A stretch of DNA of 64,000 nt, taken from assembly GCF_000190315.1 (NCBI RefSeq), contig NC_015151.1:1860001-1924000 (forward strand). Reading direction: 5' to 3'. A model generated the notes under the pieces. It was not told where the DNA came from. It saw only the letters and a program-made list of their open reading frames with translations, and did no database searches. The position numbers and the translations under genes are program-made. Position 1 is the first letter of the stretch. Each line of letters begins with the position of its first letter. Shown here piece after piece: positions 1 through 64,000 of this stretch. The DNA comes from Vulcanisaeta moutnovskia 768-28 (GTDB lineage: Archaea > Thermoproteota > Thermoprotei > Thermoproteales > Thermocladiaceae).

Positions 1-1
1 G

Positions 2-775
2 GGTAGGGCCATCACCATCAGCCTCACGGAAAGTGAAGCTAAGTATATTCGTGATAGACTTAGCGAGGGTGGCAAGCCTAAACTAGCCAGGGCCTGGGTC
101 GATGGCGAGAATCTGTACATAGCCATAACTTTCGAGCGTGATGTTGAATCAATCCAACTAAGTGACCGTAGATTGGTTATTGATGTGAATTCCTGGAGGA
201 ATGGTATAGTTTGGGCGTTGGTTAATGGCAAAGTAGGCTCAATGGGTAGGGAGAGGCCGAACCTAGGTTGCATTGAGATGCTCTATAAACATGTTACTAA
301 GCTTGGGCAAAAGTATGGGGCCTTGAAGAGGCTTGGTCTTCATAAATCGCAGTATGGCAGGAGGCTTTGGCGCGAAATCAAGGCCACTAGGCGTAGGCTA
401 TACGCCTATCTAAAGGATTATGCTCAAAAGCTGGCCCATAAACTGGCTCAGAAGGCTTTGAAGTACAGGGCTGGGGTTATTATTGATGATGTTCTTGAGG
501 AGTCCAGGCGTGGATTAATGGAGGAGGGGTTGCCCAATGGGTTGGCTAAGGTCTACATGCTGTATTTGAGACGTTTCGTGAAGCTTTTAACAAATCAACT
601 AGAGTGGTACGGTATTCCCTACGAGTTCAAGAGACTACCAAGCACAATATGCCCAGTCTGCGGTAACGAATTGGTGCAACTGCCAAATAGGCTGATGCAA
701 TGCCCAAAATGCGGACTCAAAGCCAACAGAGACGAAATACCAATAAAATGGGCACTCATTTTAGCAAACCTATAG
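2..775 (+). CDS. tnpB: TnpB/OrfB-family RuvC nuclease, N-terminally cut by window edge
   Basis: The frame is open from the left edge to the TAG at 773-775, so the gene begins outside the window. Seen: the first RuvC aspartate in VIDVN, a helical Arg/Lys-rich middle, a zinc finger CPVCG...CPKCG, and the last RuvC aspartate in ANRDEIPIKWAL. The central strand reads GVIIDDV, so the usual catalytic Glu (typically IVxEDL) is Asp. TnpB proteins are RNA-guided nucleases of IS605/IS607 elements. No partner tnpA and no terminal hairpin follow the stop, so this copy looks immobile or domesticated. Whether the D-D-D site still cuts is unknown. Confidence 0.85.
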   Translation, partial: GRAITISLTESEAKYIRDRLSEGGKPKLARAWVDGENLYIAITFERDVESIQLSDRRLVIDVNSWRNGIVWALVNGKVGSMGRERPNLGCIEMLYKHVTKLGQKYGALKRLGLHKSQYGRRLWREIKATRRRLYAYLKDYAQKLAHKLAQKALKYRAGVIIDDVLEESRRGLMEEGLPNGLAKVYMLYLRRFVKLLTNQLEWYGIPYEFKRLPSTICPVCGNELVQLPNRLMQCPKCGLKANRDEIPIKWALILANL

Positions 776-816
776 GCTTACCGTCAACAAAACGCCTAAT
801 AGAGAATTTAGCAAAA

Positions 817-975
817 TCATGCACCTTTTATGTATCTGCAGCCTGCGGCTAGGGCTATTAGGATTATGCCGAATGCTACTAGGGTTGATACTCCGAGTAG
901 TGCACCTATCCCTATTGATAGTCCTCCAGCTGTTATTGATGCTGATGTGACTGACTTCATGCGTTGGTAAAGCAT
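817..975 (-). CDS. small single-span membrane protein (52 aa)
   Basis: Starting at the ATG at 973-975 (or the second ATG at 958-960) this reads a short polar head, then an almost uninterrupted Gly/Ala/Ile/Leu/Val span of about 30 residues, then a basic tail CRYIKGA. The reverse strand has TTTAAATA at about 1014-1021, about 40 bases upstream, which suits a leaderless or nearly leaderless start. Coding is inferred from the membrane-like composition and the promoter; no homologue is recognised. It is divergent from the DUF3782-like gene and may share its promoter. Confidence 0.45.
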   Translation of the reverse strand: MLYQRMKSVTSASITAGGLSIGIGALLGVSTLVAFGIILIALAAGCRYIKGA

Positions 976-1012
976 CAGCGCAGTTGCTCAATCTGCGGTT
1001 TGGGTTAAGCCA

Positions 1013-1022
1013 TATTTAAATT
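1013..1022. promoter_or_regulatory. AT-rich TATA-like element between divergent genes
   Basis: The sequence ATATTTAAAT sits between the small membrane protein (reverse) and the DUF3782-like gene (forward). It is nearly self-complementary and reads as a TATA box on both strands. The spacing to the reverse ATG fits archaeal transcription. On the forward strand it would start RNA near 1040, upstream of the only canonical in-frame start codon. Confidence 0.4.
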
Positions 1023-1137
1023 AAGTGGTGCTGAATATATAGTTGGCAGGGACGTCGAAGACCTGAGGAGGGATGTTGAGGAATTAAGGAAATATGTCGA
1101 TAGAGAGATCAAGCTCCTATCAATCAAGTTAGACGCA

Positions 1138-1530
1138 TTGGGCGCTCGTTGGAGCGTGGTCACCGAGGATGCCTTTAGGGATGGTGTTAGGGAGATCCTC
1201 AGGGATACGGGCTACACGATGGAGAGGTGGTTGTACTATGATGCTTATGGCTACGTCTATGGATACCCAAGCGAGATTGAGCTGGACATAGTTGTTAAGG
1301 ACGGCATTACCATGATCGTGAAGATCACATCGACAATAAGGAGGACTGACATAATCGCCATACACTGCAAAGCCGAACTCTACACCAAGGTCACGGGAAG
1401 ACCCATCGATAAGGTACTGGCGATAACACCATTCATAAGCGATAAGAACCCGGACTACGTCAAGGTAATGGCCGAGAGGATGGGTATAAAGATAATAACG
1501 CCAGAGGGCATGACAGGACAAGGGCAATAA
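1138..1530 (+). CDS. DUF3782-like PD-(D/E)XK nuclease family protein, start uncertain
   Basis: The C-terminal part has the layout of archaeal DUF3782 proteins: an RWSVVTEDAFR helix, then YPSEIELDIVVKDG, where E-x-D fits the PD-(D/E)XK nuclease core, then a helix and strand ending in GIKIITPEG. The frame is open back to a TAA at 1006-1008, and the extra residues (REDVEDLRRDVEEL-like) form the coiled coil usual for the family. No ATG, GTG or TTG occurs in that stretch except the TTG at 1138. Either the gene begins at a rare start (ATA at 1039) or it lost its natural start by recombination. Confidence 0.55.
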   Translation: MGARWSVVTEDAFRDGVREILRDTGYTMERWLYYDAYGYVYGYPSEIELDIVVKDGITMIVKITSTIRRTDIIAIHCKAELYTKVTGRPIDKVLAITPFISDKNPDYVKVMAERMGIKIITPEGMTGQGQ

Positions 1531-2136
1531 TCATAAGTGCTTAAGTTCGGTGGTTAATAATGCAGTGCCAATCATTACCCAGGCAATGAGTAGTAGCACT
1601 AGCCCAACGATTATTGGGGCTAGTATGGCACCTATTACGTAGAGTAAACCACCAATTCTAACGTAATTACTGCCCGTATATACATAGGTTCTCTTGGTAA
1701 TGCGGTACATGAATATTGACGAAATTATTAACGGTATAGACGCAAAGATGCCCACGACCATGATGAGCTCCATGAACTGTAGAAGCTCCGTAAATGGAGT
1801 ATACACAAATCCATATACTCCATTATGCCCATAATAAACGCCAGGCATACCAATGGCATGGACTATAATCATAACAAGCATAGAAAAGGCGGGGTTATGA
1901 ATAAAGAAGAGCAGGAAAATGCCAACGATAAACACTACGAACGCTGTAATGGCTAGTACGAACCAGGTAATCACATAATTCCTCAACACATTATCACGAA
2001 GATTATTCGCAACCTCAACAATCCCTACCAAGAATATGACCATACCAACGACACCCAATACGCCATAGCCAAGGAGACCAACACCCGCAAGTATTGCACC
2101 AACCCCAGCCGTAATTCTGGCACTATTTAAGTCCAT
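1531..2136 (-). CDS. DUF996-like polytopic membrane protein
   Basis: 201 residues with at least four or five hydrophobic segments (about 8-40, 57-80, 85-95, 120-145 and 165-195) and a GVGAILAGVGLLGY start typical of archaeal DUF996 membrane proteins. The function of that family is unknown. A TATA-like CTTAAATAA at about 2160-2170 lies the right distance from the ATG at 2136 for leaderless expression. The stop directly abuts the stop of the convergent DUF3782-like gene. Confidence 0.7.
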   Translation of the reverse strand: MDLNSARITAGVGAILAGVGLLGYGVLGVVGMVIFLVGIVEVANNLRDNVLRNYVITWFVLAITAFVVFIVGIFLLFFIHNPAFSMLVMIIVHAIGMPGVYYGHNGVYGFVYTPFTELLQFMELIMVVGIFASIPLIISSIFMYRITKRTYVYTGSNYVRIGGLLYVIGAILAPIIVGLVLLLIAWVMIGTALLTTELKHL

Positions 2137-2236
2137 ATTAAACGGTAATATAACAATCCATTATTTAAGCACTGCAATTATGTCGTAGAATACTAGAAAT
2201 ACATTAAAATACCAAAATAACAGGTTCAATTAAGAT

Positions 2237-2301
2237 TGCGCGCAGTTCTATCTATGTGTAATTGAAATAGCGCCCTGGGTGAGTGGGCACCAGCGCGCGC
2301 A
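2237..2301. ncRNA. candidate structured RNA in intergenic region
   Basis: In the 294-base gap between 2137 and 2430 a GC-rich island stands out from AT-rich surroundings. TGCGCGC at 2237-2243 pairs with GCGCGCA at 2295-2301 (7 bp). Inside, CTAT...ATAG and GCCC...GGGC can form two further short stems, giving a small multi-branched fold. No known RNA family was recognised. In a hyperthermophile with low genomic GC, such islands are often structured RNAs. Strand is not determined because the closing stem is nearly palindromic. Confidence 0.3.
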
Positions 2302-2430
2302 CTAGCTTTCGATGTAAATACTATATGTATAACTGCATGGATAAGTAAATAATTTATTTATTGATTAACTAATCGAGAGCCTGAACCGTGATTTCCACGG
2401 GATATATAGGCCGTACTCAGTAGTAGTGAT

Positions 2431-2964
2431 TTAAGTGCCCTTAGCTTCCTTACAATATGTTAAGTCTATAAATTCCTCCTTGGCTAACTCTCGGTACACG
2501 ACTGCCATATCACTTAGAAATCTGCAAATGAATTCCTTGGCGTCCTCATCACTTCTAAATACGCTGAACGCTCCCTCCTTATCTGGTCCATTATATTGAT
2601 ACCTATGTAGCTCGAGAGACGCTAAGGTTAGGTATGGCATCATGGGACTTAATGCACTAAGTACCTTTGAGACCTCGAACATCCTCGTGGTAGGCATGAA
2701 GGCAATCACGTATAAGGCCTCATCAATTCTCTCCCTCAATCCCCTAATCTTAACCTTACGCCTATACACCTTACTTAACTCATTAATCGCGTCAATAGAC
2801 ACGGCCGCAAGGAAGGACTTCCATGCTTGAAAGGTCTTACCGGCCGCATTTCTATAAAGGCCTTCCCTAAGCATGTTGATTGCTATTTCAGCCTCGTACT
2901 TCGCCTCGAGCAGTCTTGTCTTCCTATAGCCGTTTAGGTCGAACCATGGCTTTGGTAACTCCAT
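2431..2964 (-). CDS. PaREP1 family protein (HEPN-like)
   Basis: A helical protein with the PaREP1/PaREP8 signature: YxExRLLEAKYEAEIAINMLREGLYRNAAGK then FQAWKSFLAAV, and later LELHRYQYNG. PaREP1 proteins are a multicopy family of Thermoproteales related to HEPN domains; their role is not settled, though RNA-targeting toxin or defence roles are suspected. An in-frame ATG also lies upstream at 2976, but TTTAAATC at about 2979-2988 places the transcript start near the second ATG at 2964, which is used here. Confidence 0.8.
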   Translation of the reverse strand: MELPKPWFDLNGYRKTRLLEAKYEAEIAINMLREGLYRNAAGKTFQAWKSFLAAVSIDAINELSKVYRRKVKIRGLRERIDEALYVIAFMPTTRMFEVSKVLSALSPMMPYLTLASLELHRYQYNGPDKEGAFSVFRSDEDAKEFICRFLSDMAVVYRELAKEEFIDLTYCKEAKGT

Positions 2965-3103
2965 AGTATTGGGCATTGATTTAAACCCCGTATATGTGCT
3001 AAATAAACCTTAACATAATCATTGATAAATCGGCAGCCACTAGTTAAAGTGTCTGATTATTAAGCTCCGCACTTATAACCAGGTACTTCAAAGGTTCTTA
3101 TTG

Positions 3104-3391
3104 ATGCATTATAGGGTCTTGGGTAAGACTGGCGTCAAGGTTTCGGAGATCGGCTTTGGTGCTTGGGTCATTGGTACGTCCATGTATGGAGATCTTGACC
3201 GCGAATACTCAGTAAGGCTCATTAAGACTGCCCTTGACCTGGGCGTAAACGTCTTTGATACAGCCGACATGTACGGTGACGGCCTTAGTGAGAAGATGCT
3301 TGACGGCCTAGTGGGCTTGGCTGGTCTTTGCCTGGTCACTGGCTTGGCATGGGAAGAACCACATGTACATACATGGCTTGAGTCTCAATAA
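3104..3391 (+). pseudogene. aldo/keto reductase, N-terminal fragment
   Basis: The first 70 or so residues are a clear aldo/keto reductase N-terminus: YRVLGKTGVKVSEIGFGAW, then LDLGVNVFDTADMYGDGLSE with the catalytic Asp and Tyr. After SEKMLDGLVG the similarity stops and the frame runs into unrelated sequence until a stop at 3389-3391. The full family is about 300 residues, so this is a 5' fragment. A TATA element at about 3070-3078 is still in place for the ATG at 3104. The matching C-terminal two thirds appears at 7000-7781. Confidence 0.75.
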
Positions 3392-3404
3392 TGGTAATGT
3401 GGGC

Positions 3405-3640
3405 GTTACTTGGCAATTAAGGACTATTGATCACAAGGGCGTATTCGAGGGTAAGGCCGAAGTCGCCGAGAAAGCCGGCAAGCTCAGTGATGAGGAGTTT
3501 CCACTGTTTTCGCTGTATGTAATACTTGGCGATGGCGACGTGAATATTAAGGAGAAGAGGATTAGGCTCATCATGGGTTATTTAAAGCTTGAGTTGTGGG
3601 ACAACTTAATCGAGATATTTAATGAAGAAAAGGAAAAAGG
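3405..3640 (+). pseudogene. PaRep2b fragment
   Basis: In the frame of 3363-3788 the stretch TWQLRTIDHKG ... ILGDGDVNIKEKRIRLIMGY ... LELWDNLIEIF matches the middle of the neighbouring reverse-strand PaRep2b protein (IMWDLTAKDHR ... WGDGDVDVKKSIRLIMGLAKYDLW). Only about 80 residues remain and there is no proper start or end. It is therefore a remnant of a second PaRep2b copy, in opposite orientation, directly behind the reductase fragment. Confidence 0.7.
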
Positions 3641-3672
3641 AGGGTTTTGTTGGCCCGTGGGTTTGGGTGGGG

Positions 3673-5142
3673 CTAGGCGTTATCAAAGCACTTTAGGTTC
3701 CGCATTGCCTTGGATATCTTCTTCCTCCTCTTCTCATTCCTCGCCTTGTTTAGTAAATCGCTCAGCTTCTTGCAGACTATTGGCTTAAGTGGGCTATCTC
3801 TTATCTTCGCGTGCATTATCGAGACCACATGACCTCCCCTATCGGCATATATTGATGGTTCGTAGCCGGCTTTCTCGAGTTCCTCGACTAAACTCAAAGT
3901 CTCGTTTTCATACCTCCTCCAAGCCCTAAGTTCGACCTTATAATGGCTGTCTATGTGAATGCTCATGCTTATATCCGTTCCGGGGATGTTGATCGAAGAG
4001 TTCTTGCCTCTCTCCTTAATATCCTTTGACGCCAGCTCAATTATTCGTTTAAACTTCTCGCCGCCCGGCAGGCTCGCACCCAACTCAATCAACTCCTTGA
4101 GGTCTGGTATCGCTAACCAATCCCTAGCCAACCTAACAGCCCTGTTAGTCCAAACCGCAACCTCGACCCTGTACTCCACTGGGTACATCGTGAAGCCAAG
4201 CTCATTAACCAGTCTCTCGATAATTCCAAGCCACAAATCGTACTTGGCCAGGCCCATTATAAGCCTAATGGACTTCTTGACGTCGACATCGCCATCACCC
4301 CAAACAGCCGGAGCCATGAATGCCTTAAGTCTCTCGGTACCGAGTCTCTCGACCTCCTTCGCAACCTCCTTCTTCGACCTCGCCCTATGATCCTTGGCAG
4401 TTAAATCCCACATGATTGAGGCGCCATCTTCATCCATGTTTATACCGCTTATATATATGTGGATCTTATTAGGGTAACAGAGTGTCCATAAAATAGCTTG
4501 CCAAGGCTGTGTTGTGCCCATTGTTGGGTGATTATCTTTAATTGTTCCGTCAGTCATCTCCCAGCCGTATTGGACGGCCTTTAGTAACTTCTCATCGCTG
4601 AAGGTGTTGGCTACCTTGACGTTGTCTCCCCCAAGCCCCTTCAGCGTTAGGCGTATTGTGACGCTCTCACTCTTTGCAACCTTGTTCACCTCAATGGTCA
4701 CGTCCTTGTTGTATAGGTGCACCATCAGCGATTTTTCGCCGTTGTTACTGCCGGTCACTATTATGTCTATGGCGTTCCTCTCGAGCATCTCCATTAGCTC
4801 GAGGAGCTGTCTCCAATAAGTTTCGACCCACCTCCTCCTCAACTTCTTGAGGAGCTTAACCATCTTCCTAGCGATCCTCTTGGCTTCCTTGATCTTCCTA
4901 CCTCTATCATTCTCGTGCTCCTCGAGCCACCTCTCCAACAAGTTGATTAGCTCATCTATGAATGCGGCAGACTCGAGCCTATCCTTGTGCTTCTCAACTC
5001 TCCTCCTCAACTCCTCGATTAGCCTCTTGACCTCCTCAATTATGGCTCCATCAGCCACTGGCTCACCGCACACGAGCCTCCTGCCGCGTTTAATACCCCA
5101 GCAAATCCTTAGCTTCTCGGCATTAACCTGAGCAAAGGACAT
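3673..5142 (-). CDS. PaRep2b family protein
   Basis: 489 residues. The N-terminal 110 residues are highly charged coiled coil (EEVKRLIEELRRRVEKHK). The middle has WGDGDVDVKKSIRLIMGLAKYDLW, and the C-terminal third is a basic beta/helix region ending in RRKKISKAMRNL. This is the architecture of PaRep2b proteins, a repeat family first seen in Pyrobaculum with no proven function. The GDGDV...LIMG...LW pattern resembles one LAGLIDADG-type half (inference). The length suggests a complete copy, unlike the fragment beside it. Confidence 0.7.
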   Translation of the reverse strand: MSFAQVNAEKLRICWGIKRGRRLVCGEPVADGAIIEEVKRLIEELRRRVEKHKDRLESAAFIDELINLLERWLEEHENDRGRKIKEAKRIARKMVKLLKKLRRRWVETYWRQLLELMEMLERNAIDIIVTGSNNGEKSLMVHLYNKDVTIEVNKVAKSESVTIRLTLKGLGGDNVKVANTFSDEKLLKAVQYGWEMTDGTIKDNHPTMGTTQPWQAILWTLCYPNKIHIYISGINMDEDGASIMWDLTAKDHRARSKKEVAKEVERLGTERLKAFMAPAVWGDGDVDVKKSIRLIMGLAKYDLWLGIIERLVNELGFTMYPVEYRVEVAVWTNRAVRLARDWLAIPDLKELIELGASLPGGEKFKRIIELASKDIKERGKNSSINIPGTDISMSIHIDSHYKVELRAWRRYENETLSLVEELEKAGYEPSIYADRGGHVVSIMHAKIRDSPLKPIVCKKLSDLLNKARNEKRRKKISKAMRNLKCFDNA

Positions 5143-5210
5143 TAGGCGAACAAACGCATGGATTCTTTAAAAATCTTCCCATTTTATTAGAAAGAATTAA
5201 ATAGAGTTCA

Positions 5211-5945
5211 GTGAAAGTTTTGGCTCACCCACCGGCTTTGGTTAAGGCATGGGGTGTGATGTTGGGTCTATGGGTTAATCATAGCCCTAACCACCCCCAA
5301 TGCGCCTCTATTCAGCATTCCTCGCAATACCACTATGCAGGCTCTGGATGGTCTGGAAGTACATTATATTATTTCTTTGGAGAAGACACTAATTATGCAA
5401 AAAATACAAATTATATACCATTTGCACCTGTAGATCAACAGAAGAATAAACAATATTCATATTATGGTATATTTTATACATATTGGTGGTTTTCTTTAGA
5501 TAATTCAAATAATTTAGATGTATACTTCTTAGTGAATGGAAACATTTACAATAATCAATTACCAGAGCAATATGATTCAAAATACAAAGCATACGCAATA
5601 CTACCAGAATCACCCTATACATACATCGCACAAAGCTACCAAAATGCATACAAAACAGCATTTGCAGCAGAACTAAGAACAGCATTAAATGAATTTTCAA
5701 AAAGCCCAATAACTTATCCAAGTAGCAATTTTCCATATTCTTTATTCATAAATGGAACTTTGGGATATGCCGAGCAATATGAGAACCAATATTCAATAGG
5801 TAATCCATTAATAGAAAATGTAACTTACTATCAAGGACAGCCCTATGTATTTATTTCTGCGGGATCTGGTGGATCACCTGGATATATGTATTTAGACTGG
5901 GTTATAGGAACATTCGGAGTACCTTATGAAATAACTATTCCATAA
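5211..5945 (+). CDS. Tyr/Asn-rich protein of unknown function, probably exported
   Basis: 244 residues from a GTG start. The body is rich in Tyr, Asn, Ser and Gln (YYFFGEDTNYAKNTNY, YTYIAQSYQNAYKTAF) with few charges, typical of extracellular archaeal proteins. The coding sequence is much more AT-rich than the genes on either side. No family recognised. Codon 1 is uncertain; the hydrophobic stretch near the start (ALVKAWGVMLGLWV) could be a signal segment. It is convergent with the next gene and the two form an atypical-composition island. Confidence 0.55.
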   Translation: MKVLAHPPALVKAWGVMLGLWVNHSPNHPQCASIQHSSQYHYAGSGWSGSTLYYFFGEDTNYAKNTNYIPFAPVDQQKNKQYSYYGIFYTYWWFSLDNSNNLDVYFLVNGNIYNNQLPEQYDSKYKAYAILPESPYTYIAQSYQNAYKTAFAAELRTALNEFSKSPITYPSSNFPYSLFINGTLGYAEQYENQYSIGNPLIENVTYYQGQPYVFISAGSGGSPGYMYLDWVIGTFGVPYEITIP

Positions 5946-5961
5946 AAAATAATAAATAAAG

Positions 5962-6678
5962 TTAGCTATATCTATTTGCCGATGCTTGGATTACAAATGG
6001 CAAGAATCCTCCGAAACCTTGACTAGAAATATGCCACATATATCCCCAAGGTATTAGTGTATTATTATTCATTACTATTACTACTCCTCCTGCAAATTCA
6101 TTATTGTAATGATATAGCATTCCTGTTTCGTATATAATCGATCCTGGATATTTACTTGTATATACTTGTGATAATGACATTACTCCTGCAGCTTCTTTGT
6201 ATCCAGTGTCTAGTGCGTACATTAGTTTGTTTACATCGTTTGGATCAGTAACTAGTACTGTCCAGTCTCCCGGATTCACCTTGTTCAACAGTATTGTGTT
6301 TCCCTGTACAGGTATTTGTACTATTCCTGTTGAATTACCAACAACTACTACATAATCTAGTGGTTGGAATTGTGTTCCATAAGGTTGAGGCAGTGTTGTT
6401 CCCATATTTTGTTGATTAAATGAATTAATTACATTAACAGCATTCTGCAATGCATTACTACTTACATTATATATTCCTAAATCAACCCATTGTCCTTGAG
6501 AATTATAATACCCAACATCATATTGTCCATTACCTATAGGTTTCATAAACACGTAAGGCGCGTTAATGGTTAAGTAACGTATGGGTGGCCCTGCGTAGTG
6601 GGGAATGATAAACATGGCGATTAAGGCTACAGCAACCACAGCAACAATAATGCCAGCAATTAAGGCCCTACCAGGCAT
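5962..6678 (-). CDS. membrane-anchored extracellular protein, unknown function
   Basis: From the ATG at 6676-6678 the protein starts MPGRALIAGIIVAVVAVALI, a classic N-terminal membrane anchor, followed by about 210 residues rich in Tyr, Asn, Gln, Gly and Val. A TATA-like CTTTTAAG about 25-30 bases upstream fixes this start; a longer frame to 6744 runs through the promoter and is not favoured. Composition is AT-rich like its convergent neighbour. No family recognised. Together they look horizontally acquired. Confidence 0.55.
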   Translation of the reverse strand: MPGRALIAGIIVAVVAVALIAMFIIPHYAGPPIRYLTINAPYVFMKPIGNGQYDVGYYNSQGQWVDLGIYNVSSNALQNAVNVINSFNQQNMGTTLPQPYGTQFQPLDYVVVVGNSTGIVQIPVQGNTILLNKVNPGDWTVLVTDPNDVNKLMYALDTGYKEAAGVMSLSQVYTSKYPGSIIYETGMLYHYNNEFAGGVVIVMNNNTLIPWGYMWHISSQGFGGFLPFVIQASANRYS

Positions 6679-6869
6679 AAAACCAAACCAACAAACCAAC
6701 CTTAAAAGCATTACCACACAACCCACACACCACGAGCAAAGCACCGCCTAACCCACACATGCAAGGATGCATAATCACCTCCAGGAAGCATTAACGCTCC
6801 TACTCACGCTTGTTTATTCCTGTTTTGTGCTTTGATTAATGGTTATAAGTAAGGGAGGCTTTAGATGCC

Positions 6870-7781
6870 GTGTCACGGTCACGGCGGTCGCTAGAGGAAA
6901 TAATACATAGTGGTGTTAAGATCTACGGTGTTAATACAGGCCTTGGTGATTTATATAATGTCCCCGTGAGCCCTGAGGACGTGGCCAAGTATTCACTGGA
7001 TATACTTAATGAGGTCGCCAGAGTACTCAGCGAGCTACTTGGTTATGATGTGAATGTGTTCACGAAGGTCGGTTATGAGGTGGGTAAATTGGTCAATGGT
7101 AGGCATGTTCAAAACTTCAGCGTTAACTACATAGTCAATGCGGTTAGGGAGTCATTCAGGAGGTTGGGCAGGAGGATAACACTACTTCAGCTTCATAACC
7201 CGCCAATCAGCGTGATCAGAGATAGGGAGTTACACAGGGCATTACTTAAATTGGTGGATGAGGGATATATCGAGCACTTGGGCGTGGCACTCGGCCCTGA
7301 GACCAACGTGCTTAGCGAGGGATTGGCGGCGATCGATGAGGGTTATGAGGCGATAATGTTTGTGTTCAACATCCTCGAGCAGGAACCCGGTAGGACACTA
7401 ATAAGGCGTGGCATGGAGAATGCCGTAGGATTAATAACGAGGGTTCCACACGCATCAAATGTGCTAACGGATAGGCAGGAGGTGAACTTTGGATCGAGAG
7501 ACCATAGGAGCCTTAGGGATAGGGATTGGCTTGCCAGGGCTGTGGGATTCACGAACACGAGGATAAGGCCCATAGCCAAGTCCCTGGGTATGGACCTGGA
7601 GACCCTAGCCATTAAGTACGTGCTTACCTACCCAATAAGCACAGTAATGGTGACGGCAACGAGCATTGACGAGTTAGTGAAGTACGTTAACGCGGCCGAC
7701 GGCAATTACCTAAATAGCGACGTTATAAAGACCTTGGAAAAACTATATGCGGAATTTACGGAACCAATAGCAGTAAAGTAG
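6870..7781 (+). CDS. chimeric protein: histidine ammonia-lyase-like start fused to aldo/keto reductase C-terminal part
   Basis: Residues 1-45 read SRSRRSLEEII...KIYGVNTGLGDLYNVPVSPE, matching the N-terminal region of histidine/phenylalanine ammonia-lyases (YGVNTGFG motif). From about residue 50 it is an aldo/keto reductase: VFTKVGY, LLQLHNPP, GYIEHLGVALGPE, and a C-terminal LGMDLETLAIKYVLTYPISTVMV. The reductase N-terminus with the catalytic Asp/Tyr is missing. A TATA at 6841-6849 places the transcript start at the GTG, so the fusion may be expressed. It is unlikely to be an active reductase alone; its missing half is at 3104-3320. Confidence 0.6.
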   Translation: MSRSRRSLEEIIHSGVKIYGVNTGLGDLYNVPVSPEDVAKYSLDILNEVARVLSELLGYDVNVFTKVGYEVGKLVNGRHVQNFSVNYIVNAVRESFRRLGRRITLLQLHNPPISVIRDRELHRALLKLVDEGYIEHLGVALGPETNVLSEGLAAIDEGYEAIMFVFNILEQEPGRTLIRRGMENAVGLITRVPHASNVLTDRQEVNFGSRDHRSLRDRDWLARAVGFTNTRIRPIAKSLGMDLETLAIKYVLTYPISTVMVTATSIDELVKYVNAADGNYLNSDVIKTLEKLYAEFTEPIAVK

Positions 7782-7880
7782 ATCCAGAACCCAAGTTCCT
7801 CATCATTTTGCTCAGTCATGGCGGTCATCTTCACACAGTGTAAACATCACGACCGCATTTATATCCATTTCTAGCTAAGG

Positions 7881-8296
7881 TTACGTATCATTGCGTGTTA
7901 TGGCATCGATAAATCCCTTAAAGTTAATGGCTTTCCTCGTTGAGCTTAGTATTTGCTTATCCTCAGTCACTAGAGTCATTCCCATGCTCTCTGCGGCATA
8001 TACGTAGCTTGCATCGTAAATCGTCAACCCCCTACTCAGGGATAGTCTTAATACCTCGACGAGTGGTGGATCGGCGAGTATGTTAATACGCTTAATCATT
8101 TCCTGAACTAGTTCAGCGATTCTATGGGGATCCTTAACACGCTTGAATATGTATGCCTCCTTCCATAGTACATTGCCCACTTCGTATATTGTTAAATGCA
8201 GGATATGGATGTTCCTGATTACCGTCCTCTCAATAATAACATCGCCTTGTTGAATTAGTAAAAACAGGGCTGATGCATCGAATAAGTACTTACAAC
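7881..8296 (-). pseudogene. vapC: VapC-type PIN ribonuclease toxin separated from its start by the IS element
   Basis: Reading the reverse strand from the IS boundary gives KYLFDASALFLL, then LTIYEVGNVLWKE, TIYDASYVYAAE and LVTEDKQIL: all four acidic positions of a PIN nuclease are present. There is no start codon between 8296 and a stop inside the IS. Removing the IS (8297-10087) joins ATGCAAGCTG to GTTGTAAGTAC and restores a start M-Q-A-G-C-K-Y-L-F-D directly overlapping the end of vapB. The toxin is thus disconnected by transposition; translation from an internal GTG at 8180 would lack the first Asp. Confidence 0.8.
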
Positions 8297-8374
8297 CGAA
8301 AGCCTCGCCCCTTCTAGGGGCGGGGGATAGTTTTTAAAATCTGTACTCTTTAGAGTGTTCTGGGGCTGGGTGTA

Positions 8375-8800
8375 GTGGGTGATTCTCAGACGTGGATGGG
8401 GCTTAGGAGTACTAGGTATGTGAAGTATTGGTGTGCTTATCATTTTGTGTGGGTTCCTAAGTGTAGGAGGGGTGTTCTTGTGGGTGATGTTGCTGAATAC
8501 GCTAGAGGGGTTTTGAGGGAGGTTGCTGAGGGTATTGGGTGTGAGGTGTTGGCGTTGGAGGTCATGCCTGATCATGTTCACGTCCTCCTTCTATGCCCGC
8601 CACGCCTAGCCCCCTCATACATAGCGAATTATCTCAAGGGTAAGAGTGCCAGAAGAATATTGCAGAGGTTTCCGCAGTTGAGGGCTAGAGTTGGAAGGCT
8701 GTGGTCTAGGAGCTACTTTGTCGCCACTGTGGGCAATGTGACGGCTGATATTGTGGAGAGGTATGTTGAGGAGCAGTGGTCTAAGGATGAAAAGGTGTAG
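8375..8800 (+). CDS. tnpA: IS200/IS605 Y1 transposase TnpA
   Basis: 141 residues, the usual size for this single-strand transposase. The HUH metal-binding pair is in MPDHVHVLLLCPP and the nucleophilic tyrosine is in DIVERYVEEQ near the C-terminus. The start at GTG 8375 is used; an in-frame ATG at 8396 (MGLRSTRYVKY) is equally possible. It overlaps the start of tnpB by 14 bases, so the two are probably translated from one transcript. Confidence 0.92.
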   Translation: MGDSQTWMGLRSTRYVKYWCAYHFVWVPKCRRGVLVGDVAEYARGVLREVAEGIGCEVLALEVMPDHVHVLLLCPPRLAPSYIANYLKGKSARRILQRFPQLRARVGRLWSRSYFVATVGNVTADIVERYVEEQWSKDEKV

Positions 8801-10073
8801 CGTGGTTAAGCTAGAGCCAGATAGGGAGGCGGAGAATAAGCTCAAGCTACTATGTAGCATATCCTCCAGGCTTTGGAATGAGGTTAACTATGCTAGGAGG
8901 AGGCAGTTCTTTGAGAATAAGAGGGTGGACTTAAAGAACACATACAGGGAGTTCTATGGGAAGTATAAGGCGCTGATAGGTTCAGTCACGGCACAGCAAA
9001 TACTCAATAAGAACAATGAGGCCTGGAAATCCTTCTTCAACCTACTAAAGGCTAGGAAGGAGGGCAGGTTACCGCCGTTCATGAGGAGTGTAAGCCCGCC
9101 AGGCTACAGGAAGAGGTATGGCTCTAGGATATTGTGGGTTGTGCTTAGAAATGACCAGTATAAAGTAGAGAGAAGCAAAATAATCTTAAAAGGATTGGGA
9201 GCTATAGGTAGAATTGAAGTACAATACAAAGGGCTCATTCACATTAAAGGTAAGCAAGGCAGAATGGAGATACGTTACGATCCAGACTCCAGGACTTGGT
9301 ACGCCCATATAACATTTGAAATTTCTGAGAAAGCCGTTAGAGGTGTATGGAGGAAGATACCGGAAGCTCCTAAAGCAAGCTTGAGGGCGGGTATAGATAT
9401 TGGTATTAATAATTTATTTGCCGTATATATAGGGGATGGTAGAGCGTTTTTAGTTAATGGCAGGCCGCTTAAAGCCATTTCTTATTACTGGAAAGCTAGG
9501 ATAGCGAATTATCAGAGTACGCTTAATAGGTATGGATTGAGGACTTCACGTAGACTTAGAATTATGTACAAGAAGTGGAGGAGGCAGGTGAAACATTATA
9601 TAAATACTGCTGTTAGGAGACTTGCTGAAGAGTTATACAATGCTGGCGTATCTACCGTATATATTGGATACCCGAAGATGATTTCTCAGAATAACGGCAA
9701 CTTCAATACTGTACAAACATGGAGTTATGGGTATCTGTTAAAAAGGGTTTCCGAAGTTTTAGAGGAATATGGCGTTAATGTCGTTTTTGTGAATGAAGCA
9801 TATACATCATCATATTGCCCATTTCATGGCAATAAATGCGGAAAGAGAATAGCTAGAGGATTGTTCAAATGTACATCTCTAAACAGAGTATTCAATGCTG
9901 ATGTTGTTGGTGCGTACAACATTCTGGTCAAGGGAGACACCATAACCCCAAGTCCCCGAGATGGGATAGGGGCAACACGCCCGAGACCGGGCGTGGGGCT
10001 GAACCCCGCAAAGGCGGGGAATGTAGCCCCAAACCTCCTCGCCTTTGCAACACCAAGAACCCTCACCCTTTAG
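8787..10073 (+). CDS. tnpB: TnpB-family RNA-guided nuclease of the IS element, non-canonical RuvC site
   Basis: 428 residues from the ATG at 8787 inside tnpA. N-terminal WED/REC-like half, then the RuvC part: AGIDIGINNLF (first Asp), a Cys/His finger CPFHGNKCG...FKC, and NADVVGAYNIL (last Asp). The second RuvC strand reads VYIGYPKMI, so the Glu expected there is absent; the nearest acidic residue is in FVNEAYTSS just before the finger. The last 50 residues are the translation of the structured 3' RNA region and are probably not a protein domain. Confidence 0.9.
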   Translation: MKRCSVVKLEPDREAENKLKLLCSISSRLWNEVNYARRRQFFENKRVDLKNTYREFYGKYKALIGSVTAQQILNKNNEAWKSFFNLLKARKEGRLPPFMRSVSPPGYRKRYGSRILWVVLRNDQYKVERSKIILKGLGAIGRIEVQYKGLIHIKGKQGRMEIRYDPDSRTWYAHITFEISEKAVRGVWRKIPEAPKASLRAGIDIGINNLFAVYIGDGRAFLVNGRPLKAISYYWKARIANYQSTLNRYGLRTSRRLRIMYKKWRRQVKHYINTAVRRLAEELYNAGVSTVYIGYPKMISQNNGNFNTVQTWSYGYLLKRVSEVLEEYGVNVVFVNEAYTSSYCPFHGNKCGKRIARGLFKCTSLNRVFNADVVGAYNILVKGDTITPSPRDGIGATRPRPGVGLNPAKAGNVAPNLLAFATPRTLTL

Positions 10074-10087
10074 GGCGGGGAGGAGGT
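9976..10087 (+). ncRNA. candidate omega RNA scaffold at 3' end of tnpB
   Basis: Overlapping the end of tnpB are nested GC-rich hairpins: CACGCCCG (9976-9983) with CGGGCGTG (9988-9995), GGGGCT (9995-10000) with AGCCCC (10025-10030), CCCCGC (10004-10009) with GCGGGG (10014-10019), and the terminal CCC-TTTA-GGG hairpin (10066-10075). In IS605 elements the transposon right end encodes the guide RNA for TnpB, with the guide taken from the flanking DNA. Here the flank would be vapB sequence starting at about 10088. Confidence 0.65.
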
Positions 10088-10317
10088 CAGCTTGCATCCC
10101 TATCCTCCCTTATCAACCTAACAACCTCCTCCGCACTGACGCCACTAAGCAATTCCTTAAGTTCGCCAGCCATCTTCTTTAGCATCTCCATCTCCTTTTC
10201 CTCGATTGCCTCCTCAAGCGCCCTCTTGACGACTTCCCTAATGTTTATGCCAAGTTGCTTGGCTCTCTCCTTCAATTCCCTTCTAACCCTAACGGTAAGA
10301 ACCACTGTGGAGCCCAC
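10087..10317 (-). CDS. vapB: VapB-like ribbon-helix-helix antitoxin
   Basis: 76 residues from GTG 10317: STVVLTVRVRRELKERAKQL is a ribbon-helix-helix DNA-binding strand and helix, followed by an acidic helical tail (EEAIEEKEMEMLKKM ... VVRLIREDRDAS) that would wrap the toxin. The TGA stop at 10087-10089 is partly supplied by the IS boundary; in the restored operon the frame would read two residues further and overlap the vapC start. The antitoxin is intact while its toxin is cut off. Confidence 0.75.
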   Translation of the reverse strand: MGSTVVLTVRVRRELKERAKQLGINIREVVKRALEEAIEEKEMEMLKKMAGELKELLSGVSAEEVVRLIREDRDAS

Positions 10318-10388
10318 ATACGTAATACTTAATACCGTAATACAAATCTTTCGTAACATTAAAATTCGTAATACGAGTACTAGCCGAA

Positions 10389-10679
10389 TTACTCCTCCTC
10401 TGAACTGCAAACCTCATCAACCACCTCATTAATGTTACCATTAGTCTCAAAGTCAACGATCTCAGGCTTATCGCCACCAAGCAGTGCGTAGGCCATGCCG
10501 TCATTGCTCAGTAGTATGTATGTGCAGGATTTGATGAGGATGTAATCACCAAGCTCGACATAGCCCATTGTGTAGAGGACCTTCCTATAATTATCCTCAA
10601 CAAACATAATTAACTTCATGAAATACTCCACATCACCATCCTCAACACCGATTAACAATTCCTCAATCGAATCCTCCAC
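10389..10679 (-). CDS. small acidic protein of unknown function
   Basis: 96 residues from a GTG start, rich in Glu and Asp (EDSIEELLIGVEDGDVEY, VVDEVCSSEEE). A reverse-strand TATA-like TTTTATATTTT at about 10700-10710 fits the start. No family recognised. It lies upstream of vapB in the same direction with a 70-base gap and could be part of that unit or independent. Confidence 0.5.
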   Translation of the reverse strand: MEDSIEELLIGVEDGDVEYFMKLIMFVEDNYRKVLYTMGYVELGDYILIKSCTYILLSNDGMAYALLGGDKPEIVDFETNGNINEVVDEVCSSEEE

Positions 10680-10764
10680 AGGCTAGGAGATTTCAAAACA
10701 AAATATAAAACTCACTCTGGGATTAAAATATTTATAAGGACAACTAAATATGTAAAAATTATAA

Positions 10765-11622
10765 ATGCTAAAGCAATTAGTAAGTACAACATTGCGGATT
10801 TATAGGCCATTAATTATGGCAACCCTAATAATTATTATTGTAACAATGCTCATAGGCGCAAACTACGTATTTGCCGACGTCGGTTATGTATGTAGGAAAG
10901 GAACCATGGTTACTGAGGGCATACTTTGGACGCCGATTGCATTGCTGAACTCCCCATACAATGGATATGCAAGTGCACAGGGTGCCTACACGGCCACCTA
11001 CGTATTCAGCTCCGGCTCCCTAATCCTAATAAGCCAAGTCTCGTCTCCATCGTTTATGACTATCTATGCAAGTAATGGTTCAGCAGTTGGTCTCTTCAGG
11101 CTGGATAAGTGGGCCATCTACAGTACGAAGATGGTCCCAGTCATTGGTGGTTGGTACGAACCATGCACTCAACCATACGTCGCCCAGGACCTAGGCCCGG
11201 TCCTGGTAGAGAATGCGCCGTACTTTAAAGTAATAACAATATTACCACCAGGCACGATCTCGGACGAGAATGAGTCGCAACAAATATTCGCAACAATCAT
11301 GAATAAAACTGGTTATTACTCCGTAATCCTCAACAATGGCTTCAGCAATAGCAGCATAATTGACATAAGGTACATGTGCGATGCCCCATCACAAATTAGT
11401 CACTATACGGTAAATTACTACATTAAGTCACCAATATTATTAATTACGAACATCACCATATCAATAAACGGGTACGTAAGTAATGGTCTCGTTATGATAT
11501 GGACGAGCTATACGAAGATCGTACTTAACTATACGTTATTACCTGGTTACGTATACGTAATATCAAGGGCAGGTGGTCAGGGACCAGCATATGCCTTTGA
11601 GGCAAAGCCTTGCCCAGGATAA
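10765..11622 (+). CDS. secreted or membrane-anchored protein of unknown function
   Basis: 285 residues. Residues 15-37 (PLIMATLIIIIVTMLIGANY) are a signal anchor or signal peptide ending near FADVG. The rest is a Ser/Thr/Tyr/Asn-rich extracellular domain with several N-glycosylation sequons and paired cysteines (VCRKG, PCTQP, MCDAP, KPCPG), which suggests disulfide bonds. A TATA at about 10728-10737 precedes it. No family recognised. Confidence 0.65.
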   Translation: MLKQLVSTTLRIYRPLIMATLIIIIVTMLIGANYVFADVGYVCRKGTMVTEGILWTPIALLNSPYNGYASAQGAYTATYVFSSGSLILISQVSSPSFMTIYASNGSAVGLFRLDKWAIYSTKMVPVIGGWYEPCTQPYVAQDLGPVLVENAPYFKVITILPPGTISDENESQQIFATIMNKTGYYSVILNNGFSNSSIIDIRYMCDAPSQISHYTVNYYIKSPILLITNITISINGYVSNGLVMIWTSYTKIVLNYTLLPGYVYVISRAGGQGPAYAFEAKPCPG

Positions 11623-11705
11623 GTAATTTATGGCTAATAATCATCACTGGGCCGTAAGACCAAACCGCAATACTAAATAAGAACCTAGGTTTCATTATCT
11701 TATTC

Positions 11706-12278
11706 ATGGATTCCTCAAAGTTCGTAGAACTCATGCTGGACCTACACAATAAGTATGGCAATGCACTGGGTATTAACGATGTCTATGCCTATAGCGCCCT
11801 GGGCAGGGTTATTAAGGCGGTGGGTACGGTAATAATATCCCCAAACTCACCAATGCTTCTCGCCAAGGCTCCCAGGTCAATATCAATGTACCTACTAGGC
11901 AATGGTTCGGTTCTCGCATTGACTGACCTACCAATAAGTGTGGAGGCCCTTAGGGATTGCGTGGGCGAGAGGGTTGAGGTTACGAACGACCTATATAAAC
12001 CGCCAAGTACATTGGTGGCCATTAACGTGACCAAGTGCCAGGACGCCATATACAGGGTTGTTAAGGATGTTGGTAGGAAGTACAGCATTAACCTAGAGGT
12101 TTGGCTTACAAGTGAGTTGGGGATGGAGGGCGTTAAGGTGGTTTATAGGGGTGGTATTAAGGATTTAAAGCACTTGGTTAGGCTCGTTATTTTAATGACG
12201 GCCCTAACGAATGTGAGAGGCAATGGTAATGTTGATTCCGTGTTTAAATTAATAGGTGATTTAATGAGGAAGTACTGA
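11706..12278 (+). CDS. conserved-looking hypothetical protein
   Basis: 190 residues, soluble, mixed alpha/beta: MDSSKFVELMLDLHNKYGNALG, a central strand-rich part and a C-terminal helix FKLIGDLMRKY. No motif recognised. Its stop is one base from the convergent stop of the oxidoreductase beta subunit. Confidence 0.6.
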   Translation: MDSSKFVELMLDLHNKYGNALGINDVYAYSALGRVIKAVGTVIISPNSPMLLAKAPRSISMYLLGNGSVLALTDLPISVEALRDCVGERVEVTNDLYKPPSTLVAINVTKCQDAIYRVVKDVGRKYSINLEVWLTSELGMEGVKVVYRGGIKDLKHLVRLVILMTALTNVRGNGNVDSVFKLIGDLMRKY

Positions 12279-12279
12279 G

Positions 12280-13554
<1,275 letters not shown>

Positions 13555-14091
13555 GTGGGCTATTTCTACGGAGTATTCATTAGGGATTTAGACGTAACGT
13601 CACTAATTAGGGCATTACCCGTGATGCCTGTGGAGAGGGAGAACATGCACATAACCATTACATACATTGGTGATGATAGACCAAGTCAGGGGGTTGACGA
13701 TAGGGTCGGGGTAAGCATAGGCTCAATGCCGTGCTTCAGGGCTAAGCTAGGGCAATTAATATTATTGCCAAGTGTCCTAAGGCCCAAGGTACTTGCCGTG
13801 GAGATCATTAATAATAAGCAATTGAGTAAGTTGAGGTCAATCATAGTGAGTATATTAAGAGACTCAGGCATTTCAATGAATGATAAGTACTCCGGTGAAT
13901 TCAAGCCACACATAACGATTGCATACATAAAATCAAAGAAGGTAAATCCGCAGAATATACTTGAGACAACCCGCGAAATGGGAATCGAGAAGGAACTCCT
14001 GAACAAATCACTACTAATTGAAAACGTATCCCTAATACTAGCCAGGGGAAACAACTACAGGGAAATATCAAGGCATAAACTGCAATGCTAA
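13555..14091 (+). CDS. thpR: RNA 2',3'-cyclic phosphodiesterase (LigT/ThpR family)
   Basis: 178 residues from GTG. The two HxTx catalytic motifs of the 2H phosphoesterase family are present: HITITYIG at residues 32-39 and HITIAY at about 118-123. The family opens 2',3'-cyclic phosphates on RNA or tRNA ends and was first described as 2'-5' RNA ligase. The length matches archaeal ThpR. It stands alone in its direction. Confidence 0.9.
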   Translation: MGYFYGVFIRDLDVTSLIRALPVMPVERENMHITITYIGDDRPSQGVDDRVGVSIGSMPCFRAKLGQLILLPSVLRPKVLAVEIINNKQLSKLRSIIVSILRDSGISMNDKYSGEFKPHITIAYIKSKKVNPQNILETTREMGIEKELLNKSLLIENVSLILARGNNYREISRHKLQC

Positions 14092-14104
14092 TTTTAAATT
14101 GATA

Positions 14105-14476
14105 TTACGGGATCCTAATCACGGGGTCGGCATTATGGAAACCAATTAACCTAATTACAAATCGAGTGTTTGATAACGGACCAAGCAAGTAACGGCATTT
14201 TTTGAATGGACAAGCACTTGCCCTATGTTTCCTTAATTTGTTATCGCTGTAGCTCTCGGTCCTAACGAGTATTAGGTCACCATCACGAGTGTAAATAACT
14301 CTGTAAGGATAATGAATGAGGCCATCGTTCCATTTATCCCTAATAATAAGCTCAACATAATCAGCCATAGTCAAATCAACAAATAGGGAACTAATACTAC
14401 CCTGCTTATTATCAACGCGGTACTCCCTAATTACTAAGCCGCAACTATTAATATCCCTAACGACTTGCATTACCAC
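14105..14476 (-). CDS. hypothetical protein
   Basis: 123 residues, mostly beta-strand, with a cysteine pair in ACPFKKCRYLLG. No family recognised. It overlaps the upstream gene by 20 bases, so the two are translated together; the ATG at 14470 is an alternative start. Confidence 0.55.
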   Translation of the reverse strand: MVMQVVRDINSCGLVIREYRVDNKQGSISSLFVDLTMADYVELIIRDKWNDGLIHYPYRVIYTRDGDLILVRTESYSDNKLRKHRASACPFKKCRYLLGPLSNTRFVIRLIGFHNADPVIRIP

Positions 14477-15158
14477 TCACTAATGAAGCTCTAAATGACT
14501 CCCAATTCTTCAATAATTCATTAAACTCGGCAATCAAATTCCTCAACCTAGCCCTACGATAAGCCCTCAACTCATACTTCAAATCCTCATTAAGGTAACT
14601 AATCCTTCCCTTAATCGAATTAATTATGGCATCGACGATGTGCAGAGCATCATTGACGCTCACGTGAATCGAATAAACACGAATAAAGGCACCCCTATAC
14701 CTAGAAAAGATTTCCTTCCACCTATTCACATTAAAGCAGACCTCACGGCCAATCCATATATGTCCATATTTAAGGAAGCACTTCCTAATCTCCTTATGAA
14801 ACCTTACTGATATGCCTACATCATTAGGAACCTTAAACTCCAAAATGTATAATATGGCATCACCGCCTCCACCACCTGGAGATACCTTACTAATTAATTG
14901 ATTAAATAATGCCGGTAGAAACCTGGTTCCGTCACCACCAACACTAATGTCCACTATATAGGGCCTGGAATTAACGAAATAACCCTTAACAATAGCATAA
15001 TCACTACCCATCACTTGAGTCCTAACAACATTACTACCATCAACAACCCTAATACCCATAGCATCATAAACCGCAATAAACGGCTTATACCCGGTTAAGT
15101 ACGGCATTATGAATTCCACATACTGACTACCCCCTGATCCAACGAGCCCTAACTCCAT
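14457..15158 (-). CDS. hypothetical protein, first gene of a two-gene unit
   Basis: About 233 residues from the ATG at 15158 (MELGLVGSGGSQYVEF). Strand-rich first half (IAVYDAMGIRVVDGSNVVR, IVDISVGGDGTRFLP) and a helical basic C-terminus (ELRAYRRARLRNLIAEFNEL). A reverse-strand TATA-like CTTAAAAT about 25 bases upstream supports this start over the ATG at 15182. Function unknown. It is divergent from the P-loop ATPase at 15476. Confidence 0.55.
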   Translation of the reverse strand: MELGLVGSGGSQYVEFIMPYLTGYKPFIAVYDAMGIRVVDGSNVVRTQVMGSDYAIVKGYFVNSRPYIVDISVGGDGTRFLPALFNQLISKVSPGGGGGDAILYILEFKVPNDVGISVRFHKEIRKCFLKYGHIWIGREVCFNVNRWKEIFSRYRGAFIRVYSIHVSVNDALHIVDAIINSIKGRISYLNEDLKYELRAYRRARLRNLIAEFNELLKNWESFRASLVSGNASR

Positions 15159-15404
15159 AATATAATTACACAATAAGCGCATTTTAAGTTTATTGAATCA
15201 TGCACATGTACGTAAAAATACCGTGTGCAGGGCATGCACTGAAAAAGGTGCAATTATGATGCTTACAAGTTTTTGTCAATAGATACACTGGATATGGTGC
15301 ATCGAGGAAGCAATGATAATCATTACTTAAAGGAACCAGGGGTTTAATAACCATGGTGACTAGGCATGTAGGCTTGATAGTAATTAATGCCAACGCATGA
15401 ACCG

Positions 15405-15443
15405 CGAGGAAAATCTTCAGGGTTTAGCCCTGGAGAATCCTCG
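15405..15443. repeat. strong hairpin, possible solitary IS605-type end
   Basis: CGAGGA (15405-15410) pairs with TCCTCG (15438-15443), and inside CTTCAGGG (15415-15422) pairs with CCCTGGAG (15428-15435) around a TTTAG loop. The GGG-TTTAG-CCC tip resembles the terminal hairpin of the IS605 element in this window. It lies 32 bases upstream of the ATPase start, so it could also be a 5' RNA leader. The rest of the 15159-15475 gap shows nothing else clear. Confidence 0.45.
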
Positions 15444-15475
15444 TAGGCGATTTAGGCCAGCCCTGGGCTCGGGAA

Positions 15476-16333
15476 ATGAAGGTGGAAGGAAAAATAATGA
15501 GGATACTACTTGACCTAGGCGACAGGCCATTAACAGTGATAGGACCGCCAGGTTCTGGTAAAACCACAATGATAACTGCATTAGGACTGATGAGGCATAA
15601 GTTAGTGGGTTCGGCCGTATCTTATGTGACACAAAAGTCAAGTGATGCAGTAGGGATTATAATAAAACCATCAATACCTTGGGCATGCATACGTGATAAT
15701 CTATTCTTAATACTCGATTCCTATGAGGAATTAAGTACGAGACCTGGAATAACAATACTAACTTCCACGGCATATAGATATAAAACCTATAATAGCTATA
15801 TAAAATACTTGGGGTACCTGGCTAAGAATCCACGTAATACACATGCAGCATGGCTTTTGGAACGAATAATGCTACTACGTAATATAATAATTGAACCAAG
15901 CAATAATAATGAAAACAAGGGAATAACCACAATAATCCAGAGCAGAGACATTAGGGGAGTATACTTAGCAACAGCCCTAATACTCAACAGCATGTGTCAC
16001 CAAGGCAATAATAACGTGCTAATATTAGATGACGTAACAATACTGCCCATAAGAGACGATGCACTACTAAGGATAATTAGGATGACGAGAGGACTCACAA
16101 ACGTATGGATGGTGTTACACAGTATTGGTAAATTAAACATTGAAGACCTAAATACGCCGACAATAATAACAAGCCATAGTGGACCAGCCAAGTCACTATC
16201 AAGATTTAAAGAAATACTAAGCCAGATAAAGCCAGGGGAAGCGCTCTACATGGGTATTAATGAGCAACTGAAAATAAAAATACACGAAATAAAGGAACTA
16301 CGCAACAAACTGCTAAACGAAATAACGCAATAG
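15476..16333 (+). CDS. P-loop ATPase of unknown function
   Basis: 285 residues with a clear Walker A (VIGPPGSGKTTM, about residues 22-33) and Walker B (NVLILDDVTIL, about 183-193), then TNVWMVLHSIGK and PTIITSHSG, an arrangement seen in HerA/VirB4-like and related ATPases. The N-terminal part is short, so it is a bare ATPase domain. The start is taken at the ATG at 15476, and TAG at 16331-16333 is followed at once by the structured region. Exact family not recognised. Confidence 0.7.
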   Translation: MKVEGKIMRILLDLGDRPLTVIGPPGSGKTTMITALGLMRHKLVGSAVSYVTQKSSDAVGIIIKPSIPWACIRDNLFLILDSYEELSTRPGITILTSTAYRYKTYNSYIKYLGYLAKNPRNTHAAWLLERIMLLRNIIIEPSNNNENKGITTIIQSRDIRGVYLATALILNSMCHQGNNNVLILDDVTILPIRDDALLRIIRMTRGLTNVWMVLHSIGKLNIEDLNTPTIITSHSGPAKSLSRFKEILSQIKPGEALYMGINEQLKIKIHEIKELRNKLLNEITQ

Positions 16334-16475
16334 TCCATCATTATTACATCCACGGCAGGCAAACCCGTTAAAAATCCCCTTCCTCTTTTCAATCCCCCCG
16401 CTCAGGGGGAGGAGGAAGGAGAGGATGATGGATACCGAGGGACTGAGCCGATGGCTTAGTTCTCGGATATCCTGA
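16334..16475 (+). ncRNA. candidate structured RNA, block 1
   Basis: Directly after the ATPase stop. Pairings seen: TCCATCAT (16334-16341) with ATGATGGA (16425-16432); CCTTCCTC (16378-16385) with GAGGAAGG (16412-16419); CCCCC (16395-16399) with GGGGG (16405-16409); and an 18 bp hairpin with two small bulges from 16431 to 16471 (GATA/TATC, CCGAG/CTCGG, ACTGAGCC/GGCTTAGT with one G-U). No known family recognised; a box C/D reading (ATGATGG, CTGA, CGATGG, CTGA) also fits loosely. Strand is inferred from the neighbouring genes. Confidence 0.5.
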
Positions 16476-16532
16476 GCTGTATAGTATGATGAATCCCTGG
16501 AAAATGATTAATGATTTAAAAGAAAGGCTGAC

Positions 16533-16646
16533 ATCCGTCACCTGGATATTCATGGGGTGGGACCCGCCCCACCACTATGCTAGTGATAAGGGGCGGTGAC
16601 TGCGGAGTAGTCCGTAGTCCTGCCCCGTGGTATCCAGGTGACGGAT
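16533..16646 (+). ncRNA. candidate structured RNA, block 2: three-way junction
   Basis: A continuous 16 bp stem pairs 16533-16548 (ATCCGTCACCTGGATA) with 16631-16646. It continues as CATGGGG (16551-16557) with CCCCGTG (16623-16629). Inside are two hairpins: CCGCCCC (16564-16570) with GGGGCGG (16590-16596), capped by CACTA/TAGTG; and GACTGCGGA (16598-16606) with TCCGTAGTC (16611-16619), one G-U pair. Every arm pairs almost perfectly, so this is a genuine fold. It ends one base before the ATG of the RuvC-only protein. Confidence 0.65.
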
Positions 16647-17417
16647 ATGGATAGGGATAGGAAAGGGAAGGACGGGTATGTACCTGCCGTGGATGTAACG
16701 GCAATGGGCATTGATGTTGGTGTAAGGCGTTTTGTTGTTGCCTTTGTTGGTAGTAGGGCTAGGTTGCTTAATGATCTAGCGGTTGTATATGCTAGGCAGA
16801 ATGGCGTTTCGTTAGTGCCGTTAGGTATATATGATGCTATGACTAGGGCCTATGTAGTTAGTATTAATTATCCAGGTACAGATAAATACCGTGGTGTCGA
16901 GTTAACGAGTAACATCATCAGTAAAACACTAGGTGCCATAGTAAGGGCTATGCATAGTGTACAGAGGGTTCATAACACGTTAATCGGTCTAGTTCTTGAG
17001 GATCTCAGGCAGTTCAGTGGATATAAGCATGACTTAGTCAGGGCGAAGGCTATTTGGGATCTAATTACAAGCAGGTTTAGTGAGAGTGTTAGTAAATGCC
17101 CTGCTGTTAAGGTTTCTTGGTTCTGGATGAGTTATAGGGGCGAGGTAATCATGCCTACTAGGGATTCAATACCCATAGTGCTTGTTGAGCCTGAGTATAC
17201 GAGTAGTATATGCCCGAGATGTGGTACTTACTTAGGTAGGGTTAGGGATAAGGTGGTGTGTAATTACTGTGGCTTTGAGGGTGATAGGGATGTTATTGGT
17301 GCTATAAATGTGGCGCTACGAGGATTTTTAATACTAATGAAATGCGTTAGAGAGGGTATACTAGGGGTCACCCGAAGGCTCAGGGCTGGCTCTGTAAATT
17401 TCATATGCCTTAATTAA
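16647..17417 (+). CDS. RuvC-only TnpB-like nuclease, N-terminal half absent
   Basis: 256 residues from ATG 16647 (a GTG at 16638 adds three). RuvC-I MGIDVGVRRFVV begins at about residue 21, RuvC-II is GLVLEDLRQF, a zinc finger CPRCG...CNYCG follows, and RuvC-III is GDRDVIGAIN. All three catalytic acids (Asp, Glu, Asp) are present. Typical TnpB has about 190 residues of WED/REC before RuvC; here there are about 20, and the RuvC-I to II interval is only 95. No tnpA or right-end hairpin is present, and the 3' end overlaps cbiZ, so the gene seems fixed in place rather than mobile. Confidence 0.75.
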   Translation: MDRDRKGKDGYVPAVDVTAMGIDVGVRRFVVAFVGSRARLLNDLAVVYARQNGVSLVPLGIYDAMTRAYVVSINYPGTDKYRGVELTSNIISKTLGAIVRAMHSVQRVHNTLIGLVLEDLRQFSGYKHDLVRAKAIWDLITSRFSESVSKCPAVKVSWFWMSYRGEVIMPTRDSIPIVLVEPEYTSSICPRCGTYLGRVRDKVVCNYCGFEGDRDVIGAINVALRGFLILMKCVREGILGVTRRLRAGSVNFICLN

Positions 17418-18071
17418 TGTACCACGTATTGCGTAAACTACGGCTCTGCCTATCGCTGTTGCTGGCCCTGCGTAGGGTTCCCTGTTACCATTTATTGGTG
17501 TTAGTATTGCTATTGCATCGGAGGTTGTTCCGTGCATCCTATTACCAGTTAACTCAGCGAGTGTTAGTGCCTTTATCTGGGCAGCTAGCATTGTTACATC
17601 TATCATTGCTTGTATAGTTAATGGCCTGTCTATGATTATTGCCATGTTTATTGTTGATTCGCCAAAGCCCCGAGTCTCTATACCGCCCTTATTTATCCTG
17701 TAAGGGTTCGTTAGTCCCATGGTTATTGATACCTCAGTCTCCACACCGTTGATTATCTCCTCATTTATTACGTGATTTCTCGGTATTTCCGTGGCTGTTA
17801 GGAAGGTTATTGCCTCGTTACTATTTATCGTTAATTTCCTGTGCGTCCTCATTACTTCCCTAATTGGGTCGTTATTGAAGTCCTTAGGGACCTGGTGGTG
17901 TATTACGTATTTAATACCATTCCTAAGTCCTCCATCCACGGTACTGGCCAATGCCATTGTCTCTTGATTTAGCGTGATTACTACGTTTTCTCTCAGGTAT
18001 TTTACGTCGATGATCATATTGTTTAGGGTGTGAGCTTGGTAAATTAAGGTTGTAGCCTTAGTTGTGCTCAT
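17361..18071 (-). CDS. cbiZ: adenosylcobinamide amidohydrolase CbiZ
   Basis: 236 residues with family signatures STVDGGLRNGIKYVIHHQVP, FLTATEIPRN, a central MGLTNPYRIN and the C-terminal MHGTTSDAIAI...YAGPATAIGRAV. CbiZ removes the aminopropanol side from adenosylcobinamide so it can be salvaged into cobalamin. The last 57 bases overlap the convergent RuvC-only gene. No other cobalamin gene is nearby. Confidence 0.88.
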   Translation of the reverse strand: MSTTKATTLIYQAHTLNNMIIDVKYLRENVVITLNQETMALASTVDGGLRNGIKYVIHHQVPKDFNNDPIREVMRTHRKLTINSNEAITFLTATEIPRNHVINEEIINGVETEVSITMGLTNPYRINKGGIETRGFGESTINMAIIIDRPLTIQAMIDVTMLAAQIKALTLAELTGNRMHGTTSDAIAILTPINGNREPYAGPATAIGRAVVYAIRGTLIKAYEIYRASPEPSGDP

Positions 18072-18198
18072 GCTTAATGCTCATGTGTTGGTTTATGGTG
18101 TTTTACTCGCCGTAGTGTGGGTGTATTTAAGTTCCGTATTTTGGTGTTTCGTGTTTAAGTAAAATTTAAAAATTATTCAGTATAAATTTTATTTGATA

Positions 18199-19050
18199 AT
18201 GAAATCGAGAGATACCATAGTCTGGATTGAGGGTTTGTGGAAGTCCTTTGGTTCTTTAGTTGTTAATGAGGATATTAATATCTATATTAATTATGGTGAG
18301 GTTGTTTCGGTACTTGGCCCTAACGGTGCTGGTAAGACCACATTGCTTAGGCAGGTCTATGGTGAGTTAAGGTCGGATAAGGGTGAGATTTTTATCATGG
18401 GTATGAGTCCCGGGAAGGCTAGGGGCAGCGGTGTAATGAGTGTTGTTCCTCAGGAGGCTATGCCGTTTCATTTACTTAGGGTTGCGGAGCATATCGAGAT
18501 GCTTGTTAGGCTTAGGGGTATGTCTAAGGGCATGATTAGGCAGTGTGTTGATGAGGCTATTGATATAGTTGGGCTTGGGGATTACAGGAATAGCCTTATC
18601 TATGACTTATCAGGAGGTATGAAGAGGCTTGTCCTTGTTGCTTCGGCGATTGCCTGTAGGCCTAGGTTGATAATCCTTGATGAGCCCACCGTCGGCATTG
18701 ATGCCCAGAATAGGAGGAGGATTTGGGAGGCAATAAGGGGTGCCAGGGATGGTGGTTCGGCGGTTATACTGACTACGCATTATCTTCATGAGGCTGAGGA
18801 ACTTAGTGATAGGGTTTACCTGATGAATAGAAGGATCCTCATGGATGGTCCACCGGGTGAGTTAAGGAGGAGACTGCCGTGGGTTGAGATTAGGAGTGAT
18901 GATGGCGCTGGGTCAATTAGGGTTTCCTGGGATGAGGCTGTTAACGTGATTAATGACCTGGTTAGGAGGAGGGTTAGGTTTGAGGTTAGGGAGCCTTCCC
19001 TTGAGGATGTTTTCATTGAGGTGTTTGGTGATGGGCATGAGGCTGAGTAA
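18199..19050 (+). CDS. ABC transporter ATP-binding protein
   Basis: About 283 residues. Walker A GPNGAGKTTLL near residue 40, Q-loop PQEAM, signature YDLSGGMKRLVL, Walker B LIILDEPTVGID and switch His in LTTHYLHEAEEL. DrrA/NatA-type subunit of an ABC-2 exporter. The ATG at 18199 follows TTTAAAAATTA at 18165-18176 at leaderless distance. It overlaps the permease gene by 20 bases. Confidence 0.92.
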   Translation: MKSRDTIVWIEGLWKSFGSLVVNEDINIYINYGEVVSVLGPNGAGKTTLLRQVYGELRSDKGEIFIMGMSPGKARGSGVMSVVPQEAMPFHLLRVAEHIEMLVRLRGMSKGMIRQCVDEAIDIVGLGDYRNSLIYDLSGGMKRLVLVASAIACRPRLIILDEPTVGIDAQNRRRIWEAIRGARDGGSAVILTTHYLHEAEELSDRVYLMNRRILMDGPPGELRRRLPWVEIRSDDGAGSIRVSWDEAVNVINDLVRRRVRFEVREPSLEDVFIEVFGDGHEAE

Positions 19051-19777
19051 TGTTGTTACCATAACCAGGTACGTACTGCTTAGTAGTAGGCATTGGGTTT
19101 ACGTGTCGCTGGGCTTTACATTGATGTTTCCCATTCTATGGCTCATACTGCTTAGGGCTGTTGGTAATCCGCGGTACATGGATTATTTCGTAGTGGGTAC
19201 TGTGGTTAATACGAGCTTCCTAATACCATTCCTAGGCACGTCCCAGGATATGGCTTACTTCAAAAGGGAATCATCGATATACACGCTCCTTTATTCCAAT
19301 GGGGCTGATCATTGGGAGATAGCCCTTGGCTACATCCTTCAATTAATAGTGCTTAATACGCCATCAATAGTTGCCCTGTTATTTCTATCGGTATTAATAA
19401 TGGGTTTATCCTATGGCATAGTGCAGATTGTGGTTACAATAGTCACGGCAGTCTTGATATCATTATCATCGGCTTTGCTGGGTTACGCCCTTGGCATAAG
19501 CGTTAAGAATTACAGGGTTATCAATCAAATAGCCCAAATAATCCCCTGGCCGCTCCTGCTCCTGGCCCCTGTTTACTACCCAATCACGATATTGCCTCCG
19601 GTACTGAGGTATGTTAGTTTGGCTTTACCAACCACGTACATGGCGCTTGCCATTAATGGTTCGCTGGGTCTGAACCTAGGTGATTTGTCCAGAGGTTTGG
19701 CAGGTATGTTTGTTTATTCCTTAGCGTCAATTTTAATAGCTAGGTATGCTATAGTTAGGGGTGAGGTGAATGGCTGA
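19031..19777 (+). CDS. ABC-2 type transporter permease
   Basis: About 248 residues from ATG 19031 (or 19037) with six hydrophobic segments (SLGFTLMFPILWLILLRAV, IVLNTPSIVALLFLSVLIM, IVQIVVTIVTAVLISLSSA, IPWPLLLLAPVYYPITI and a last one near the C-terminus). ABC-2 permeases export drugs, lipids or polysaccharides; the substrate cannot be read. It overlaps the ATPase gene and is followed after 8 bases by the regulator. Confidence 0.88.
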   Translation: MGMRLSNVVTITRYVLLSSRHWVYVSLGFTLMFPILWLILLRAVGNPRYMDYFVVGTVVNTSFLIPFLGTSQDMAYFKRESSIYTLLYSNGADHWEIALGYILQLIVLNTPSIVALLFLSVLIMGLSYGIVQIVVTIVTAVLISLSSALLGYALGISVKNYRVINQIAQIIPWPLLLLAPVYYPITILPPVLRYVSLALPTTYMALAINGSLGLNLGDLSRGLAGMFVYSLASILIARYAIVRGEVNG

Positions 19778-19785
19778 TTTTAAAA

Positions 19786-20088
19786 GTGGAGTCGCCGGAG
19801 GATTTGGTGAGGATTGGAAGAGCATTGTCAAACCCATTGAGGGTGAGGATACTCCTAATGCTGGTGAAGAATCCAACGTTTATTCAAGACGTGGCCCACA
19901 AGCTCAGCATACCATATGCCCTAGCCCACCTGCATCTGAAGGTTTTAGAGGAGGCTGGTTTGATAGAGGGGGTTTACGTGGTGGAGGAGAGACCAAGGCC
20001 CCATTTGAGGAAGGTTTACAGGGTGAGGGACTTCAGGCTAGTCATAGACAGGCAGTTGCTGGAGCGGTTGGCGGAGTCCCTGGGCTGA
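19786..20088 (+). CDS. ArsR-like winged-helix regulator
   Basis: 100 residues from GTG: ALSNPLRVRILLMLVKNPTFIQDVAHKL then IPYALAHLHLKVLEEAGLIEGVYVVEERPR is a winged helix-turn-helix of the ArsR/HTH_20 type. The longer overlapping frame (19770-20429) is a shadow in its first 320 bases. It probably regulates the exporter operon it sits in. Confidence 0.85.
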   Translation: MESPEDLVRIGRALSNPLRVRILLMLVKNPTFIQDVAHKLSIPYALAHLHLKVLEEAGLIEGVYVVEERPRPHLRKVYRVRDFRLVIDRQLLERLAESLG

Positions 20089-20090
20089 GG

Positions 20091-20429
20091 ATGCCGTACG
20101 TATCAATATCCGTGACGCTCCTGGCGGGCCTTATAATTGGCGCCGGCGTCCCAATAGCAGTGTTCTACATGGCATTTAAGGTGGGTACGTGGCCATTCCT
20201 CGTAGCCGCCACGATAATCAGCGTCTTCGCCATATTCTGGGGCACCGTGTTGGCCATACTCTCCTTCGTGCCCATACTCGATAACGTCGATGAACAGTTG
20301 AGGGTCATGAATAATCAACTGAATGTCTATAGGGCATTCATAAGGAGTTTGTTGGAGGAGCTTGATGAGGTTAATACGGTGCTTAGGGATATTAGGGATG
20401 AGTTGAGGAGGGTTGGTGGTGAGGCATGA
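20091..20429 (+). CDS. membrane protein with C-terminal coiled coil
   Basis: 112 residues from ATG 20091. Two hydrophobic spans (VTLLAGLIIGAGVPIAVFYM and FLVAATIISVFAIFWGTVLA) followed by a helical coiled coil (LLEELDEVNTVLRDIRDELRRV) on one side of the membrane. Two bases after the regulator stop, and its own stop overlaps the next ATG, so it is co-translated in the exporter operon. Confidence 0.7.
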   Translation: MPYVSISVTLLAGLIIGAGVPIAVFYMAFKVGTWPFLVAATIISVFAIFWGTVLAILSFVPILDNVDEQLRVMNNQLNVYRAFIRSLLEELDEVNTVLRDIRDELRRVGGEA

Positions 20430-20545
20430 GCGAGTTAAAGTATGCCGATGTTAGTGATGAGGAGGTCATGAGGATGATTATGGAGAGGATTAGGGAGATG
20501 AAGCAGTTACTTAGTGAGATTAGGGACATGCTGAGGGTGGAGTGA
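20426..20545 (+). CDS. 39-residue helical microprotein
   Basis: Starts in an ATGA overlap with the upstream stop and ends in a TGATG overlap with the next gene, so translation coupling on both sides supports it. The product is a single amphipathic helix rich in Glu, Arg and Met (MRMIMERIREMKQLLSEI). It probably packs against the coiled coil of the membrane protein before it (inference). Function unknown. Confidence 0.65.
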   Translation: MSELKYADVSDEEVMRMIMERIREMKQLLSEIRDMLRVE

Positions 20546-21060
20546 TGGCTGAGAAGTTCGATAGGTACTACGAGTACTTCGTTAATAGGACTAGGGCAGG
20601 CCTTAAACCGAGGAGGATAAGGCTTGGTTTAATATCGATAGACCTGGATAGGAGGGTCACGGAATTAAGGTTCATCCCAGGAAGGGTGAAGACAAGGCAA
20701 GTCGTGATTGAGAGTAATGTAGTTGAGGGTGATCAAATAGACCTGGTGAGTCCGCCTGAGGGGGTTAGGGTGATTAAGGGTAAGCGCGTTAAGGTCCAGG
20801 ATGCAATTCTTGAAGCAGTTGAGGGCGAGGATGTGACGTTAATAAATGTGGATGTGAAGAGGGTGATTGGTAGATATGTCAGGGTTGTTAATTGCGATGT
20901 TGGGCATGTTGAGGGTGAGGAGGTCACCATGGTTAATGCGGTTGCCAATGAGGTCATTGTTAAGCGTGGTGAGTTTATGAACTGTGACGTGGGTAGGCTT
21001 ATTTATGAGGAGTTCTACAGGGCCATGAACACGGACATAAAGAGCGTAAGTAGGAAGTAG
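20545..21060 (+). CDS. beta-helix, bactofilin-like protein
   Basis: 171 residues from ATG 20545. Repeating short strands (GDQIDLVSP, RVIKGKRVKVQDAIL, AVEGEDVTLINVD, RVVNCDVGHVEGEEVTMVNA, VIVKRGEFMNCDVG) of about 10-12 residues suggest a right-handed beta-helix like bactofilins or polymer-forming cytoskeletal proteins. Last gene of the exporter operon. Role unknown; assignment is from the repeat pattern only. Confidence 0.65.
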   Translation: MAEKFDRYYEYFVNRTRAGLKPRRIRLGLISIDLDRRVTELRFIPGRVKTRQVVIESNVVEGDQIDLVSPPEGVRVIKGKRVKVQDAILEAVEGEDVTLINVDVKRVIGRYVRVVNCDVGHVEGEEVTMVNAVANEVIVKRGEFMNCDVGRLIYEEFYRAMNTDIKSVSRK

Positions 21061-21193
21061 GTCTGAAGGGGCATTAGGTTAAATCCGGTGTCTCCTAGGC
21101 TCATCTGTTCATGAATGGGTCATCACTTTTCAGCTAACTCTGACCTCTTCACTGTTTTTGCCACTGGGTCACTTCTTTAAAGGGGTTTTGCTA

Positions 21194-22159
21194 ATGCCTC
21201 TTGTGTTGTTGGTTAGGGAGTTTGAGGTTGATGAGTTGGTTTCGTTTGATGATGTGATTAGGGCTGTGGAGGATGGCTTTAAGTTGCTGGGTAGTGGTAA
21301 TGCCGTTAATTTACCGAGGCGTAGGGCTATTGTGAGCGGTGCCGTGCTTCACGTGCTTCAGGGCATGGTGCTTGGTGATTACAGGGTTGCCGGGCTTAAG
21401 ACGTACCTAAGCACTAGGCATGGTACTAGGTTCGTGGTTGTTTTGTTCAGTCTCGATAGTGGTGAGTTGTTGGCTGTTGTTGAGGCTGATAGGCTTGGTC
21501 AGTTGAGGACTGGGGCTGCTTCGGCCGTGGCTACGAAGTACATGGCTAGGAGGGATTCGTCCGTGCTTGGTATTGTGGGTTCTGGGGTCCAGGCGAGGGC
21601 TCAGTTTGAGGCGTTGAGTAGGGTCTTGAACCTTAAGTTGGTTAAGGTCTTCAGTAGGTCTCGTGAGCATGCTGAGAGGTTTGCCAGGTACATTGGATCT
21701 AGGGGTTTTGATACTGTTGTTGCTAGTGATTACGAGGAGGTTTGCAGGGGCGTCGATGTTTTGGTCACTGCGACTAATTCGAAGGACCCTTTCATACGTA
21801 GTTCATACATAGCGCCTGGAATGCACATTAATGCCATTGGTAGTAATTGGGCTAATAGGGCTGAGTTGGCGCCTGATGCCGTGTTGATGGCTGACGTGAT
21901 TGCGGTTGATGATGTGGTTCAGGCTAGGGAGGAGGCTGGTGACTTGATAATGGCTGGTGATGTTGTTTGGTCTAGGGTGGCTCCGCTGGCTGACGTTGTG
22001 GTTGGTAGGGTTAGGGGTAGGTCCAGTGATGGTTCTATAACGGTGTTTAAGTCCCTGGGCATTGCCGTGGAGGACCTTGTTCTCGCTAAGTTGATTTATG
22101 ATAGAGCTGTTAGAGAGGGGAGGGGTGTTGAGGTTGAGTTTAGGGGCGTGTTTAGGTGA
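21194..22159 (+). CDS. ornithine cyclodeaminase / mu-crystallin family protein
   Basis: 321 residues from ATG 21194. Substrate region GLKTYLS, catalytic-type LGQLRTGAASAVATKYMAR, dinucleotide-binding VLGIVGSGVQARAQFEAL and NAIGSNWANRAEL. Family members are ornithine cyclodeaminase, alanine dehydrogenase or ketimine reductase; which one cannot be told. A TATA-like TTTAAAGG at 21175-21182 lies rather close to this ATG, so GTG 21203 is also possible. Confidence 0.85.
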   Translation: MPLVLLVREFEVDELVSFDDVIRAVEDGFKLLGSGNAVNLPRRRAIVSGAVLHVLQGMVLGDYRVAGLKTYLSTRHGTRFVVVLFSLDSGELLAVVEADRLGQLRTGAASAVATKYMARRDSSVLGIVGSGVQARAQFEALSRVLNLKLVKVFSRSREHAERFARYIGSRGFDTVVASDYEEVCRGVDVLVTATNSKDPFIRSSYIAPGMHINAIGSNWANRAELAPDAVLMADVIAVDDVVQAREEAGDLIMAGDVVWSRVAPLADVVVGRVRGRSSDGSITVFKSLGIAVEDLVLAKLIYDRAVREGRGVEVEFRGVFR

Positions 22160-22213
22160 GTTAATGGGCAAATTGTCTCTAGGCCTACGTATGTGCTAAC
22201 TAAATGCGGTATT

Positions 22214-22606
22214 TTATATTGCAGTAACTTCAATTTCGTCTTCACATAATGATGGGTGTATGGCTATTGTACGTATCAATGCGTAGGCTATGGATATGGC
22301 TATGTTGATTAGTGTGTTTATGAGTACTGTGGTTGGTTTTGGCGTCCATGCGTGTTGGTTTATGATTATTGAAGGCCACGTCAAGAATTGTTGATGGATT
22401 AGGGCTAGAATAAGTGGTGCGGTATAGTTGATTAGAAGGCTTATGCCAATTACCATTCCTATAATTTCAGGAAAGTCTATGCGAACTTCCATAATCCCAG
22501 GCTTGCCGTTGTGCGGTAAACAAGATGTTCCACTCCATATAATGATCTCCGTAAGGATTATAGACGCCGTAATACCTGCCAATCTCACTACCATGGCAGG
22601 ACCCAT
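22214..22606 (-). CDS. hypothetical membrane protein
   Basis: 130 residues with three to four hydrophobic segments (VVRLAGITASIILTEIIIW, IIGMVIGISLLINYTAPLIL, TTVLINTLINIAISIAYAL). Reverse-strand TATA CTTAAATAAT at about 22630-22638 supports the start. No family recognised. Confidence 0.55.
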   Translation of the reverse strand: MGPAMVVRLAGITASIILTEIIIWSGTSCLPHNGKPGIMEVRIDFPEIIGMVIGISLLINYTAPLILALIHQQFLTWPSIIINQHAWTPKPTTVLINTLINIAISIAYALIRTIAIHPSLCEDEIEVTAI

Positions 22607-22860
22607 GCTAAGTCAGCCTTACCCAGAATTATTTAAGGTGTTAATTTTTAAAATAATCACGTATTGTTAATGAGAGATTCAACCCCTCTTGCCAAGTCCT
22701 TTACGTAGCACCCTAGGGGATTTATCGTCCTTAGATGGAACATTACTTAATGGGTGTATTAGGCTCACGATAGTATTGACACGCCTATTGAGGAGCGAGG
22801 TTGTGATTGTGTGTTTTGATTATGATTTATTTAGGATGGATAAGTAATGGGATGCTTAGA

Positions 22861-23221
22861 TTAAAGCAAATAGCCACCCTCTGGACCTACTTCCTCGAGC
22901 TCGCCCGTCCTTGGATTGACCTTAAATCCAAGCGATTCAAGGGCATACACGCCGAGAAGTGATATTGGAGTTTTCAAGGCGGCGATCATTACGGGGCCTT
23001 TCCTGCCTTTAACCTCGGCTTCCCCGATGTATACCTTGGCTTTATCTTTTCGATCCGTTGGTCATTACTAATTCCACGGTGTATGGTGTCTCGATAAGGC
23101 CTAGTTCCCTTATTGTGTCTGGGTCTAGGACTATGTATGTTGAGCCTGTGTCGACAAGCATTTTGATCTGCTTTGAACCTTTACTCCCCTTTATCACTAC
23201 GTCGGCGTATACGTGTCCCAC
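22861..23221 (-). pseudogene. retropepsin-like aspartyl protease, frameshifted
   Basis: From GTG 23221 the frame gives VGHVYADVVIKG then MLVDTGSTYIVLDPDTIREL, the DTGS active site of clan AA proteases, and stops at 23042-23044. Skipping one A in the run before that stop restores the rest: KVYIGEAEVKGRKGPV, ISLLGVYALESLGFKVNP...LEEVGPEGGYLL, ending at 22861. The two halves together match archaeal aspartyl proteases of about 120 residues. A TATA at about 23238-23252 is intact, so the break may be recent, a sequencing error or a programmed shift. Confidence 0.8.
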
Positions 23222-23327
23222 ATAATTTAGTTATAGGCCTTAAAATATAAATTATTTTTAGCGCATTGGCTTTCTTTGGCTTTTTCAATCTCCTATGCTT
23301 TTTAAGCCAGTTCCTTTAATCATTATT

Positions 23328-23780
23328 ATGCGTAATAGGGTACTCATCAAGGTGGGGCTTATCCTGGAATTCCTAGCTGAGCTTCTGTACTTCATTGCCA
23401 TTGTATATCCAAGGTACTTTGGCTTCATCCTTATTTTGCTAATTACGTCGGTATATGTCGTATCGTCTATGATGATGTACCTGGGCTTTAATGGACCTGG
23501 TTATTCGCTGAGTATTGGTTCTATTGGTGCGGTTTTATTAATGTTCGGTTCATCACTATTACTAATAATGCACCTTACGTCAACATCTTACGTGGTCGCA
23601 ATGATCGGTATGGGTATTGCCTTCCTTGGTGATGTCTCAATATCCCTATTTTTCTGGCGAGCTTCCCAGGGGGATATTTTCATTAAGGTTGGTGCTGTAC
23701 TTAACGTGGTTCCTGTGGTTACCTTTATCGGGAGTTTATTGCTGGCGATTGGTGTTGATAGTGTTAAGGACCTTAGTTAG
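23328..23780 (+). CDS. small polytopic membrane protein
   Basis: 150 residues from ATG 23328, chosen because a TATA-like CTTTTTAAG lies about 25-30 bases upstream. Five hydrophobic segments (VGLILEFLAELLYFIAIVY, FGFILILLITSVYVVSSMM, IGAVLLMFGSSLLLIM, IGMGIAFLGDVSISLFF, VVPVVTFIGSLLLAIG). No family recognised. The end overlaps the convergent nucleotidyltransferase by 45 bases. Confidence 0.6.
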   Translation: MRNRVLIKVGLILEFLAELLYFIAIVYPRYFGFILILLITSVYVVSSMMMYLGFNGPGYSLSIGSIGAVLLMFGSSLLLIMHLTSTSYVVAMIGMGIAFLGDVSISLFFWRASQGDIFIKVGAVLNVVPVVTFIGSLLLAIGVDSVKDLS

Positions 23781-24314
23781 GTCATTGACTGTGTCTATGT
23801 CGACCAGGACCTCGGGACCACACTCTACGGTACAAGCATCAGCCCTATGTCTCAGTATTTCTCGTGCACCCACGTCACCGCTTAGTCTCATTAAGTCTGG
23901 AAATAGGGATTTATGTATCAATACTGGGTTTCCTCTAACACCGTTATGCGTGGGTATCACTGCCGTGCACCCCTCATGGTATGCATTGAGTATTTTGTTT
24001 ATGGTTTCCCTAGTTATCAGCGGCATGTCCGCGAGTACTATGAAAACCGCATCATAGTCCTGGAAGAACCTTATGCCCAGCTTTATTGACGTGCTCATAC
24101 CATCCTTGTACCACAGATTATAAATAACAACCTCATTGCGTAGGTATGGCAATAGGTCATTGACATAGGCGCCAACAATCACAACCCTATCCAGACCCTC
24201 CACAGCCCTGAGGACCCTCGTTATTGCTGGTTCACCATTAATACTCACCAGTAGTTTATTCCCACCGAACCTCCTGCCCTCCCCAGCGGCTAATATTACT
24301 GCTCCAACCCTCAT
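23736..24314 (-). CDS. MobA/MocA-like nucleotidyltransferase
   Basis: 192 residues from ATG 24314. The N-terminal VGAVILAAGEGRRFGGNKLL is the nucleotide-binding motif of MobA-like NTP transferases; FIVLADMPLIT and a VRGNPVLI segment follow. Such enzymes attach GMP or CMP to molybdopterin (MobA, MocA) or act on other substrates. No molybdenum cofactor genes are near, so the substrate is open. Confidence 0.8.
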   Translation of the reverse strand: MRVGAVILAAGEGRRFGGNKLLVSINGEPAITRVLRAVEGLDRVVIVGAYVNDLLPYLRNEVVIYNLWYKDGMSTSIKLGIRFFQDYDAVFIVLADMPLITRETINKILNAYHEGCTAVIPTHNGVRGNPVLIHKSLFPDLMRLSGDVGAREILRHRADACTVECGPEVLVDIDTVNDLTKVLNTINTNRQQ

Positions 24315-24318
24315 TGCC

Positions 24319-24780
24319 TTAATCAAGCGTGTTCAGTGGACACATATTGATTTTATAGCTATCGTTGCTCATTAATTCACGCAGTATGTCCGTATTGATT
24401 ATGTCCATAGTCGCTACGTAGTGGTTGGGGTGTTGGCTTATTGGTTCATCATTAACGTTATTGTTCAGGTTGTTGCCTATTAGTATCCAATGTATTGTTA
24501 TGTTTATAATTGTTAGTAATATTAATGCCGTGAGTATTACCACGAGTTTTTTGCCTACTACGTAATAATGCGTATCCCTCCTACTGCTCAGTGACGTTCC
24601 TTGCTCCTTCTTTATCATCAGCCTTTCAATATTTATCCTATGCATTGGTCCTACGTAGTGCCATACCCTACCATGCCTAATATAGACGTAAAGCCCTGAG
24701 CCACTGCTCCTAATTACTACTGTTCCTTCTACACCACATTTGGGGCAAATCCCTCTACCAACTACGTAAGTCTTACCCAT
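24319..24780 (-). CDS. zinc-ribbon membrane protein
   Basis: 153 residues. An N-terminal half zinc ribbon (RGICPKCGVEGTVVIRSS, followed by VYIRHGRVWHYVG) as in several archaeal proteins, then a single transmembrane span (LVVILTALILLTIINITIHWIL) and an Asn-rich tail. Function unknown. It runs into the MobA-like gene with a 4-base gap to its ATG. Confidence 0.6.
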   Translation of the reverse strand: MGKTYVVGRGICPKCGVEGTVVIRSSGSGLYVYIRHGRVWHYVGPMHRINIERLMIKKEQGTSLSSRRDTHYYVVGKKLVVILTALILLTIINITIHWILIGNNLNNNVNDEPISQHPNHYVATMDIINTDILRELMSNDSYKINMCPLNTLD

Positions 24781-24839
24781 AAAACTTTACAAGGAAAGAA
24801 GGAAAGAGATATTTTTAAGAGTTTATAATTGAATTATCA

Positions 24840-25142
24840 TTAGTCTTCTATTGATGGTTCGTACTCAACCTCATCCTCGTACTGATAGGGAATAACGTTT
24901 GTGGTGTTGTATTTAGTTATGTTCTCCTGAGGTCCGCATTGGAATTCTCCCTGGAATTCGCCATACTGCGTACAGTTACTTACTAATTGAGTGCTAGTTG
25001 TGTTTGTTGCATTTATATTCGTACTATGTATTGTATTTACCTGGGTATTACTACTTTGATTTACCTGCTGTGCCAGGGCTATGAGTACTGATATAGCCAC
25101 TACCATCGTCGCTATTACTAAGGCGTACTTTACTAGGCTCAT
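24840..25142 (-). CDS. small secreted Asn/Thr-rich protein
   Basis: About 100 residues from the ATG at 25142: MSLVKYALVIATMVVAISVL is a signal peptide or anchor, followed by a Ser/Thr/Asn/Gln-rich stretch with many glycosylation sequons and an acidic C-terminus. No family recognised. Confidence 0.5.
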   Translation of the reverse strand: MSLVKYALVIATMVVAISVLIALAQQVNQSSNTQVNTIHSTNINATNTTSTQLVSNCTQYGEFQGEFQCGPQENITKYNTTNVIPYQYEDEVEYEPSIED

Positions 25143-25287
25143 ATTGATCACGGGTATGGGCTACCTTGTCACAAATAGCGTTTCTCCGTGAAGAATCACA
25201 GTATATCTCCGTGAAACTTTGTACGTCTGTATAGCAGATTCTGTGTTCCGCAAAACCCTTATTAGGTGCTGTGTTTCTCGATTACGT

Positions 25288-25902
25288 ATGTTGAGTTACG
25301 TATTTACGGGTCTGCATGGATACGTCCTCATATTCATCCTTATGGTTCTTGAGGGTATGTCCTTGCCTATACCCAGTGAGGTTGTCATGCCTCTCGTGGG
25401 TTATTACGCATCCCTAGGCCTTATTGACCCTGTCCTCGGTGTTTTGGCTGGCACCTTGGGTAGCCTTGTTGGTTCTTTGATTGATTACTACATGGCCTAT
25501 TACCTTGGTTTACCATTCCTAATTAAATATGGTAGGTTATTCGGTATTGACCAAAATAGGCTTAACGCCCTCAATAGGTGGTTCAGTAGGTATGGTGTCT
25601 TTGCCGTATTTGGCTTTAGGTTTTTACCTGGTTTTAGGGCACTTATATCATTTCCTGCGGGCCTTGCTGGTATGAGGATTGTGAGTTTTATTGTCGTTAC
25701 GTTCTTGGGGCATTTAGTTTGGGATTCAATTCTTGCATATATTGGTTTCTCATTCGCAGCTGAATGGTCGCTAATCATAGGTTTGATCGATAGGTATTTG
25801 TACGTTATCACGGGTATAGCTGTGGTCATAATATTGGTATACATAGTATTGAGACTTTATGTAAAACCAAGGTGCGACGATTCCATTAAGTTGTGCGATT
25901 AG
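25288..25902 (+). CDS. DedA family membrane protein
   Basis: 204 residues from ATG 25288 (a frame to 25219 exists, but an upstream CTTATTAGG element suggests leaderless start here). LEGMSLPIPSEVVMPLVGYYA, LGSLVGSLIDYYMAYYLG and FGFRFLPGFRALISFPAGLAGM are DedA hallmarks. DedA proteins are polytopic membrane proteins linked to lipid flipping and membrane homeostasis. Confidence 0.85.
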   Translation: MLSYVFTGLHGYVLIFILMVLEGMSLPIPSEVVMPLVGYYASLGLIDPVLGVLAGTLGSLVGSLIDYYMAYYLGLPFLIKYGRLFGIDQNRLNALNRWFSRYGVFAVFGFRFLPGFRALISFPAGLAGMRIVSFIVVTFLGHLVWDSILAYIGFSFAAEWSLIIGLIDRYLYVITGIAVVIILVYIVLRLYVKPRCDDSIKLCD

Positions 25903-25915
25903 GTATTAATGTTCA

Positions 25916-26287
25916 TCATTTGTCTGAAGCTCCGATGTTTTCCTCCCTACCATGCCTCACAATCCTTATCCTTGTCCTTAATGGCACATGAAGTCCAACC
26001 CTCTCGAGTATTTGGTAAAGTTCGGAATCCTGGAGCTCACCTAACCTACCGCTTAGATACAGCTCCACTAATTGTCTGAATACCTGGACGGCAGTATCTC
26101 CATAGAGCTGTAATGCATTATCTATTATCTCTCCAGCCCTCTCGCCCTTGGTGATTTGTCTAATTAATTGAATGACCTCCTCATTAGTAAGCTCACGCTT
26201 GGCGCTTGCGCTTTGCTGGGCTTTGCTCATAATCTCCATCATTATCTTCATCATTATCCTCCTTCTCTCAGTATCGTCAATGCTCAT
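25916..26287 (-). CDS. PDCD5-like DNA-binding protein
   Basis: 123 residues, helical. The pattern ERAGEIIDNALQLYGDTAVQVFRQLVE...SGRLGELQDSELYQILERVG followed by basic RTRIRIVRHGRE matches the core and C-terminus of the archaeal PDCD5/TFAR19 DNA-binding family. The N-terminus (RRRIMMKIMMEIMSKAQQ) fits its leading helix. Assignment is by pattern only. Confidence 0.6.
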   Translation of the reverse strand: MSIDDTERRRIMMKIMMEIMSKAQQSASAKRELTNEEVIQLIRQITKGERAGEIIDNALQLYGDTAVQVFRQLVELYLSGRLGELQDSELYQILERVGLHVPLRTRIRIVRHGREENIGASDK

Positions 26288-26329
26288 TGTAGATCAATAA
26301 TTACTTACCAGCTTAAAAAGCTTGGTCTC

Positions 26330-27121
26330 TTGCTCACCATCGATAGTTTTTTAACTTATTCTAAACTATCGCCTATTGTGGAATTATTAATTAGCGTTAA
26401 GCCGATTAAGGACTTACCCAAGCTGAATGTCCAAGCTGAACTCGACATTAGGGGTTTCCCAAGCGTTAATAAGTTCCTGCCGACCCTGGCCGTGGAGCTT
26501 GAGGACCTTGGACTTAGGATTGGTCAAGTTAAGGTTGGTTACCTGAGAAGAAGAGGTGATGCAGAGAGGCTTGTTGCGCTTCTTGATTACTTAAATGTGA
26601 ACTCCATGGTGGCTAGACCTGGTATTAATGACGTTAATACCTTAGCCGAGTTACTTGATGAGGCATCCATGTATGGCGTTAATATCGTTTGGGAATTTGG
26701 TGTTGGGGACTTCCTGAGGAGCCCAGGTGAGGTTACTGAGTTTGCCAATAAGGTTTCTCCGCATAGGCTTAGTCTCGCACTTCATGTTGCCAGGGAGAGG
26801 GGTTTGAGGGATTTCACCAGGAGATTCGTTGAGTTGAGTGGCTATGTTAAGGCGATTTACTTTAGCAATAAAAAGAGTGGTTCCTTTGGTCTGCCCATAT
26901 TTGATGGTTCAATTGATTTCCTTAAGCTAATGAAGGTTCTGCAGGTGCTTAGGTATGATGAGAACGTGGTGCTTCATTACTTGCCAAGTTACTACGGTAG
27001 GTACGGCGTGGACCTAGAGGTCCTAAACTCCTTCATAAACTCCCTAGGCAGTGGTGGTGCAGACAAGAGGTTGATTAGGTCAATAGAGAGGATAGTCAGT
27101 GAGGTACTTAACCAAGGATGA
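26330..27121 (+). CDS. TIM-barrel sugar isomerase/epimerase-like protein
   Basis: 263 residues from TTG 26330, chosen because CTTAAAAAG lies at 26312-26320 and upstream frame sequence overlaps the divergent PDCD5-like gene. Alternating strands and helices (LNVQAELDIRGFP, LGLRIGQVKVGYLRRRG, VNIVWEFGVGDFL, HRLSLALHVARERG, VKAIYFSNKK, NVVLHYLPSYYGRYG) suggest an AP-endonuclease-2/xylose-isomerase-like barrel. Substrate unknown. Confidence 0.55.
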   Translation: MLTIDSFLTYSKLSPIVELLISVKPIKDLPKLNVQAELDIRGFPSVNKFLPTLAVELEDLGLRIGQVKVGYLRRRGDAERLVALLDYLNVNSMVARPGINDVNTLAELLDEASMYGVNIVWEFGVGDFLRSPGEVTEFANKVSPHRLSLALHVARERGLRDFTRRFVELSGYVKAIYFSNKKSGSFGLPIFDGSIDFLKLMKVLQVLRYDENVVLHYLPSYYGRYGVDLEVLNSFINSLGSGGADKRLIRSIERIVSEVLNQG

Positions 27122-27291
27122 GCTGCCATACTTACACAAGCCATTAGCACCCATTACGGTTTTTACAAAATATGATTATCGGTATGGCTAATTATTTTTC
27201 AATCCCATATTGATGAATTAGGCATAAATACTCAAGGTCGCTCTCTATCAATGGATAATGGGCTTTATGCGGTAAGATTGAAATACATTTT

Positions 27292-27312
27292 CTAGTAAAT
27301 ATAGTTTACTAG
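27292..27312. promoter_or_regulatory. palindromic operator at vapBC promoter
   Basis: CTAGTAAA (27292-27299), spacer TATAG, TTTACTAG (27305-27312): a perfect 8-plus-8 inverted repeat ending 8 bases before the vapB ATG. AbrB-type antitoxins bind such dyads to repress their own operon, so this is a likely autoregulatory site (inference). Confidence 0.6.
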
Positions 27313-27319
27313 ATCTACT

Positions 27320-27551
27320 ATGATTGAGGAAACAAAAATTACGAGGAATTACCAAGATAACAATACCGGCACTTATTAGGAAGAGGCTTGGTTTAAAAGT
27401 TGGGGACACGCTTATAGTTAGGCTCGAGGGTGATATGATCATTCTTGAACCAAAGAAGCGGAGCATTACGGAGATAAGGATCAGGTTAGGAAGACCAATA
27501 GATTGGAGGTATGTTGAGGAGACCATAAGGGAGGAGATTGGTAAGGAGTAA
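27320..27551 (+). pseudogene. vapB: VapB AbrB-type antitoxin with +1 frameshift
   Basis: From ATG 27320 the protein begins MIEETKITRNYQ and, if one base is dropped near 27349, continues ITIPALIRKRLGLKVGDTLIVRLEG: the NYQ-ITIPA-IR sequence typical of crenarchaeal AbrB antitoxins. Without the correction the ATG frame stops after 19 codons. A TTG at 27324 opens the downstream frame directly, giving a 75-residue protein with an altered N-terminus, so a product may still be made. The stop overlaps the region just before vapC. Confidence 0.7.
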
Positions 27552-27552
27552 T

Positions 27553-27864
27553 ATGAGCTTCGTAATTGATACAAATGCTATTATAGCCGTAATCTCAGAG
27601 GATGACGTAAATCATGATAAGGCGGTGAACATTTGGAATTTTGACTTAAGAATCATAAATGAGATTTTACAAGACCCTAAAATTAAGGTTATTGAAAATA
27701 ATATTCAGGACATTTATTTTGCCATTGATCATAAAGACTATATTAGGCATTATGACGACTTTAACGACTTAATAATACTTAGTACGGCACGGAGATTAGG
27801 CTTACCACTAGTTACATTTGATAATGAATTACTAGAACTATACCATAAGTTTAAATGGATATAG
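27553..27864 (+). CDS. vapC: VapC-type PIN protein, shortened
   Basis: 103 residues from ATG 27553, two bases after vapB. PIN start MSFVIDTNAIIAVISEDD, then a C-terminal half DDFNDLIILSTARRLGLPLVTFDNEL. PIN toxins are usually 120-140 residues; here the middle strand and helix that carries the second acidic residue (Glu near position 40) seem to be deleted. It has three of the four acids and is probably inactive. Confidence 0.65.
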   Translation: MSFVIDTNAIIAVISEDDVNHDKAVNIWNFDLRIINEILQDPKIKVIENNIQDIYFAIDHKDYIRHYDDFNDLIILSTARRLGLPLVTFDNELLELYHKFKWI

Positions 27865-27968
27865 TTACTTGGGTAGGGTAGGTGGTATATCTAATTTATC
27901 ATTATTGAAGTAATTATGGATACTTTAGTGATTAATGAGATAGGTCTTAGGACTGAGGGGTTGTAGTC

Positions 27969-28590
27969 ATGTTATTTGACGAGAGACCGAAGTCAAGGAG
28001 GGAGGATTTTGTGATAGGGTTAGAGAACTGAATGATATGCTGAATAATATTGATAAGTCTATGATTGTAGTGACTGGTATTAGGGGGATTGTAAAACATC
28101 GGTAATCAACGTGGCGCTAAATGAGGCTGGAATACCTGTGTATTGATTGTAGGTCGCTAAGGGATAATTACAGTAGGCCTGACCTTTATCGATTAATATC
28201 TAATGCCTTATCATCAAGCCTTGATAAGTTAGTCGATATTTTGAGGAGGATCAAGACATCTCGTTCATAGGCAATACCATTGAAATAAGGTGGAGGGGTA
28301 GGGAGCCGGTTAGTCTGGCTGAGTTATTTGGTAGGCTTAATGAGATGAGGGTTGTGGTGGCGTTTGATGAGGCACAGAGGTTGAGGGATCCGTTATCGAG
28401 TGAGGTACTTAATGCCCTAGCCCATGCCTATGATTTTAATGGAAATATAACATTCATATTCATGGATTCCGAGGTCGACTTGCTTTACGACTTCATTGGT
28501 ATTGAGGACCCAAGCTCACCATTGTTTGGGAGGTACTTCTATGAGGTTAAGATGAAAATGCTTACTTCCATAGTTACTTCAGGGCTTTGA
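27969..28590 (+). pseudogene. archaeal AAA-type ATPase (PF01637-like), decayed
   Basis: Pieces in changing frames: MLFDERPKSRREDF at 27969, IDKSMIVVTGIR running into a broken Walker A (the GKTS follows after a frameshift), VPVYLIDCRSLRDNY, then from 28345 MRVVVAFDEAQRLRDP (Walker B) and LFGRYFYEVKM. At least three frameshifts and a missing C-terminus. These ATPases are common, rapidly decaying genes in archaea. It follows the damaged vapBC. Confidence 0.8.
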
Positions 28591-28705
28591 TAGTCAGCAT
28601 CGACGTAAAGCAGTAGGCTACTGATTGTTTAATTCTTTATGTCTGAATGTCTAATATCGTTAAATAGCCATACTATATAAATATTATTTAGGCACGAAAG
28701 AGGTC

Positions 28706-29260
28706 TCATTGAGCCTTAAACTTAGAAAGTATGTTCATCAACTCACTTAATTCCCTCTCTAACCTATCATTCCAATCCTCCTTGAAGAACTCCTTAATCG
28801 TTAAGACCCAATTAACGATCTCAATAACATCATCCTTAACTTCATTCACATCCATATAATCGACTAGGTTTGGGTCAAAGCCGTTGTAGGAGAATCTATG
28901 TAGGGATAATGCCGCCCTAACAACAGCTTCAACATCAATGCCAACCCTTTTTAGATCCTTTGAAATACCTATTAAGCCTGTGGTTGGTGCTGAATAACCT
29001 ACATCTTCATACCAAGCCCTCCTCCTCTCATCTAAACCCTCAATTATCTTACCAAGGTTCTTAACGATTAAGGCGCTGACTATTGACTTAACACTCATGA
29101 ATGCCTTAGCCGAGGCATTTTGAATCAAGCCCCTAATAAGCATCTCCAGTGCCAACTTAGCCTCAACAAGGCCATCAAGTACCTTTGCATAGACATACGT
29201 CCTGGGATCCTTTCTATAATCCAGGTACCCAACCTCCACATCAAAAGTACAACAAATCAC
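28706..29260 (-). CDS. PaREP1 family protein (HEPN-like)
   Basis: 184 residues: RTYVYAKVLDGLVEAKLALEML IRGL... then ASAKAFMSVKSIVSALIV, and LSLHRFSYNGFDP match the other PaREP1 gene in this window. All-helical, HEPN-related. The longest start is GTG 29260, adjacent to the stop of the mntA remnant; an in-frame GTG further in (…VEVGYLDYRKDP) may be the real start. Confidence 0.75.
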   Translation of the reverse strand: MICCTFDVEVGYLDYRKDPRTYVYAKVLDGLVEAKLALEMLIRGLIQNASAKAFMSVKSIVSALIVKNLGKIIEGLDERRRAWYEDVGYSAPTTGLIGISKDLKRVGIDVEAVVRAALSLHRFSYNGFDPNLVDYMDVNEVKDDVIEIVNWVLTIKEFFKEDWNDRLERELSELMNILSKFKAQ

Positions 29261-29506
29261 TTAATAATGTTTTTTAGAAATTCTATACCTAAACATTCTG
29301 TAATACACATAATCCAAATCAGTCTCACCAAGTACCCTCACGTACATATGAGCAATTAACTTGCGCGCGAGGTCCCAATCAACTACGTAAATGAGTATAC
29401 CATCCCTCAAAACCACATACACTAACTCATTAGGCGTCCTGCCTAGATCAACGAGGTCTACCTTATCCACGGGTACACCAAGTACGTCAGCTAAATCCTT
29501 AATCAA
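29261..29506 (-). pseudogene. MntA-like minimal nucleotidyltransferase, C-terminal remnant
   Basis: The sequence LIKDLADVLGVPVDKVDLVDLGRTPNELVYVVLRDGILIYVVD is the C-terminal half of minimal nucleotidyltransferases, the antitoxin of MntA-HepT modules. The N-terminal half with the GSxxRG...SDxD active site is missing: the frame is closed by a TAA near 29545 and no such motif lies upstream. Beside it is a broken hepT, so this is a dead module. Confidence 0.65.
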
Positions 29507-29607
29507 GCCAACAATCTCCTCATAATTAAGCGGGTTCTTCGCGAGACGTTATGTTTAGTGAAAACTCTACTAAGTGACTCATTAGGAGTTGCTGGGTCAA
29601 TACCACT

Positions 29608-29992
29608 TTAATCAATTAAGGTCATTAATTGATTAATCAAGGTGGGTATATTTCTAAGAACCCAAGCCCTCAAACTCAGCAACTCATCCCTACTGAAGGA
29701 TCTATACGCATGGGCAAGCATGTTCCTATTGATAGCAATACTCCTAATCAGCTCCCTGGCCTCATTATTTATTAACCCATGTTTATAAAGAACATCAGCC
29801 AAGTCAGCATAGCTAGGGGCTTCCTCAGACTAAGCTCAGTCACGATCATGGCATGCGCTTCAAGTACGTCTTGTTGTGTGACGTGAGCAACCACCTAGTG
29901 GCATACTCCTGAAACGCATCATTAATTTCAGCTAACCTATCTAGATCGTTCAATTTCTCAGAGATACTGGATATTAATAACCTGGTCCCCAT
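29608..29992 (-). pseudogene. HepT-like HEPN toxin, frameshifted
   Basis: From ATG 29992 one frame reads a helical N-terminus (SISEKLNDLDRLAEINDAFQ), a second frame VVAHVTQQDVLEAHAMIVTEL, and a third ADVLYKHGLINNEARELIRSIAINRNMLAHAYR ending at 29608. The RNMLAH sequence is the Rx4H ribonuclease motif of HepT. Two frameshifts break the gene. Together with the mntA remnant it is a decayed MntA-HepT toxin-antitoxin module. Confidence 0.7.
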
Positions 29993-29999
29993 TTTAATG

Positions 30000-30509
30000 A
30001 CTAATTATAATCCAGTAATAAATACCTTAGGGTAATAATTAAGGAGAAACAACATAATGCTAAGTTCGCTTCAAGATCGTTAATAAGGCTACGGATAAGG
30101 TCATTCTCATAATACTATTCATAAGCAGTAGGAACTCAAGTTATGTAAAGGTATGACAGATAAAATTGACAAAGGTAATAGTCCGGGGAAGCTCTCGAAC
30201 GTTAATATTTTAGAACTAAATTATTCCTAGTAATTAATGTGAAAAAGACCCAATTACTTATCTTAATAACTTATATCGATGTACTTAGCAAGAACTCAAA
30301 GGGCCTAGGTCTATCACTTGGTGATTAGCTATTTAGTCTGCTAACTAATTGAGTCAATCAAGGGTTAATTAGTCATTTAATATATAAGCATATTATGATC
30401 AACAGCTAGTTAATCAAATCATTAATACCGTAGGGTGGGTATAGACATACCTTTAGATATTGTTGTCTTTGACTATGTGTACAGTTATAATTTTAAATAT
30501 TGATAAGAT
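30000..30509. other. AT-rich intergenic region with no gene recognised
   Basis: About 500 bases between the hepT remnant and the first tandem-AbrB gene. No frame of convincing composition, no clear RNA fold and no repeat were found. A TATA-like TTTTAAATAT at 30491-30500 belongs to the following gene. Confidence 0.5.
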
Positions 30510-30521
30510 TTGTTTATTAAG

Positions 30522-30845
30522 ATGGGTGATTGTTTACCGATTACTGTTAAGGTGTATATTAATAATCAAGTGCTTATTCCTGCCAATGTTGTTAGGTGTC
30601 TTGGTGTTGAGAGTGTTGACTTTATTGATGTTATGATTAGGTTTGGCAGTAGGTTGGTTAGGATAAACAATGTGAGACTTCTCAAGCCAGCCCGTAGTAG
30701 GGGCTCAAGTAGGCAATTCACGATTCCTAGGGAAATTAGGGAAGAGTTTGGTATTGAACCTTTGAGTATAATTGAGTTGGTTGGTGTTAAATACGTTGGA
30801 TGTTCGATTGCTGCTTGGAATAGAAAGACTTATAAATTAAGTTGA
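30522..30845 (+). CDS. tandem-AbrB-fold protein, copy 1
   Basis: 107 residues from ATG 30522, fixed by TTTTAAATAT about 25 bases upstream. Two swapped-hairpin halves: VYINNQVLIPANVVRCLGVE and SRQFTIPREIREEFGIEPL, each like half of an AbrB/SpoVT DNA-binding domain. Three other copies occur in this window (31875, 56774 reverse, 58915). Likely a transcription factor or antitoxin-like DNA-binding protein; it is followed after 13 bases by a small helical partner. Confidence 0.7.
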   Translation: MGDCLPITVKVYINNQVLIPANVVRCLGVESVDFIDVMIRFGSRLVRINNVRLLKPARSRGSSRQFTIPREIREEFGIEPLSIIELVGVKYVGCSIAAWNRKTYKLS

Positions 30846-30858
30846 AATAAGGAATGAG

Positions 30859-31062
30859 GTGATCCAGCACCAAAACAATAGGCAGTTGGTTAGATACACA
30901 ATTAATGGCTTTATTAATGAGGCCTTTAGGGTTATTGAACATGGGAAGAGGGGATTAATGAGTAAGGATGAGGCACTGGATGAATTGTGGGAGTTACTCA
31001 TAAATATTGACTATGAGATAAAGAGCGGCAAGCAAGTAATGACCGAGACATTAGTGAATTAG
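30859..31062 (+). CDS. small helical partner of tandem-AbrB protein
   Basis: 67 residues from GTG: YTINGFINEAFRVIEHGKRGLMSKDEALDELWELLINIDYEI. A related piece (GLRLIEDARRGRISIDDAINGLWEVL) follows the AbrB pseudogene at 31875, so gene and partner travel together. Function unknown; the pairing resembles toxin-antitoxin or regulator-adaptor pairs. Confidence 0.6.
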   Translation: MIQHQNNRQLVRYTINGFINEAFRVIEHGKRGLMSKDEALDELWELLINIDYEIKSGKQVMTETLVN

Positions 31063-31094
31063 GGCTTTGCCCTATATTTGTTTATAAGGCTTAA

Positions 31095-31727
31095 ATGGTT
31101 TCTTTATTGAACTATACTCTAATGCCCTGGCTATTATATAGGGTTGTTAGGGATAGACCTGGTCTTCTTCATGACCTCACTTCAGTGGTTAATAACCTTG
31201 GCTTAGATACAACCAGTGGTATTGGTAATACTAGAGCAATAATGCAAGGTGTTAATAGAGATCCAATACCATTTATTAAAGGGTTAACCACAGAGGGCGT
31301 TGAGCTCATTAACGTAATCAATGAGTCAGTAATTCCTATAGCCTTCTCAAGGAGACAATTCATAAACGCCCTCAAAAATGTTCTACAACAAGTGGGTGTT
31401 CAGGAGTTAGGGAGGACACTGTATAGGCTTGGTTATGAATATGCAAGGGCATCTGTCACGGAGATATCCCTCGGAAACCCAATAACCACGGTGAGGACGC
31501 TCCTATACACAGCAACGGCCTATAATAGGCTTGCGTTTAGGAGTTTCGAGGTTGTGGGTGATGAGGTTAAGGTGGAGTTTGAGACACCATTTGATGAGGA
31601 GCTTGATAGCGCATTCACAGAGGGCTATGTGCATGGTTTAATAAATACTGCGTTATCAAAACTCCACGTTATTAGGACCAGTAGGGTGGGTAATACGTAC
31701 ATTAGCATTGCGAGACCTTATAGTTGA
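31095..31727 (+). CDS. ACT-domain protein with helical C-terminal domain
   Basis: 210 residues. Residues 10-50 (WLLYRVVRDRPGLLHDLTSVVNNLGLDT) form an ACT-like ligand-binding domain, followed by RRQFINALKNVLQQVGVQELGRTLYRLGYEYARA, reminiscent of V4R-type small-molecule domains. Probably a ligand-sensing regulator. It lies between two tandem-AbrB units and could sense for them (inference). Confidence 0.6.
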   Translation: MVSLLNYTLMPWLLYRVVRDRPGLLHDLTSVVNNLGLDTTSGIGNTRAIMQGVNRDPIPFIKGLTTEGVELINVINESVIPIAFSRRQFINALKNVLQQVGVQELGRTLYRLGYEYARASVTEISLGNPITTVRTLLYTATAYNRLAFRSFEVVGDEVKVEFETPFDEELDSAFTEGYVHGLINTALSKLHVIRTSRVGNTYISIARPYS

Positions 31728-31874
31728 GACTTACACCACCTCTATAACGACCAATACCAACTATTTCAACGTTATTAAATGGATTGTTTATATTCATTTT
31801 GTAATTCATAATCAATTTCTCTTTGTTGTCTTTATCGAAAGCCTTTTATTTAGGGATTGAATTTAGTAATATCA

Positions 31875-32191
31875 ATGCCTAGCTCAAAGCCCGTTAACGG
31901 ATTCCCTTATAGGACTAGGATTTACATTAATAGTCAAGTCCTTTTGCCGGTTAGTTTGGTTAGGGCTCTCGGTATTGAGTGGGCTAGGTTTGCGGACATA
32001 GTTATTAAGCATAATGACAAGATCATTGTGTTGAGGGTGTTTTACTACTAAGGACTAGGCACACGGCAGGTAGGCAATTCGCAATACCGAGGGAAGTAAG
32101 GGAGAAGTACGGGATAAAGCCACTAGACGAGGTTGAGGTTGTCGAGATTAAACCCTCTGTAAGTGCCTTGGCTAGGGATTATGGTGAGTAA
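31875..32191 (+). pseudogene. tandem-AbrB-fold protein, copy 2, frameshifted
   Basis: ATG 31875 opens PSSKPVNGFPYRTRIYINSQ VLLPVSLVRALGIEWARFADIVI, nearly identical in DNA to the copy at 58915 over 40 bases. The frame breaks in a T run near 32041: with one more T it continues VLLLRTRHTAGRQFAIPREVREKYGIKPLDEVEV to a TAA at 32189-32191. A single-base deletion in a homopolymer has thus silenced the second half. Confidence 0.8.
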
Positions 32192-32259
32192 GGGTTATAT
32201 TCCTAAAGTTTCAACTCCCCAATACGATAGAAAGGCACACGCTCTGCAACCCTTACGAG

Positions 32260-32394
32260 TTGGTTAAGTTGGGTTTGAGGCTTATTGAGGATGCCAGGCG
32301 TGGTAGGATAAGCATTGATGACGCAATCAATGGGCTGTGGGAAGTACTAACAAATCTAGAATATGAAACAGAAACAAAAACAATGCCAAATTAA
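32260..32394 (+). pseudogene. remnant of the small helical partner
   Basis: Reads LVKLGLRLIEDARRGRISIDDAINGLWEVLTNLEYE and ends at TAA 32392-32394, matching the 67-residue partner at 30859. No start codon is found upstream of the TTG at 32260 in this frame, so the beginning has been lost. Confidence 0.5.
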
Positions 32395-32531
32395 TACAAT
32401 AAAATCAAAGCAACCACTCATCACTGAGCTAAGCATTTCTAACTCCTTTTTCAAAACCTATCTCAGCAGTGGGATTAGTAAGGTATATAAGTACCATTGA
32501 TGGAGATAAAAAATCAGTTAAGCGCGACATT

Positions 32532-33074
32532 ATGATTGATGAGGTAGTACTATCTATAATTGGATTAGCGATAACGGTAGTGGGCATGTTGGGCGGTGCC
32601 TTGTATTGGCTCGGTAAGAAGTTTGGGGAGATTGATAAGAGGTTTGATGAAATAGATAGAGGGTTTGAGGAGATTAATAAATGATTCGAGGAGATGGAGA
32701 GGAGGTTCACTGTTTTTGCTGATTCCGTGAGGTCGGCTGTGATTGTCATGAATTCCGCAATCATAGAGTTCCTGGGGATTAAGGGGTTGATAAGTCCCGG
32801 CGAGGTTTTCTTCCTCATTGATGAGATTATTAGAATGTCTCAGTCCATTAGGACTAACCCGATTAGTAAGGAGGAGGTTGAGTTCATTAGATCTGTCTTT
32901 GCCAAAGGCGATATTGATAAGATCAGCGTTGAGGAGCTCGAGAGGGTTGCCGAAATAGCCAAGCGCTGGTGGTATGAGGACGGGTCCGAGGTAGCGTATA
33001 AACTATTCATCTATGTTTGGATGCTTCATGCTTACAAACTTTATAGTAGTAAAAAGGGACAGGAGAAACAATGA
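32532..33074 (+). pseudogene. membrane-anchored coiled-coil protein with in-frame TGA
   Basis: From ATG 32532: one transmembrane span (VVLSIIGLAITVVGMLGGAL), a heptad coil (KKFGEIDKRFDEIDRGFEEINK), then TGA at 32682-32684, then the same frame goes on FEEMERRFTVFADSVRS to a helical C-terminal domain ending at 33074. The repeat phase (xRFEEI) continues exactly across the stop, so an Arg codon CGA probably mutated to TGA. Either a nonsense-inactivated gene or a readthrough product; archaeal Sec or Pyl insertion is not indicated. Confidence 0.75.
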
Positions 33075-33083
33075 TGTCAAGCA

Positions 33084-33893
33084 TTATTGCTGCTTAGGAA
33101 ACTCGATGAGGAAGTCCTCGTTGGCGAGTTTATTGAGCCTATCCACGATGTACCTTAGTACGCTCCTCAGGTTCTCATCATTGTTGAAGCCCCTAACCAT
33201 ATTAACCAACTCATCCCTGGACCAATTCCTTAACTCCTCGGCGAATTTAATCATGTTTGGGATTGCCCTAACCACGTTATCGACAATCGTTATGCTCGCG
33301 GCCCTTGAGGTCCTTGAGAGAGGATTTAGGTCTATGGCGATTACGGTCTTACCCATCCTCCTCAGTGCCTCGGTCCTGTCACCATCCTCAAGAGGAACGA
33401 GCACCACGTCGGCCACGTAAATACCCCTACAGGAAGCCCTCCTCCTCTCGCTAAACAATTCTGGTATCACGCAGGAAGCGTCATCACCAACGCCAAGGAC
33501 CTCCTCAGCCCCATTATCCCTAAGGACCTTGGCAATCAACTCCTCCCTCTCCCTAGTCCTATAGAATAGGTTAACCTCAATCCTCGCATTCACGAGTCCA
33601 GCCAACTTAACGATTTGCCTGGGTACAAGAGCCGCAGTATTGCCGTTGACCGAAATCACAGGGTGCTTAGCAGTCAATAACACAGCGACAGCAATTCTCT
33701 CGGCAGTCAATGCTGGCGGTATTGAGACCTCACCAATGAGGTAATCAAAGCACTCACCACGCCCGTGGGCGATTAACCCCTGGGTAGCCACATAACCAGC
33801 TTTAAACCCATCTACCAGCATTTCTCTGATAATCAATGACTCCCTTCTTGGATGATTAAATGGTATCCAGGACTCGTTATGTTCCTTAACCAT
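33084..33893 (-). CDS. 4-phosphopantoate--beta-alanine ligase
   Basis: 269 residues of the archaeal phosphopantothenate synthetase family (COG1701): HPRRESLIIREMLVDGFKAGYVATQGLIAHGRGE, SVNGNTAALVPRQIV, NLFYRTREREELI and VIAIDLNPLSRTSRAASITIVDNVVRA. It joins 4-phosphopantoate and beta-alanine in the archaeal route to coenzyme A. The gene is divergent from pantoate kinase, the preceding step, across a 60-base shared promoter. Confidence 0.92.
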   Translation of the reverse strand: MVKEHNESWIPFNHPRRESLIIREMLVDGFKAGYVATQGLIAHGRGECFDYLIGEVSIPPALTAERIAVAVLLTAKHPVISVNGNTAALVPRQIVKLAGLVNARIEVNLFYRTREREELIAKVLRDNGAEEVLGVGDDASCVIPELFSERRRASCRGIYVADVVLVPLEDGDRTEALRRMGKTVIAIDLNPLSRTSRAASITIVDNVVRAIPNMIKFAEELRNWSRDELVNMVRGFNNDENLRSVLRYIVDRLNKLANEDFLIEFPKQQ

Positions 33894-33957
33894 TCATAGC
33901 CAACGCAATTAGTATCCTTAAAACTTTAATTCATAAGGACCCATTGCATTGGGTGCT

Positions 33958-34809
33958 ATGAAAATGCGAAACTGTGTCATTGTTGAGGTCCCACTTCACA
34001 TCACTAGTATTTGGCTTCCGAGGTATACGGATGATGCGTTGACGACTGGCTCCATGGGCGCTGGCGTTGTGATTAGGCCGGGCGTTAGGTTAAGGGTTAC
34101 GCCTAACAGTGGGTCTAGGCCTGATGTGGAGCACGTAAATGCCGTGCTGGGGAGGTTCGGGGTTGGCTTCTCTGTCACTTATGAATCGCCGGTAAGCCTA
34201 GGCGTTGGTTACGGAATGAGCGCGGCTCTAACGTTAGGTACGGCCCTCGGTGCCGCGGCATTGCTTGGTAAGTCAATGCTTGAGGCCGCCAAGCTGGCGC
34301 ATGTGATTGAGGTTGAGTTTAGGACAGGGTTAGGCGACGTGATTGCCGAGTACTTCGGTGGTGGTATTGAACTAAGGCTTAGGCCAGGTCCACCAGGGAT
34401 AGGTATAATCGATAGGATCCCCTATTCCCACGATGTTAAGATCGTAACCGTAGACATGGCCAGAGGCTCAACGCCGGCAATGCTTAGGGACTTAGCCGAT
34501 AGGCTTAATGAGGTTGGCCCTAGGTACATTGACGCATTAATAAAGGAGCCGACGTACGAGAAATTCCTCGAATTAAGCACGGGCTTCTCCAGAGACATCG
34601 GCTTCCTGACTAATGAATTAGAAAGCAGAATAAGGGCTTGTGCACGCTATGCCGATTCATACTATGTGAAGAAGGGAGTCCTCGTGTTTTTGACACGCAA
34701 TGATGAGACTGAACAACTCCTCGAATGCCTAAGCAAGCTCGGACTGAGAGGCAGGGTTTTCCAACTCTCTAACGTAGGTGTTGAAGTGATTCTCTATAAT
34801 GATCGGTAA
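33958..34809 (+). CDS. pantoate kinase
   Basis: 283 residues from ATG 33958 (TTG 33949 and ATG 33964 also possible). GHMP kinase fold: SLGVGYGMSAALTLGTALGAA is the ATP-binding loop, EFRTGLGDVIAEYFGGGIELRLRPGPPG is typical of archaeal pantoate kinase (COG1829). It phosphorylates pantoate, feeding the divergent phosphopantothenate synthetase. Confidence 0.92.
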   Translation: MKMRNCVIVEVPLHITSIWLPRYTDDALTTGSMGAGVVIRPGVRLRVTPNSGSRPDVEHVNAVLGRFGVGFSVTYESPVSLGVGYGMSAALTLGTALGAAALLGKSMLEAAKLAHVIEVEFRTGLGDVIAEYFGGGIELRLRPGPPGIGIIDRIPYSHDVKIVTVDMARGSTPAMLRDLADRLNEVGPRYIDALIKEPTYEKFLELSTGFSRDIGFLTNELESRIRACARYADSYYVKKGVLVFLTRNDETEQLLECLSKLGLRGRVFQLSNVGVEVILYNDR

Positions 34810-34842
34810 AAACTAATAACCTGACCCGATAACGGGATTTCA

Positions 34843-35499
34843 GTGGAGGTTGTCGAAGTCTTTAGGTCTTGGCAGGGTGAGGGTCCCCATGCAGGTGAGG
34901 AGGCGGTGTTTCTTAGGTTGGCACGTTGTAACCTGCGCTGTGTTTGGTGTGATACTAAGTATTCATGGTTAGGGGGTGTTAGCATGGGGATTGATGCTGT
35001 ATTTAGGAGGTTGATTGAGGTTGGTGGTGATGAGATTAAGCACCTGGTCATTACGGGTGGTGAACCCCTGCTTTGGTGGCGTGAGTTGAGGCAGTTACTA
35101 ATTATTGTTAAGGGGAGGGGTTGGTTTGTCGAAGTTGAGACTAACGGTACATTAAGGCCCGGCGAGTTGCTGGATTACGTTGATGAATTCAATGTGTCGT
35201 CTAAACTGTCGAATTCTGGAATACTCCTTAGGCATAGGGTTAATGAGTCTGCGTTAAGGGACTTCGTTAGCAGTGGCAAGGCGGTCTTTAAGTTCGTTGT
35301 TGATAAGCCCGAGGATGTCAATGAAGTTCTCTGGTTCATTGAGAGGTTTAGGATGCCACGTGACAGGATTTACCTAATGAGCCAATGCATTACCCGTGAG
35401 GAGTGCATCGCTAAGGATGAGGAGATTACTAAACCCATGGCCATGAAGTTAGGCGTTAATTTTACGCCGAGACTCCACATATTGATGGGGTTTAGGTAA
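34843..35499 (+). CDS. queE: 7-carboxy-7-deazaguanine synthase QueE
   Basis: 218 residues from GTG. FRSWQGEGPHAGEEAVFLRL and the radical-SAM cluster motif C29-x3-C33-x2-C36 (CNLRCVWCDT), plus VITGGEPLLW and VETNGT. QueE makes the 7-deazaguanine core for archaeosine in tRNA. It is 33 bases upstream of the GAT-QueC gene, the next step, though that gene also has its own TATA. Confidence 0.92.
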   Translation: MEVVEVFRSWQGEGPHAGEEAVFLRLARCNLRCVWCDTKYSWLGGVSMGIDAVFRRLIEVGGDEIKHLVITGGEPLLWWRELRQLLIIVKGRGWFVEVETNGTLRPGELLDYVDEFNVSSKLSNSGILLRHRVNESALRDFVSSGKAVFKFVVDKPEDVNEVLWFIERFRMPRDRIYLMSQCITREECIAKDEEITKPMAMKLGVNFTPRLHILMGFR

Positions 35500-35532
35500 A
35501 GGTTTAAATACACGTGCTTCATCCAGGACAGG

Positions 35533-37020
35533 ATGTGCACAATAGGTGGCGTGCTTATCTTCGGCGATAGGCTAGATGAAGATAGGGCTAAGAGGATTGA
35601 GGAGGTTTTGAGGATGGTAATTATCAAGGGCGAGGAGAGGGGTCGTGACAGCTTTGGCATTGTTTCCCTGAGTAGGGATGGTGAGTTGAATGTGTTTAAG
35701 AGTAAGGAGAGACCAAGCGTTGCTGTAAGCAAAATGCCCAGGATGATAACTGAGGACACTGTGGCTGCGATATTCAACAATAGGGCTGAGCCTACTACGG
35801 AGTATGTCAAGGTGAAAAACGAAGATGATATTCAGCCGATGATTGGCGAGCGCATAGTCGTTGCTCACAATGGGACGATAGCCAATGATAAGGACCTTGA
35901 GAGTAAGTTTGGCCTTATCCGTAGGTCGAAGATCGACACGGCAATACTACCACCACTCCTCGAGAAGTTCTGGGACGGATCATTAAATGGGTTTAGGGAT
36001 GTACTGGTTAATTACGTCGTTGGCAGTTACGCATTAGCCATAATGGATACTCGTAGACCCGGCAGGGTTTGGCTAGCCACAAACTTCAAGCCTTTGTATA
36101 TGGCGTGGTACGGCGATTTGAAAACCCTATTCTTCGCTAGTCTCGATGACTACTTAATCGATGATTGGAATAAGCCCATATGGGGCATGCCCGTGATTAG
36201 GCGTGTCGAGCCTTACACGGCCATGGAAATCGGGATTGATGGGACTTGGTCCACGGTGTCATTAAGGAAGGAAGGGCAGGTCAAGAGGAGGGTCTTGGTA
36301 ATAGCTAGTGGTGGTCTCGACTCAACCACGGCAGCTACGTATCTGCTTAAGCAGGGGTATGATGTTGCATTGTTGCATTTTAATTATGGGCATAGAGCTG
36401 AGACCCAGGAGGATAGGGCAATAAAAAGGATTGCCGAATTCCACAATGTCCCATTGTTTGAAGTCAACATGGACTTCTTCAAGATAGTTAGGCACTCGCC
36501 ACTTCTCGGTGATGGCGAAATTAATAGGGTTGATGAGGGCCGTGAAGGGGCTGAGTTCGCCCATGAGTGGGTTCCAGCCAGGAATTTCGTCTTCATAGCC
36601 CTGGCTACGGCAATTGCTGAGGCCTATGGATATGATTACATAGCCACTGGGATTAACCTGGAGGAGAGTGGTGCTTATCCCGACAATGAGATGGAGTTCA
36701 TAAGGCTGTTGAATAGGGTCATGCCATATGCAGTCGGGCCTAATAAGCACGTGGAATTAATAATGCCCGTAGGCCACTTAGTCAAGCATGAGATCGTGAG
36801 GCTAGGCCTAGAGGTTGACGCCCCACTACACCTAACCTGGAGTTGCTATGACAATGGCGAGAAACACTGCGGTCGATGTGGGCCGTGCTATATGCGTAGA
36901 TTAGCCTTCAAAATCAATGGGGTCAAAGATCCAGTGGAGTACGAGTTACCTAAGGAGATCGAGGAGGAATTCTGGATGGGCGCAAGGCCTTACGAAGTTC
37001 CAAAAAGGCCAGGTCAATGA
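35533..37020 (+). CDS. GAT-QueC fusion (archaeosine biosynthesis)
   Basis: 495 residues. Residues 1-240 are a class II glutamine amidotransferase domain with the nucleophile Cys2 (MCTIGGVLIFG), RGRDSFGIVSL and VVAHNGTI. Residues 250-495 are a QueC domain: VLVIASGGLDSTTAATYL P-loop, HFNYGHRA, and a zinc site in CYDNGEKHCGRCGPCYMR. Fusions of this kind are known from Crenarchaeota lacking ArcS, where they are proposed to convert tRNA-bound preQ0 to archaeosine. TATA GTTTAAATAC at about 35500-35510 gives a leaderless start. Confidence 0.92.
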   Translation: MCTIGGVLIFGDRLDEDRAKRIEEVLRMVIIKGEERGRDSFGIVSLSRDGELNVFKSKERPSVAVSKMPRMITEDTVAAIFNNRAEPTTEYVKVKNEDDIQPMIGERIVVAHNGTIANDKDLESKFGLIRRSKIDTAILPPLLEKFWDGSLNGFRDVLVNYVVGSYALAIMDTRRPGRVWLATNFKPLYMAWYGDLKTLFFASLDDYLIDDWNKPIWGMPVIRRVEPYTAMEIGIDGTWSTVSLRKEGQVKRRVLVIASGGLDSTTAATYLLKQGYDVALLHFNYGHRAETQEDRAIKRIAEFHNVPLFEVNMDFFKIVRHSPLLGDGEINRVDEGREGAEFAHEWVPARNFVFIALATAIAEAYGYDYIATGINLEESGAYPDNEMEFIRLLNRVMPYAVGPNKHVELIMPVGHLVKHEIVRLGLEVDAPLHLTWSCYDNGEKHCGRCGPCYMRRLAFKINGVKDPVEYELPKEIEEEFWMGARPYEVPKRPGQ

Positions 37021-37048
37021 TGCGTTGCGTTTGGTTTTAAACTAGTTG

Positions 37049-37552
37049 TGAGAGACTTAAAATCGATAGGTACTAAGGTTGGTAAGATTAAATACAGGAG
37101 CTTCGCTTATATTGGTAGGATAAGGGTGGTGCTCAACGGCAGTGAGGCTGAGGTTAAGGATAAGAGTGGAGAACAGGGCAGTGGAGGAGGTGTCACTACT
37201 CAATAGCGGGTTTGAGGCACCAACACCTCAACTGCTCATTCCCGTGAACATGGCTAGAGCTTTGAGCTATGGCCACTGACCGAGGGCGCTAGGGAGGTTA
37301 GGGTTGATACGGCTGGCGGCCCATTAAACGTGTGGTTTTACCCCAAGGGTTGCCATGGTTAAGGTTGTGGCGGGCGATGCGGAGTCTAGGGAGTTTCTAG
37401 TTGACGTATTGGTCTCACCGTTAGCTGATGAGCCATTGATAAGCGACCTACTGGCTGATGAGTTGGAGATAGCCGTTGAATCCTTCGGTAAGGGGCTATG
37501 GAGGTTCAGGAGCGACCCGCCAGGTAAGTTAAGGTCTTCGGAGGTTCGGTGA
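37049..37552 (+). pseudogene. predicted clan AA aspartic protease-like gene, decayed
   Basis: Homologous pieces in changing frames: RSFAYIGRIRVVLNG (about 37090), VENRAVEEVSLLNSGFEAPTPQLLIPVNMARAL (37160-37265), LWPLTEGAREVRVDTAGG (37270-37320), and VVAGDAESREFLVDVLVSPLADEPLISDLLADELEI...GKGLWRF (37355-37552). The NSGFE site stands where DTGFE/DSGFE is expected and the ISDxLAxEL and GxWRF parts fit this archaeal family. At least two frameshifts. Confidence 0.65.
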
Positions 37553-37644
37553 GGGCAGATCTTCGATGAAAGACCGTTGAAGTCAGAGAACCTTGTTAAT
37601 AATACTTAATTAATTTGAATTACCTGGGCGTTATTTTGTTTACC

Positions 37645-38769
37645 TCACGTAAGGTTCCAGGGAGGTACGTACCTACCTATGTCGTTACCATACACAATAC
37701 TCAATACTTCGTTAATCCTCTTCCTTAACTCGCCCACATTATTAGCCACTATGTTAACATGGCCCATTTTACGCCTGGGCTTAACCCTCGCCTTGCCATA
37801 CCACCAAACGCTAGTTCCTGGCACTGCCAGCACCCTTCTAATCACCTCCTCATTGTATGGAACGCCCAACATATTCACTATACCTGACGGTCTCTGTAAC
37901 TCGACGGAGCCCAGCGGCAGGTCTAGGACTGCCCTCACGTGATTTTCGAACTGACTCACCGCAGCACCCATCAATGTCCAGTGCCCCGAGTTATGGACGC
38001 GGGGCGCAAACTCGTTAATAAGCACTTCTCCGCTCTTTGTTATGAAGAACTCCACGGTTAAGACACCAACGTGGTTAAGTACCTCCGTAAGTCTTACGGC
38101 TATCTCTTTAGCCCTGCTAGCAATCTCCTCATCAATCTCCGCAGGGGCTATGCTGTAAAGGAGGACCCCATTATAGTGGTAGTTCTCGGTTACTGAATAC
38201 GTTAGTACATCGCCATTGCTGGATCTCACGAGTACCACCGAAACCTCCTTATGAATGTCCACAAACTCCTCAGCCAATAATGGGAACCTCCTCGGTACTT
38301 TACCGAGGTCATTCCTACTCATAACGTAGTACTGACCCTTACCGTCATATGCACCCTGATACTCCTTAAAAACAACCCTGCCAAGTTGATTAACTGCCTT
38401 GTTCATCTCCTCTAAGCCGTTGACGATCACGAACCTGGGCACCAGAAACCCGTGATCCTTAAGGAACGCCTTCTCACGTATCTTATCCTGCTTTAGCCAT
38501 ATCGTTAATGAGCCAGGCCTCAACCTATCGAGCGACTCAGCCATACTTACAGCGTTAGGATTCACGTGCTCAAACTCGAAAGTAACTACGTCGGACTTAT
38601 TTATTAACGCTCTCCATGAATCCCCCACGAATTTTCCATCTGCCACGCCCAACGCAGGTGCTTCGGGATCCTCATCATGCACCAGGAACTTAACGCCTAG
38701 CTTCTTACTCTCCATTATCATCATGAGACCTAACTGCCCACCACCTAGGATACCCAGTACCTTATTCAT
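37645..38769 (-). CDS. purK: N5-carboxyaminoimidazole ribonucleotide synthase PurK
   Basis: 374 residues, ATP-grasp. [22 protein letters not shown] at the N-terminus, [16 protein letters not shown] in the ATP-binding loop, and [29 protein letters not shown] near the metal site. PurK carboxylates AIR using bicarbonate and ATP; PurE then rearranges the product. Start overlaps the purE stop by 4 bases. Confidence 0.95.
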
Positions 38770-39251
38770 AAGCCGAGCACCGTGCTTAGGACCTCCTTCT
38801 TCATCGACTCCATTAACTCGATAACCTTAGCCCTGATGCTCGGGTATTTAATGCCGAGTATCCTAGCCGCGAGTAACGCTGCGTTCTTCGCGTTACCTAT
38901 TGCCACCGTGGCCACTGGAGTTCCGTAGGGCATCTGTACTATTGATAGTAGTGAGTCGAGACCGTTAAGGTGCTTGCTCGGTATTGGGACCCCAATGACT
39001 GGCAGTGGTGTTAGTGATGCTATCATTCCGGGAAGGTGAGCAGCACCTCCAGCACCGGCTATTATTACTTCTAAGCCTCTATCAACGGCTGTCTTTGCGT
39101 ACTCAAACATTAGCTCTGGCGTCCTGTGGGCCGAGACAACCTTAGTCTCATTGGGTATACCTAACTGGTTGAGTAACTCTACGGCCTCCCTCATGGTATC
39201 CCAATCATTTTTACTGCCCATTATCACGCCGACCAGTGGTTTCGTGCTCAT
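38766..39251 (-). CDS. purE: N5-carboxyaminoimidazole ribonucleotide mutase PurE
   Basis: 161 residues: [23 protein letters not shown] (catalytic His), and [25 protein letters not shown] are class I PurE signatures, in agreement with the paired purK. First gene of the reverse unit; divergent from purL across about 100 bases with two AT-rich dyads. Confidence 0.95.
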
Positions 39252-39262
39252 TGGAGTTATTG

Positions 39263-39281
39263 TTTAAAGAAAACTTTTAAA
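39263..39281. promoter_or_regulatory. purE-proximal AT dyad (imperfect spacing)
   Basis: TTTAA-N9-TTAAA, one base longer in the spacer than the dyads at the other purine promoters, 12 bases from the purE ATG. It also contains the likely purE TATA box, so it may be promoter only. Confidence 0.3.
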
Positions 39282-39320
39282 AGTATTTTTTCATAACTAA
39301 CTGTAGTATGCCCGTGTACT

Positions 39321-39340
39321 GTTTAAATAAAAGATTAAAC
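39321..39340. promoter_or_regulatory. purL promoter and candidate purine operator
   Basis: An inverted repeat GTTTAA-N8-TTAAAC lies 14 bases before the purL ATG and overlaps the TATA-like TTTAAATA. Perfect TTTAA-N8-TTAAA dyads also occur at 45870, 49927, 52089 and 52114, all next to purine genes. A shared repressor or activator is inferred. Confidence 0.5.
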
Positions 39341-39353
39341 AAAGGTCGGGACC

Positions 39354-41534
39354 ATGCCCCTCAGCGATTATGAGAAGGCGATTATTAGGAGGTCCCTAGG
39401 CAGGGAACCAACGCGGGCTGAGTGGTTAGTATTTGAGGCTGAGTGGAGTGAGCACTGCTCATATAAGAGTAGCAGGAGGTTCCTTAAGCTATTGCCCAGT
39501 GAGGCGCCACACGTACTCAGAGGACCTGGGCTTGATGCTCCACTGATTCGTTTAGGTAATTTAATGGTCAGTTTCAAGATAGAGAGCCATAATCACCCAT
39601 CTGCGGTGGATCCTTACGATGGCGCCGCGACGGGCGTTGGCGGCATTGTGAGGGACATATTGACCGTGGGTTTGAGGCCCATTGCATTAATGGATAACCT
39701 ACACTTTGGTTTACCCAATGATCCTCACTCCCGATGGATAGCGAGAAACGTCATAAGAGGGATCTCGGATTATGGGAATAGGATCGGTGTACCCGTGGTT
39801 GCTGGTGAGGTATGGTTTGATGAGTCGTTCGCCATAAACCCAATAGTTCTAGTTACCTGCATAGGTGTCGGTAAACTGGAGGATGTCGCAATGGGCGAAG
39901 CAAGCCCCGGTGATTTAGTTCTAATTATTGGTAATGATGTTGGTAGGGATGGAATGCTTGGTAGCTCCTTTGCATCTAAGGTCCTGGATAAAGATGAGAG
40001 TGATATAGGTGCTGTACAGGTTGGCAATCCATTACTTGAGAAGTTACTAATTGATGTGGTGATTGAATTAAGAAGTAGAAAGTTAATCAAGGCTATTAAG
40101 GACGTGGGCGGTGGAGGTTTAGCCACGGCATTGAGCGAGCTCGCCGACCAATTCGATCTTGGCATTGAGATTTACCTGGACAAGATTAGGACTAGGGAGC
40201 ACATGGCATCTGAGGAGATCCTAGTCTCAGAGTCCCAGGAAAGGATGGTAATTGTGATAAGTAGGGATAGGCTTAGTGAGGTTGAGGAGGTGTTGAGGAG
40301 ATATGGTGTCGGCTATGACATAATTGGTGTCCTAACTGACAATGGTAGGTTCATAGCCTATCACAAAAATAACGTAATCGTTAATTTGCCTGTAAAGTTC
40401 GTAACACATGCACCAGAGACTAATTACGGCATCAAGGAACCACAGTACCTAAGCAGGTTTAGGATAATTCCGGAATTGCCCAAGGTACAACTTGGTGAGG
40501 CGTTAATTAAGGTATTAAGTAGCCTAAATGTTGCGTCTAAGGAACCAATATTCAGTTTGTATGATTATGAGGTGGGTGTTAGGACAGTGATTAAACCAGG
40601 TAGGGCCGGCGCAGCAGTGTTAAGACTCCTTGATGCTGATGGAGGTGATAGTAGGTTAGGGATTGCCGTGAAGTCAGATGCAAATCCAAGATACTCGTTT
40701 CTTGATCCATTCATTGGAGCCGCCAATTCCCTAGCCAAGGCCTATAGGAATGTGGTTGCCGTCGGTGCAGAGCCTCTGGCTGCCGTTGACTCGATAAACG
40801 TGGGTAATCCCGAGAAGCCTGACAGGTACTGGTACTTCGTGAATTCAGTGCTGGGGCTTGCCTGGATTGCCCATGAACTTGGTATACCAATAGTTGGCGG
40901 TAAGGTTAGTTTCTACAATGAGAGCCCTAACGGTAATGTAATTAAGCCCGTGATTACTGTCGTCGCGTTAGGCCAGGTAAGTGATGTTAGTAAGGTCGTT
41001 GATGGTGGACTCACTGGTGATGGGTCAATAATAATCATTGGTAATACATTAACTGAGCTCGGTGGGTCTGAGTACCTATATGCAGTCCACGGTTTTGTTA
41101 GGGGCATACCGCCGAGACCAAGGCCTAAGGATGAGGCTAGGAATTCCAGGGCTGTTCTTAAATTGATTCAGGATGGCTTAGTGAGCGCCTCAATGGATAT
41201 TGGCGTTGGTGGATTATTAACGACTCTGAGTAAGATGGCTTTGATTAATGGAGTTGGCTTTAATATTGATTTATCTAAAGCACCAGTTGATGATTATGGT
41301 ATTGGCCCAGACGCAATAGCGTTCTCCGAGACCAACGCCAGATACATCATAGAGGTTAAGAATGAGCATTTTAATAAAGTAATAAGCACGCTCGCCAACC
41401 TAGGCATACCATTCTCAGTGATCGGCGGTTCAGGCGGTGATGATGCCATAGTCCACTGGGACCACCATGAATTAATGGCCCTGAGGCTAAACGAGCTAGA
41501 GATGGCGTATGACTCATTATGGGGTGCCCTGTGA
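39354..41534 (+). CDS. purL: phosphoribosylformylglycinamidine synthase subunit PurL
   Basis: 726 residues, the size of the small PurL that works with PurQ and PurS. WSEHCSYKSSRRFLK, SHNHPSAVDPYDGAATGVGGIVRDILTVG and VVAGEVWFD near the N-terminus, DVGGGGLATALSELA and SFYNESPNG later. It uses ATP and ammonia from PurQ to convert FGAR to FGAM. The stop overlaps the purF start (TGATG). Confidence 0.95.
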   Translation: MPLSDYEKAIIRRSLGREPTRAEWLVFEAEWSEHCSYKSSRRFLKLLPSEAPHVLRGPGLDAPLIRLGNLMVSFKIESHNHPSAVDPYDGAATGVGGIVRDILTVGLRPIALMDNLHFGLPNDPHSRWIARNVIRGISDYGNRIGVPVVAGEVWFDESFAINPIVLVTCIGVGKLEDVAMGEASPGDLVLIIGNDVGRDGMLGSSFASKVLDKDESDIGAVQVGNPLLEKLLIDVVIELRSRKLIKAIKDVGGGGLATALSELADQFDLGIEIYLDKIRTREHMASEEILVSESQERMVIVISRDRLSEVEEVLRRYGVGYDIIGVLTDNGRFIAYHKNNVIVNLPVKFVTHAPETNYGIKEPQYLSRFRIIPELPKVQLGEALIKVLSSLNVASKEPIFSLYDYEVGVRTVIKPGRAGAAVLRLLDADGGDSRLGIAVKSDANPRYSFLDPFIGAANSLAKAYRNVVAVGAEPLAAVDSINVGNPEKPDRYWYFVNSVLGLAWIAHELGIPIVGGKVSFYNESPNGNVIKPVITVVALGQVSDVSKVVDGGLTGDGSIIIIGNTLTELGGSEYLYAVHGFVRGIPPRPRPKDEARNSRAVLKLIQDGLVSASMDIGVGGLLTTLSKMALINGVGFNIDLSKAPVDDYGIGPDAIAFSETNARYIIEVKNEHFNKVISTLANLGIPFSVIGGSGGDDAIVHWDHHELMALRLNELEMAYDSLWGAL

Positions 41535-42865
41535 TGTGTGGTATATGGGCATTCCTGGGCCTTAATGCGGGTAATTATGTGGTTAAGTTAGCTCCATGGC
41601 TCATTCATAGGGGTCAGGAGGGAGTGTCATTTGTGTGCCACGTGGATGGGTCACTTGTCAGGTTAAGTGATGTTTCGACAATTAGTTCAACACTATGTCT
41701 TGGGCATGCCAGGTATAGCACGAGTGGCCCCTACGGTGTGGAGCTCCAACCTATTGTGCTTGGTAATGACTTCGCCCTGGTATTTAATGGTACAATAAGT
41801 AATTACGTTGAGTTAATTAGTAAGTTGAGAGATTTTGGTATTGGCATCAGGACGAATTATGACGCTTTAGTTTTAGCTCACTATATGAGGGAGTTACTGA
41901 GTAGGCGAGGTATTGATGATGGCATTAGTGAGCTCTTCCACACACTCCGTGGTGGTTATTCCATAATAGCCATTTGGAGAGATTCATTAATAGTCATTAG
42001 GGATCCCTGGGGCATTAGGCCTCTCGTCATTGGTAGTGATGGTAATGGCATAGCCATAGCCTCGGAATCGGCAGCGCTTGAGGCACTGGGCATGACTTGG
42101 CGTGAAGTCGAGCCTGGTAAGGCCCTGGCGCTACATGGGTCAGGCAGAGAGCATTGGGTTGAAGGTCCCAGGGTGAGGAGAGCCTATTGTGCGCTTGAGT
42201 ACATATATTTTCTCAGGCCTGACTCGCATTTCAATGGTATTAGTGTTTATGATGCCAGGCGTAAGCTTGGCATGGTGCTCGCTCATAAGGAGGGAAATCA
42301 TGATATTGACATTGTGACGCCTGTGCCGGAGACCGCTAGGATCGCGGCAGAGGCCTATGCAGAGGGTATTGGTAAGCCAATACATGAATTAATAATTAAG
42401 AATAGATATGTCGGCCGTAGTTTTATCAAACCTCCTAGAGAAAGGTCTGTAAATATGTACAATGTGATTAGGGATATTGTTAAGGGTAGGTCTATATCCC
42501 TTGTGGATGACTCGATCATAAGGGGCGACACATTTAGGAAGGTTCTGCCTAGGTTCAGGAGGTCGGGAACCAGGGCTATACATGTTAGGGTCTCCTCGCC
42601 ACCAATTAGATACCCATGCTTCATGGGCATGGACTTCCCAACTAGACGTGAATTAGTAGCCCACGGCAGGTCAATAGATGAGGTTAGGGGGTATCTCGGC
42701 GCCGATTCCTTGGTTTACCTAACAGTTGATGAGCTTATGGATTCCATAGGAACCACCGAACTTTGTACAGCATGCTTCACAGGTAATTATCCATTCACTA
42801 TCAACATTGATGAAAGCGAGAAGGCATTTTCTGGGGATAGGGTATGGGAGTCTCAGGCTTTGTAG
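41534..42865 (+). CDS. purF: amidophosphoribosyltransferase PurF
   Basis: 443 residues from ATG 41534, overlapping the purL stop. Cys nucleophile directly after Met (MCGIWAFLGL), GHARYSTSG, NGTISNY and NYDALVLAHY in the glutaminase half; PRPP loop SLVDDSIIRGDT and a C-terminal CTACFTGNYP, part of the 4Fe-4S ligand set of this PurF type. First committed step of purine synthesis. Overlaps the paralogue downstream by 22 bases. Confidence 0.95.
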   Translation: MCGIWAFLGLNAGNYVVKLAPWLIHRGQEGVSFVCHVDGSLVRLSDVSTISSTLCLGHARYSTSGPYGVELQPIVLGNDFALVFNGTISNYVELISKLRDFGIGIRTNYDALVLAHYMRELLSRRGIDDGISELFHTLRGGYSIIAIWRDSLIVIRDPWGIRPLVIGSDGNGIAIASESAALEALGMTWREVEPGKALALHGSGREHWVEGPRVRRAYCALEYIYFLRPDSHFNGISVYDARRKLGMVLAHKEGNHDIDIVTPVPETARIAAEAYAEGIGKPIHELIIKNRYVGRSFIKPPRERSVNMYNVIRDIVKGRSISLVDDSIIRGDTFRKVLPRFRRSGTRAIHVRVSSPPIRYPCFMGMDFPTRRELVAHGRSIDEVRGYLGADSLVYLTVDELMDSIGTTELCTACFTGNYPFTINIDESEKAFSGDRVWESQAL

Positions 42866-44076
42866 GTGTGATTTCCTTTCATGAGGGGTGGGACGTGAGT
42901 AAGATACTTAGATACGCACTACCGGCGCTTAGGCATAGGGGTAATGATACTGCCTGGGTCGCCTTACTAAGTAATGATAATAAGTTCATTATACGGGAGG
43001 TTAGGGAGGACGGCAATATCCCAAGCGGCTGGGCTGGGCTTCTATGTCTATACACTAACGAGGCATCAAGAGGCTTTATTAAGTGCGGTAATACCGATAT
43101 TGCCTACTGCATTGAGGGTATTGTTGTGGATCCCACGGAAGTATGTAGACTAGTTACTGGCGATAGTAAGACCCTTGCCTACACATCTCTAATTGCCTTA
43201 ACCAGTGACGGTGAATTGATCGCCTATAGACCCATTACTGGACTGAGGAATTTAGTCCTTGGTGCCTACGGCTTCGACCTAGCCATCATATCTAACGAGA
43301 GCTCCACTATAAATGCACTGGGCGGTGAGGTGAGACTTTTTGTTAGTCTTGGAACCATAGTCAGGGCCAGTAGGCTAAATTTGTCAGTAAGCAGAGTTGC
43401 AGGTAATTTCCGTGGTAAACGGTGCATCATGGAGTTCATATATCTATCAAGACTTGATTCTGAAATTGATGGGTATTCAGTTTATGAATTTAGGAGGGCA
43501 TTGGCTAGGAGACTAGCCCTTAGGTTGGCGAATAAGATTGATGCAGATGTTGTCATTGGGATGCCCGAGACTGGCATCATTTACGGAATTAAGGTTGCTG
43601 AGATCATGGGAAAAACCTTTGAATATGCACTTCTTAATATAGAAAGACATAGATCGGCGCTAAGGGAGGATATATTGGATAAGATATCCTCCGTACATCT
43701 AAAGCTTAGCCCAGTCATTAATGTGATTAAGGGTAAGAGAGTCTTGCTTGTTGATGATTCGTTACTTACGGGAATATCCATTAAGGAGGCATCGCAAGTA
43801 CTTAGGCATAGGGCAGGAGCTAGGGAAGTCCATGTTGCCATAGCCAGCCCAAGGATAGTTAGGAGCTGCCCCTATGGTATTGATATGCCTCCAGACAACC
43901 AATTGCTTGCCAATGCCTTCAGTAATTATGCCGATGCCCAGAGGGTTCTCGAGGTTGACTCACTAACGTGGTCAGACCTTAATGACCTGTATGCTGCAGC
44001 TGATGAATCAGGTATAGGCAGAGATAGCCTATGCACCTACTGTCTTGTGGGTGATAAACGTGAACTGGACCTATGA
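42844..44076 (+). CDS. PurF-like paralogue without glutaminase active site
   Basis: 410 residues. It aligns with PurF throughout, but the N-terminus reads MGVSGFVGV, so the catalytic Cys is Ser, and GHxRYST and the NG oxyanion residues are not conserved (CIEG). The phosphoribosyltransferase half keeps MGMPETG-like and VLLVDDSLLTGIS, the cysteines CIMEFIYLSR, CPYGIDMPP and CTYCLVGD. It may be an ammonia-dependent or regulatory subunit of PurF. Operon position and length argue against a dead gene. Confidence 0.85.
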   Translation: MGVSGFVGVISFHEGWDVSKILRYALPALRHRGNDTAWVALLSNDNKFIIREVREDGNIPSGWAGLLCLYTNEASRGFIKCGNTDIAYCIEGIVVDPTEVCRLVTGDSKTLAYTSLIALTSDGELIAYRPITGLRNLVLGAYGFDLAIISNESSTINALGGEVRLFVSLGTIVRASRLNLSVSRVAGNFRGKRCIMEFIYLSRLDSEIDGYSVYEFRRALARRLALRLANKIDADVVIGMPETGIIYGIKVAEIMGKTFEYALLNIERHRSALREDILDKISSVHLKLSPVINVIKGKRVLLVDDSLLTGISIKEASQVLRHRAGAREVHVAIASPRIVRSCPYGIDMPPDNQLLANAFSNYADAQRVLEVDSLTWSDLNDLYAAADESGIGRDSLCTYCLVGDKRELDL

Positions 44077-45061
44077 GAGGGCGGGAATTAACCTAGGTAA
44101 GCACGAGGAAATGCATGTGACTGCCTATGAGATTATACGCGATATAGCGAGTAGATTAGGTGTTGCATTGATGGAGGGTGGTTTCACAAGGTCAATACAG
44201 CTTGGCAACCATGAAATAACACTGCATACTGATGGTGTTGGTACGAAGTCCATGATTGCGTGGACCACAGGTAGGCTTGAGGTGCTTGGTTGGGACTGCG
44301 TTATCGGCAATGTTAATGACATAGCCTGTGACGGTTTCATACCCATTGCATTTACGGATTACATAGCCATATCCAACAATGATACTGAGGCCGTACACAG
44401 AGTCCTTATTGGCATTAGGAATGCCATTCTCATGGTTAAGGCTGCCCTCCTGGGCGGCGAGACGGCCATAATGCCTGACCTAGTCAACGGTATTGATGTC
44501 TCATGCACAGTACTTGGTATTAAGGGCATTAGGAATGTCGAGAAAGTAAGGGTCGGTGATACGGTTATTGGAATTGAATCCAGTGGATTGCACATGAATG
44601 GATATACACTAGCCCGTAAGGTTTTACTGAGTAGGTATGGTCTTGATGACGAAGTCTGCAGTGATAAATTGGCTAATTGGCTTCTAAAACCCACCACTTA
44701 CTATGGGGATTTATTGACTAAGCTTTATGGAGATGGCTTAATTAAATCGGCTGTTCATGTAACTGGCGGGAGCTTCACTAAAATAAGACGGGTAATTGGT
44801 GGTTTAGGTGTTGATCTCGAGGTCCCTGAACCACCGTGCATATTCGAAACCATTAAGGAGACAGGTAATATCGAATGGAGTGAGATGTATAGGGTGTTTA
44901 ATATGGGTGTTGGGCTTATGGTGATAACCGAAGAGGAACGCATAAGCGATGTTACCAGGGTAATTGAGGACTTGGGGCTTAGGTATTGGATTCTCGGTAA
45001 GGTGGTTGATCGCGCTGGGATTAATATTTCAATGAATGATGGTGTTAAGTTACGCATTTAG
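44045..45061 (+). CDS. purM: phosphoribosylformylglycinamidine cyclo-ligase PurM
   Basis: About 338 residues. TYERAGINLGKHE, HTDGVGTKSMIA, VNDIACDGFIPIAFTDYIA, LLGGETAIMPDL and SGLHMNGYTLARK are PurM signatures. The start overlaps the PurF paralogue; TTG 44045 is the longest, GTG 44051 or 44060 are as likely. Converts FGAM to AIR. Its end overlaps the convergent purC by 4 bases. Confidence 0.93.
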   Translation: MWVINVNWTYERAGINLGKHEEMHVTAYEIIRDIASRLGVALMEGGFTRSIQLGNHEITLHTDGVGTKSMIAWTTGRLEVLGWDCVIGNVNDIACDGFIPIAFTDYIAISNNDTEAVHRVLIGIRNAILMVKAALLGGETAIMPDLVNGIDVSCTVLGIKGIRNVEKVRVGDTVIGIESSGLHMNGYTLARKVLLSRYGLDDEVCSDKLANWLLKPTTYYGDLLTKLYGDGLIKSAVHVTGGSFTKIRRVIGGLGVDLEVPEPPCIFETIKETGNIEWSEMYRVFNMGVGLMVITEEERISDVTRVIEDLGLRYWILGKVVDRAGINISMNDGVKLRI

Positions 45062-45777
45062 GATATACCGAGTATTTTATTCATTTCCTCATAGGCCTTA
45101 ACCAAGTCTGCTGATGAACTACCCCTCCTAAATAATTCCTTATCCAAGTGCCTGCCATTGATTAGAACCCTTATAGTGTCACCACTTAATTCATCGGCAA
45201 GAACCAGGTTATTTGACTTATCAAAACCAAACTCCAGTTTAAAGTCCACAAGTGTCAGTCCTTTACTTGCCATGTAATTGTTCAAAATTTCGTTAATCCT
45301 TAATGCAATGCCCATTATTTCATTTAACTGCTCCTGGCTTGCTAAGCCAGCCTCTATTATGTCATCCGTGGTTATTAGTGGGTCGTGGAGCTCATCACTC
45401 TTTAGGTGAAACTCAATGAGCGGTTTGCTGAACTTCGTCATTGACTTCACTAGGGGCATTCTTTTTAGGAATGATCCATAGGCATAATTCCTAACAATGA
45501 CTTCTATGGGTATCATCCTGAGACTCCTCACCAGTATTTTCCTATCGCCATCCCAATCAACCAAGTGATTCCTAATGCCGTACTTACCCAGTAATCCCAT
45601 TAGGAATACCGTCTGAGCTGCGGCTAATTTACCCTTACTAGGTGCGTGTTCCTTCCTGGCGCCGTCAAATGCCGTGACCTCGTCCTTGAATTCCATAACG
45701 AGGAACTCATCATTAACCCTGTAGACCCTCTTAGCCTTACCCTCGTAAATTAACTCCCCAGTCCAGTTACGGGACAT
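45058..45777 (-). CDS. purC: phosphoribosylaminoimidazole-succinocarboxamide synthase PurC
   Basis: 239 residues: LIYEGKAKRVYRV, FKDEVTAFDGARK, GIRNHLVDWDG, IPIEVIVRNYAYGSFLKR, LELKSDELHDP-like FHLKSDELHDPLI, VDFKLEFG and LADELSGDTIRV. Standard SAICAR synthetase. Single-gene unit, divergent from purD. Confidence 0.95.
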   Translation of the reverse strand: MSRNWTGELIYEGKAKRVYRVNDEFLVMEFKDEVTAFDGARKEHAPSKGKLAAAQTVFLMGLLGKYGIRNHLVDWDGDRKILVRSLRMIPIEVIVRNYAYGSFLKRMPLVKSMTKFSKPLIEFHLKSDELHDPLITTDDIIEAGLASQEQLNEIMGIALRINEILNNYMASKGLTLVDFKLEFGFDKSNNLVLADELSGDTIRVLINGRHLDKELFRRGSSSADLVKAYEEMNKILGIS

Positions 45778-45811
45778 ACTTAGTAATGACTTTTTTCTTG
45801 TTTATTTAAGG

Positions 45812-45912
45812 TTTACTTAATTAATTAAATAAATACCCTGAATTATATTGGTAATTTCTTCCTGTATTATTTAAATAATTATTTAAATAATATGTTTAAT
45901 AATTTAATTGAA
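45812..45912. promoter_or_regulatory. cluster of AT dyads between purC and purD
   Basis: A perfect TTTAA-N8-TTAAA at 45870-45887 is flanked by two one-mismatch copies, 45812-45829 (TTTAC) and 45895-45912 (TTGAA). The region is divergent between purC and purD. Much of it is near-palindromic repeats of ATTTAAATAAT. Confidence 0.5.
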
Positions 45913-45963
45913 TAATTTAAGGGAAACAATTATTAAGGCTGTAACGCGATTATTTAATCAATT

Positions 45964-47439
45964 ATGATAAGGAGCAAGGTACTAATTGTGGGTGATGGAG
46001 CCAGGGAGCACGCCCTGGCCGCTAAACTTAGTTTAAGCGTTCATGAACCCAGGATCAGTGCATTGGTTACACATGAAAATCCAGGGATTAGGAGGATTGT
46101 CGAGAGTAGTGGCGGCGAGTTAGTGAAGTCTGAACTGGACCAGAAGGGCTTGGTTAATGCCGTTAATAGGGTTAACCCGGACCTAGTGGTTATTGGGCCC
46201 GAGGAACCTCAGTTCGCGGGCGTTGCTGATAAGGCCGTCGAACTTGGTATACCAACCTTTGGGGTTCCAAGGTCTTTAGCCATGATAGAACAAAGCAAGG
46301 CCTTTGCAAGGGCCTTAATGTGGAAGTACAGAATACCAGGTAGGATCGCCTTTAGGGCATTTAGGAACATCAATGAGGCGCTTCAGTATATATCCAACGC
46401 AGGTTCTGTTGCGATAAAGCCAGCCAGGCAGAGCGGTGGTAAGGGCGTTAGGGTATTTTGGGATAGACTGGCCTATCTTAGGGATGGCATCAATGAGGCT
46501 AAGGTATCCCAGATACTCACGGTGTCCAGGGATATGGCTGCCTATGGCGATATTGATGAACTTATTGTCGTTGAGGAAGCCGTAACAGGTGTTGAGTACA
46601 CAGTACAGGTAATAAGTGATGGTAAATCTATTATCGCGCTACCGCCAATTCAGGACCACCCACATGTATTCGATCACGATATAGGCCCTGAGTGCGGCGG
46701 AATGGGCGCCATAGCGGGTCCAGGTCCATCATTACCCTTCCTAACCCAGGAGGAATATGAGGAAAGCATTGAAATAGTGAGGAGAACGCTTAATGCATTA
46801 CAACGTGAGATTGGGCCTAGGTATGTTGGTGTATTGAGTGGACAGTTCATGCTCACAATATATGGACCTACGCTCATTGAGTACTACAGTAGGTTCGGCG
46901 ATCCTGAGGCACTAAACGCATTGGCAATGCTCAATGGTGATTTACTGGAAATAATAGAGGCCGCCATTGAGGGTAGGTTATCAAGTGTTAAGTACTCATT
47001 TAAGGAGGGGATTGTCACTATTTCAAAGGCTGTGGCACCAATGGGTTATCCCCACAATAGGGGGTTAGCCCGTGGTAAATCAATGATCATTGACATGGAT
47101 GGAATAAGAGGAATGGGCTGCGAGGTTTATTTTGGGTCGGTTATTGAGGAAGGTGGACTTTACAAGACCCTGAGCTCGAGAGCGGTGGAGGTTCTTGCCA
47201 TGGGTAACACGTATGGAGAGACCTATGAAAAGATTGAGAATTGTATATCCCATATTAAGTCACTTGATTGGCAATTAATGCATAGGCGTGATATTGGTAG
47301 CGAGGAACTGATTGAGAGGAGGATCAAGGATGCTGAGCGTATCAGAACTGTCTATAAGTGGAGGAGAGACCATGGACTGGGCAAGATAAGAATTGATTGG
47401 GTGCCCGGCGGTGAAATCACCGTTTATGATTACACATAA
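45964..47439 (+). CDS. purD: phosphoribosylamine--glycine ligase PurD
   Basis: 491 residues. VLIVGDGAREHALAAKLS, VVIGPEEPQFAGVAD, KPARQSGGKGVRVF, PPIQDHPHVFDHDIGPECGGMGA and FGDPEALNALAML. ATP-grasp enzyme making GAR. About 60 residues longer than typical bacterial PurD because of the C-terminal extension (…KWRRDHGLGKIRIDWVPGG). Single-gene unit. Confidence 0.95.
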   Translation: MIRSKVLIVGDGAREHALAAKLSLSVHEPRISALVTHENPGIRRIVESSGGELVKSELDQKGLVNAVNRVNPDLVVIGPEEPQFAGVADKAVELGIPTFGVPRSLAMIEQSKAFARALMWKYRIPGRIAFRAFRNINEALQYISNAGSVAIKPARQSGGKGVRVFWDRLAYLRDGINEAKVSQILTVSRDMAAYGDIDELIVVEEAVTGVEYTVQVISDGKSIIALPPIQDHPHVFDHDIGPECGGMGAIAGPGPSLPFLTQEEYEESIEIVRRTLNALQREIGPRYVGVLSGQFMLTIYGPTLIEYYSRFGDPEALNALAMLNGDLLEIIEAAIEGRLSSVKYSFKEGIVTISKAVAPMGYPHNRGLARGKSMIIDMDGIRGMGCEVYFGSVIEEGGLYKTLSSRAVEVLAMGNTYGETYEKIENCISHIKSLDWQLMHRRDIGSEELIERRIKDAERIRTVYKWRRDHGLGKIRIDWVPGGEITVYDYT

Positions 47440-47551
47440 TGGCATGATCAATACTGTTGCTTCTTATAAAGTCCTGGATGCATAGTCAAAGCATTCAGAT
47501 AACACCGGTCTAATTTGATATAGCCTTTACCATACCCAGCATAGCGCTTGC

Positions 47552-47722
47552 ATGATTACTACTCGAGAGGTGGAGAGCGTAACATCCAGAGATATGGCTT
47601 TCCTTCTCACGGGTTTAACATTCCTATTCATATACTTAGTCCATTCATACTCCAGAAGTACAAATACAGCCGAATTTCTCTTTTTCCTTATCTACATAAT
47701 TTTTACTTTAAAATTAACCTGA
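47552..47722 (+). CDS. 56-residue membrane microprotein
   Basis: From ATG 47552 to TGA 47720-47722. Fifteen polar residues, then MAFLLTGLTFLFIYLVH and EFLFFLIYIIFTLKLT: two hydrophobic spans joined by a polar turn (SYSRSTNTA), a helical hairpin. A TATA-like TTGATATAG about 30 bases upstream fits a leaderless start. It lies between convergent purD and purT; no homologue recognised. Confidence 0.45.
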   Translation: MITTREVESVTSRDMAFLLTGLTFLFIYLVHSYSRSTNTAEFLFFLIYIIFTLKLT

Positions 47723-47734
47723 ATCTTAACTTTG

Positions 47735-48931
47735 TTACCTCACTTTAATTAGTGATACTGCTAATCTAGCCTTTTCCCTAGCCTCCTCTACAGTGTTTCC
47801 CGTGGCCAGGACGATGCCCATCCTCCTATGTCTATAGGCGAAGGGTTTCCCAAACAACCTAACCTGGACACCGGGTATTCTTAGCGTTTCCTCAAGCCCA
47901 GTGATCCTTGGTGCCCAAGCCTCGGTTTCTGCGAGGATTACGTGGGCGGCCGCAGGTGTTACCAGCTTGACCTCGGGTGTTGGTAGTCCCAAGGCGCTCC
48001 TCACGTGTATTTGAAACTCATTTATGTCGGTGCTAACTAACGTAACTAGACCGGTATCATGGGGTCTCGGCGATGCTTCGCTGAACAGTACCCTGCCATC
48101 CCTAGTGATAAGTATCTCGACACCATATATCCCAAGCCCTCCTAATTTATTTACCAGTTTAATGGCGTATTCCCTGGCTCTCTCAATAATGTCATTACTC
48201 ACCGTGGATGGGTGCCAGGACTCGACATAGTGATAGATACCCTCAGGTCTCTGGTGCTCTATTGGCGGTATCGTGGCGGTAACCGCATTATTACCCTGAG
48301 GGTACCTGTACGTCAACACCGTTAACTCCCTATCAATTCTCACGTATTCCTCAACCACAACCTTCCTACCACCACCCCTCGCGTGGGTCAATGCGTCCTT
48401 GAATCCTCGCTCAACATCTTCGTACTTACTAATGAGCACGTGGCCGTGGCCGCTGGAGCTCATTTCTGGCTTCAATAGACAGGGGAAGCCCAGGTCCATG
48501 CACGCCTTCTTCACGTCCTCGAAATCCTCGGCAAAGAAGTACCTGGCTGTTGGTAATTGAAGCTCCTCCGCAGCCAACCTCCTCAATTCGACCCTATTCA
48601 TGCACACCTTAACCGCCCTAGCGTTAGGCATGACCCTGAAACCCTCCTCCTCAAGATCGAGGAGCGCATCGGTGTTTATCGCCTCTATCTCGGCGATTAT
48701 CGCGTCGGGGCTCTCCCTACGTACTAGCGCCTTGATGGCGTTACCATCCATCATATTCACCACGTACCTCCTATGGGCAACGTGTATTGCTGGAGCCATG
48801 TCGTACCTATCCACTGCTATGACCTCAACACCCATGCGCTGAGCCTCAATGGCCATCTCCTTACCCAGCTCACCGCTACCCAACAGCATTATCTTCCTAG
48901 AGTCCTCAAGTAATGGTGGACCGAAACTCAT
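47735..48931 (-). CDS. purT: formate-dependent phosphoribosylglycinamide formyltransferase PurT
   Basis: 398 residues from ATG 48931, which overlaps the pur[64 protein letters not shown] and [20 protein letters not shown]-grasp enzyme that uses formate instead of formyl-tetrahydrofolate, usual for archaea without folate-dependent PurN. Confidence 0.95.
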
Positions 48932-49611
48932 CACCAACCACCCCTAAGGCTCTCCTTGAGACTAAGCCAGAGTTTAAGGCCACCTGCTATGAATCTCCTT
49001 GGTACTAATACGGACTCTGCAGATCTCTCTGGATGAGGCATTAGGCCAAGGACGTTACCATCATAATTCGCTATGCCCGCTATCGAGGCAACCGAACCAT
49101 TGGGATTCTCCCCGAAGTATGTGAATACGGCCCTAGTCTCATCAATACTGTCTATGAAGTACCTGCCCTCACCGTGGGCAATCGGCATCGATATTACCTC
49201 GCCTGGTTCATATAGCTTTGTAAAGGGCGTTTTAACATCATTAATCCTAACCCAAATCCACCTAGCTATGAACCTGGGCGGATCATTGGGCAGTAATGCC
49301 CCAGGTAATAAACCAGTCTCAACCAGTATTTGGAAACCATTGCAAATACCAAGTACAGGCACGCCATCCTCAGCATCCATAACGACCTCCCCCATTGCCC
49401 GGGACCTGGCCGCTATCGCTCCGGCCCTCAACCAATCTCCATAACTAAAACCCCCAGGAATAACTACCGCGTCATAAATACCATGCTTATAGTCATCGTA
49501 CCAAATAAGCTCCGTATCAACCTTAACAACGTTCCTAAGTACGTGAACTACGTCGAGATCACCATTAGTGCCTGGAAACCTAATCACAGCAATCCTAGGC
49601 ACCCTCAACAC
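48931..49611 (-). CDS. purQ: phosphoribosylformylglycinamidine synthase glutaminase PurQ
   Basis: 226 residues. [56 protein letters not shown] (nucleophilic Cys) and [11 protein letters not shown] (His/Glu). Supplies ammonia to PurL. Start TTG 49611 overlaps purS by 17 bases; GTG 49605 is an alternative. Confidence 0.95.
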
Positions 49612-49867
49612 CTAGCACCAGTAGTTTATGGACTGTTGGATTGTAAATACGTGCTTTCATGCAAAGTTCCTCGATATACTTAATGGCCTCCATCTCGCTT
49701 CTAGACTCGACAAGAAAGCCCAGGTACTTACCACTAATCACCCTATTAACACTGTTATACCCGTTAGTGATAACGAGGCTCCTATGTATGGTTTCACCCT
49801 CGGGATCACGTGAACCTTTAAGGACTATCGCTACGTGTACCAAATACCTGCTTGTTGCATTGCTCAT
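49595..49867 (-). CDS. purS: phosphoribosylformylglycinamidine synthase subunit PurS
   Basis: 90 residues with the PurS pattern: YLVHVAIVLKGSRDPEGETIHRSL, VNRVISGKYLGFLVES and a C-terminal [10 protein letters not shown]. Bridges PurL and PurQ. Preceded on the reverse strand by CCTTTAAATAATATT about 25 bases upstream and by the dyad at 49927. Confidence 0.93.
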   Translation of the reverse strand: MSNATSRYLVHVAIVLKGSRDPEGETIHRSLVITNGYNSVNRVISGKYLGFLVESRSEMEAIKYIEELCMKARIYNPTVHKLLVLGVEGA

Positions 49868-49869
49868 TA

Positions 49870-49944
49870 ATTAAACAAATAATTAAATATTATTTAAAGG
49901 TTTTCCTTAATAATTCTCGTTTATTATTTAATAAAATAATTAAA
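49870..49944. promoter_or_regulatory. purS promoter with candidate purine operators
   Basis: An 83-base gap inside the purP-purS run holds a perfect TTTAA-TAAAATAA-TTAAA at 49927-49944 and a one-mismatch copy (ATTAA) at 49870-49887 next to the purS ATG. The first and its flank (…ACAATA) are nearly identical to the site at 52114-52135, over about 24 bases. An internal promoter for purSQT is likely. Confidence 0.5.
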
Positions 49945-49950
49945 CAATAC

Positions 49951-50967
49951 CTAAGTCAAGACATCGATTAACTTATCCCTGTTCACGGCCTCTCTAATCT
50001 CAATGGCAATCCTCTCACCCATATCAATAGGCTTATCAAAGTAAAGAATTGAGTATGGACTTCCAATGCCCATGTATACATTTGTCCCGGCTACAATCCT
50101 ACCAGAGAACTCGAAAACCACTATGCTCATGTCATCCTTAATAATTGATTCGAGACTGAAGGGACCAATCATGCCTGGCGGAACCAATTCAGACACTGCC
50201 TTAACGAAGTCTTCTCCATACCTCTGTACAGTGGGCAATAATGACTCCCTGAGGACCATTGGTAAGTTCCCAACGACCACAAACGTGGGCTCTTCAAGTC
50301 CAAAGACTCTACCATCAGCATTGCTCTCATACCTAATGTCCATACCCATGATCTCAACCCTATCATGCATTCTTGATGTGAAATAGTGATAATAGGCAGG
50401 TACTCCAATAACGTATTCCTGCATTATGAAGTCCTCCTTAACACTACTCAACCTTCTGATGAGTTCGTTCCTATCCCTGGCAATGAAGTAGCCCCTGCCA
50501 CCCTTTGCCCCATAGAGTTTAACAATGACTGGTTTATTCACGATGCTTGGGTCATCAAATGACTTGGGTATTGGTATCCCTGCACGCTCTAGGAGTTTCA
50601 TCTTCAATTTCTGGTCAGACTCCCACTTAATCAAGTATCTATTTCCAAAGGTCGGTATTGGCATGCTAATTGCTCTCCTCCAACCGATATACTCCACGTA
50701 ACTACCGTGTGGAATAAACACGGTATTTCTCTCAATTAAGTGATCAATTACTGACTCAAAATCACTGAAATCAACCTCAATAACCTCATTAATAAAACCG
50801 AAATGCCTGTAGAACCAGGCCGTTGATGGTTTGGCCACGGTTATCGTGTAAAAACCAAGCTTATTGGCGCCCCTAAGTATCTGCAGTGCCGTATGACTGG
50901 CCACTGTGGCTATGCTGACCCTATCTAAGTCGTAATCCTTTATTATTGACTCAATGTTCACACTCAT
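49951..50967 (-). CDS. purP: PurP (FAICAR synthetase), copy 1
   Basis: 338 residues, ATP-grasp. [88 protein letters not shown] and [23 protein letters not shown]. Archaeal PurP makes FAICAR from AICAR with formate and ATP. Overlaps copy 2 by 4 bases. Glycine-rich KGGRGYF loop conserved. Confidence 0.93.
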
Positions 50968-52019
50968 GTAATCACCTCCTCAAGCTTACCCTGTTCGGTA
51001 GCCTCTTTAATCTCAATGGCAATCCTCCTACCAATTGACATAGGCTTACCAAAGTATAACTTACTATACTGTGAGCCAATCCCCATGTATATATTCGTGC
51101 CGCCGCCAATCCTGGGCGCCACATCATAAACCACCAGGTCCAGTTCAGGGGTTACCATGAACTGTAGTGTGAAGGGACCTATTACACCAGGTGGAACCAA
51201 TCTTTGGGTTGTTTCGGCAAATCTATGTCCAATTTCAAAGGTTCTTTCCAGTAGGCTTTCCCTTATCGTAGCCATTTCATGCCCAACCTCTATATACCTA
51301 ACATCGGCATCGATGTCCAATTGATCCCTTGCAGGAAGTCTAAATACACCATCAAGGTTGCTCTGAATCCTTCTGTCGAAGCTGTGCAACTCAAGCCTAC
51401 CCCTAACCCTTGAGTAGAAGTAATTGGCGTTAAAATGAGCACCAAGCACTAACTCCTCTATTGATGCGTTACTAAGGTCCTCAAGCCTGATTAAACCCCT
51501 CTCGGACAATCGCCTAGCCTTCCTTAACAAATCATCTCTATCCCTGGCAATAAAGAAGCCCCTCTCAACTCTCCTAACAGACTCAGGTAGCTTAACCATG
51601 ACAGGCCTATCCACATCATCAACGCTATTAAAGGTCCTCGGTCTCCTAATGCCAGCTTCATCCAATAACCTATAGTAATTGTGTGGACCAACTCTCTCCT
51701 CCCAACGCAGTAGGTACCTATTGCCGAATATTGGTATTGGGAATCTACCCTCAATGTTATCATAACCCACGTAGACCGCGAATGATCTATTAGGCACGAA
51801 GATCACGTTCTCCTGCCTAAGTAATGCAATAACATCACTATTTATAATCTCCACAAAATCATTAAGGACGATGAGTCTATCAATAATGGAAAACTCGCGG
51901 TAAGGTAACTCCCTACCTCTCTTGGCAACGGCTATTGTCCTAAAACCCTCATCCCTAGCACCATCAAGCACGTCAAGGGCCGAATGGCTAGCCAGTACGG
52001 CTATGGAGTAACCCTGCAT
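50964..52019 (-). CDS. PurP-like paralogue, copy 2
   Basis: 351 residues, same domain order: [86 protein letters not shown] and [23 protein letters not shown]. The ATP-grasp loop differs from copy 1 ([12 protein letters not shown] instead of GAKGGRGYF). Tandem PurP paralogues are known in Crenarchaeota without PurO/PurH; the second may have another step, not proven. First gene of the reverse unit. Confidence 0.9.
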
Positions 52020-52072
52020 TGTCTTTATTGTTATAAAAATTCTTATAAATATTATTCACCAATACACACGGA

Positions 52073-52146
52073 GTAATATCGTTATTTATTTAAATAAATC
52101 ATTAAATAAATTATTTAATAAAATGATTAAACAATAACGATATTAC
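52073..52146. promoter_or_regulatory. large symmetrical operator between purP2 and phosphoribosyltransferase
   Basis: GTAATATCGTTATT at 52073-52086 and its exact reverse complement at 52133-52146 bracket two perfect TTTAA-N8-TTAAA dyads, at 52089-52106 and 52114-52131, 25 bases apart. It is placed upstream of both divergent TATA boxes, as for an activator or a looping repressor. Confidence 0.6.
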
Positions 52147-52197
52147 ATACCGAGAGATAAGAAAAATATTTAAATAATTCTTGAAATAACCAACCTA

Positions 52198-52812
52198 ATG
52201 TTAGCGACGTATAAACGAGTTATTAAGTATGATGGTAGGATGGTCCATCCCATAGAGATTATGGGCCTCAAAAGGGAATTGCCTGTGGTCTATATCGGGT
52301 ATGTTACAATTAATAATGAGAGGTTTGGGGCATACATAGCCTCAGACGCAGACTTAGTACTTGGTGACACCGAGTTTATTGGTGTTATTTCAGAGGAATT
52401 GGCAAGACTTATAGGGCCATTTAACCCAGATGTTATTGTTGCGCCCGAGGCAAAGTCCGTGGCCTTAGCATATGGAGTCTCAAAGAAACTAGGGATTAAT
52501 CACTTCATAATCGTACGTAAGGACACTAAGACCTACATGAGTGATTATATAAGCGTTGATGTAAGTTCAATAACGACAAGAAAGCCTCAACGATTAGTAC
52601 TTGATTCCGTATCAACAATGCGTTTAAGGGGACGTAGGGTTTGCCTTCTTGATGACGTTATTTCAACAGGAAGTACCATGAGGACTTTGGAAAGACTTAT
52701 TAAGATCGTCAATGCCAATATTATCTGTAAGGCGGTTATATGGGTCGAGGGACCGTGGATCGACGAACATGAGTTTCAATATATAGGTGAGTTACCTATA
52801 TTCATTGAGTGA
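52198..52812 (+). CDS. type I purine phosphoribosyltransferase (APRT-like)
   Basis: 204 residues. PRPP-binding motif RVCLLDDVISTGSTM near residue 145 and VIVAPEAKSVALAYGVSKKLG upstream; the substrate hood at the N-terminus fits adenine/hypoxanthine phosphoribosyltransferases of archaea. Salvages a purine base with PRPP. Divergent from purP2, sharing the dyad operator. Confidence 0.85.
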   Translation: MLATYKRVIKYDGRMVHPIEIMGLKRELPVVYIGYVTINNERFGAYIASDADLVLGDTEFIGVISEELARLIGPFNPDVIVAPEAKSVALAYGVSKKLGINHFIIVRKDTKTYMSDYISVDVSSITTRKPQRLVLDSVSTMRLRGRRVCLLDDVISTGSTMRTLERLIKIVNANIICKAVIWVEGPWIDEHEFQYIGELPIFIE

Positions 52813-53164
52813 TAGGTAGTAGTTGTTTCATGGGTGGTAGCGCATTCATGTTAGTGGTAAGAGAACAATATTATTGTGACACATTAACATGGAGCGCATT
52901 CAATTAGGCGCGTCAGGCATATGGATCTCTTAGGATGGTTTGTAATGTGTTCTTACTGAGAAGAGATCTATTGGTCTCTTCTGGCGAGTATTATGATGAT
53001 GGCGTAGGGGAGTTGGATATCACATGAGGCGTTATTTACTGGGTACTGCATTGAATCATTATTTTTATTTTCTTTAAATGATAATTTTATTTATTGCAAT
53101 AATTATTTTTATTGATAGTAAAAAGGTTTATTAGTATATTTATTACATGTTGCTGGTGATTTAG
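52813..53164. other. intergenic region with one hairpin
   Basis: About 350 bases. AGAAGAGA (52959-52966) pairs with TCTCTTCT (52975-52982) around an 8-base loop; it may end the phosphoribosyltransferase transcript, but no T-run follows. The rest is AT-rich and carries the promoter of the propeller gene. Near 52889 a short frame (MERIQLGASGIWIS) recalls an aldo/keto reductase start, too short to call. Confidence 0.4.
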
Positions 53165-54829
53165 ATGGAGCATATAATTGGTCTTTCTCTTTCCGTTTTT
53201 ATGTTAGTGGGTATTTCCTTGCTATTGGTGCCACAACAGGTTTTTGGTGGTGTCATTATTATGGCTAATATAACCACGGGTGGCGACCCCATGTACATGA
53301 TTTATAATCCATTAAATAATTATGTATATGCCATTAACCCTGAACTTGGAACTGTAAATGTGATCAATGGTATAAGGCTAATTATTAACATAACCATTGG
53401 GCGAGGTAGTCCTGAGGGCTTTGGAAGCAACGCAATCTTTGATCCGAAAAATGGGTATATATACGTGATCCCATATTCAATTACTGCGAATAATACGAGT
53501 ATATCCGTGATAAATGGTACTAAGGTAATTGCCAGTATCTCCCTGCCTGGCACGGCAAGTGGTGCATTACTTTATGACCCGGCTAATGGGCTTATATACG
53601 TGACCAGCAATAAGTATGGGTATGTAAGTATGCCTAATGGTTATAGGTCGCCATCACAGATACCGGTGGTTGGTTATGTAACCGTGATTAATGGAACGGT
53701 GATTATTGCCAATATAACTGCAGCCCCGAGGATTGGTTATATACTACTTAATGACTTGAACAATTATATTTACATTGCCGATGCCGGCTCTAACACAGTC
53801 CTAGTGCTCAATGGTACTAAGGTTGTGGCAAATTTGACGACAGGTATTTACCCAACGTACATGGTCCTTGATTACAAGAATGATTATGTCTATGTTAGCA
53901 ATTCGGATCCCTACTCCCAGGAAGGGCGCATGCTACCTGGCACTATATCCGTGATAAACGATACCAGGGTAATCGCAAACATAACCGTTGGTTTATACCC
54001 AAGCTATATGGTTTATGATCAAGAGGATGGTTATGTTTACGTTAGTAATTTATATTCAAACTACGTATCAGTAATAAACGGCACTTACCTAGTTACTAAT
54101 GTAATTACAGGCCATAACCCAGACATAATGCTTTATGACCCATCAAATGGCTATGTTTATGTGGGTAATGTTATTTCCTTCTCTCCACCGTATGAGAATG
54201 GCTCTGTGACAGTAATAAACAGTACTAGGATTATTGCCAATATAACTACTGGAACCTTCCCAGTACCCGATGTTTATGATCAGACTAACGGCTTTGTGTA
54301 CGTGATTAATTACCTGTCGGGGTCCATAACAATAATGAATGGAACGACCATAGTCAATACAATAGTCACTGGCGGTATGCCAAATAGCGCCTTGTATAAT
54401 CCATACAATGACTATGTATATGTTACAAATCCAAGGATTGGCATAATAACTGTATTATCCCCAGGAATAACATTACCTTTGAGCTATACGGTTACGTTTA
54501 TAGAGACGGGGCTTCCAGCGGGGACGAAGTGGTCAGTCACTATGAATTCGGTAATAAAGTCATCAACGACAAATGAGATAGCATTCATAACAAAACCTGG
54601 TATGTACACATACACGATCACGTCAAATAACTACATAGCAACACCATCCTCAGGAAAAATAAACATAACGGGTAATACAACCGTAGAATTAACATTCTCG
54701 AAAAACCCTAGTACTAACACTCCACAGGTATTGAGTTTCACACCAACATTATTAATCATAATCATTCTAATAATCATACTAATTATCTCATGGCTATTAA
54801 TTTACATAAGAAGAAAAATAAGGAAGTGA
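53165..54829 (+). CDS. surface YVTN-type beta-propeller protein
   Basis: 554 residues. Signal peptide about 1-28 (IGLSLSVFMLVGISLLLVP), then about nine repeats of 40-50 residues of the form NITTGxxPxxMxYDxxNgYVYVxNxxSNxVSVINGT, a PKD/thermopsin-like segment (TVTFIETGLPAGTKWSVTM) near residue 435-510, and a C-terminal transmembrane anchor followed by basic RRKIRK. Cell-surface protein exposed outside, rich in N-glycosylation sequons. Ligand unknown. Confidence 0.85.
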   Translation: MEHIIGLSLSVFMLVGISLLLVPQQVFGGVIIMANITTGGDPMYMIYNPLNNYVYAINPELGTVNVINGIRLIINITIGRGSPEGFGSNAIFDPKNGYIYVIPYSITANNTSISVINGTKVIASISLPGTASGALLYDPANGLIYVTSNKYGYVSMPNGYRSPSQIPVVGYVTVINGTVIIANITAAPRIGYILLNDLNNYIYIADAGSNTVLVLNGTKVVANLTTGIYPTYMVLDYKNDYVYVSNSDPYSQEGRMLPGTISVINDTRVIANITVGLYPSYMVYDQEDGYVYVSNLYSNYVSVINGTYLVTNVITGHNPDIMLYDPSNGYVYVGNVISFSPPYENGSVTVINSTRIIANITTGTFPVPDVYDQTNGFVYVINYLSGSITIMNGTTIVNTIVTGGMPNSALYNPYNDYVYVTNPRIGIITVLSPGITLPLSYTVTFIETGLPAGTKWSVTMNSVIKSSTTNEIAFITKPGMYTYTITSNNYIATPSSGKINITGNTTVELTFSKNPSTNTPQVLSFTPTLLIIIILIIILIISWLLIYIRRKIRK

Positions 54830-55470
54830 AAAAGTTTTTTGCAATTATTATGGTTTTTATTTAATTTTAAATATAATGAACAATCTTACTTAAAATTCAG
54901 AAAAATTAAGAGGTAATAGTATCGATAAATAGACTAGGTACTAGTATTAATTCGAATCCAAGGCTACATTGAGAGCAGTAATGCGGTAAGTAGGTCGTAC
55001 AATCTAGCAATTACAATAATAAGTATTAAGGATTATGGTAATAATTAGCATAACAATGCCCCAAAGGTCCTCTTCAATAATCCTCGGCTTAAATCATCGT
55101 GTTTAAGTAATACTCACGATCCCTGCTTAACCTATAAATGACTAGGCACAGTTTCATGGTATTCCGCATGCTTTTTCATTTTCTGCAGGGAAATACAAAG
55201 CCCGTGAATTTTATTTTCTTAGGTACAGGCCTATTTGATTTATTACTACCAAATAAGGGAGGAATACTTTTGGCTTATAAAGAGAGGAGTTTTGTTTAGG
55301 GCTAGGTTTTACGCAGGGCTATACGCACTATTCATTAAGATTGTTATATCCGCATTAATACTCTTAGTAAACTGCTCATAATTATGTTCTTAGTGATAAC
55401 CCCACTGCATGCATTGTCACTGCTTAACAATTACTACGTCTGCACTCTTTATAATAAGTACTTGTTATAA
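54830..55470. other. intergenic region, degenerate coding sequence suspected
   Basis: About 640 AT-rich bases. Fragments such as FWLIKRGVLFRARFYAGLYALFIKIVISALILLVNCS (about 55272-55382) have a membrane-protein feel and are followed by stops in all frames; they may belong to the damaged gene that follows. No RNA structure noticed. Confidence 0.4.
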
Positions 55471-55874
55471 GTGCTCACTGTAGTTTCTATTTATGTGGGG
55501 GTTAAATTTGTTGTCGATGGTTTTATCCGCGAGTTCATCCTACCTGTGGCTAGGGCTATGGCACTGCCACCATACAACGATAAATCTCTAATCAATGACT
55601 ATGCGGAGTTCATAACGAGGATTATTATGAATTGGCGGCTCAGCGACTCAAGGAATGGGGGTTTGCCCTCGCCATTAACATACTTGTGACGGATTCGAAG
55701 AAATCTAATGCTGTTTGGGCTAAGTTAAACAGTTACTACGCATACCTCGTGCACATTGGTTATGCAAGCCCATACAGACTCATTAGGGGTCACTACGTGG
55801 CCGGTGCGGAATCAATATACACATGGGTAAGGATATACAGAGTGCTTGATAGGTATCAACCCATTAAGCCATAG
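55471..55874 (+). pseudogene. hypothetical gene broken by a frameshift
   Basis: Two overlapping frames join sensibly: VVSIYVGVKFVVDGFIREF ILPVARAMALPPYNDKSL at 55471-55640, then EDYYELAAQRLKEWGFALAINILVTDSKKSNAVWAKLNSYYAYLVHIGYASPYRLIRG ending at 55874. One shift near 55620 would link them. No family recognised, so the pairing is an inference from composition and position. Confidence 0.4.
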
Positions 55875-55912
55875 GTATTAATCCACCAGGTTGTGCTGGG
55901 TAGATTGCTGTG

Positions 55913-56449
55913 TTACGTGCGTGCCAGCGCCCTACCACGACGCCTATTAACGCCTAGATTCCTGAGCCGACTTTGATTGCTCACGTCTTTACTGCCACGG
56001 CTTAAGGCATCTATTGCGTACTTAGTTAATTTCTCAATGCCCACACTCCTCACCAATCCATCAACAATCCTAAGCCAAGCATTAAACGACTCCTTACTCG
56101 GCGCTGCACACCTTATGGAGCCTAGGCCCACCACCTCCTGCCTATAGAACTCCATTAGCCTCAGTGGCTCCCTAGGCACTAAAATAACTGCGCCCTGGGT
56201 GTTGCACCCTGGCGTTATTATTGTGGTGTCGAAGTACTCCTCAAGCCCCGAATCCTCTATTATCCAGGTGATGACATCAATACCAAGGCTTGGCCTCAGC
56301 ACTATCCAGGCAATGTCGGTTATTGGATCCTCAAAGACTAGGTCGAACCCCCTAAAGCCGCTTAGTACCGTGCACCAGTAATTAATGAAGTCAGCATTGT
56401 CAGGGCCAGAGCACGCCGTGTTTAGGCCATTGATTAATACCCTAACCAT
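55913..56449 (-). CDS. hypothetical protein paired with a tandem-AbrB protein
   Basis: 178 residues from ATG 56449, overlapping the AbrB stop. Mixed alpha/beta: VLINGLNTACSGPDNADFINYWC, FDLVFEDPITDIAWIVLRP, TTIITPGCNTQGAVILVPREP, then a helical basic tail ending in Arg-rich GVNRRRGRALART. No family recognised. The two-gene overlap suggests that the AbrB-like protein regulates or partners it. Confidence 0.6.
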   Translation of the reverse strand: MVRVLINGLNTACSGPDNADFINYWCTVLSGFRGFDLVFEDPITDIAWIVLRPSLGIDVITWIIEDSGLEEYFDTTIITPGCNTQGAVILVPREPLRLMEFYRQEVVGLGSIRCAAPSKESFNAWLRIVDGLVRSVGIEKLTKYAIDALSRGSKDVSNQSRLRNLGVNRRRGRALART

Positions 56450-56774
56450 GATTAACCACCCTAAACTCCTCCTCAAACTCATCACTGCTCAACGGGCTTA
56501 TTGACAAAACCTCAACCTCATCGAGAGGCCTAATGTTGAATAAGAGCCTAACGCTCCTCGGTATTGTGAACTGGCGGCTGGCGGTATTCCTAGTCTTGAG
56601 CAGTAGGACCCTCCTCAACTCAATAACCCTGCCACTATGCCTAATAATAACCCTAGCATACCTAGCCCACTCAATACCTAATAGCCTAACAACACTGGCC
56701 GGTATCAATACCTGGCCATTGATATAGACCCTTATTCTATAGGGGAGCCCATTTATGGGCTTAGGCCCGTTCAT
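56442..56774 (-). CDS. tandem-AbrB-fold protein, copy 3
   Basis: 110 residues from ATG 56774, chosen since AATTTTTATTGG at about 56800-56810 is the likely TATA. Halves: IRVYINGQVLIPASVVRLLGIEWARYARVII and SRQFTIPRSVRLLFNIRPLDEVEVL. Same family as the genes at 30522, 31875 and 58915. Here the downstream partner is a different, larger protein. Confidence 0.7.
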   Translation of the reverse strand: MNGPKPINGLPYRIRVYINGQVLIPASVVRLLGIEWARYARVIIRHSGRVIELRRVLLLKTRNTASRQFTIPRSVRLLFNIRPLDEVEVLSISPLSSDEFEEEFRVVNHG

Positions 56775-57139
56775 TATCTTTCTAGAATTCAATTGCCAAT
56801 AAAAATTTTTCCTATGGCCTTGGCAAAGAGTGTGCGTGTTATTTAGTTAAATTGAAAAGAATGAAATGAGAGGATTGACTCAATAACAAAAGAGTGCGTA
56901 CGGTGAGTAACACTTAATTACGTATGACACATATTTCTCATACTGCCATGGATTTATTTTAGAAAGAGTTGATTGTTATTTAGGTACCCAAGCGGGTACC
57001 TTAGTGGTGGGGTATAATAGCCCTAAATGCTAATTCCAATAATCACACTCCTCGCAATCCTAGTCTGAGATCTCCATAAAAACCGCGAATGCATCAATTC
57101 ATATTGTACAGTGTCGAGCCTAAGATGTTACGATGACGA
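56775..57139. other. intergenic region with one perfect hairpin
   Basis: AGGTACCC (56982-56989) pairs with GGGTACCT (56994-57001) around AAGC, an 8 bp stem. It may be a terminator-like or RNA element between divergent/convergent surface genes. Nothing else was found in this 365-base gap. Confidence 0.4.
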
Positions 57140-58645
57140 TTATTGCTGATTCATAGGGCCATAAACATCGCCCTTATAGTATAGGTAGAGTGTTATGTAA
57201 TACGCGGAATCACCAATGTAGACTAGGGCCCTCGCTGTGCTCACCGGTGCGTATTTTATGGATTTACCGAAGACTATTGGTCCATTATCCATTAGATAGT
57301 TTGGCCATGATCCGTAGGGTATGATCACTGTCTGGGTTATTGGGACTCCCGGTGATTGACCCTGTGAATTCCTAACAACATTGGCTATGAGTATCATTGG
57401 AGTGTTGGGTAGGTTCCAGTAGCAGGTTGAGTAGTCATTGGCGTTGGATAGGGCCAACACACTGCATGGTATTGGGTATGAGTGAGAACCACCACCGGGA
57501 TTCAACGTGAAGTTTAGGCTCTCGAATGAGTACCCGTACAAGCTCCTGTAGACAGCTATTATCCTAAGGCCGAGGGCTGAGGAGCCCGGGTTCTGGAGGA
57601 CACCAATGTTGCTAAGGCAGTTCCTGAGTATGTGTGGGTCTACGAAGATCACCGAGTTATAATTGCTACCGCTTGGTAGGATACCCACAGTGAGTAGTGG
57701 CACCGATTGGGCTGGGTATTGGTAGTACGTGTAGTCAGAGAGCCCACCTATTGACGCCGTTATTATGAGGAAGTACGTGTTATCCCCATCATAAGCCATT
57801 GGCAGTGTGAATGCCGCAACGCCACTCGCATTTGTCATTGATGTTTCAGAACCCTCAATAACGAGTGGATTACTTATTATTATTGTGAAGGTTGATGAAT
57901 TCGGTAATGACACTGTGCTTGGTGCTGGTGTACATGGTGTCAATATGCCGTATTGACATGCCAAGTCATTACCAGCCTGGTCAGTTATGAAGTACTGAAT
58001 ACTAACGCTTGCACCACTAACCGGCGAATCACTGCCGTAACCCAAAACCCTAATGTATAGGTTGAATCCCCCTGGGCCACTTGGTGGAAATCCAGTGACT
58101 GTTATGTTTAGGACCGGAGTTATCACTAGCATGAAGTCGTAATCCCCACCGAGACCCAGCAACTCCTTAACCTCGTCATAATTTATTAGCCAGCCCGTGG
58201 GAGTTGATGGTATGAAGAGCCAGGAATTGCTTATGGATATGGCGCCAATGCCGTACTGGCTCAGGTACTTCCTAAAACCAACACCACTAATCTGGCTCAG
58301 TAGGCAGGAGTTATTGGCGAGTACTGGGCTTGGCACAAGACCATTAACATAGTCCCAATAGACCAAAGCCATTACCTTGAATGGGTCTAGGTGGTATGGT
58401 TGATTTGGTTCGGCTAATCCAAAGGACGTTATTTGACTTGCATTCAGCCCCCAATAAATTGGGTTCCCAGGGCTCGTAACAATGTACTGAAGCAGTGATT
58501 GAGCCATTGCATTGAGCTGGAACATATTAACCTCAGAACCAGCCGAATAGGAGTAATTGGGTATTAGCAGTAGGAATATTACTATGCTGGCCAGTATCAC
58601 AGATAGTATTAATACCAACTCGATTGCGCTAGACTGCCCGCCCAT
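57140..58645 (-). CDS. large pilin-like surface protein
   Basis: About 501 residues. N-terminus MGGQSSAIELVLILSVILASIVIFLLL resembles class III signal peptides of archaeal pilins (cleavage before a Q/S-x-x-E hydrophobic helix). The rest is an extracellular beta-rich domain with a Pro/Gly/Ser composition, an Ig-like segment (VSGASVSIQYFITD...GVAAFTLPMAY) and cysteines. Likely a structural subunit or adhesin for the pilus genes next door; much larger than ordinary pilins. Confidence 0.65.
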   Translation of the reverse strand: MGGQSSAIELVLILSVILASIVIFLLLIPNYSYSAGSEVNMFQLNAMAQSLLQYIVTSPGNPIYWGLNASQITSFGLAEPNQPYHLDPFKVMALVYWDYVNGLVPSPVLANNSCLLSQISGVGFRKYLSQYGIGAISISNSWLFIPSTPTGWLINYDEVKELLGLGGDYDFMLVITPVLNITVTGFPPSGPGGFNLYIRVLGYGSDSPVSGASVSIQYFITDQAGNDLACQYGILTPCTPAPSTVSLPNSSTFTIIISNPLVIEGSETSMTNASGVAAFTLPMAYDGDNTYFLIITASIGGLSDYTYYQYPAQSVPLLTVGILPSGSNYNSVIFVDPHILRNCLSNIGVLQNPGSSALGLRIIAVYRSLYGYSFESLNFTLNPGGGSHSYPIPCSVLALSNANDYSTCYWNLPNTPMILIANVVRNSQGQSPGVPITQTVIIPYGSWPNYLMDNGPIVFGKSIKYAPVSTARALVYIGDSAYYITLYLYYKGDVYGPMNQQ

Positions 58646-58914
58646 CATTAATTAGAAGTTGATTGAGTTTAAAAACCAATAAACTCTTTCTAAAATAGGT
58701 TAAGACTCAACCAAATAAAGATTGGTCATTTCATAATTGGCATAGGAATATGGGTAACGATTAATTACGATACCAACAAATTGGGATGAAATCTCTTTGT
58801 CACATTTAACAGAGGTATGAGGACTTAGCAGTATTATTAACCATATTGCCGTCAATTCTTTGTTATTTTCATGCTTAGAGTTTTTATATTAGGGATTGAA
58901 TGTATAGGTACATT

Positions 58915-59250
58915 ATGAGGGCGAAGCCAGTTGATGAACTTCCCTATAGGACTAAGATCTACGTTAATAGTCAAGTCCTTTTGCCGGTTAGTTTGGTTAG
59001 GGCTCTTGGTTTTGAGTGGGTTAGGTATGCTGACGTAACGATTAGGCATGGTGATGATACCATAGTCATAAACAACACTAAACTCCTAAGGACTAGGCAC
59101 ACCGCCAGTAGGCAATTCACAATACCAAGGGAAATAAGGGAGAAGTACGGAATAAAGCCACTAGATGAAATAGAAATACTGGCAATAAAACCAAAACAGG
59201 CGAAGGAAACAAAGACCGAGATTGAAGCTAAGACTAATCCCATTGGATGA
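58915..59250 (+). CDS. tandem-AbrB-fold protein, copy 4
   Basis: 111 residues from ATG 58915, supported by TTTTTATATTA at 58880-58890. TKIYVNSQVLLPVSLVRALGFEWVRYADVTI and SRQFTIPREIREKYGIKPLDEIEIL. Its DNA is nearly identical to the copy at 31875 over the first half, marking a recent duplication. Followed by an Lys/Glu/Thr-rich tail. No small partner gene follows. Confidence 0.75.
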   Translation: MRAKPVDELPYRTKIYVNSQVLLPVSLVRALGFEWVRYADVTIRHGDDTIVINNTKLLRTRHTASRQFTIPREIREKYGIKPLDEIEILAIKPKQAKETKTEIEAKTNPIG

Positions 59251-59332
59251 TTGTTGATAACATGCAATAGCCTTGATTTAAAATCGATCAGTAGACAGTC
59301 CAACATTCTTGGGTTGGCTTTATTAAATTCGG

Positions 59333-60163
59333 TTATTCTATTGAGGATATTGTAGAATCAATTAGTAGGTACATCACATAACCCATCACTGGTGAGTATA
59401 TTAATGTAGTTATTAAGAGAACAAGTGTTGGACTTAAAGTAATAGATCCTAGGTATATAGGTCCTAATGGCGATATTGTAACTATAATAAGCACGAGTAA
59501 TATCGGTAAGAGTAATGCTGTGACTAAATATACCTCCATAAATAAACTAAGTACCTGGGTAGCACTTCTTAATTTATTATACTTATTTCTAACTAAATAC
59601 TCGAGCTTAAGCATTAGTATGTCGGCTAGGTTAGCACTGATTAGATAGGTCTCAGTAATGAGACTGAAGACTTCGTTGTAGGTTCTTGATGGGACACGAT
59701 TAAGGCTTGCTCTTAGTGCCGTAAGTATATCCATACCCCCCTCCCTAGCATCCTTAAGTATTATTTTAAATTCCCTGGCTATGTATGGGTCTCTTTCAAT
59801 TATGGCTAAGGTGTCAATTAACTCCTCAAGTGTCACACCACTGGCTACTAGAGGTGTCATGATCATCAGCGTATTAGCTAGGTACCTCTCAAAGTGACTT
59901 GTCCTCACGTAAACCTTGGCATTCATATACACAAGCACGGATAGGTAATCAATGAGTAATACAGTTGTTACAATGAGCAGAATATCCCTTAATGTAATTA
60001 TTGGTATTAGTACATAAGCCATTATTAATGCAATGATGATGAATGGAGTGTACGTGGTTATTACGATTACGAAATCCCTATTGAAATCATAACCACTAAG
60101 CATATGAAGCCTATTAACGTAACCACCAACCCAATGCCTATAAGCCCTTATTGGGTTAATCAA
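59333..60163 (-). CDS. TadC-like type II/IV secretion membrane protein
   Basis: 276 residues. Two N-terminal membrane spans, a cytoplasmic T2SSF domain (FERYLANTLMIMTPLVASGVTLEELIDTLAI ... GGMDILTALRASLNRVP), and two C-terminal spans (FMEVYLVTALLLPILLVLIIV, LVLLITTLIYSPVMGYVMYLL). Platform protein of archaeal pilus assembly, half of the usual FlaJ/PilC duplication. It overlaps the ATPase gene by 4 bases. Confidence 0.85.
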   Translation of the reverse strand: MINPIRAYRHWVGGYVNRLHMLSGYDFNRDFVIVITTYTPFIIIALIMAYVLIPIITLRDILLIVTTVLLIDYLSVLVYMNAKVYVRTSHFERYLANTLMIMTPLVASGVTLEELIDTLAIIERDPYIAREFKIILKDAREGGMDILTALRASLNRVPSRTYNEVFSLITETYLISANLADILMLKLEYLVRNKYNKLRSATQVLSLFMEVYLVTALLLPILLVLIIVTISPLGPIYLGSITLSPTLVLLITTLIYSPVMGYVMYLLIDSTISSIE

Positions 60164-61620
60164 GGTAGTTCACCACTAATCACGGTCTTATGCGTTCTCT
60201 CTGGATCAACATAATAATTCCTAGTAACCCTAAAAACAGCCTCCGGTGATCTAAACCCATACTTCGCCATAGCTACCATTACCTCAGTTCTTCTCTTAAG
60301 TTCTCCATCCACTTCCTCTTGCAATACCTTACCCATCCTAATTAAATCGGCTATTAAGGCACTATCACTCAATTTAATGATATCATCTTTATCCTTACTC
60401 CACCTAAACAACGTATTAACCCTTAAACCGTCTCTCGATACATCAAGTAACTCACTAATATCGATCACACGCCTAGCGATTCTGCCGCTCACCTTTACCC
60501 TATTAATTAATATGAACACATTGGCCAGTGGTATTAAGGCTGGCGGAACGTTCATTGGCCTAGACAACAGTCTCCTCACGGCAGCGTTCAGGGAACTAGC
60601 ATGTATTGTGGTTAAGCCAGTATGGCCGCTGGCTAATCCCTGGAAGAAGACATAGGCCTCTTCACCTCTTAATTCGCCAACGACTAAATAATCAGGTCTT
60701 ATTCTCATTGAGACTTTGACGAGTTCGTACGCTGTCACATTTCGAACGCCAGGCGTTTCGGATTCCCTAATTACTAATGGAACCCACTGCTCATGGGGTA
60801 TATTTATCTCCCTAGTATCCTCAATAGTCACAATCCTAGCCTCGGGCCTTATAAGGAATAGCAATGCATTAAGTAGTGTCGTTTTACCTGCACCAGTCGG
60901 GCCGATGATGACCATGTTTATACCATTCTCAAGCATAAACCATAGAGTTGCTGCCGCATCAGCCTTAATGACGCCATCAATTATTAAGTCAATAACAGTT
61001 ATGGGATTAGCCCTGAACTTCCTAATGGTGATTATGGAACCATAAGGCGAGATATCCTTAAGCCCAAGTTCAACCCTGAGTCCCTCTGGCAATAACCCCT
61101 CCAGTATTGGGTATGCCGAACTAACGTTCTTACCAACCCTCTGGCTAATCTTCACGACAAGGCTGTTTAACTCATCGTTACTTAGGGTAATATTAGTCCT
61201 TAAGTGCTCATATCTACTATGCCATACATAAACGGGCTTATTGGGTCCATTAATATTAACGTCCTCAGTATAATCATCCCTAATTAATGGGTCAATTTTA
61301 CCATAACCTGCGGTATCCCGCACCAAGTAATACATAACGTTTCTTATTTCATCATCACCTAACTTAATCCTCAACTTACTCATTGTCTCATTAATCAATG
61401 CCCTTAAGTAGACCTCGACGTTATTACCCTCCGGCAATTTATCGCTCATTCTGAGTAATTCCCTGGATTTCATAAGTACTTTACTTGCATTATCACTAAG
61501 TGTTGGTTCAATCACGTTATACAAATAAAGCCCAGTGGTTCTATCTCTAACGATAACTACATTAACCAATCCCTTAATAATCTCATACTCATCAATTAAC
61601 TCAATGTCTTTCTCGGTCAC
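60160..61620 (-). CDS. TadA/VirB11-type secretion ATPase
   Basis: 486 residues. N-terminal domain about 1-150, then Walker A IIGPTGAGKTTLLNALL near residue 240, Asp box VTIEDTREINIPHEQW, RIRPDYLVVGELRGEEAY (Walker B) and His box GHTGLTTIHASS. Motor for assembling type IV pili. Translated with the TadC-like gene (4-base overlap). Confidence 0.93.
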   Translation of the reverse strand: MTEKDIELIDEYEIIKGLVNVVIVRDRTTGLYLYNVIEPTLSDNASKVLMKSRELLRMSDKLPEGNNVEVYLRALINETMSKLRIKLGDDEIRNVMYYLVRDTAGYGKIDPLIRDDYTEDVNINGPNKPVYVWHSRYEHLRTNITLSNDELNSLVVKISQRVGKNVSSAYPILEGLLPEGLRVELGLKDISPYGSIITIRKFRANPITVIDLIIDGVIKADAAATLWFMLENGINMVIIGPTGAGKTTLLNALLFLIRPEARIVTIEDTREINIPHEQWVPLVIRESETPGVRNVTAYELVKVSMRIRPDYLVVGELRGEEAYVFFQGLASGHTGLTTIHASSLNAAVRRLLSRPMNVPPALIPLANVFILINRVKVSGRIARRVIDISELLDVSRDGLRVNTLFRWSKDKDDIIKLSDSALIADLIRMGKVLQEEVDGELKRRTEVMVAMAKYGFRSPEAVFRVTRNYYVDPERTHKTVISGELP

Positions 61621-61711
61621 GGGAATAATTTCAATTCTGGGTTATAAATCTTTAATTTTAAAATTTAGACTTATAATTTTGAAACTGAACTTATTAACTT
61701 GAGGCGTTAAC

Positions 61712-62620
61712 ATGCAAAGAGGAACAACTCTCTATCTAATGACGATGATAGCTGTAGTAATTACAATTATAGTACCATATGTACTATTGCCAAGAGGTTT
61801 TGTTCAAGTAAGTATTGATAGATTAGTACTGGACGTACCAATACCCTACAGTATATTGGGATCTACATTGACTGCTATAGCCATAGCCATCGAACTACTA
61901 CCACTATCTATCACCGAATATAGACTGTGGAGAGAGAATAATGAAATACTCATGGAGATACCCACAGTGATCAGGATACTCAGAGATGGCTTAGGTTCAG
62001 GTCAGTCCTTAAGTAACATTGCAGAAATGCTCACTAAGGTTGGCAGAGGCAGATTAAGCGGGATACTTGCTGAGTCAATTATGAAGGAAAGCATGGGCAT
62101 AATAACAATTAAGGAGGACCTGACCAGGATATCTAGGGAGCTTGGCAATAATTACTTAGCAATACTCGCAGTAATGCTTGATACGGCAATAAAGTCAGGG
62201 GCTAGACTCCAGGAAACCCTAGACATGGCTTACAAGTCCTTTGAGGACACAGTAAGTTATTACCTAGATAAGGCTAGCCAGGTTAAGCCGTACCTAGCCT
62301 TGATATACGTGGTAATGGCAATATACATAGTACTCGCGGGTATAGTAATTTACCTAATGGTACCAAGCATAAGTAAGATAACGGTTAGTGTATCGGCTGG
62401 TGGCATCGCAACACCAACAATCTCCATGATTAATGTACAATTATTCTCATCAATCATAGTAATAAGTGGCGTGGTGCAATCAATAATTGCTGGCTTGATA
62501 ATTGGGAGAATAGTTTATGGAAGACCAATAGTGGGCTTATTACACGCATCAATTTTAATAATTACCATAACCTTAGTAAATTACGTAATGTACGTAATGA
62601 TATACCTACACACCGTGTGA
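61712..62620 (+). CDS. second TadB/TadC-like membrane protein
   Basis: 302 residues from ATG 61712. Two N-terminal spans, a T2SSF domain (EIPTVIRILRDGLGSGQSLSNIAEML ... ARLQETLDMAYKSFEDTVS), and three C-terminal spans. Complements the protein at 59333: Tad-like systems use two such halves. It is transcribed away from the ATPase pair across a 90-base divergent promoter, then followed by pilin genes. Confidence 0.85.
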   Translation: MQRGTTLYLMTMIAVVITIIVPYVLLPRGFVQVSIDRLVLDVPIPYSILGSTLTAIAIAIELLPLSITEYRLWRENNEILMEIPTVIRILRDGLGSGQSLSNIAEMLTKVGRGRLSGILAESIMKESMGIITIKEDLTRISRELGNNYLAILAVMLDTAIKSGARLQETLDMAYKSFEDTVSYYLDKASQVKPYLALIYVVMAIYIVLAGIVIYLMVPSISKITVSVSAGGIATPTISMINVQLFSSIIVISGVVQSIIAGLIIGRIVYGRPIVGLLHASILIITITLVNYVMYVMIYLHTV

Positions 62621-62678
62621 AAAAAGATTCGATAAATTGAAAGATAGATTTATAAAGATGTACGTGAATTAGGAATTG

Positions 62679-63137
62679 ATGATGCAGAATAGAAATAACA
62701 GAAAAAGCCTGGGTATAGAACCGATAGTGGCGGCTATACTACTAATAGTCATAACAGTGGTAGCCGCAGTACTACTCTACATGTGGTTCAGTGGATACTT
62801 AACAGCGACAACAACCAAGGTAAGCTCAATGGCAACACCAGAGCAATTTCAGGTAACCGCGGCAAGTCTATCGGCTAGTAATGGATTAACGGCTTACGTA
62901 CAGAACACCGGCACAGTACCAGTAACAATAGCAGACATCTACATATTAAGTTCACCAAATGGCAACCTGCTGTGTAATATAACAATTCCTGAAACCACAA
63001 TAAATCCTGGGTCAACAGTAGAGATTACAGCAAGATTGCCATCAACATGCAGTATAAGTCAGGGGACAGCTTACGATTTATTATTCGTCACATCAAGCGG
63101 TACTAAATACACTACATCCGTGGTGGCATCATCGTAG
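62679..63137 (+). CDS. type IV pilin-like protein
   Basis: About 152 residues from ATG 62679. RKSLGIEPIVAAILLIVITVVAAVLLYMW is an archaeal class III signal peptide plus hydrophobic pilin helix (cleavage probably near Gly before IEPI). Globular Ser/Thr-rich domain with a VQNTGTVPVTI segment and two cysteines. Major pilin candidate. Confidence 0.85.
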   Translation: MMQNRNNRKSLGIEPIVAAILLIVITVVAAVLLYMWFSGYLTATTTKVSSMATPEQFQVTAASLSASNGLTAYVQNTGTVPVTIADIYILSSPNGNLLCNITIPETTINPGSTVEITARLPSTCSISQGTAYDLLFVTSSGTKYTTSVVASS

Positions 63138-63191
63138 TCAGGTGAAAACGTTGAGCATTTTAAGTCAAAATCGCATCATAAGTGATTTCTT

Positions 63192-63641
63192 ATGGTTTCC
63201 TCCGGTATTAGTGAGGTTGTAGGTGCAACAATACTGCTAGTCATAGCTGTAGCCCTAAGTCTCCTAATCTTTGGCTACTTCTACGGATACATAGAATCAC
63301 TCGGGTACTCGCTGGCAAATGCCCTTACCCACTCCTGTGAATTCACAATAATGAGCATAGCCTTTAATGCCTCAGTTTCGTCTATAGGCTCCATAAGCAT
63401 AGCCATTTATAATTATGGCAATACGCCATGCGAGATATCAAGCATATACATACTCAATGAATCCACTATATACCAAATAACCACAACAAGTAACTGTATA
63501 ACAAACCCAATAATTAGGCTGAATCCAGAACAAGTGGCAATACTAAATTACACAAACCTAAACATACTGTACGAGACAAACTACGAAGTAAAGGTGGTCT
63601 CCTGTGATGGATTCACAGCCGAGGGTGAGCTTGGGCAGTAG
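63192..63641 (+). CDS. pilin-like protein
   Basis: 149 residues. MVSSGISEVVGATILLVIAVALSLLIFGYFYGY is a pilin N-terminal helix with Ser-Glu-Val-Val after a Gly-Ile step, a class III processing site. Extracellular domain with four cysteines (CEFTI, CEISS, CITNP, CDGFT). Overlaps the following pilin by 35 bases. Confidence 0.8.
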   Translation: MVSSGISEVVGATILLVIAVALSLLIFGYFYGYIESLGYSLANALTHSCEFTIMSIAFNASVSSIGSISIAIYNYGNTPCEISSIYILNESTIYQITTTSNCITNPIIRLNPEQVAILNYTNLNILYETNYEVKVVSCDGFTAEGELGQ

Positions 63642-64000
63642 GGGTTCGGGGGAGCTGTACGTAATGGTGATAATAATCATAATAGTCATAACGGCTCTCG
63701 CCATAATTTACTCAGTGCTTAATGGCTTTAGTAAGTACGTAATGGAAAAACAACAATCATTAGAATCCCTTATGAGTACTGAAGCAAGTGCATCACTTAG
63801 CAACTTTAACACTGTGGGTAACAACTATGTAATTGCCATAAAGATAAGCGGTGTCACGCCACTTAGTAATGCCATGGCTGTGTGTAAGTACGATACAGGA
63901 AATACGCAGTACATGCAATATTGCAGTTATGTAATTAATAATGGCGCAATATACGTAACGGTACCAAATGCATTAATTAATGAAGGAACAGGAAACCTGA
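63607..64000 (+). CDS. pilin-like protein, cut by window edge
   Basis: ATG 63607 opens a frame that remains open to the end of the window: a polar leader of 13 residues, then SGELYVMVIIIIIVITALAIIYSVL, a pilin hydrophobic helix, and a Ser/Thr/Asn-rich extracellular domain (TVGNNYVIAIKISG). The start overlaps the previous gene by 35 bases. C-terminus outside the window. Confidence 0.7.
   Translation, partial: MDSQPRVSLGSRGSGELYVMVIIIIIVITALAIIYSVLNGFSKYVMEKQQSLESLMSTEASASLSNFNTVGNNYVIAIKISGVTPLSNAMAVCKYDTGNTQYMQYCSYVINNGAIYVTVPNALINEGTGNL

What the first reader, a model, noticed from the sequence alone, without database searches (positions are those of the whole stretch)
15405..17417. Structured-RNA locus joined to a RuvC-only TnpB-like nuclease
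Two blocks of almost perfectly paired sequence (16334-16475 and 16533-16646) lie between a P-loop ATPase and a 256-residue protein that keeps all RuvC catalytic acids and the zinc finger but lacks the WED/REC half of TnpB. The three-way-junction RNA ends one base before the nuclease ATG. In TnpB elements the guide RNA lies 3' of the gene; a 5' structured RNA is the layout of IscB instead. No transposase or transposon ends are present, so this may be a domesticated RNA-nuclease system. Function is inference.
Basis: partly seen in the sequence, partly recalled or inferred. Interest (0 to 1): 0.85.

Follow-up and report, generated by a model that had tools for sequence, protein, structure and literature searches.

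The report
Box C/D RNA fused to mini-nuclease operon
A heat-loving archaeon carries a two-gene unit (an ATPase and a stripped-down TnpB-like nuclease) threaded through one large, strongly conserved folded RNA that contains a box C/D guide-RNA module, an arrangement I could not match to any described system and one that may be a new kind of RNA-nuclease partnership or an unusually elaborate RNA switch.

Summary
The two folded blocks are real (z = -8.9 for the 322-nt region, -10.0 for the three-way junction) and belong to one RNA conserved in eight species of the same genus, always at the same chromosomal place and always beside the RuvC-only protein. Pair counts show 21 two-sided base changes against 7 in shuffles (0/500).

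(1) An 18-20 bp long-range helix (P1) closes the intergenic RNA; its 3' strand lies inside the nuclease ORF.
(2) A second long-range helix (P0), about 1.9 kb apart, joins the ATPase start to the nuclease end. Both are rewritten between species yet still pair.
(3) Between the two blocks lies a canonical archaeal box C/D module, found once per locus in 8/8, with a kink-turn-like motif at the neighbouring hairpin. Guides vary between species and do not match rRNA.

The nuclease keeps RuvC D-E-D and the zinc ribbon, lacks WED/REC, and is under purifying selection (dN/dS 0.14-0.19). RNA and protein co-occur almost one to one. Shown: architecture, conservation. Inferred: that the RNA forms an L7Ae/Nop5 RNP working with, or gating, the nuclease. 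It fails membership tests for TnpB/OMEGA, IscB and TIGR-Tas.

The parts
15405..15443 (+). H1: hairpin upstream of the ATPase (CGAGG...AGGGTTTAGCCC...CCTCG), followed by conserved TAGGCGAT
   Evidence: Conserved with compensating changes in 7 genomes (alignment).
15455..15473 (+). P0, 5' strand of the outer long-range helix, ending 2 nt before the ATPase ATG
   Evidence: Own 3' partner is the best partner in 7 of 7 rows and 7 of 7 columns of the swap test; mean -47.3 against -29.0 kcal/mol, p = 0.00016.
15476..16333 (+). P-loop ATPase ORF (285 aa, Walker A GPPGSGKTT, Walker B NVLILDD); genus-restricted
   Evidence: Pfam AAA_22 3.2e-4, below cut-off; intact orthologues G007, G010; dN/dS 0.09-0.16; full-length homologues only in the same genus.
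16344..16368 (+). P1 (16344-16359) and P1b (16364-16368), 5' strands, starting 10 nt after the ATPase stop codon
   Evidence: 16-nt perfect inverted repeat; swap test p = 5e-5; covariation.
16372..16424 (+). P2 hairpin (pyrimidine-rich 5' strand, GGGGGAGGAGGAAGG 3' strand)
   Evidence: Folds in all 8 species, wholly different sequence in G011.
16425..16475 (+). P3 hairpin flanked by AUGAUGG (16425-16431) and CUGA (16472-16475): kink-turn-like motif
   Evidence: TGA.GG and GA invariant in 8/8; stem covaries.
16486..16531 (+). Box C/D module: C ATGATGA 16486-16492, D' guide 16493-16503, D' ATGA 16504-16507, C' 16511-16517, D guide 16518-16527, D CTGA 16528-16531
   Evidence: Pattern found exactly once in each of 8 loci, at this place, none in 60 shuffled windows.
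16533..16646 (+). Three-way junction; the 3' strand of its outer stem contains the Shine-Dalgarno GGTGA (16637-16641) of the nuclease
   Evidence: z = -10.0; helix 4 has 9 of 19 pairs with two-sided changes; swap p = 8e-5.
16647..17417 (+). RuvC-only TnpB/Cas12f-like protein, 256 aa, no WED/REC; D23, E118, D213/D215 and CPRC/CNYC zinc ribbon
16653..16658 (+). Segment of the nuclease ORF complementary to the D' guide (cis pairing AUCCCU/AGGGAU)
   Evidence: Own versus swapped guides p = 0.0038; shuffled guides 0/500. Moderate; not seen in G010.
16672..16698 (+). P1b (16672-16676) and P1 (16683-16698), 3' strands, inside the nuclease ORF just upstream of the RuvC-I motif
   Evidence: wholly different but still paired sequences in G006 and G011.
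17371..17390 (+). P0, 3' strand, in the last codons of the nuclease ORF
14457..15182 (-). Divergent conserved ORF (241 aa), co-inherited with the cassette; no known domain
   Evidence: Only same-genus homologues, no PDB or Pfam hit, dN/dS 0.10-0.13; absent in G011 as is the ATPase. Membership of the unit is inferred.

Best explanation
Shown: one large RNA architecture (5'-H1-P0-[ATPase ORF]-P1-P2-P3/kink-turn-box C/D-three-way junction-P1-[RuvC ORF]-P0-3') is conserved by base pairing rather than sequence, single-copy and syntenic, and almost always accompanies a RuvC-only nuclease. Inferred mechanism: the P1-closed domain of about 365 nt is a functional RNA that is bound by the host box C/D and kink-turn proteins (L7Ae, Nop5, fibrillarin) and forms a ribonucleoprotein with the nuclease made from the same locus; the RNA supplies the scaffold that the missing WED/REC domains supply in TnpB. 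Because the RNA contains the nuclease's Shine-Dalgarno sequence, start codon region and first ~17 codons, one transcript can serve either as the RNA or as the message, which would hold nuclease output in balance. It is a chromosomal, vertically inherited (domesticated) unit, not a transposon. The substrate (DNA or RNA) and any guide are unknown.
For: Covariation: 21 pairs with two-sided changes against 7.1 in shuffles, 1-4 when slid. Swap tests: P1 p = 5e-5, P0 own partner best in 14 of 14 comparisons, p = 1.6e-4, junction stem p = 8e-5. Box C/D geometry in 8/8; genome has a Nop5-type Nop protein and no other Nop-domain match. The RNA model finds the RNA in exactly eight genomes of 45, all of which have the nuclease; G011 has lost the ATPase and orf14457 but kept RNA plus nuclease, so these two are the inseparable core. 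Nuclease under purifying selection with catalytic acids invariant. Structure prediction gives a RuvC-like fold (pLDDT 77.7) whose best plausible PDB matches are Cas12/CasX, with weak TM-scores. Guides change between species, unlike ordinary rRNA guides.
Against: No transcript or binding data. The nuclease has no recognisable RNA-binding domain. The stems that hold the ribosome-binding site and start region could be explained by regulation alone. G003 (a fragmented assembly) keeps an open nuclease frame without the RNA. G011's zinc ribbon has lost one cysteine. The outer helix P0 is not obviously needed for an RNP. The ATPase's role is unexplained.
Confidence: 0.4

Rival explanations
1. Purely cis-regulatory RNA. 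The box C/D and kink-turn elements recruit L7Ae (and partners) to the operon's mRNA; the three-way junction hides the Shine-Dalgarno GGTGA, P1 hides the first codons of the nuclease and P0 couples ATPase initiation to the nuclease end. The RNA keeps a dangerous nuclease off and makes its translation depend on ATPase translation (a ribosome stopping at the ATPase stop codon, 10 nt before P1, would melt P1).
For: GGTGA lies in the 3' strand of a 16-bp stem and the start codon follows directly in window, G007, G008, G002 and, in G006 and G004, nearby. L7Ae is known to repress mRNAs by kink-turns in the leader, masking the Shine-Dalgarno (PMC5539422). D' guide pairs with the start of the ORF in cis.
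Against: A 365-nt multi-domain RNA plus a 1.9-kb helix is far more than such switches need; the perfect stems look permanent rather than switchable; G010 lost ATG and Shine-Dalgarno at that place but keeps the whole RNA; box C/D has all four boxes and both guides, not a simple kink-turn.
Confidence: 0.33
2. An ordinary (orphan) box C/D sRNA gene nested in an operon, with the surrounding hairpins and helices serving processing or mRNA stability; no functional link with the nuclease.
For: Archaeal C/D sRNA genes often overlap neighbouring ORFs and about 28% of Pyrobaculum guides are orphan (PMC7994747). Geometry is canonical.
Against: Its guides differ between species of one genus, with no consistent rRNA match; the module sits inside a helix-closed structure that includes the nuclease ORF; it is found only where the nuclease is.
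Confidence: 0.13
3. An OMEGA-like, guide-directed DNA endonuclease: some single-stranded part of this RNA is a guide for RuvC cleavage of foreign DNA (defence) or of a host site.
For: Catalytic RuvC triad kept; RNA overlaps the ORF in cis as TnpB omega-RNA does at the other end (PMC10278001); guides vary between species.
Against: No WED/REC to hold a guide duplex; no repeat or transposon boundary that would supply a guide; no target found; RuvC-only protein would need partner proteins.
Confidence: 0.1
4. Decayed TnpB fragment beside chance inverted repeats.
For: The C-terminal half of TnpB is often left as a relic (117-aa fragments in G010).
Against: dN/dS 0.14-0.19, open 247-260 aa frames in five genomes, massive covariation, fixed synteny.
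Confidence: 0.01
5. The inverted repeats act as DNA (cruciforms, recombination or replication sites) rather than as RNA.
For: In G003 homology ends exactly at the P1 3' strand, so P1 can be a breakpoint.
Against: Pairs pass through G-U states, box C/D consensus is strand-specific and always on the coding strand, helices are 330 and 1900 nt apart.
Confidence: 0.03

Closest known systems
TnpB / OMEGA nucleases and Cas12f (IS200/IS605, IS607)
   Same: RuvC D-E-D triad and TNB zinc ribbon; an RNA encoded in cis and overlapping the ORF.
   Different: No WED/REC half, no transposase or element ends, RNA 5' not 3', single syntenic copy, RNA carries box C/D and kink-turn modules.
Archaeal box C/D sRNA (L7Ae-Nop5-fibrillarin sRNP)
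   Same: RUGAUGA-11-D'-3-C'-11-CUGA geometry in all eight species.
   Different: Embedded in a helix-closed structure of about 365 nt overlapping a nuclease ORF; guides not conserved and not rRNA-directed; D' guide pairs in cis.
TIGR-Tas (TasR)
   Same: A RuvC nuclease associated with a box C/D-like RNA with two guide segments (PMC12045711).
   Different: No Nop domain on the nuclease, no tandem array, true archaeal C/D boxes, RuvC of TnpB/Cas12 type.
IscB omega-RNA (HEARO) and other ornate RNAs with linked ORFs
   Same: Large structured RNA immediately 5' of a RuvC-type nuclease gene.
   Different: No Rfam match; no HNH; RNA helices span the ORFs.
L7Ae-repressed mRNA leaders
   Same: Kink-turn motif close to a Shine-Dalgarno sequence in an archaeal mRNA.
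   Different: The examples in PMC5539422 are single small kink-turns.

Membership tests
TnpB / OMEGA nuclease | RuvC catalytic D-E-D and TNB zinc ribbon | tested here: met
   one cysteine lost in G011.
TnpB / OMEGA nuclease | N-terminal WED/REC domains | tested here: not met
   256 aa; RuvC-I at residue 23 and no long N-terminal part in any homologue; no OrfB_IS605 hit.
TnpB / OMEGA nuclease | Omega-RNA at the 3' end of the ORF, guide beyond the element end | tested here: not met
   Conserved RNA is 5' and overlaps the first codons.
TnpB / OMEGA nuclease | Mobile IS element (TnpA, ends, several copies) | tested here: not met
   One copy per genome at the same place; immediate neighbours without transposase domains.
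Archaeal box C/D sRNA | Boxes C, D', C', D with standard spacing | tested here: met
   8/8 loci, expected 0.
Archaeal box C/D sRNA | Guides complementary to rRNA (or tRNA) | tested here: not met
   No consistent 16S/23S match, guides differ between species; tRNA not tested.
Archaeal box C/D sRNA | Binds L7Ae, Nop5, fibrillarin | not testable with these tools
   A Nop5-type gene exists.
TIGR-Tas | Nop domain in the effector | tested here: not met
   Pfam scan of the nuclease; the only Nop protein in the genome is elsewhere.
TIGR-Tas | Tandem interspaced guide array | tested here: not met
   Single module per locus; no tandem repeats here.
IscB / HEARO | HEARO-type RNA and HNH/PLMP protein domains | tested here: not met
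   No Rfam hit in the window; no HNH hit.
RNase P RNA (type T) | RNaseP-T covariance model | tested here: not met
   The genome's RNase P RNA lies elsewhere, 133.8 bits.
L7Ae-regulated mRNA leader | Kink-turn masking the Shine-Dalgarno, protein-dependent repression | tested here: inconclusive
   Shine-Dalgarno is in the junction stem, not in the kink-turn; repression not testable.

The most novel reading that the evidence does not exclude
A new class of RNA-nuclease system of archaeal origin: a box C/D-type RNP (L7Ae, Nop5, fibrillarin) whose long ORF-spanning RNA recruits a RuvC-only Cas12/TnpB-like nuclease, with the variable D/D' segments or another single-stranded part directing it. This would be an independent counterpart, built from the host's own box C/D machinery, of the link between box C/D RNAs and RNA-guided nucleases proposed for TIGR-Tas.
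Probability: 0.25. Interest if true: 0.95.

Novelty: new variant of a known kind. Interest (0 to 1): 0.77.

Why it matters
If the RNA works with the nuclease, it would show that a bare RuvC domain can be served by a large RNA plus host snoRNP-type proteins. That would bear on how RNA-guided nucleases gained or lost protein domains and on the proposed kinship of box C/D RNPs with RNA-guided nucleases. If it is regulatory, it is an archaeal mRNA whose coding regions are held by helices 330 and 1900 nt apart and by a complete box C/D module, well beyond the simple kink-turn switches found in my literature search. Either way it is a new conserved structured RNA in a genus for which I found no published small-RNA study.

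Tried and rejected
RNase P RNA: rejected, it lies elsewhere. Known RNA family: no Rfam hit. Bulge-helix-bulge splicing of P0: rejected by reasoning, because the bulge polarity is reversed and the ATPase stop precedes P1. D guide pairing with the P2 loop: not significant (p = 0.08). rRNA targets for the guides: none consistent. Relatives outside the genus: none for RNA, ATPase or orf14457 (two marginal P-loop hits), and only ordinary TnpB zinc ribbons for the nuclease. Viral or phage relatives: none; genome-contig scan: none. ATPase fold: model too poor to use (pLDDT 54.7). PDB by sequence: none for ATPase or orf14457. Empty-site test in G001, G005, G009: not decidable; only paralogous or broken contigs. 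First P0 swap test mis-cut G004, redone correctly.

Full report
The window is G000:C1:1860001-1924000, a 2.30-Mb single-contig archaeal genome. The genus was not named by the tools.

Observation. The 322 nt between the ATPase stop and the nuclease start fold at -149.8 kcal/mol, z = -8.85, 0 of 100 shuffles as good. The three-way junction alone has z = -10.0. Both blocks are therefore real and far beyond chance. The repeat finder output also showed a 16-nt perfect inverted repeat between 16344-16359 and 16683-16698, the second arm lying inside the nuclease ORF.

Conservation. The locus (ligT-like gene, orf14105, orf14457, ATPase, RNA, RuvC protein, cbiZ) is syntenic in the same-genus genomes G007, G008, G010, G004, G002 and G006; G011 has lost orf14457 and the ATPase; G003 is rearranged. 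The intergenic RNA aligns in all with numerous compensating changes. On an alignment of five species, 95.0% of cells are paired, 21 pairs change on both sides (shuffled 7.1, 0/500) and sliding partners by 1-3 columns leaves 1-4. Five related sequences are a small set, so I added a test that does not depend on alignment. Each species' 5' segment was paired with every species' 3' segment, both taken by position relative to the ORFs. Own partners are far better for P1 (-55.3 against -38.8 kcal/mol, p = 5e-5), for P0 (-47.3 against -29.0, own best in 7/7 rows and 7/7 columns, p = 1.6e-4) and for the junction stem (p = 8e-5). In G006 and G011 the P1 strands are entirely different sequences yet still pair over 10 to about 20 bp.

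Anatomy. 5'-H1 hairpin (15405-15443); P0 5' strand (15455-15473); ATPase ORF (15476-16333); P1/P1b 5' strands (16344-16368); P2; P3 with AUGAUGG and CUGA at its base, which reads as a kink-turn of the box C/D type (TGA.GG and GA invariant in 8/8); box C/D module 16486-16531; three-way junction 16533-16646; nuclease ATG 16647; P1b/P1 3' strands 16672-16698; nuclease ORF to 17417 with the P0 3' strand at 17371-17390. The ORFs thus lie in the loops of a large RNA architecture.

Box C/D. The pattern RTGATGA-N10-13-[AC]TGA-N2-5-RTGANNN-N9-13-CTGA occurs exactly once in each of the eight loci (20 kb each, 64 kb for the window, 4.8 kb for G006), always at this place, and not once in 60 Markov-resampled windows. 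The guide segments differ between species and have no consistent 16S or 23S complement. The D' guide pairs, 6-9 bp, with the first codons of the nuclease in most species (own against swapped p = 0.0038, shuffled guides 0/500). I regard this as moderate evidence: the region is purine-rich and G010 does not show it. The D guide shows nothing significant. A Nop5-type gene exists and is the only Nop-domain match in the genome.

Proteins. The nuclease has the TNB zinc ribbon, matches TnpB and Cas12f structures by sequence over its C-terminal part, aligns to the whole RuvC half of Cas12f2, and is predicted as a RuvC-like fold (weak TM-scores to CasX and Cas12a). D23, E118, D213/D215 are invariant. 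dN/dS is 0.14-0.19 among near relatives and 0.4-0.5 against G011 (dS near saturation, so treat as rough). G011 has lost one zinc cysteine. The ATPase and orf14457 are also under purifying selection and essentially genus-restricted; the ATPase has only weak P-loop matches.

Co-occurrence. A covariance model of P2-P3-C/D built from the eight sequences finds exactly those eight in 45 genomes of the order; each has the nuclease. G003 has the nuclease without the RNA; its homology ends exactly at the P1 3' strand. The nuclease without WED/REC is not found outside the genus among 81 genomes of the class; hits there are zinc ribbons of ordinary TnpBs or their fragments.

Mechanism. Two readings fit. 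In the first, the P1-closed RNA is an RNP scaffold for the nuclease, assembled with host L7Ae/Nop5/fibrillarin; G011, which lost the ATPase but kept RNA and nuclease, supports a tight RNA-nuclease link. In the second, the RNA gates nuclease translation: the Shine-Dalgarno GGTGA sits in the junction stem, and P1 begins 10 nt after the ATPase stop, which would couple the two ORFs. L7Ae is known to repress archaeal mRNAs through kink-turns (PMC5539422). I lean slightly to the first because the RNA is much larger than switching requires, contains all four boxes, and is retained in G010, whose nuclease has no ATG or Shine-Dalgarno at that place. The two are not exclusive. C/D sRNA genes overlapping ORFs and orphan guides are common in archaea (PMC7994747), so an incidental sRNA must be kept as a rival; the genus-wide co-variation of P1 and the variable guides speak against it.

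Relation to known systems. By tested features it is not a TnpB/OMEGA element (no WED/REC, RNA at the other end, not mobile), not IscB, not TIGR-Tas (no Nop domain, no array; PMC12045711), and not RNase P. It contains a box C/D module that meets the sRNA box geometry but not the rRNA-guide criterion. I rate it a new variant of known kinds (TnpB-derived nuclease plus box C/D-type RNA), with a real chance that the combination is categorically new.

Noticed in passing
L024:10142 (G003:C8): In G003 the nuclease survives without ATPase or RNA; homology to relatives ends exactly at the P1 3' strand, and a relic of orf14457 lies about 54 kb away on the same contig (L069:4129-4291), the ligT end on another contig.
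   Followed up: partly
L028:9700-10515 (G011): G011 keeps RNA and RuvC protein (about 33% identity) but has only a C-terminal relic of the ATPase, no orf14457, a shortened orf14105 and one lost zinc cysteine.
   Followed up: partly
window 15353-15375: Conserved GGTGA followed by ATG-stop (ATGTAG or ATGTAA) upstream of the ATPase in 7 genomes, with a TTTAAAG-like box about 25 nt upstream: possible start-stop mini-ORF or 5' end signal.
   Followed up: no
window 15395-15455: The base of hairpin H1 (AUGA-RCC ... GGCGAU) could form a third kink-turn; tentative.
   Followed up: no
window 14105-14476 (-): Small conserved ORF (123 aa) with a CPF.xCRYLLGP motif, no convincing family match, co-inherited with orf14457.
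   Followed up: no
window 8751-10073 (+): Full-length TnpB (OrfB_IS605 and TNB domains) nearby, unrelated to the RuvC-only gene by position; only part of its C-terminus is matched in G007.
   Followed up: no
L025:8750-9100 (G004) and L027:1720-1940 (G006): In G004 and G006 the three-way junction is much enlarged (extra arms of about 100-190 nt), so this domain tolerates expansion.
   Followed up: no

What the first reader, a model, noticed from the sequence alone, without database searches (positions are those of the whole stretch)
16533..16646. Three-way junction RNA with a 16 bp closing stem
The outer stem, its 7 bp continuation and two inner hairpins account for most of the 114 bases; the pairs were checked base by base. 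I recognise no family (tRNA, SRP RNA, RNase P RNA and box C/D RNA do not fit). A TATA-like ATTTAAAAG at about 16513-16521 could drive it or the gene behind it.
Basis: seen in the sequence. Interest (0 to 1): 0.7.

Follow-up and report, generated by a model that had tools for sequence, protein, structure and literature searches.

The report
Structured RNA overlapping a RuvC-only nuclease gene
The folded RNA is real: it is the last domain of a roughly 370-base RNA, kept in shape by natural selection in the heat-loving archaeal genus Vulcanisaeta, that runs into the start of a stripped-down relative of the Cas12/TnpB RNA-guided DNA-cutting enzymes, which makes the pair a candidate for an undescribed RNA-protein machine.

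Summary
The fold at 16533-16646 is confirmed (z -11.3) and is far from chance. It is one domain of a larger RNA, about 16333-16709: closing helix P0, hairpin P1, a kink-turn-like hairpin, a box C/D-like unit, then the reported junction (P3). The 3' arm of P0 lies inside the next gene, codons 13-21. The same order occurs in eight Vulcanisaeta genomes. P3 changes almost completely in sequence yet pairs in 112 of 112 cells in seven genomes, with double changes at all 16 pairs; G011 keeps only the core. Wobbles are G.T 55 to A.C 6, so selection acts on RNA of this strand. The next gene encodes a 256-aa stand-alone Cas12/TnpB-type RuvC domain with its catalytic residues but without WED and REC, under purifying selection. 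RNA and full-length gene co-occur; no relative of this kind turned up elsewhere, and no Rfam family matches. The suggested TATA box lies inside the C/D-like unit and is not conserved. Most likely the RNA is the dedicated partner of the RuvC protein, with L7Ae on its kink-turns; a cis-acting leader is the main rival. Structure and linkage are shown; function is inferred.

The parts
16333..16359 (+). P0 closing helix, 5' arm (core TTACATCCACGGCAGG 16344-16359), directly after the stop codon of the upstream ATPase gene
   Evidence: Pairs with the start of the RuvC coding sequence in all 8 genomes, with covariation; forms in unconstrained folding
16363..16368 (+). P0b: ACCCGT, pairs with ACGGGT 16672-16677
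   Evidence: Duplex and MFE prediction
16375..16422 (+). P1 hairpin, pyrimidine-rich 5' arm and purine-rich 3' arm
   Evidence: Paired in all 8 genomes, fully different sequence in G011
16423..16476 (+). Kink-turn-like hairpin: C-box-like TGATGG, D-box-like CTGA, loop GCCGATGGC
   Evidence: Both-sided changes at many pairs; model R1 finds it in the same 8 genomes only
16487..16531 (+). Box C/D-like unit: C TGATGA 16487, D' ATGA 16504, C' ATGATT 16511, D CTGA 16528; the stretches between the boxes vary
   Evidence: Box positions conserved in 8 genomes; no rRNA match above shuffles
16533..16646 (+). P3 three-way junction (the finding): outer stem 16533-16548 with 16631-16646, core CCGCCCC 16564-16570 with GGGGCGG 16590-16596, second hairpin 16599-16618
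16683..16709 (+). P0 closing helix, 3' arm (core CCTGCCGTGGATGTAA 16683-16698), inside codons 13-21 of the RuvC gene
16647..17417 (+). Gene for a 256-aa stand-alone Cas12/TnpB-type RuvC domain with zinc finger; ATG at the foot of P3
   Evidence: PF07282, guided_TnpB and Cas12f2 partial matches, structural alignment, dN/dS about 0.15, frame kept from the ATG in 6 of 6 genomes
15476..16333 (+). P-loop ATPase gene upstream, found in the genus only next to the RNA; in G011 only its last codons remain, so it is not essential to the unit

Best explanation
The reported junction is the 3' domain of a ~370-nt, genus-conserved structured RNA read from the same strand as, and overlapping the 5' end of, a gene for a stand-alone Cas12/TnpB-type RuvC nuclease. 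Shown: the RNA's architecture, selection on the sense-strand RNA, linkage and co-occurrence with the full-length nuclease gene, and an intact active site in the protein sequence. Inferred: the RNA is the nuclease's dedicated partner, analogous to the omegaRNA of TnpB. The protein lacks the WED and REC domains that help hold omegaRNA and target in TnpB, and the large RNA, with L7Ae bound to its kink-turns, supplies the missing scaffold. P0 and P3 would define the ends of the mature RNA. Because P0 runs into codons 13-21, each transcript would serve either as mRNA or as RNA precursor, as in TnpB, whose RuvC domain is needed to cut its own mRNA into omegaRNA. What the complex acts on is unknown; no guide was identified.
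For: Covariation in P0, P3 and the kink-turn hairpin. G.T 55 to A.C 6 in the stems, so sense RNA is selected. The RNA occurs in 8 of 8 genomes with a full-length RuvC gene at the locus and in no other genome of the class; G003 lost the RNA and the gene start together. In G011 a deletion took the ATPase and one neighbour but RNA and RuvC stayed. Catalytic D, E and D invariant and purifying selection on the protein. RuvC fold aligned with TnpB and Cas12. TnpB RuvC contacts omegaRNA (PMC10097598) and is needed to process it (PMC10278001).
Against: No expression or binding data. No guide segment recognised. TnpB omegaRNA lies at the 3' end of its gene, here the RNA is at the 5' end. WED and REC, which hold much of omegaRNA and the target in TnpB, are absent. 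Restricted to one genus. A leader acting in cis explains the same sequence data.
Confidence: 0.45

Rival explanations
1. The structure is a cis-acting leader of the RuvC mRNA. P0 and P3 enclose the start codon and block or time translation, and L7Ae binding to the kink-turns sets expression, as with the l7ae mRNA of Sulfolobus.
For: The start codon follows the foot of P3 by 0-4 bases in 6 genomes and P0 pairs with codons 13-21. L7Ae represses mRNAs through kink-turns in leaders and in coding sequence (PMC5539422).
Against: Size and number of domains (about 370 nt, four domains) are far beyond known archaeal leaders (own knowledge). P3 is enlarged to 25-31 bp plus additional hairpins in G005 and G007, which simple blocking of a start codon does not need.
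Confidence: 0.35
2. An independent non-coding RNA gene (a box C/D-type RNP with extra domains) that only happens to sit before the RuvC gene.
For: Kink-turn-like and C/D boxes conserved in 8 genomes.
Against: P0 3' arm lies inside the coding sequence. RNA and RuvC are co-retained in G011 after a neighbouring deletion. The stretches between the boxes are not conserved and match rRNA no better than shuffles.
Confidence: 0.12
3. DNA-level inverted repeats (transposon ends or a cruciform) rather than RNA.
For: Long, near-perfect inverted repeats beside a gene of transposon origin.
Against: G.T mismatches outnumber A.C 55 to 6 on this strand, which DNA pairing would not favour. Single copy at a conserved genomic position.
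Confidence: 0.04

Closest known systems
TnpB with omegaRNA / reRNA (IS200/IS605 and IS607), and Cas12f
   Same: RuvC domain with D, E, D residues and CCCC zinc finger; a structured RNA overlapping or next to the nuclease gene.
   Different: No WED or REC domain; RNA upstream instead of at the 3' end; kink-turn and C/D-like modules; single syntenic copy, no TnpA found beside it, no recognised guide.
IscB with omegaRNA (HEARO)
   Same: Structured RNA directly upstream of a RuvC-containing nuclease gene (own knowledge).
   Different: Other RuvC lineage, no HNH domain, no HEARO match in Rfam.
TIGR-Tas (TasR)
   Same: RuvC nuclease together with box C/D-type RNA features.
   Different: No Nop domain, no spacer array; the RuvC is of the TnpB type with a zinc finger.
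Archaeal box C/D sRNA
   Same: C, D', C' and D boxes in order; kink-turns.
   Different: Stretches between boxes not conserved and without rRNA match above chance; embedded in a much larger RNA.
L7Ae-controlled kink-turn leaders (l7ae, nop5 of Sulfolobus)
   Same: Kink-turn motifs in an archaeal mRNA leader.
   Different: Much larger, several domains, closing helix reaching into the coding sequence.

Membership tests
TnpB / OMEGA nuclease system | RuvC catalytic triad (D, E, D) | tested here: met
   GxDxG, E(D/N)L and GD(R/A)D motifs; D23, E118 and D213/D215 invariant in 6 orthologues
TnpB / OMEGA nuclease system | CCCC zinc finger (TNB domain) | tested here: met
   PF07282; CPRCG...CNYCGF kept except that G011 lost one cysteine
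TnpB / OMEGA nuclease system | N-terminal WED and REC domains | tested here: not met
   RuvC-I motif at residue 21-25; model residues 12-238 align with TnpB 184-378; no open frame upstream for them; TnpB WED/REC are residues 1-176 (PMC10097598)
TnpB / OMEGA nuclease system | omegaRNA at the 3' end of the gene with a 3' guide | tested here: not met
   The conserved RNA is at the 5' end; no guide recognised
TnpB / OMEGA nuclease system | Carried by an insertion sequence | tested here: not met
   Single copy in the genome, conserved neighbours in the genus, no relative in phages, plasmids or viral contigs beyond ordinary TnpB ends
TIGR-Tas (TasR) | Nop domain and spacer array | tested here: not met
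   No Nop match in Pfam; no repeat array near the locus
CRISPR type V (Cas12f) | CRISPR array beside the effector | tested here: not met
   No array-like direct repeats within the window near 16 kb; the rest of the genome was not scanned for arrays
Box C/D guide sRNA | Boxes C, D', C' and D in order | tested here: met
   (D' and C' are degenerate)
Box C/D guide sRNA | Conserved guide complementary to rRNA | tested here: not met
   Best rRNA matches equal shuffled guides and share no target in 6 genomes; tRNA targets not tested
Box C/D guide sRNA / L7Ae-controlled leader | L7Ae binding | not testable with these tools
   Needs EMSA or RIP-seq
Any Rfam family (SRP RNA, RNase P RNA, HEARO, RAGATH-18 and others) | Match at gathering score | tested here: not met
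   None in the window; at most 19 bits, sub-threshold, in 16400-16750; no tRNA

The most novel reading that the evidence does not exclude
A new class of RNA-dependent nuclease: a RuvC-only descendant of TnpB/Cas12 whose WED and REC lobes have been replaced by a large, L7Ae-bound RNA that shares a helix with its own coding sequence.
Probability: 0.25. Interest if true: 0.92.

Novelty: new variant of a known kind. Interest (0 to 1): 0.7.

Why it matters
An RNA family that matches no Rfam model, tied to a RuvC-only protein of the Cas12/TnpB kind, would show how far the protein of an RNA-guided nuclease can shrink when RNA and a host RNA-binding protein take over. If it is only a leader, it is still an unusually large regulatory RNA in an archaeon, with the start of a gene held inside a covarying helix. 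Isolate genomes of the genus are among the assemblies, so both readings can be tested directly.

Tried and rejected
Rfam (gathering and permissive): nothing above chance. tRNA/tmRNA: none. Other copies in the same genome: none. Methylation-guide role of the C/D-like unit: no rRNA complementarity above shuffles and no shared guide. Promoter at 16513-16521: not conserved. DNA-level inverted repeat or transposon end: disfavoured by the G.T bias, single copy and synteny. Pseudogene: the RuvC frame is broken in three drafts (G005, G006, G007), but in those drafts neighbouring genes also carry frameshifts and dN/dS is about 0.15 in the intact copies, so sequencing errors are likely. Relatives in phages and plasmids: only the zinc-finger end of ordinary TnpB; none in viral contigs. 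AlphaFold of the upstream ATPase: too poor to use (pLDDT 39.5). Foldseek alone on the RuvC model gave no match at E 0.001; the VIA second look gave the RuvC alignments. Literature: no paper holding both Vulcanisaeta and TnpB, and none found on this RNA.

Full report
OBSERVATION. The 114 bases fold as reported: -79.9 kcal/mol, shuffle mean -41.6, z -11.3. The reverse complement folds less well (z -8.0). There is no Rfam family and no tRNA, and the genome holds one copy. The window lies in a 2,298,983-base one-contig genome. Four relatives can be named: the contig lengths of G002, G003, G005 and G006 equal those of records titled Vulcanisaeta distributa JCM 11217 and JCM 11216, and Vulcanisaeta sp. 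JCM 14467 and JCM 16159.

RELATIVES. The gene after the structure (ATG 16647, or GTG 16638, to 17417) has orthologues in G001-G007 and G011 of the genus. In G000, G001, G002, G004, G005, G006, G007 and G011 the region before it holds the same series of elements. In G003 the upstream region and the first ~14 codons are missing at a breakpoint with unrelated sequence, either a rearrangement or an assembly join. G008-G010 have neither the RNA nor a close orthologue.

ARCHITECTURE. From 5' to 3': P0 5' arm, P1 hairpin, kink-turn-like hairpin, C/D-like unit, P3 three-way junction, start codon, P0 3' arm within codons 13-21. P0 was found because the stretch after the ATPase stop codon (TTACATCCACGGCAGG in the window) is the reverse complement of the start of the RuvC coding sequence. 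In every genome the two arms pair although their sequences differ. For G011 the duplex energy (-60.0) only equals the best of 500 shuffles (mean -43.6, sd 5.0), because the sequence is G+C-rich. Unconstrained folding of 16333-16710 forms P0 by itself (z -13.7).

SELECTION ON RNA. P3: seven genomes, 16 register pairs, 112 of 112 cells paired, double changes at every pair; column shuffles reach at most 75% paired, slid registers at most 40%. P0: six genomes, 18 pairs, 97.2% paired, 8 pairs with double changes; shuffles at most 94.4%, slid registers 32-46%. Kink-turn and C/D part: 23 RNAalifold pairs, 12 with both-sided changes. Related sequences are not independent, so these counts are not probabilities, and the P0 and P3 registers were set by hand; but the P3 arms of G004, G005 and G007 have little in common with those of G000 beyond complementarity. 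Non-Watson-Crick cells are G.T 55 and A.C 6 in P0, P1 and P3, which points to the sense-strand RNA as the selected molecule. G011 is an exception for P3: it keeps the core CCGCCCC/GGGGCGG, while its outer stem is imperfect and an alternative local hairpin is predicted.

THE PROTEIN. 256 aa; PF07282. A profile search of solved structures gives Cas12f and TnpB. The AlphaFold model is weak (pLDDT 59, pTM 0.67) and Foldseek alone found nothing at E 0.001, but structural alignment places residues 12-238 on the RuvC domains of Cas12a3, Cas12a, TnpB (8h1j 184-378, Z 9.1) and Cas12f, and on RuvC resolvases. ISDra2 TnpB has WED at 1-12 and 117-176, REC at 13-116 and RuvC from 185 (PMC10097598), so the protein corresponds to the RuvC/TNB part only. 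The catalytic motifs are invariant; G011 has lost one zinc cysteine. dN is about 0.09-0.22 against dS about 0.5-1.3 among the close orthologues. The ATG at the foot of P3 is in frame in all six genomes that have it, so codons 13-21 are most likely translated as well as paired. G004 and G011 have no ATG there and would have to start at a GTG.

CONTEXT. Gene order: 2-oxoacid ferredoxin oxidoreductase beta, 2H phosphoesterase, two unknown genes, P-loop ATPase, RNA, RuvC, CbiZ on the other strand. The ATPase is found in the genus only in genomes with the RNA. In G011 only its C-terminal codons remain before P0 (the remnant was identified by eye), so the RNA-RuvC pair is the unit that is kept. Model R1 of the kink-turn and C/D part finds only the eight genomes among 81 of the class. 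The protein profile finds full-length relatives only in the genus, and elsewhere only the C-terminal end of ordinary TnpB.

FUNCTION. Shown: the structure, selection as RNA, overlap with the gene, co-occurrence. Inferred: a dedicated RNA partner of the nuclease. The arguments are the co-retention, the overlap of RNA and coding sequence, and the precedent that TnpB needs its RuvC domain to cut omegaRNA out of its own mRNA (PMC10278001) and contacts omegaRNA through RuvC (PMC10097598). Against it: no guide, 5' instead of 3' position, no expression data. The main rival is a leader, for which L7Ae control of kink-turn mRNAs is the precedent (PMC5539422). Sequence alone does not separate the two.

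COMPARISON. Not filed as TnpB/OMEGA (WED/REC, RNA position and mobility not met), TIGR-Tas (no Nop domain, no array; PMC12045711) or box C/D guide (no guide match). IS607 TnpB with RAGATH-18 RNA is also an RNA-TnpB pair whose RNA may contain a kink-turn (PMC11061315), but there the protein is about 390 aa and lies upstream of the RNA. Searches of the paper library found no description of this locus; the library lacks most subscription journals.

Noticed in passing
window 14457-15182 (-) and 14105-14476 (-): Two genes without any Pfam match (241 and 123 aa), conserved in the genus next to the ATPase and RNA; they may belong to the same module.
   Followed up: partly
window 13555-14091 (+): 2H phosphoesterase / 2'-5' RNA ligase-like gene (PF13563) four genes upstream of the RNA, kept in all syntenic genomes including G011.
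   Followed up: partly
window 9771-9980 (+): C-terminal zinc-finger region of an ordinary TnpB-like protein in a 443-codon open frame about 7 kb upstream.
   Followed up: no
L031 around 5290-5600; L033 (reverse strand) upstream of its RuvC gene: In G005 and G007 the junction domain is about twice as large (P3 of 31 and 25 bp with extra long hairpins) while the upstream elements keep their size.
   Followed up: partly
window 30708-30754, 32069-32115, 59107-59153: Three related stretches encoding RQF(T/A)IPREIRE-like peptides, perhaps AbrB/VapB-type antitoxin paralogues (identification from memory).
   Followed up: no
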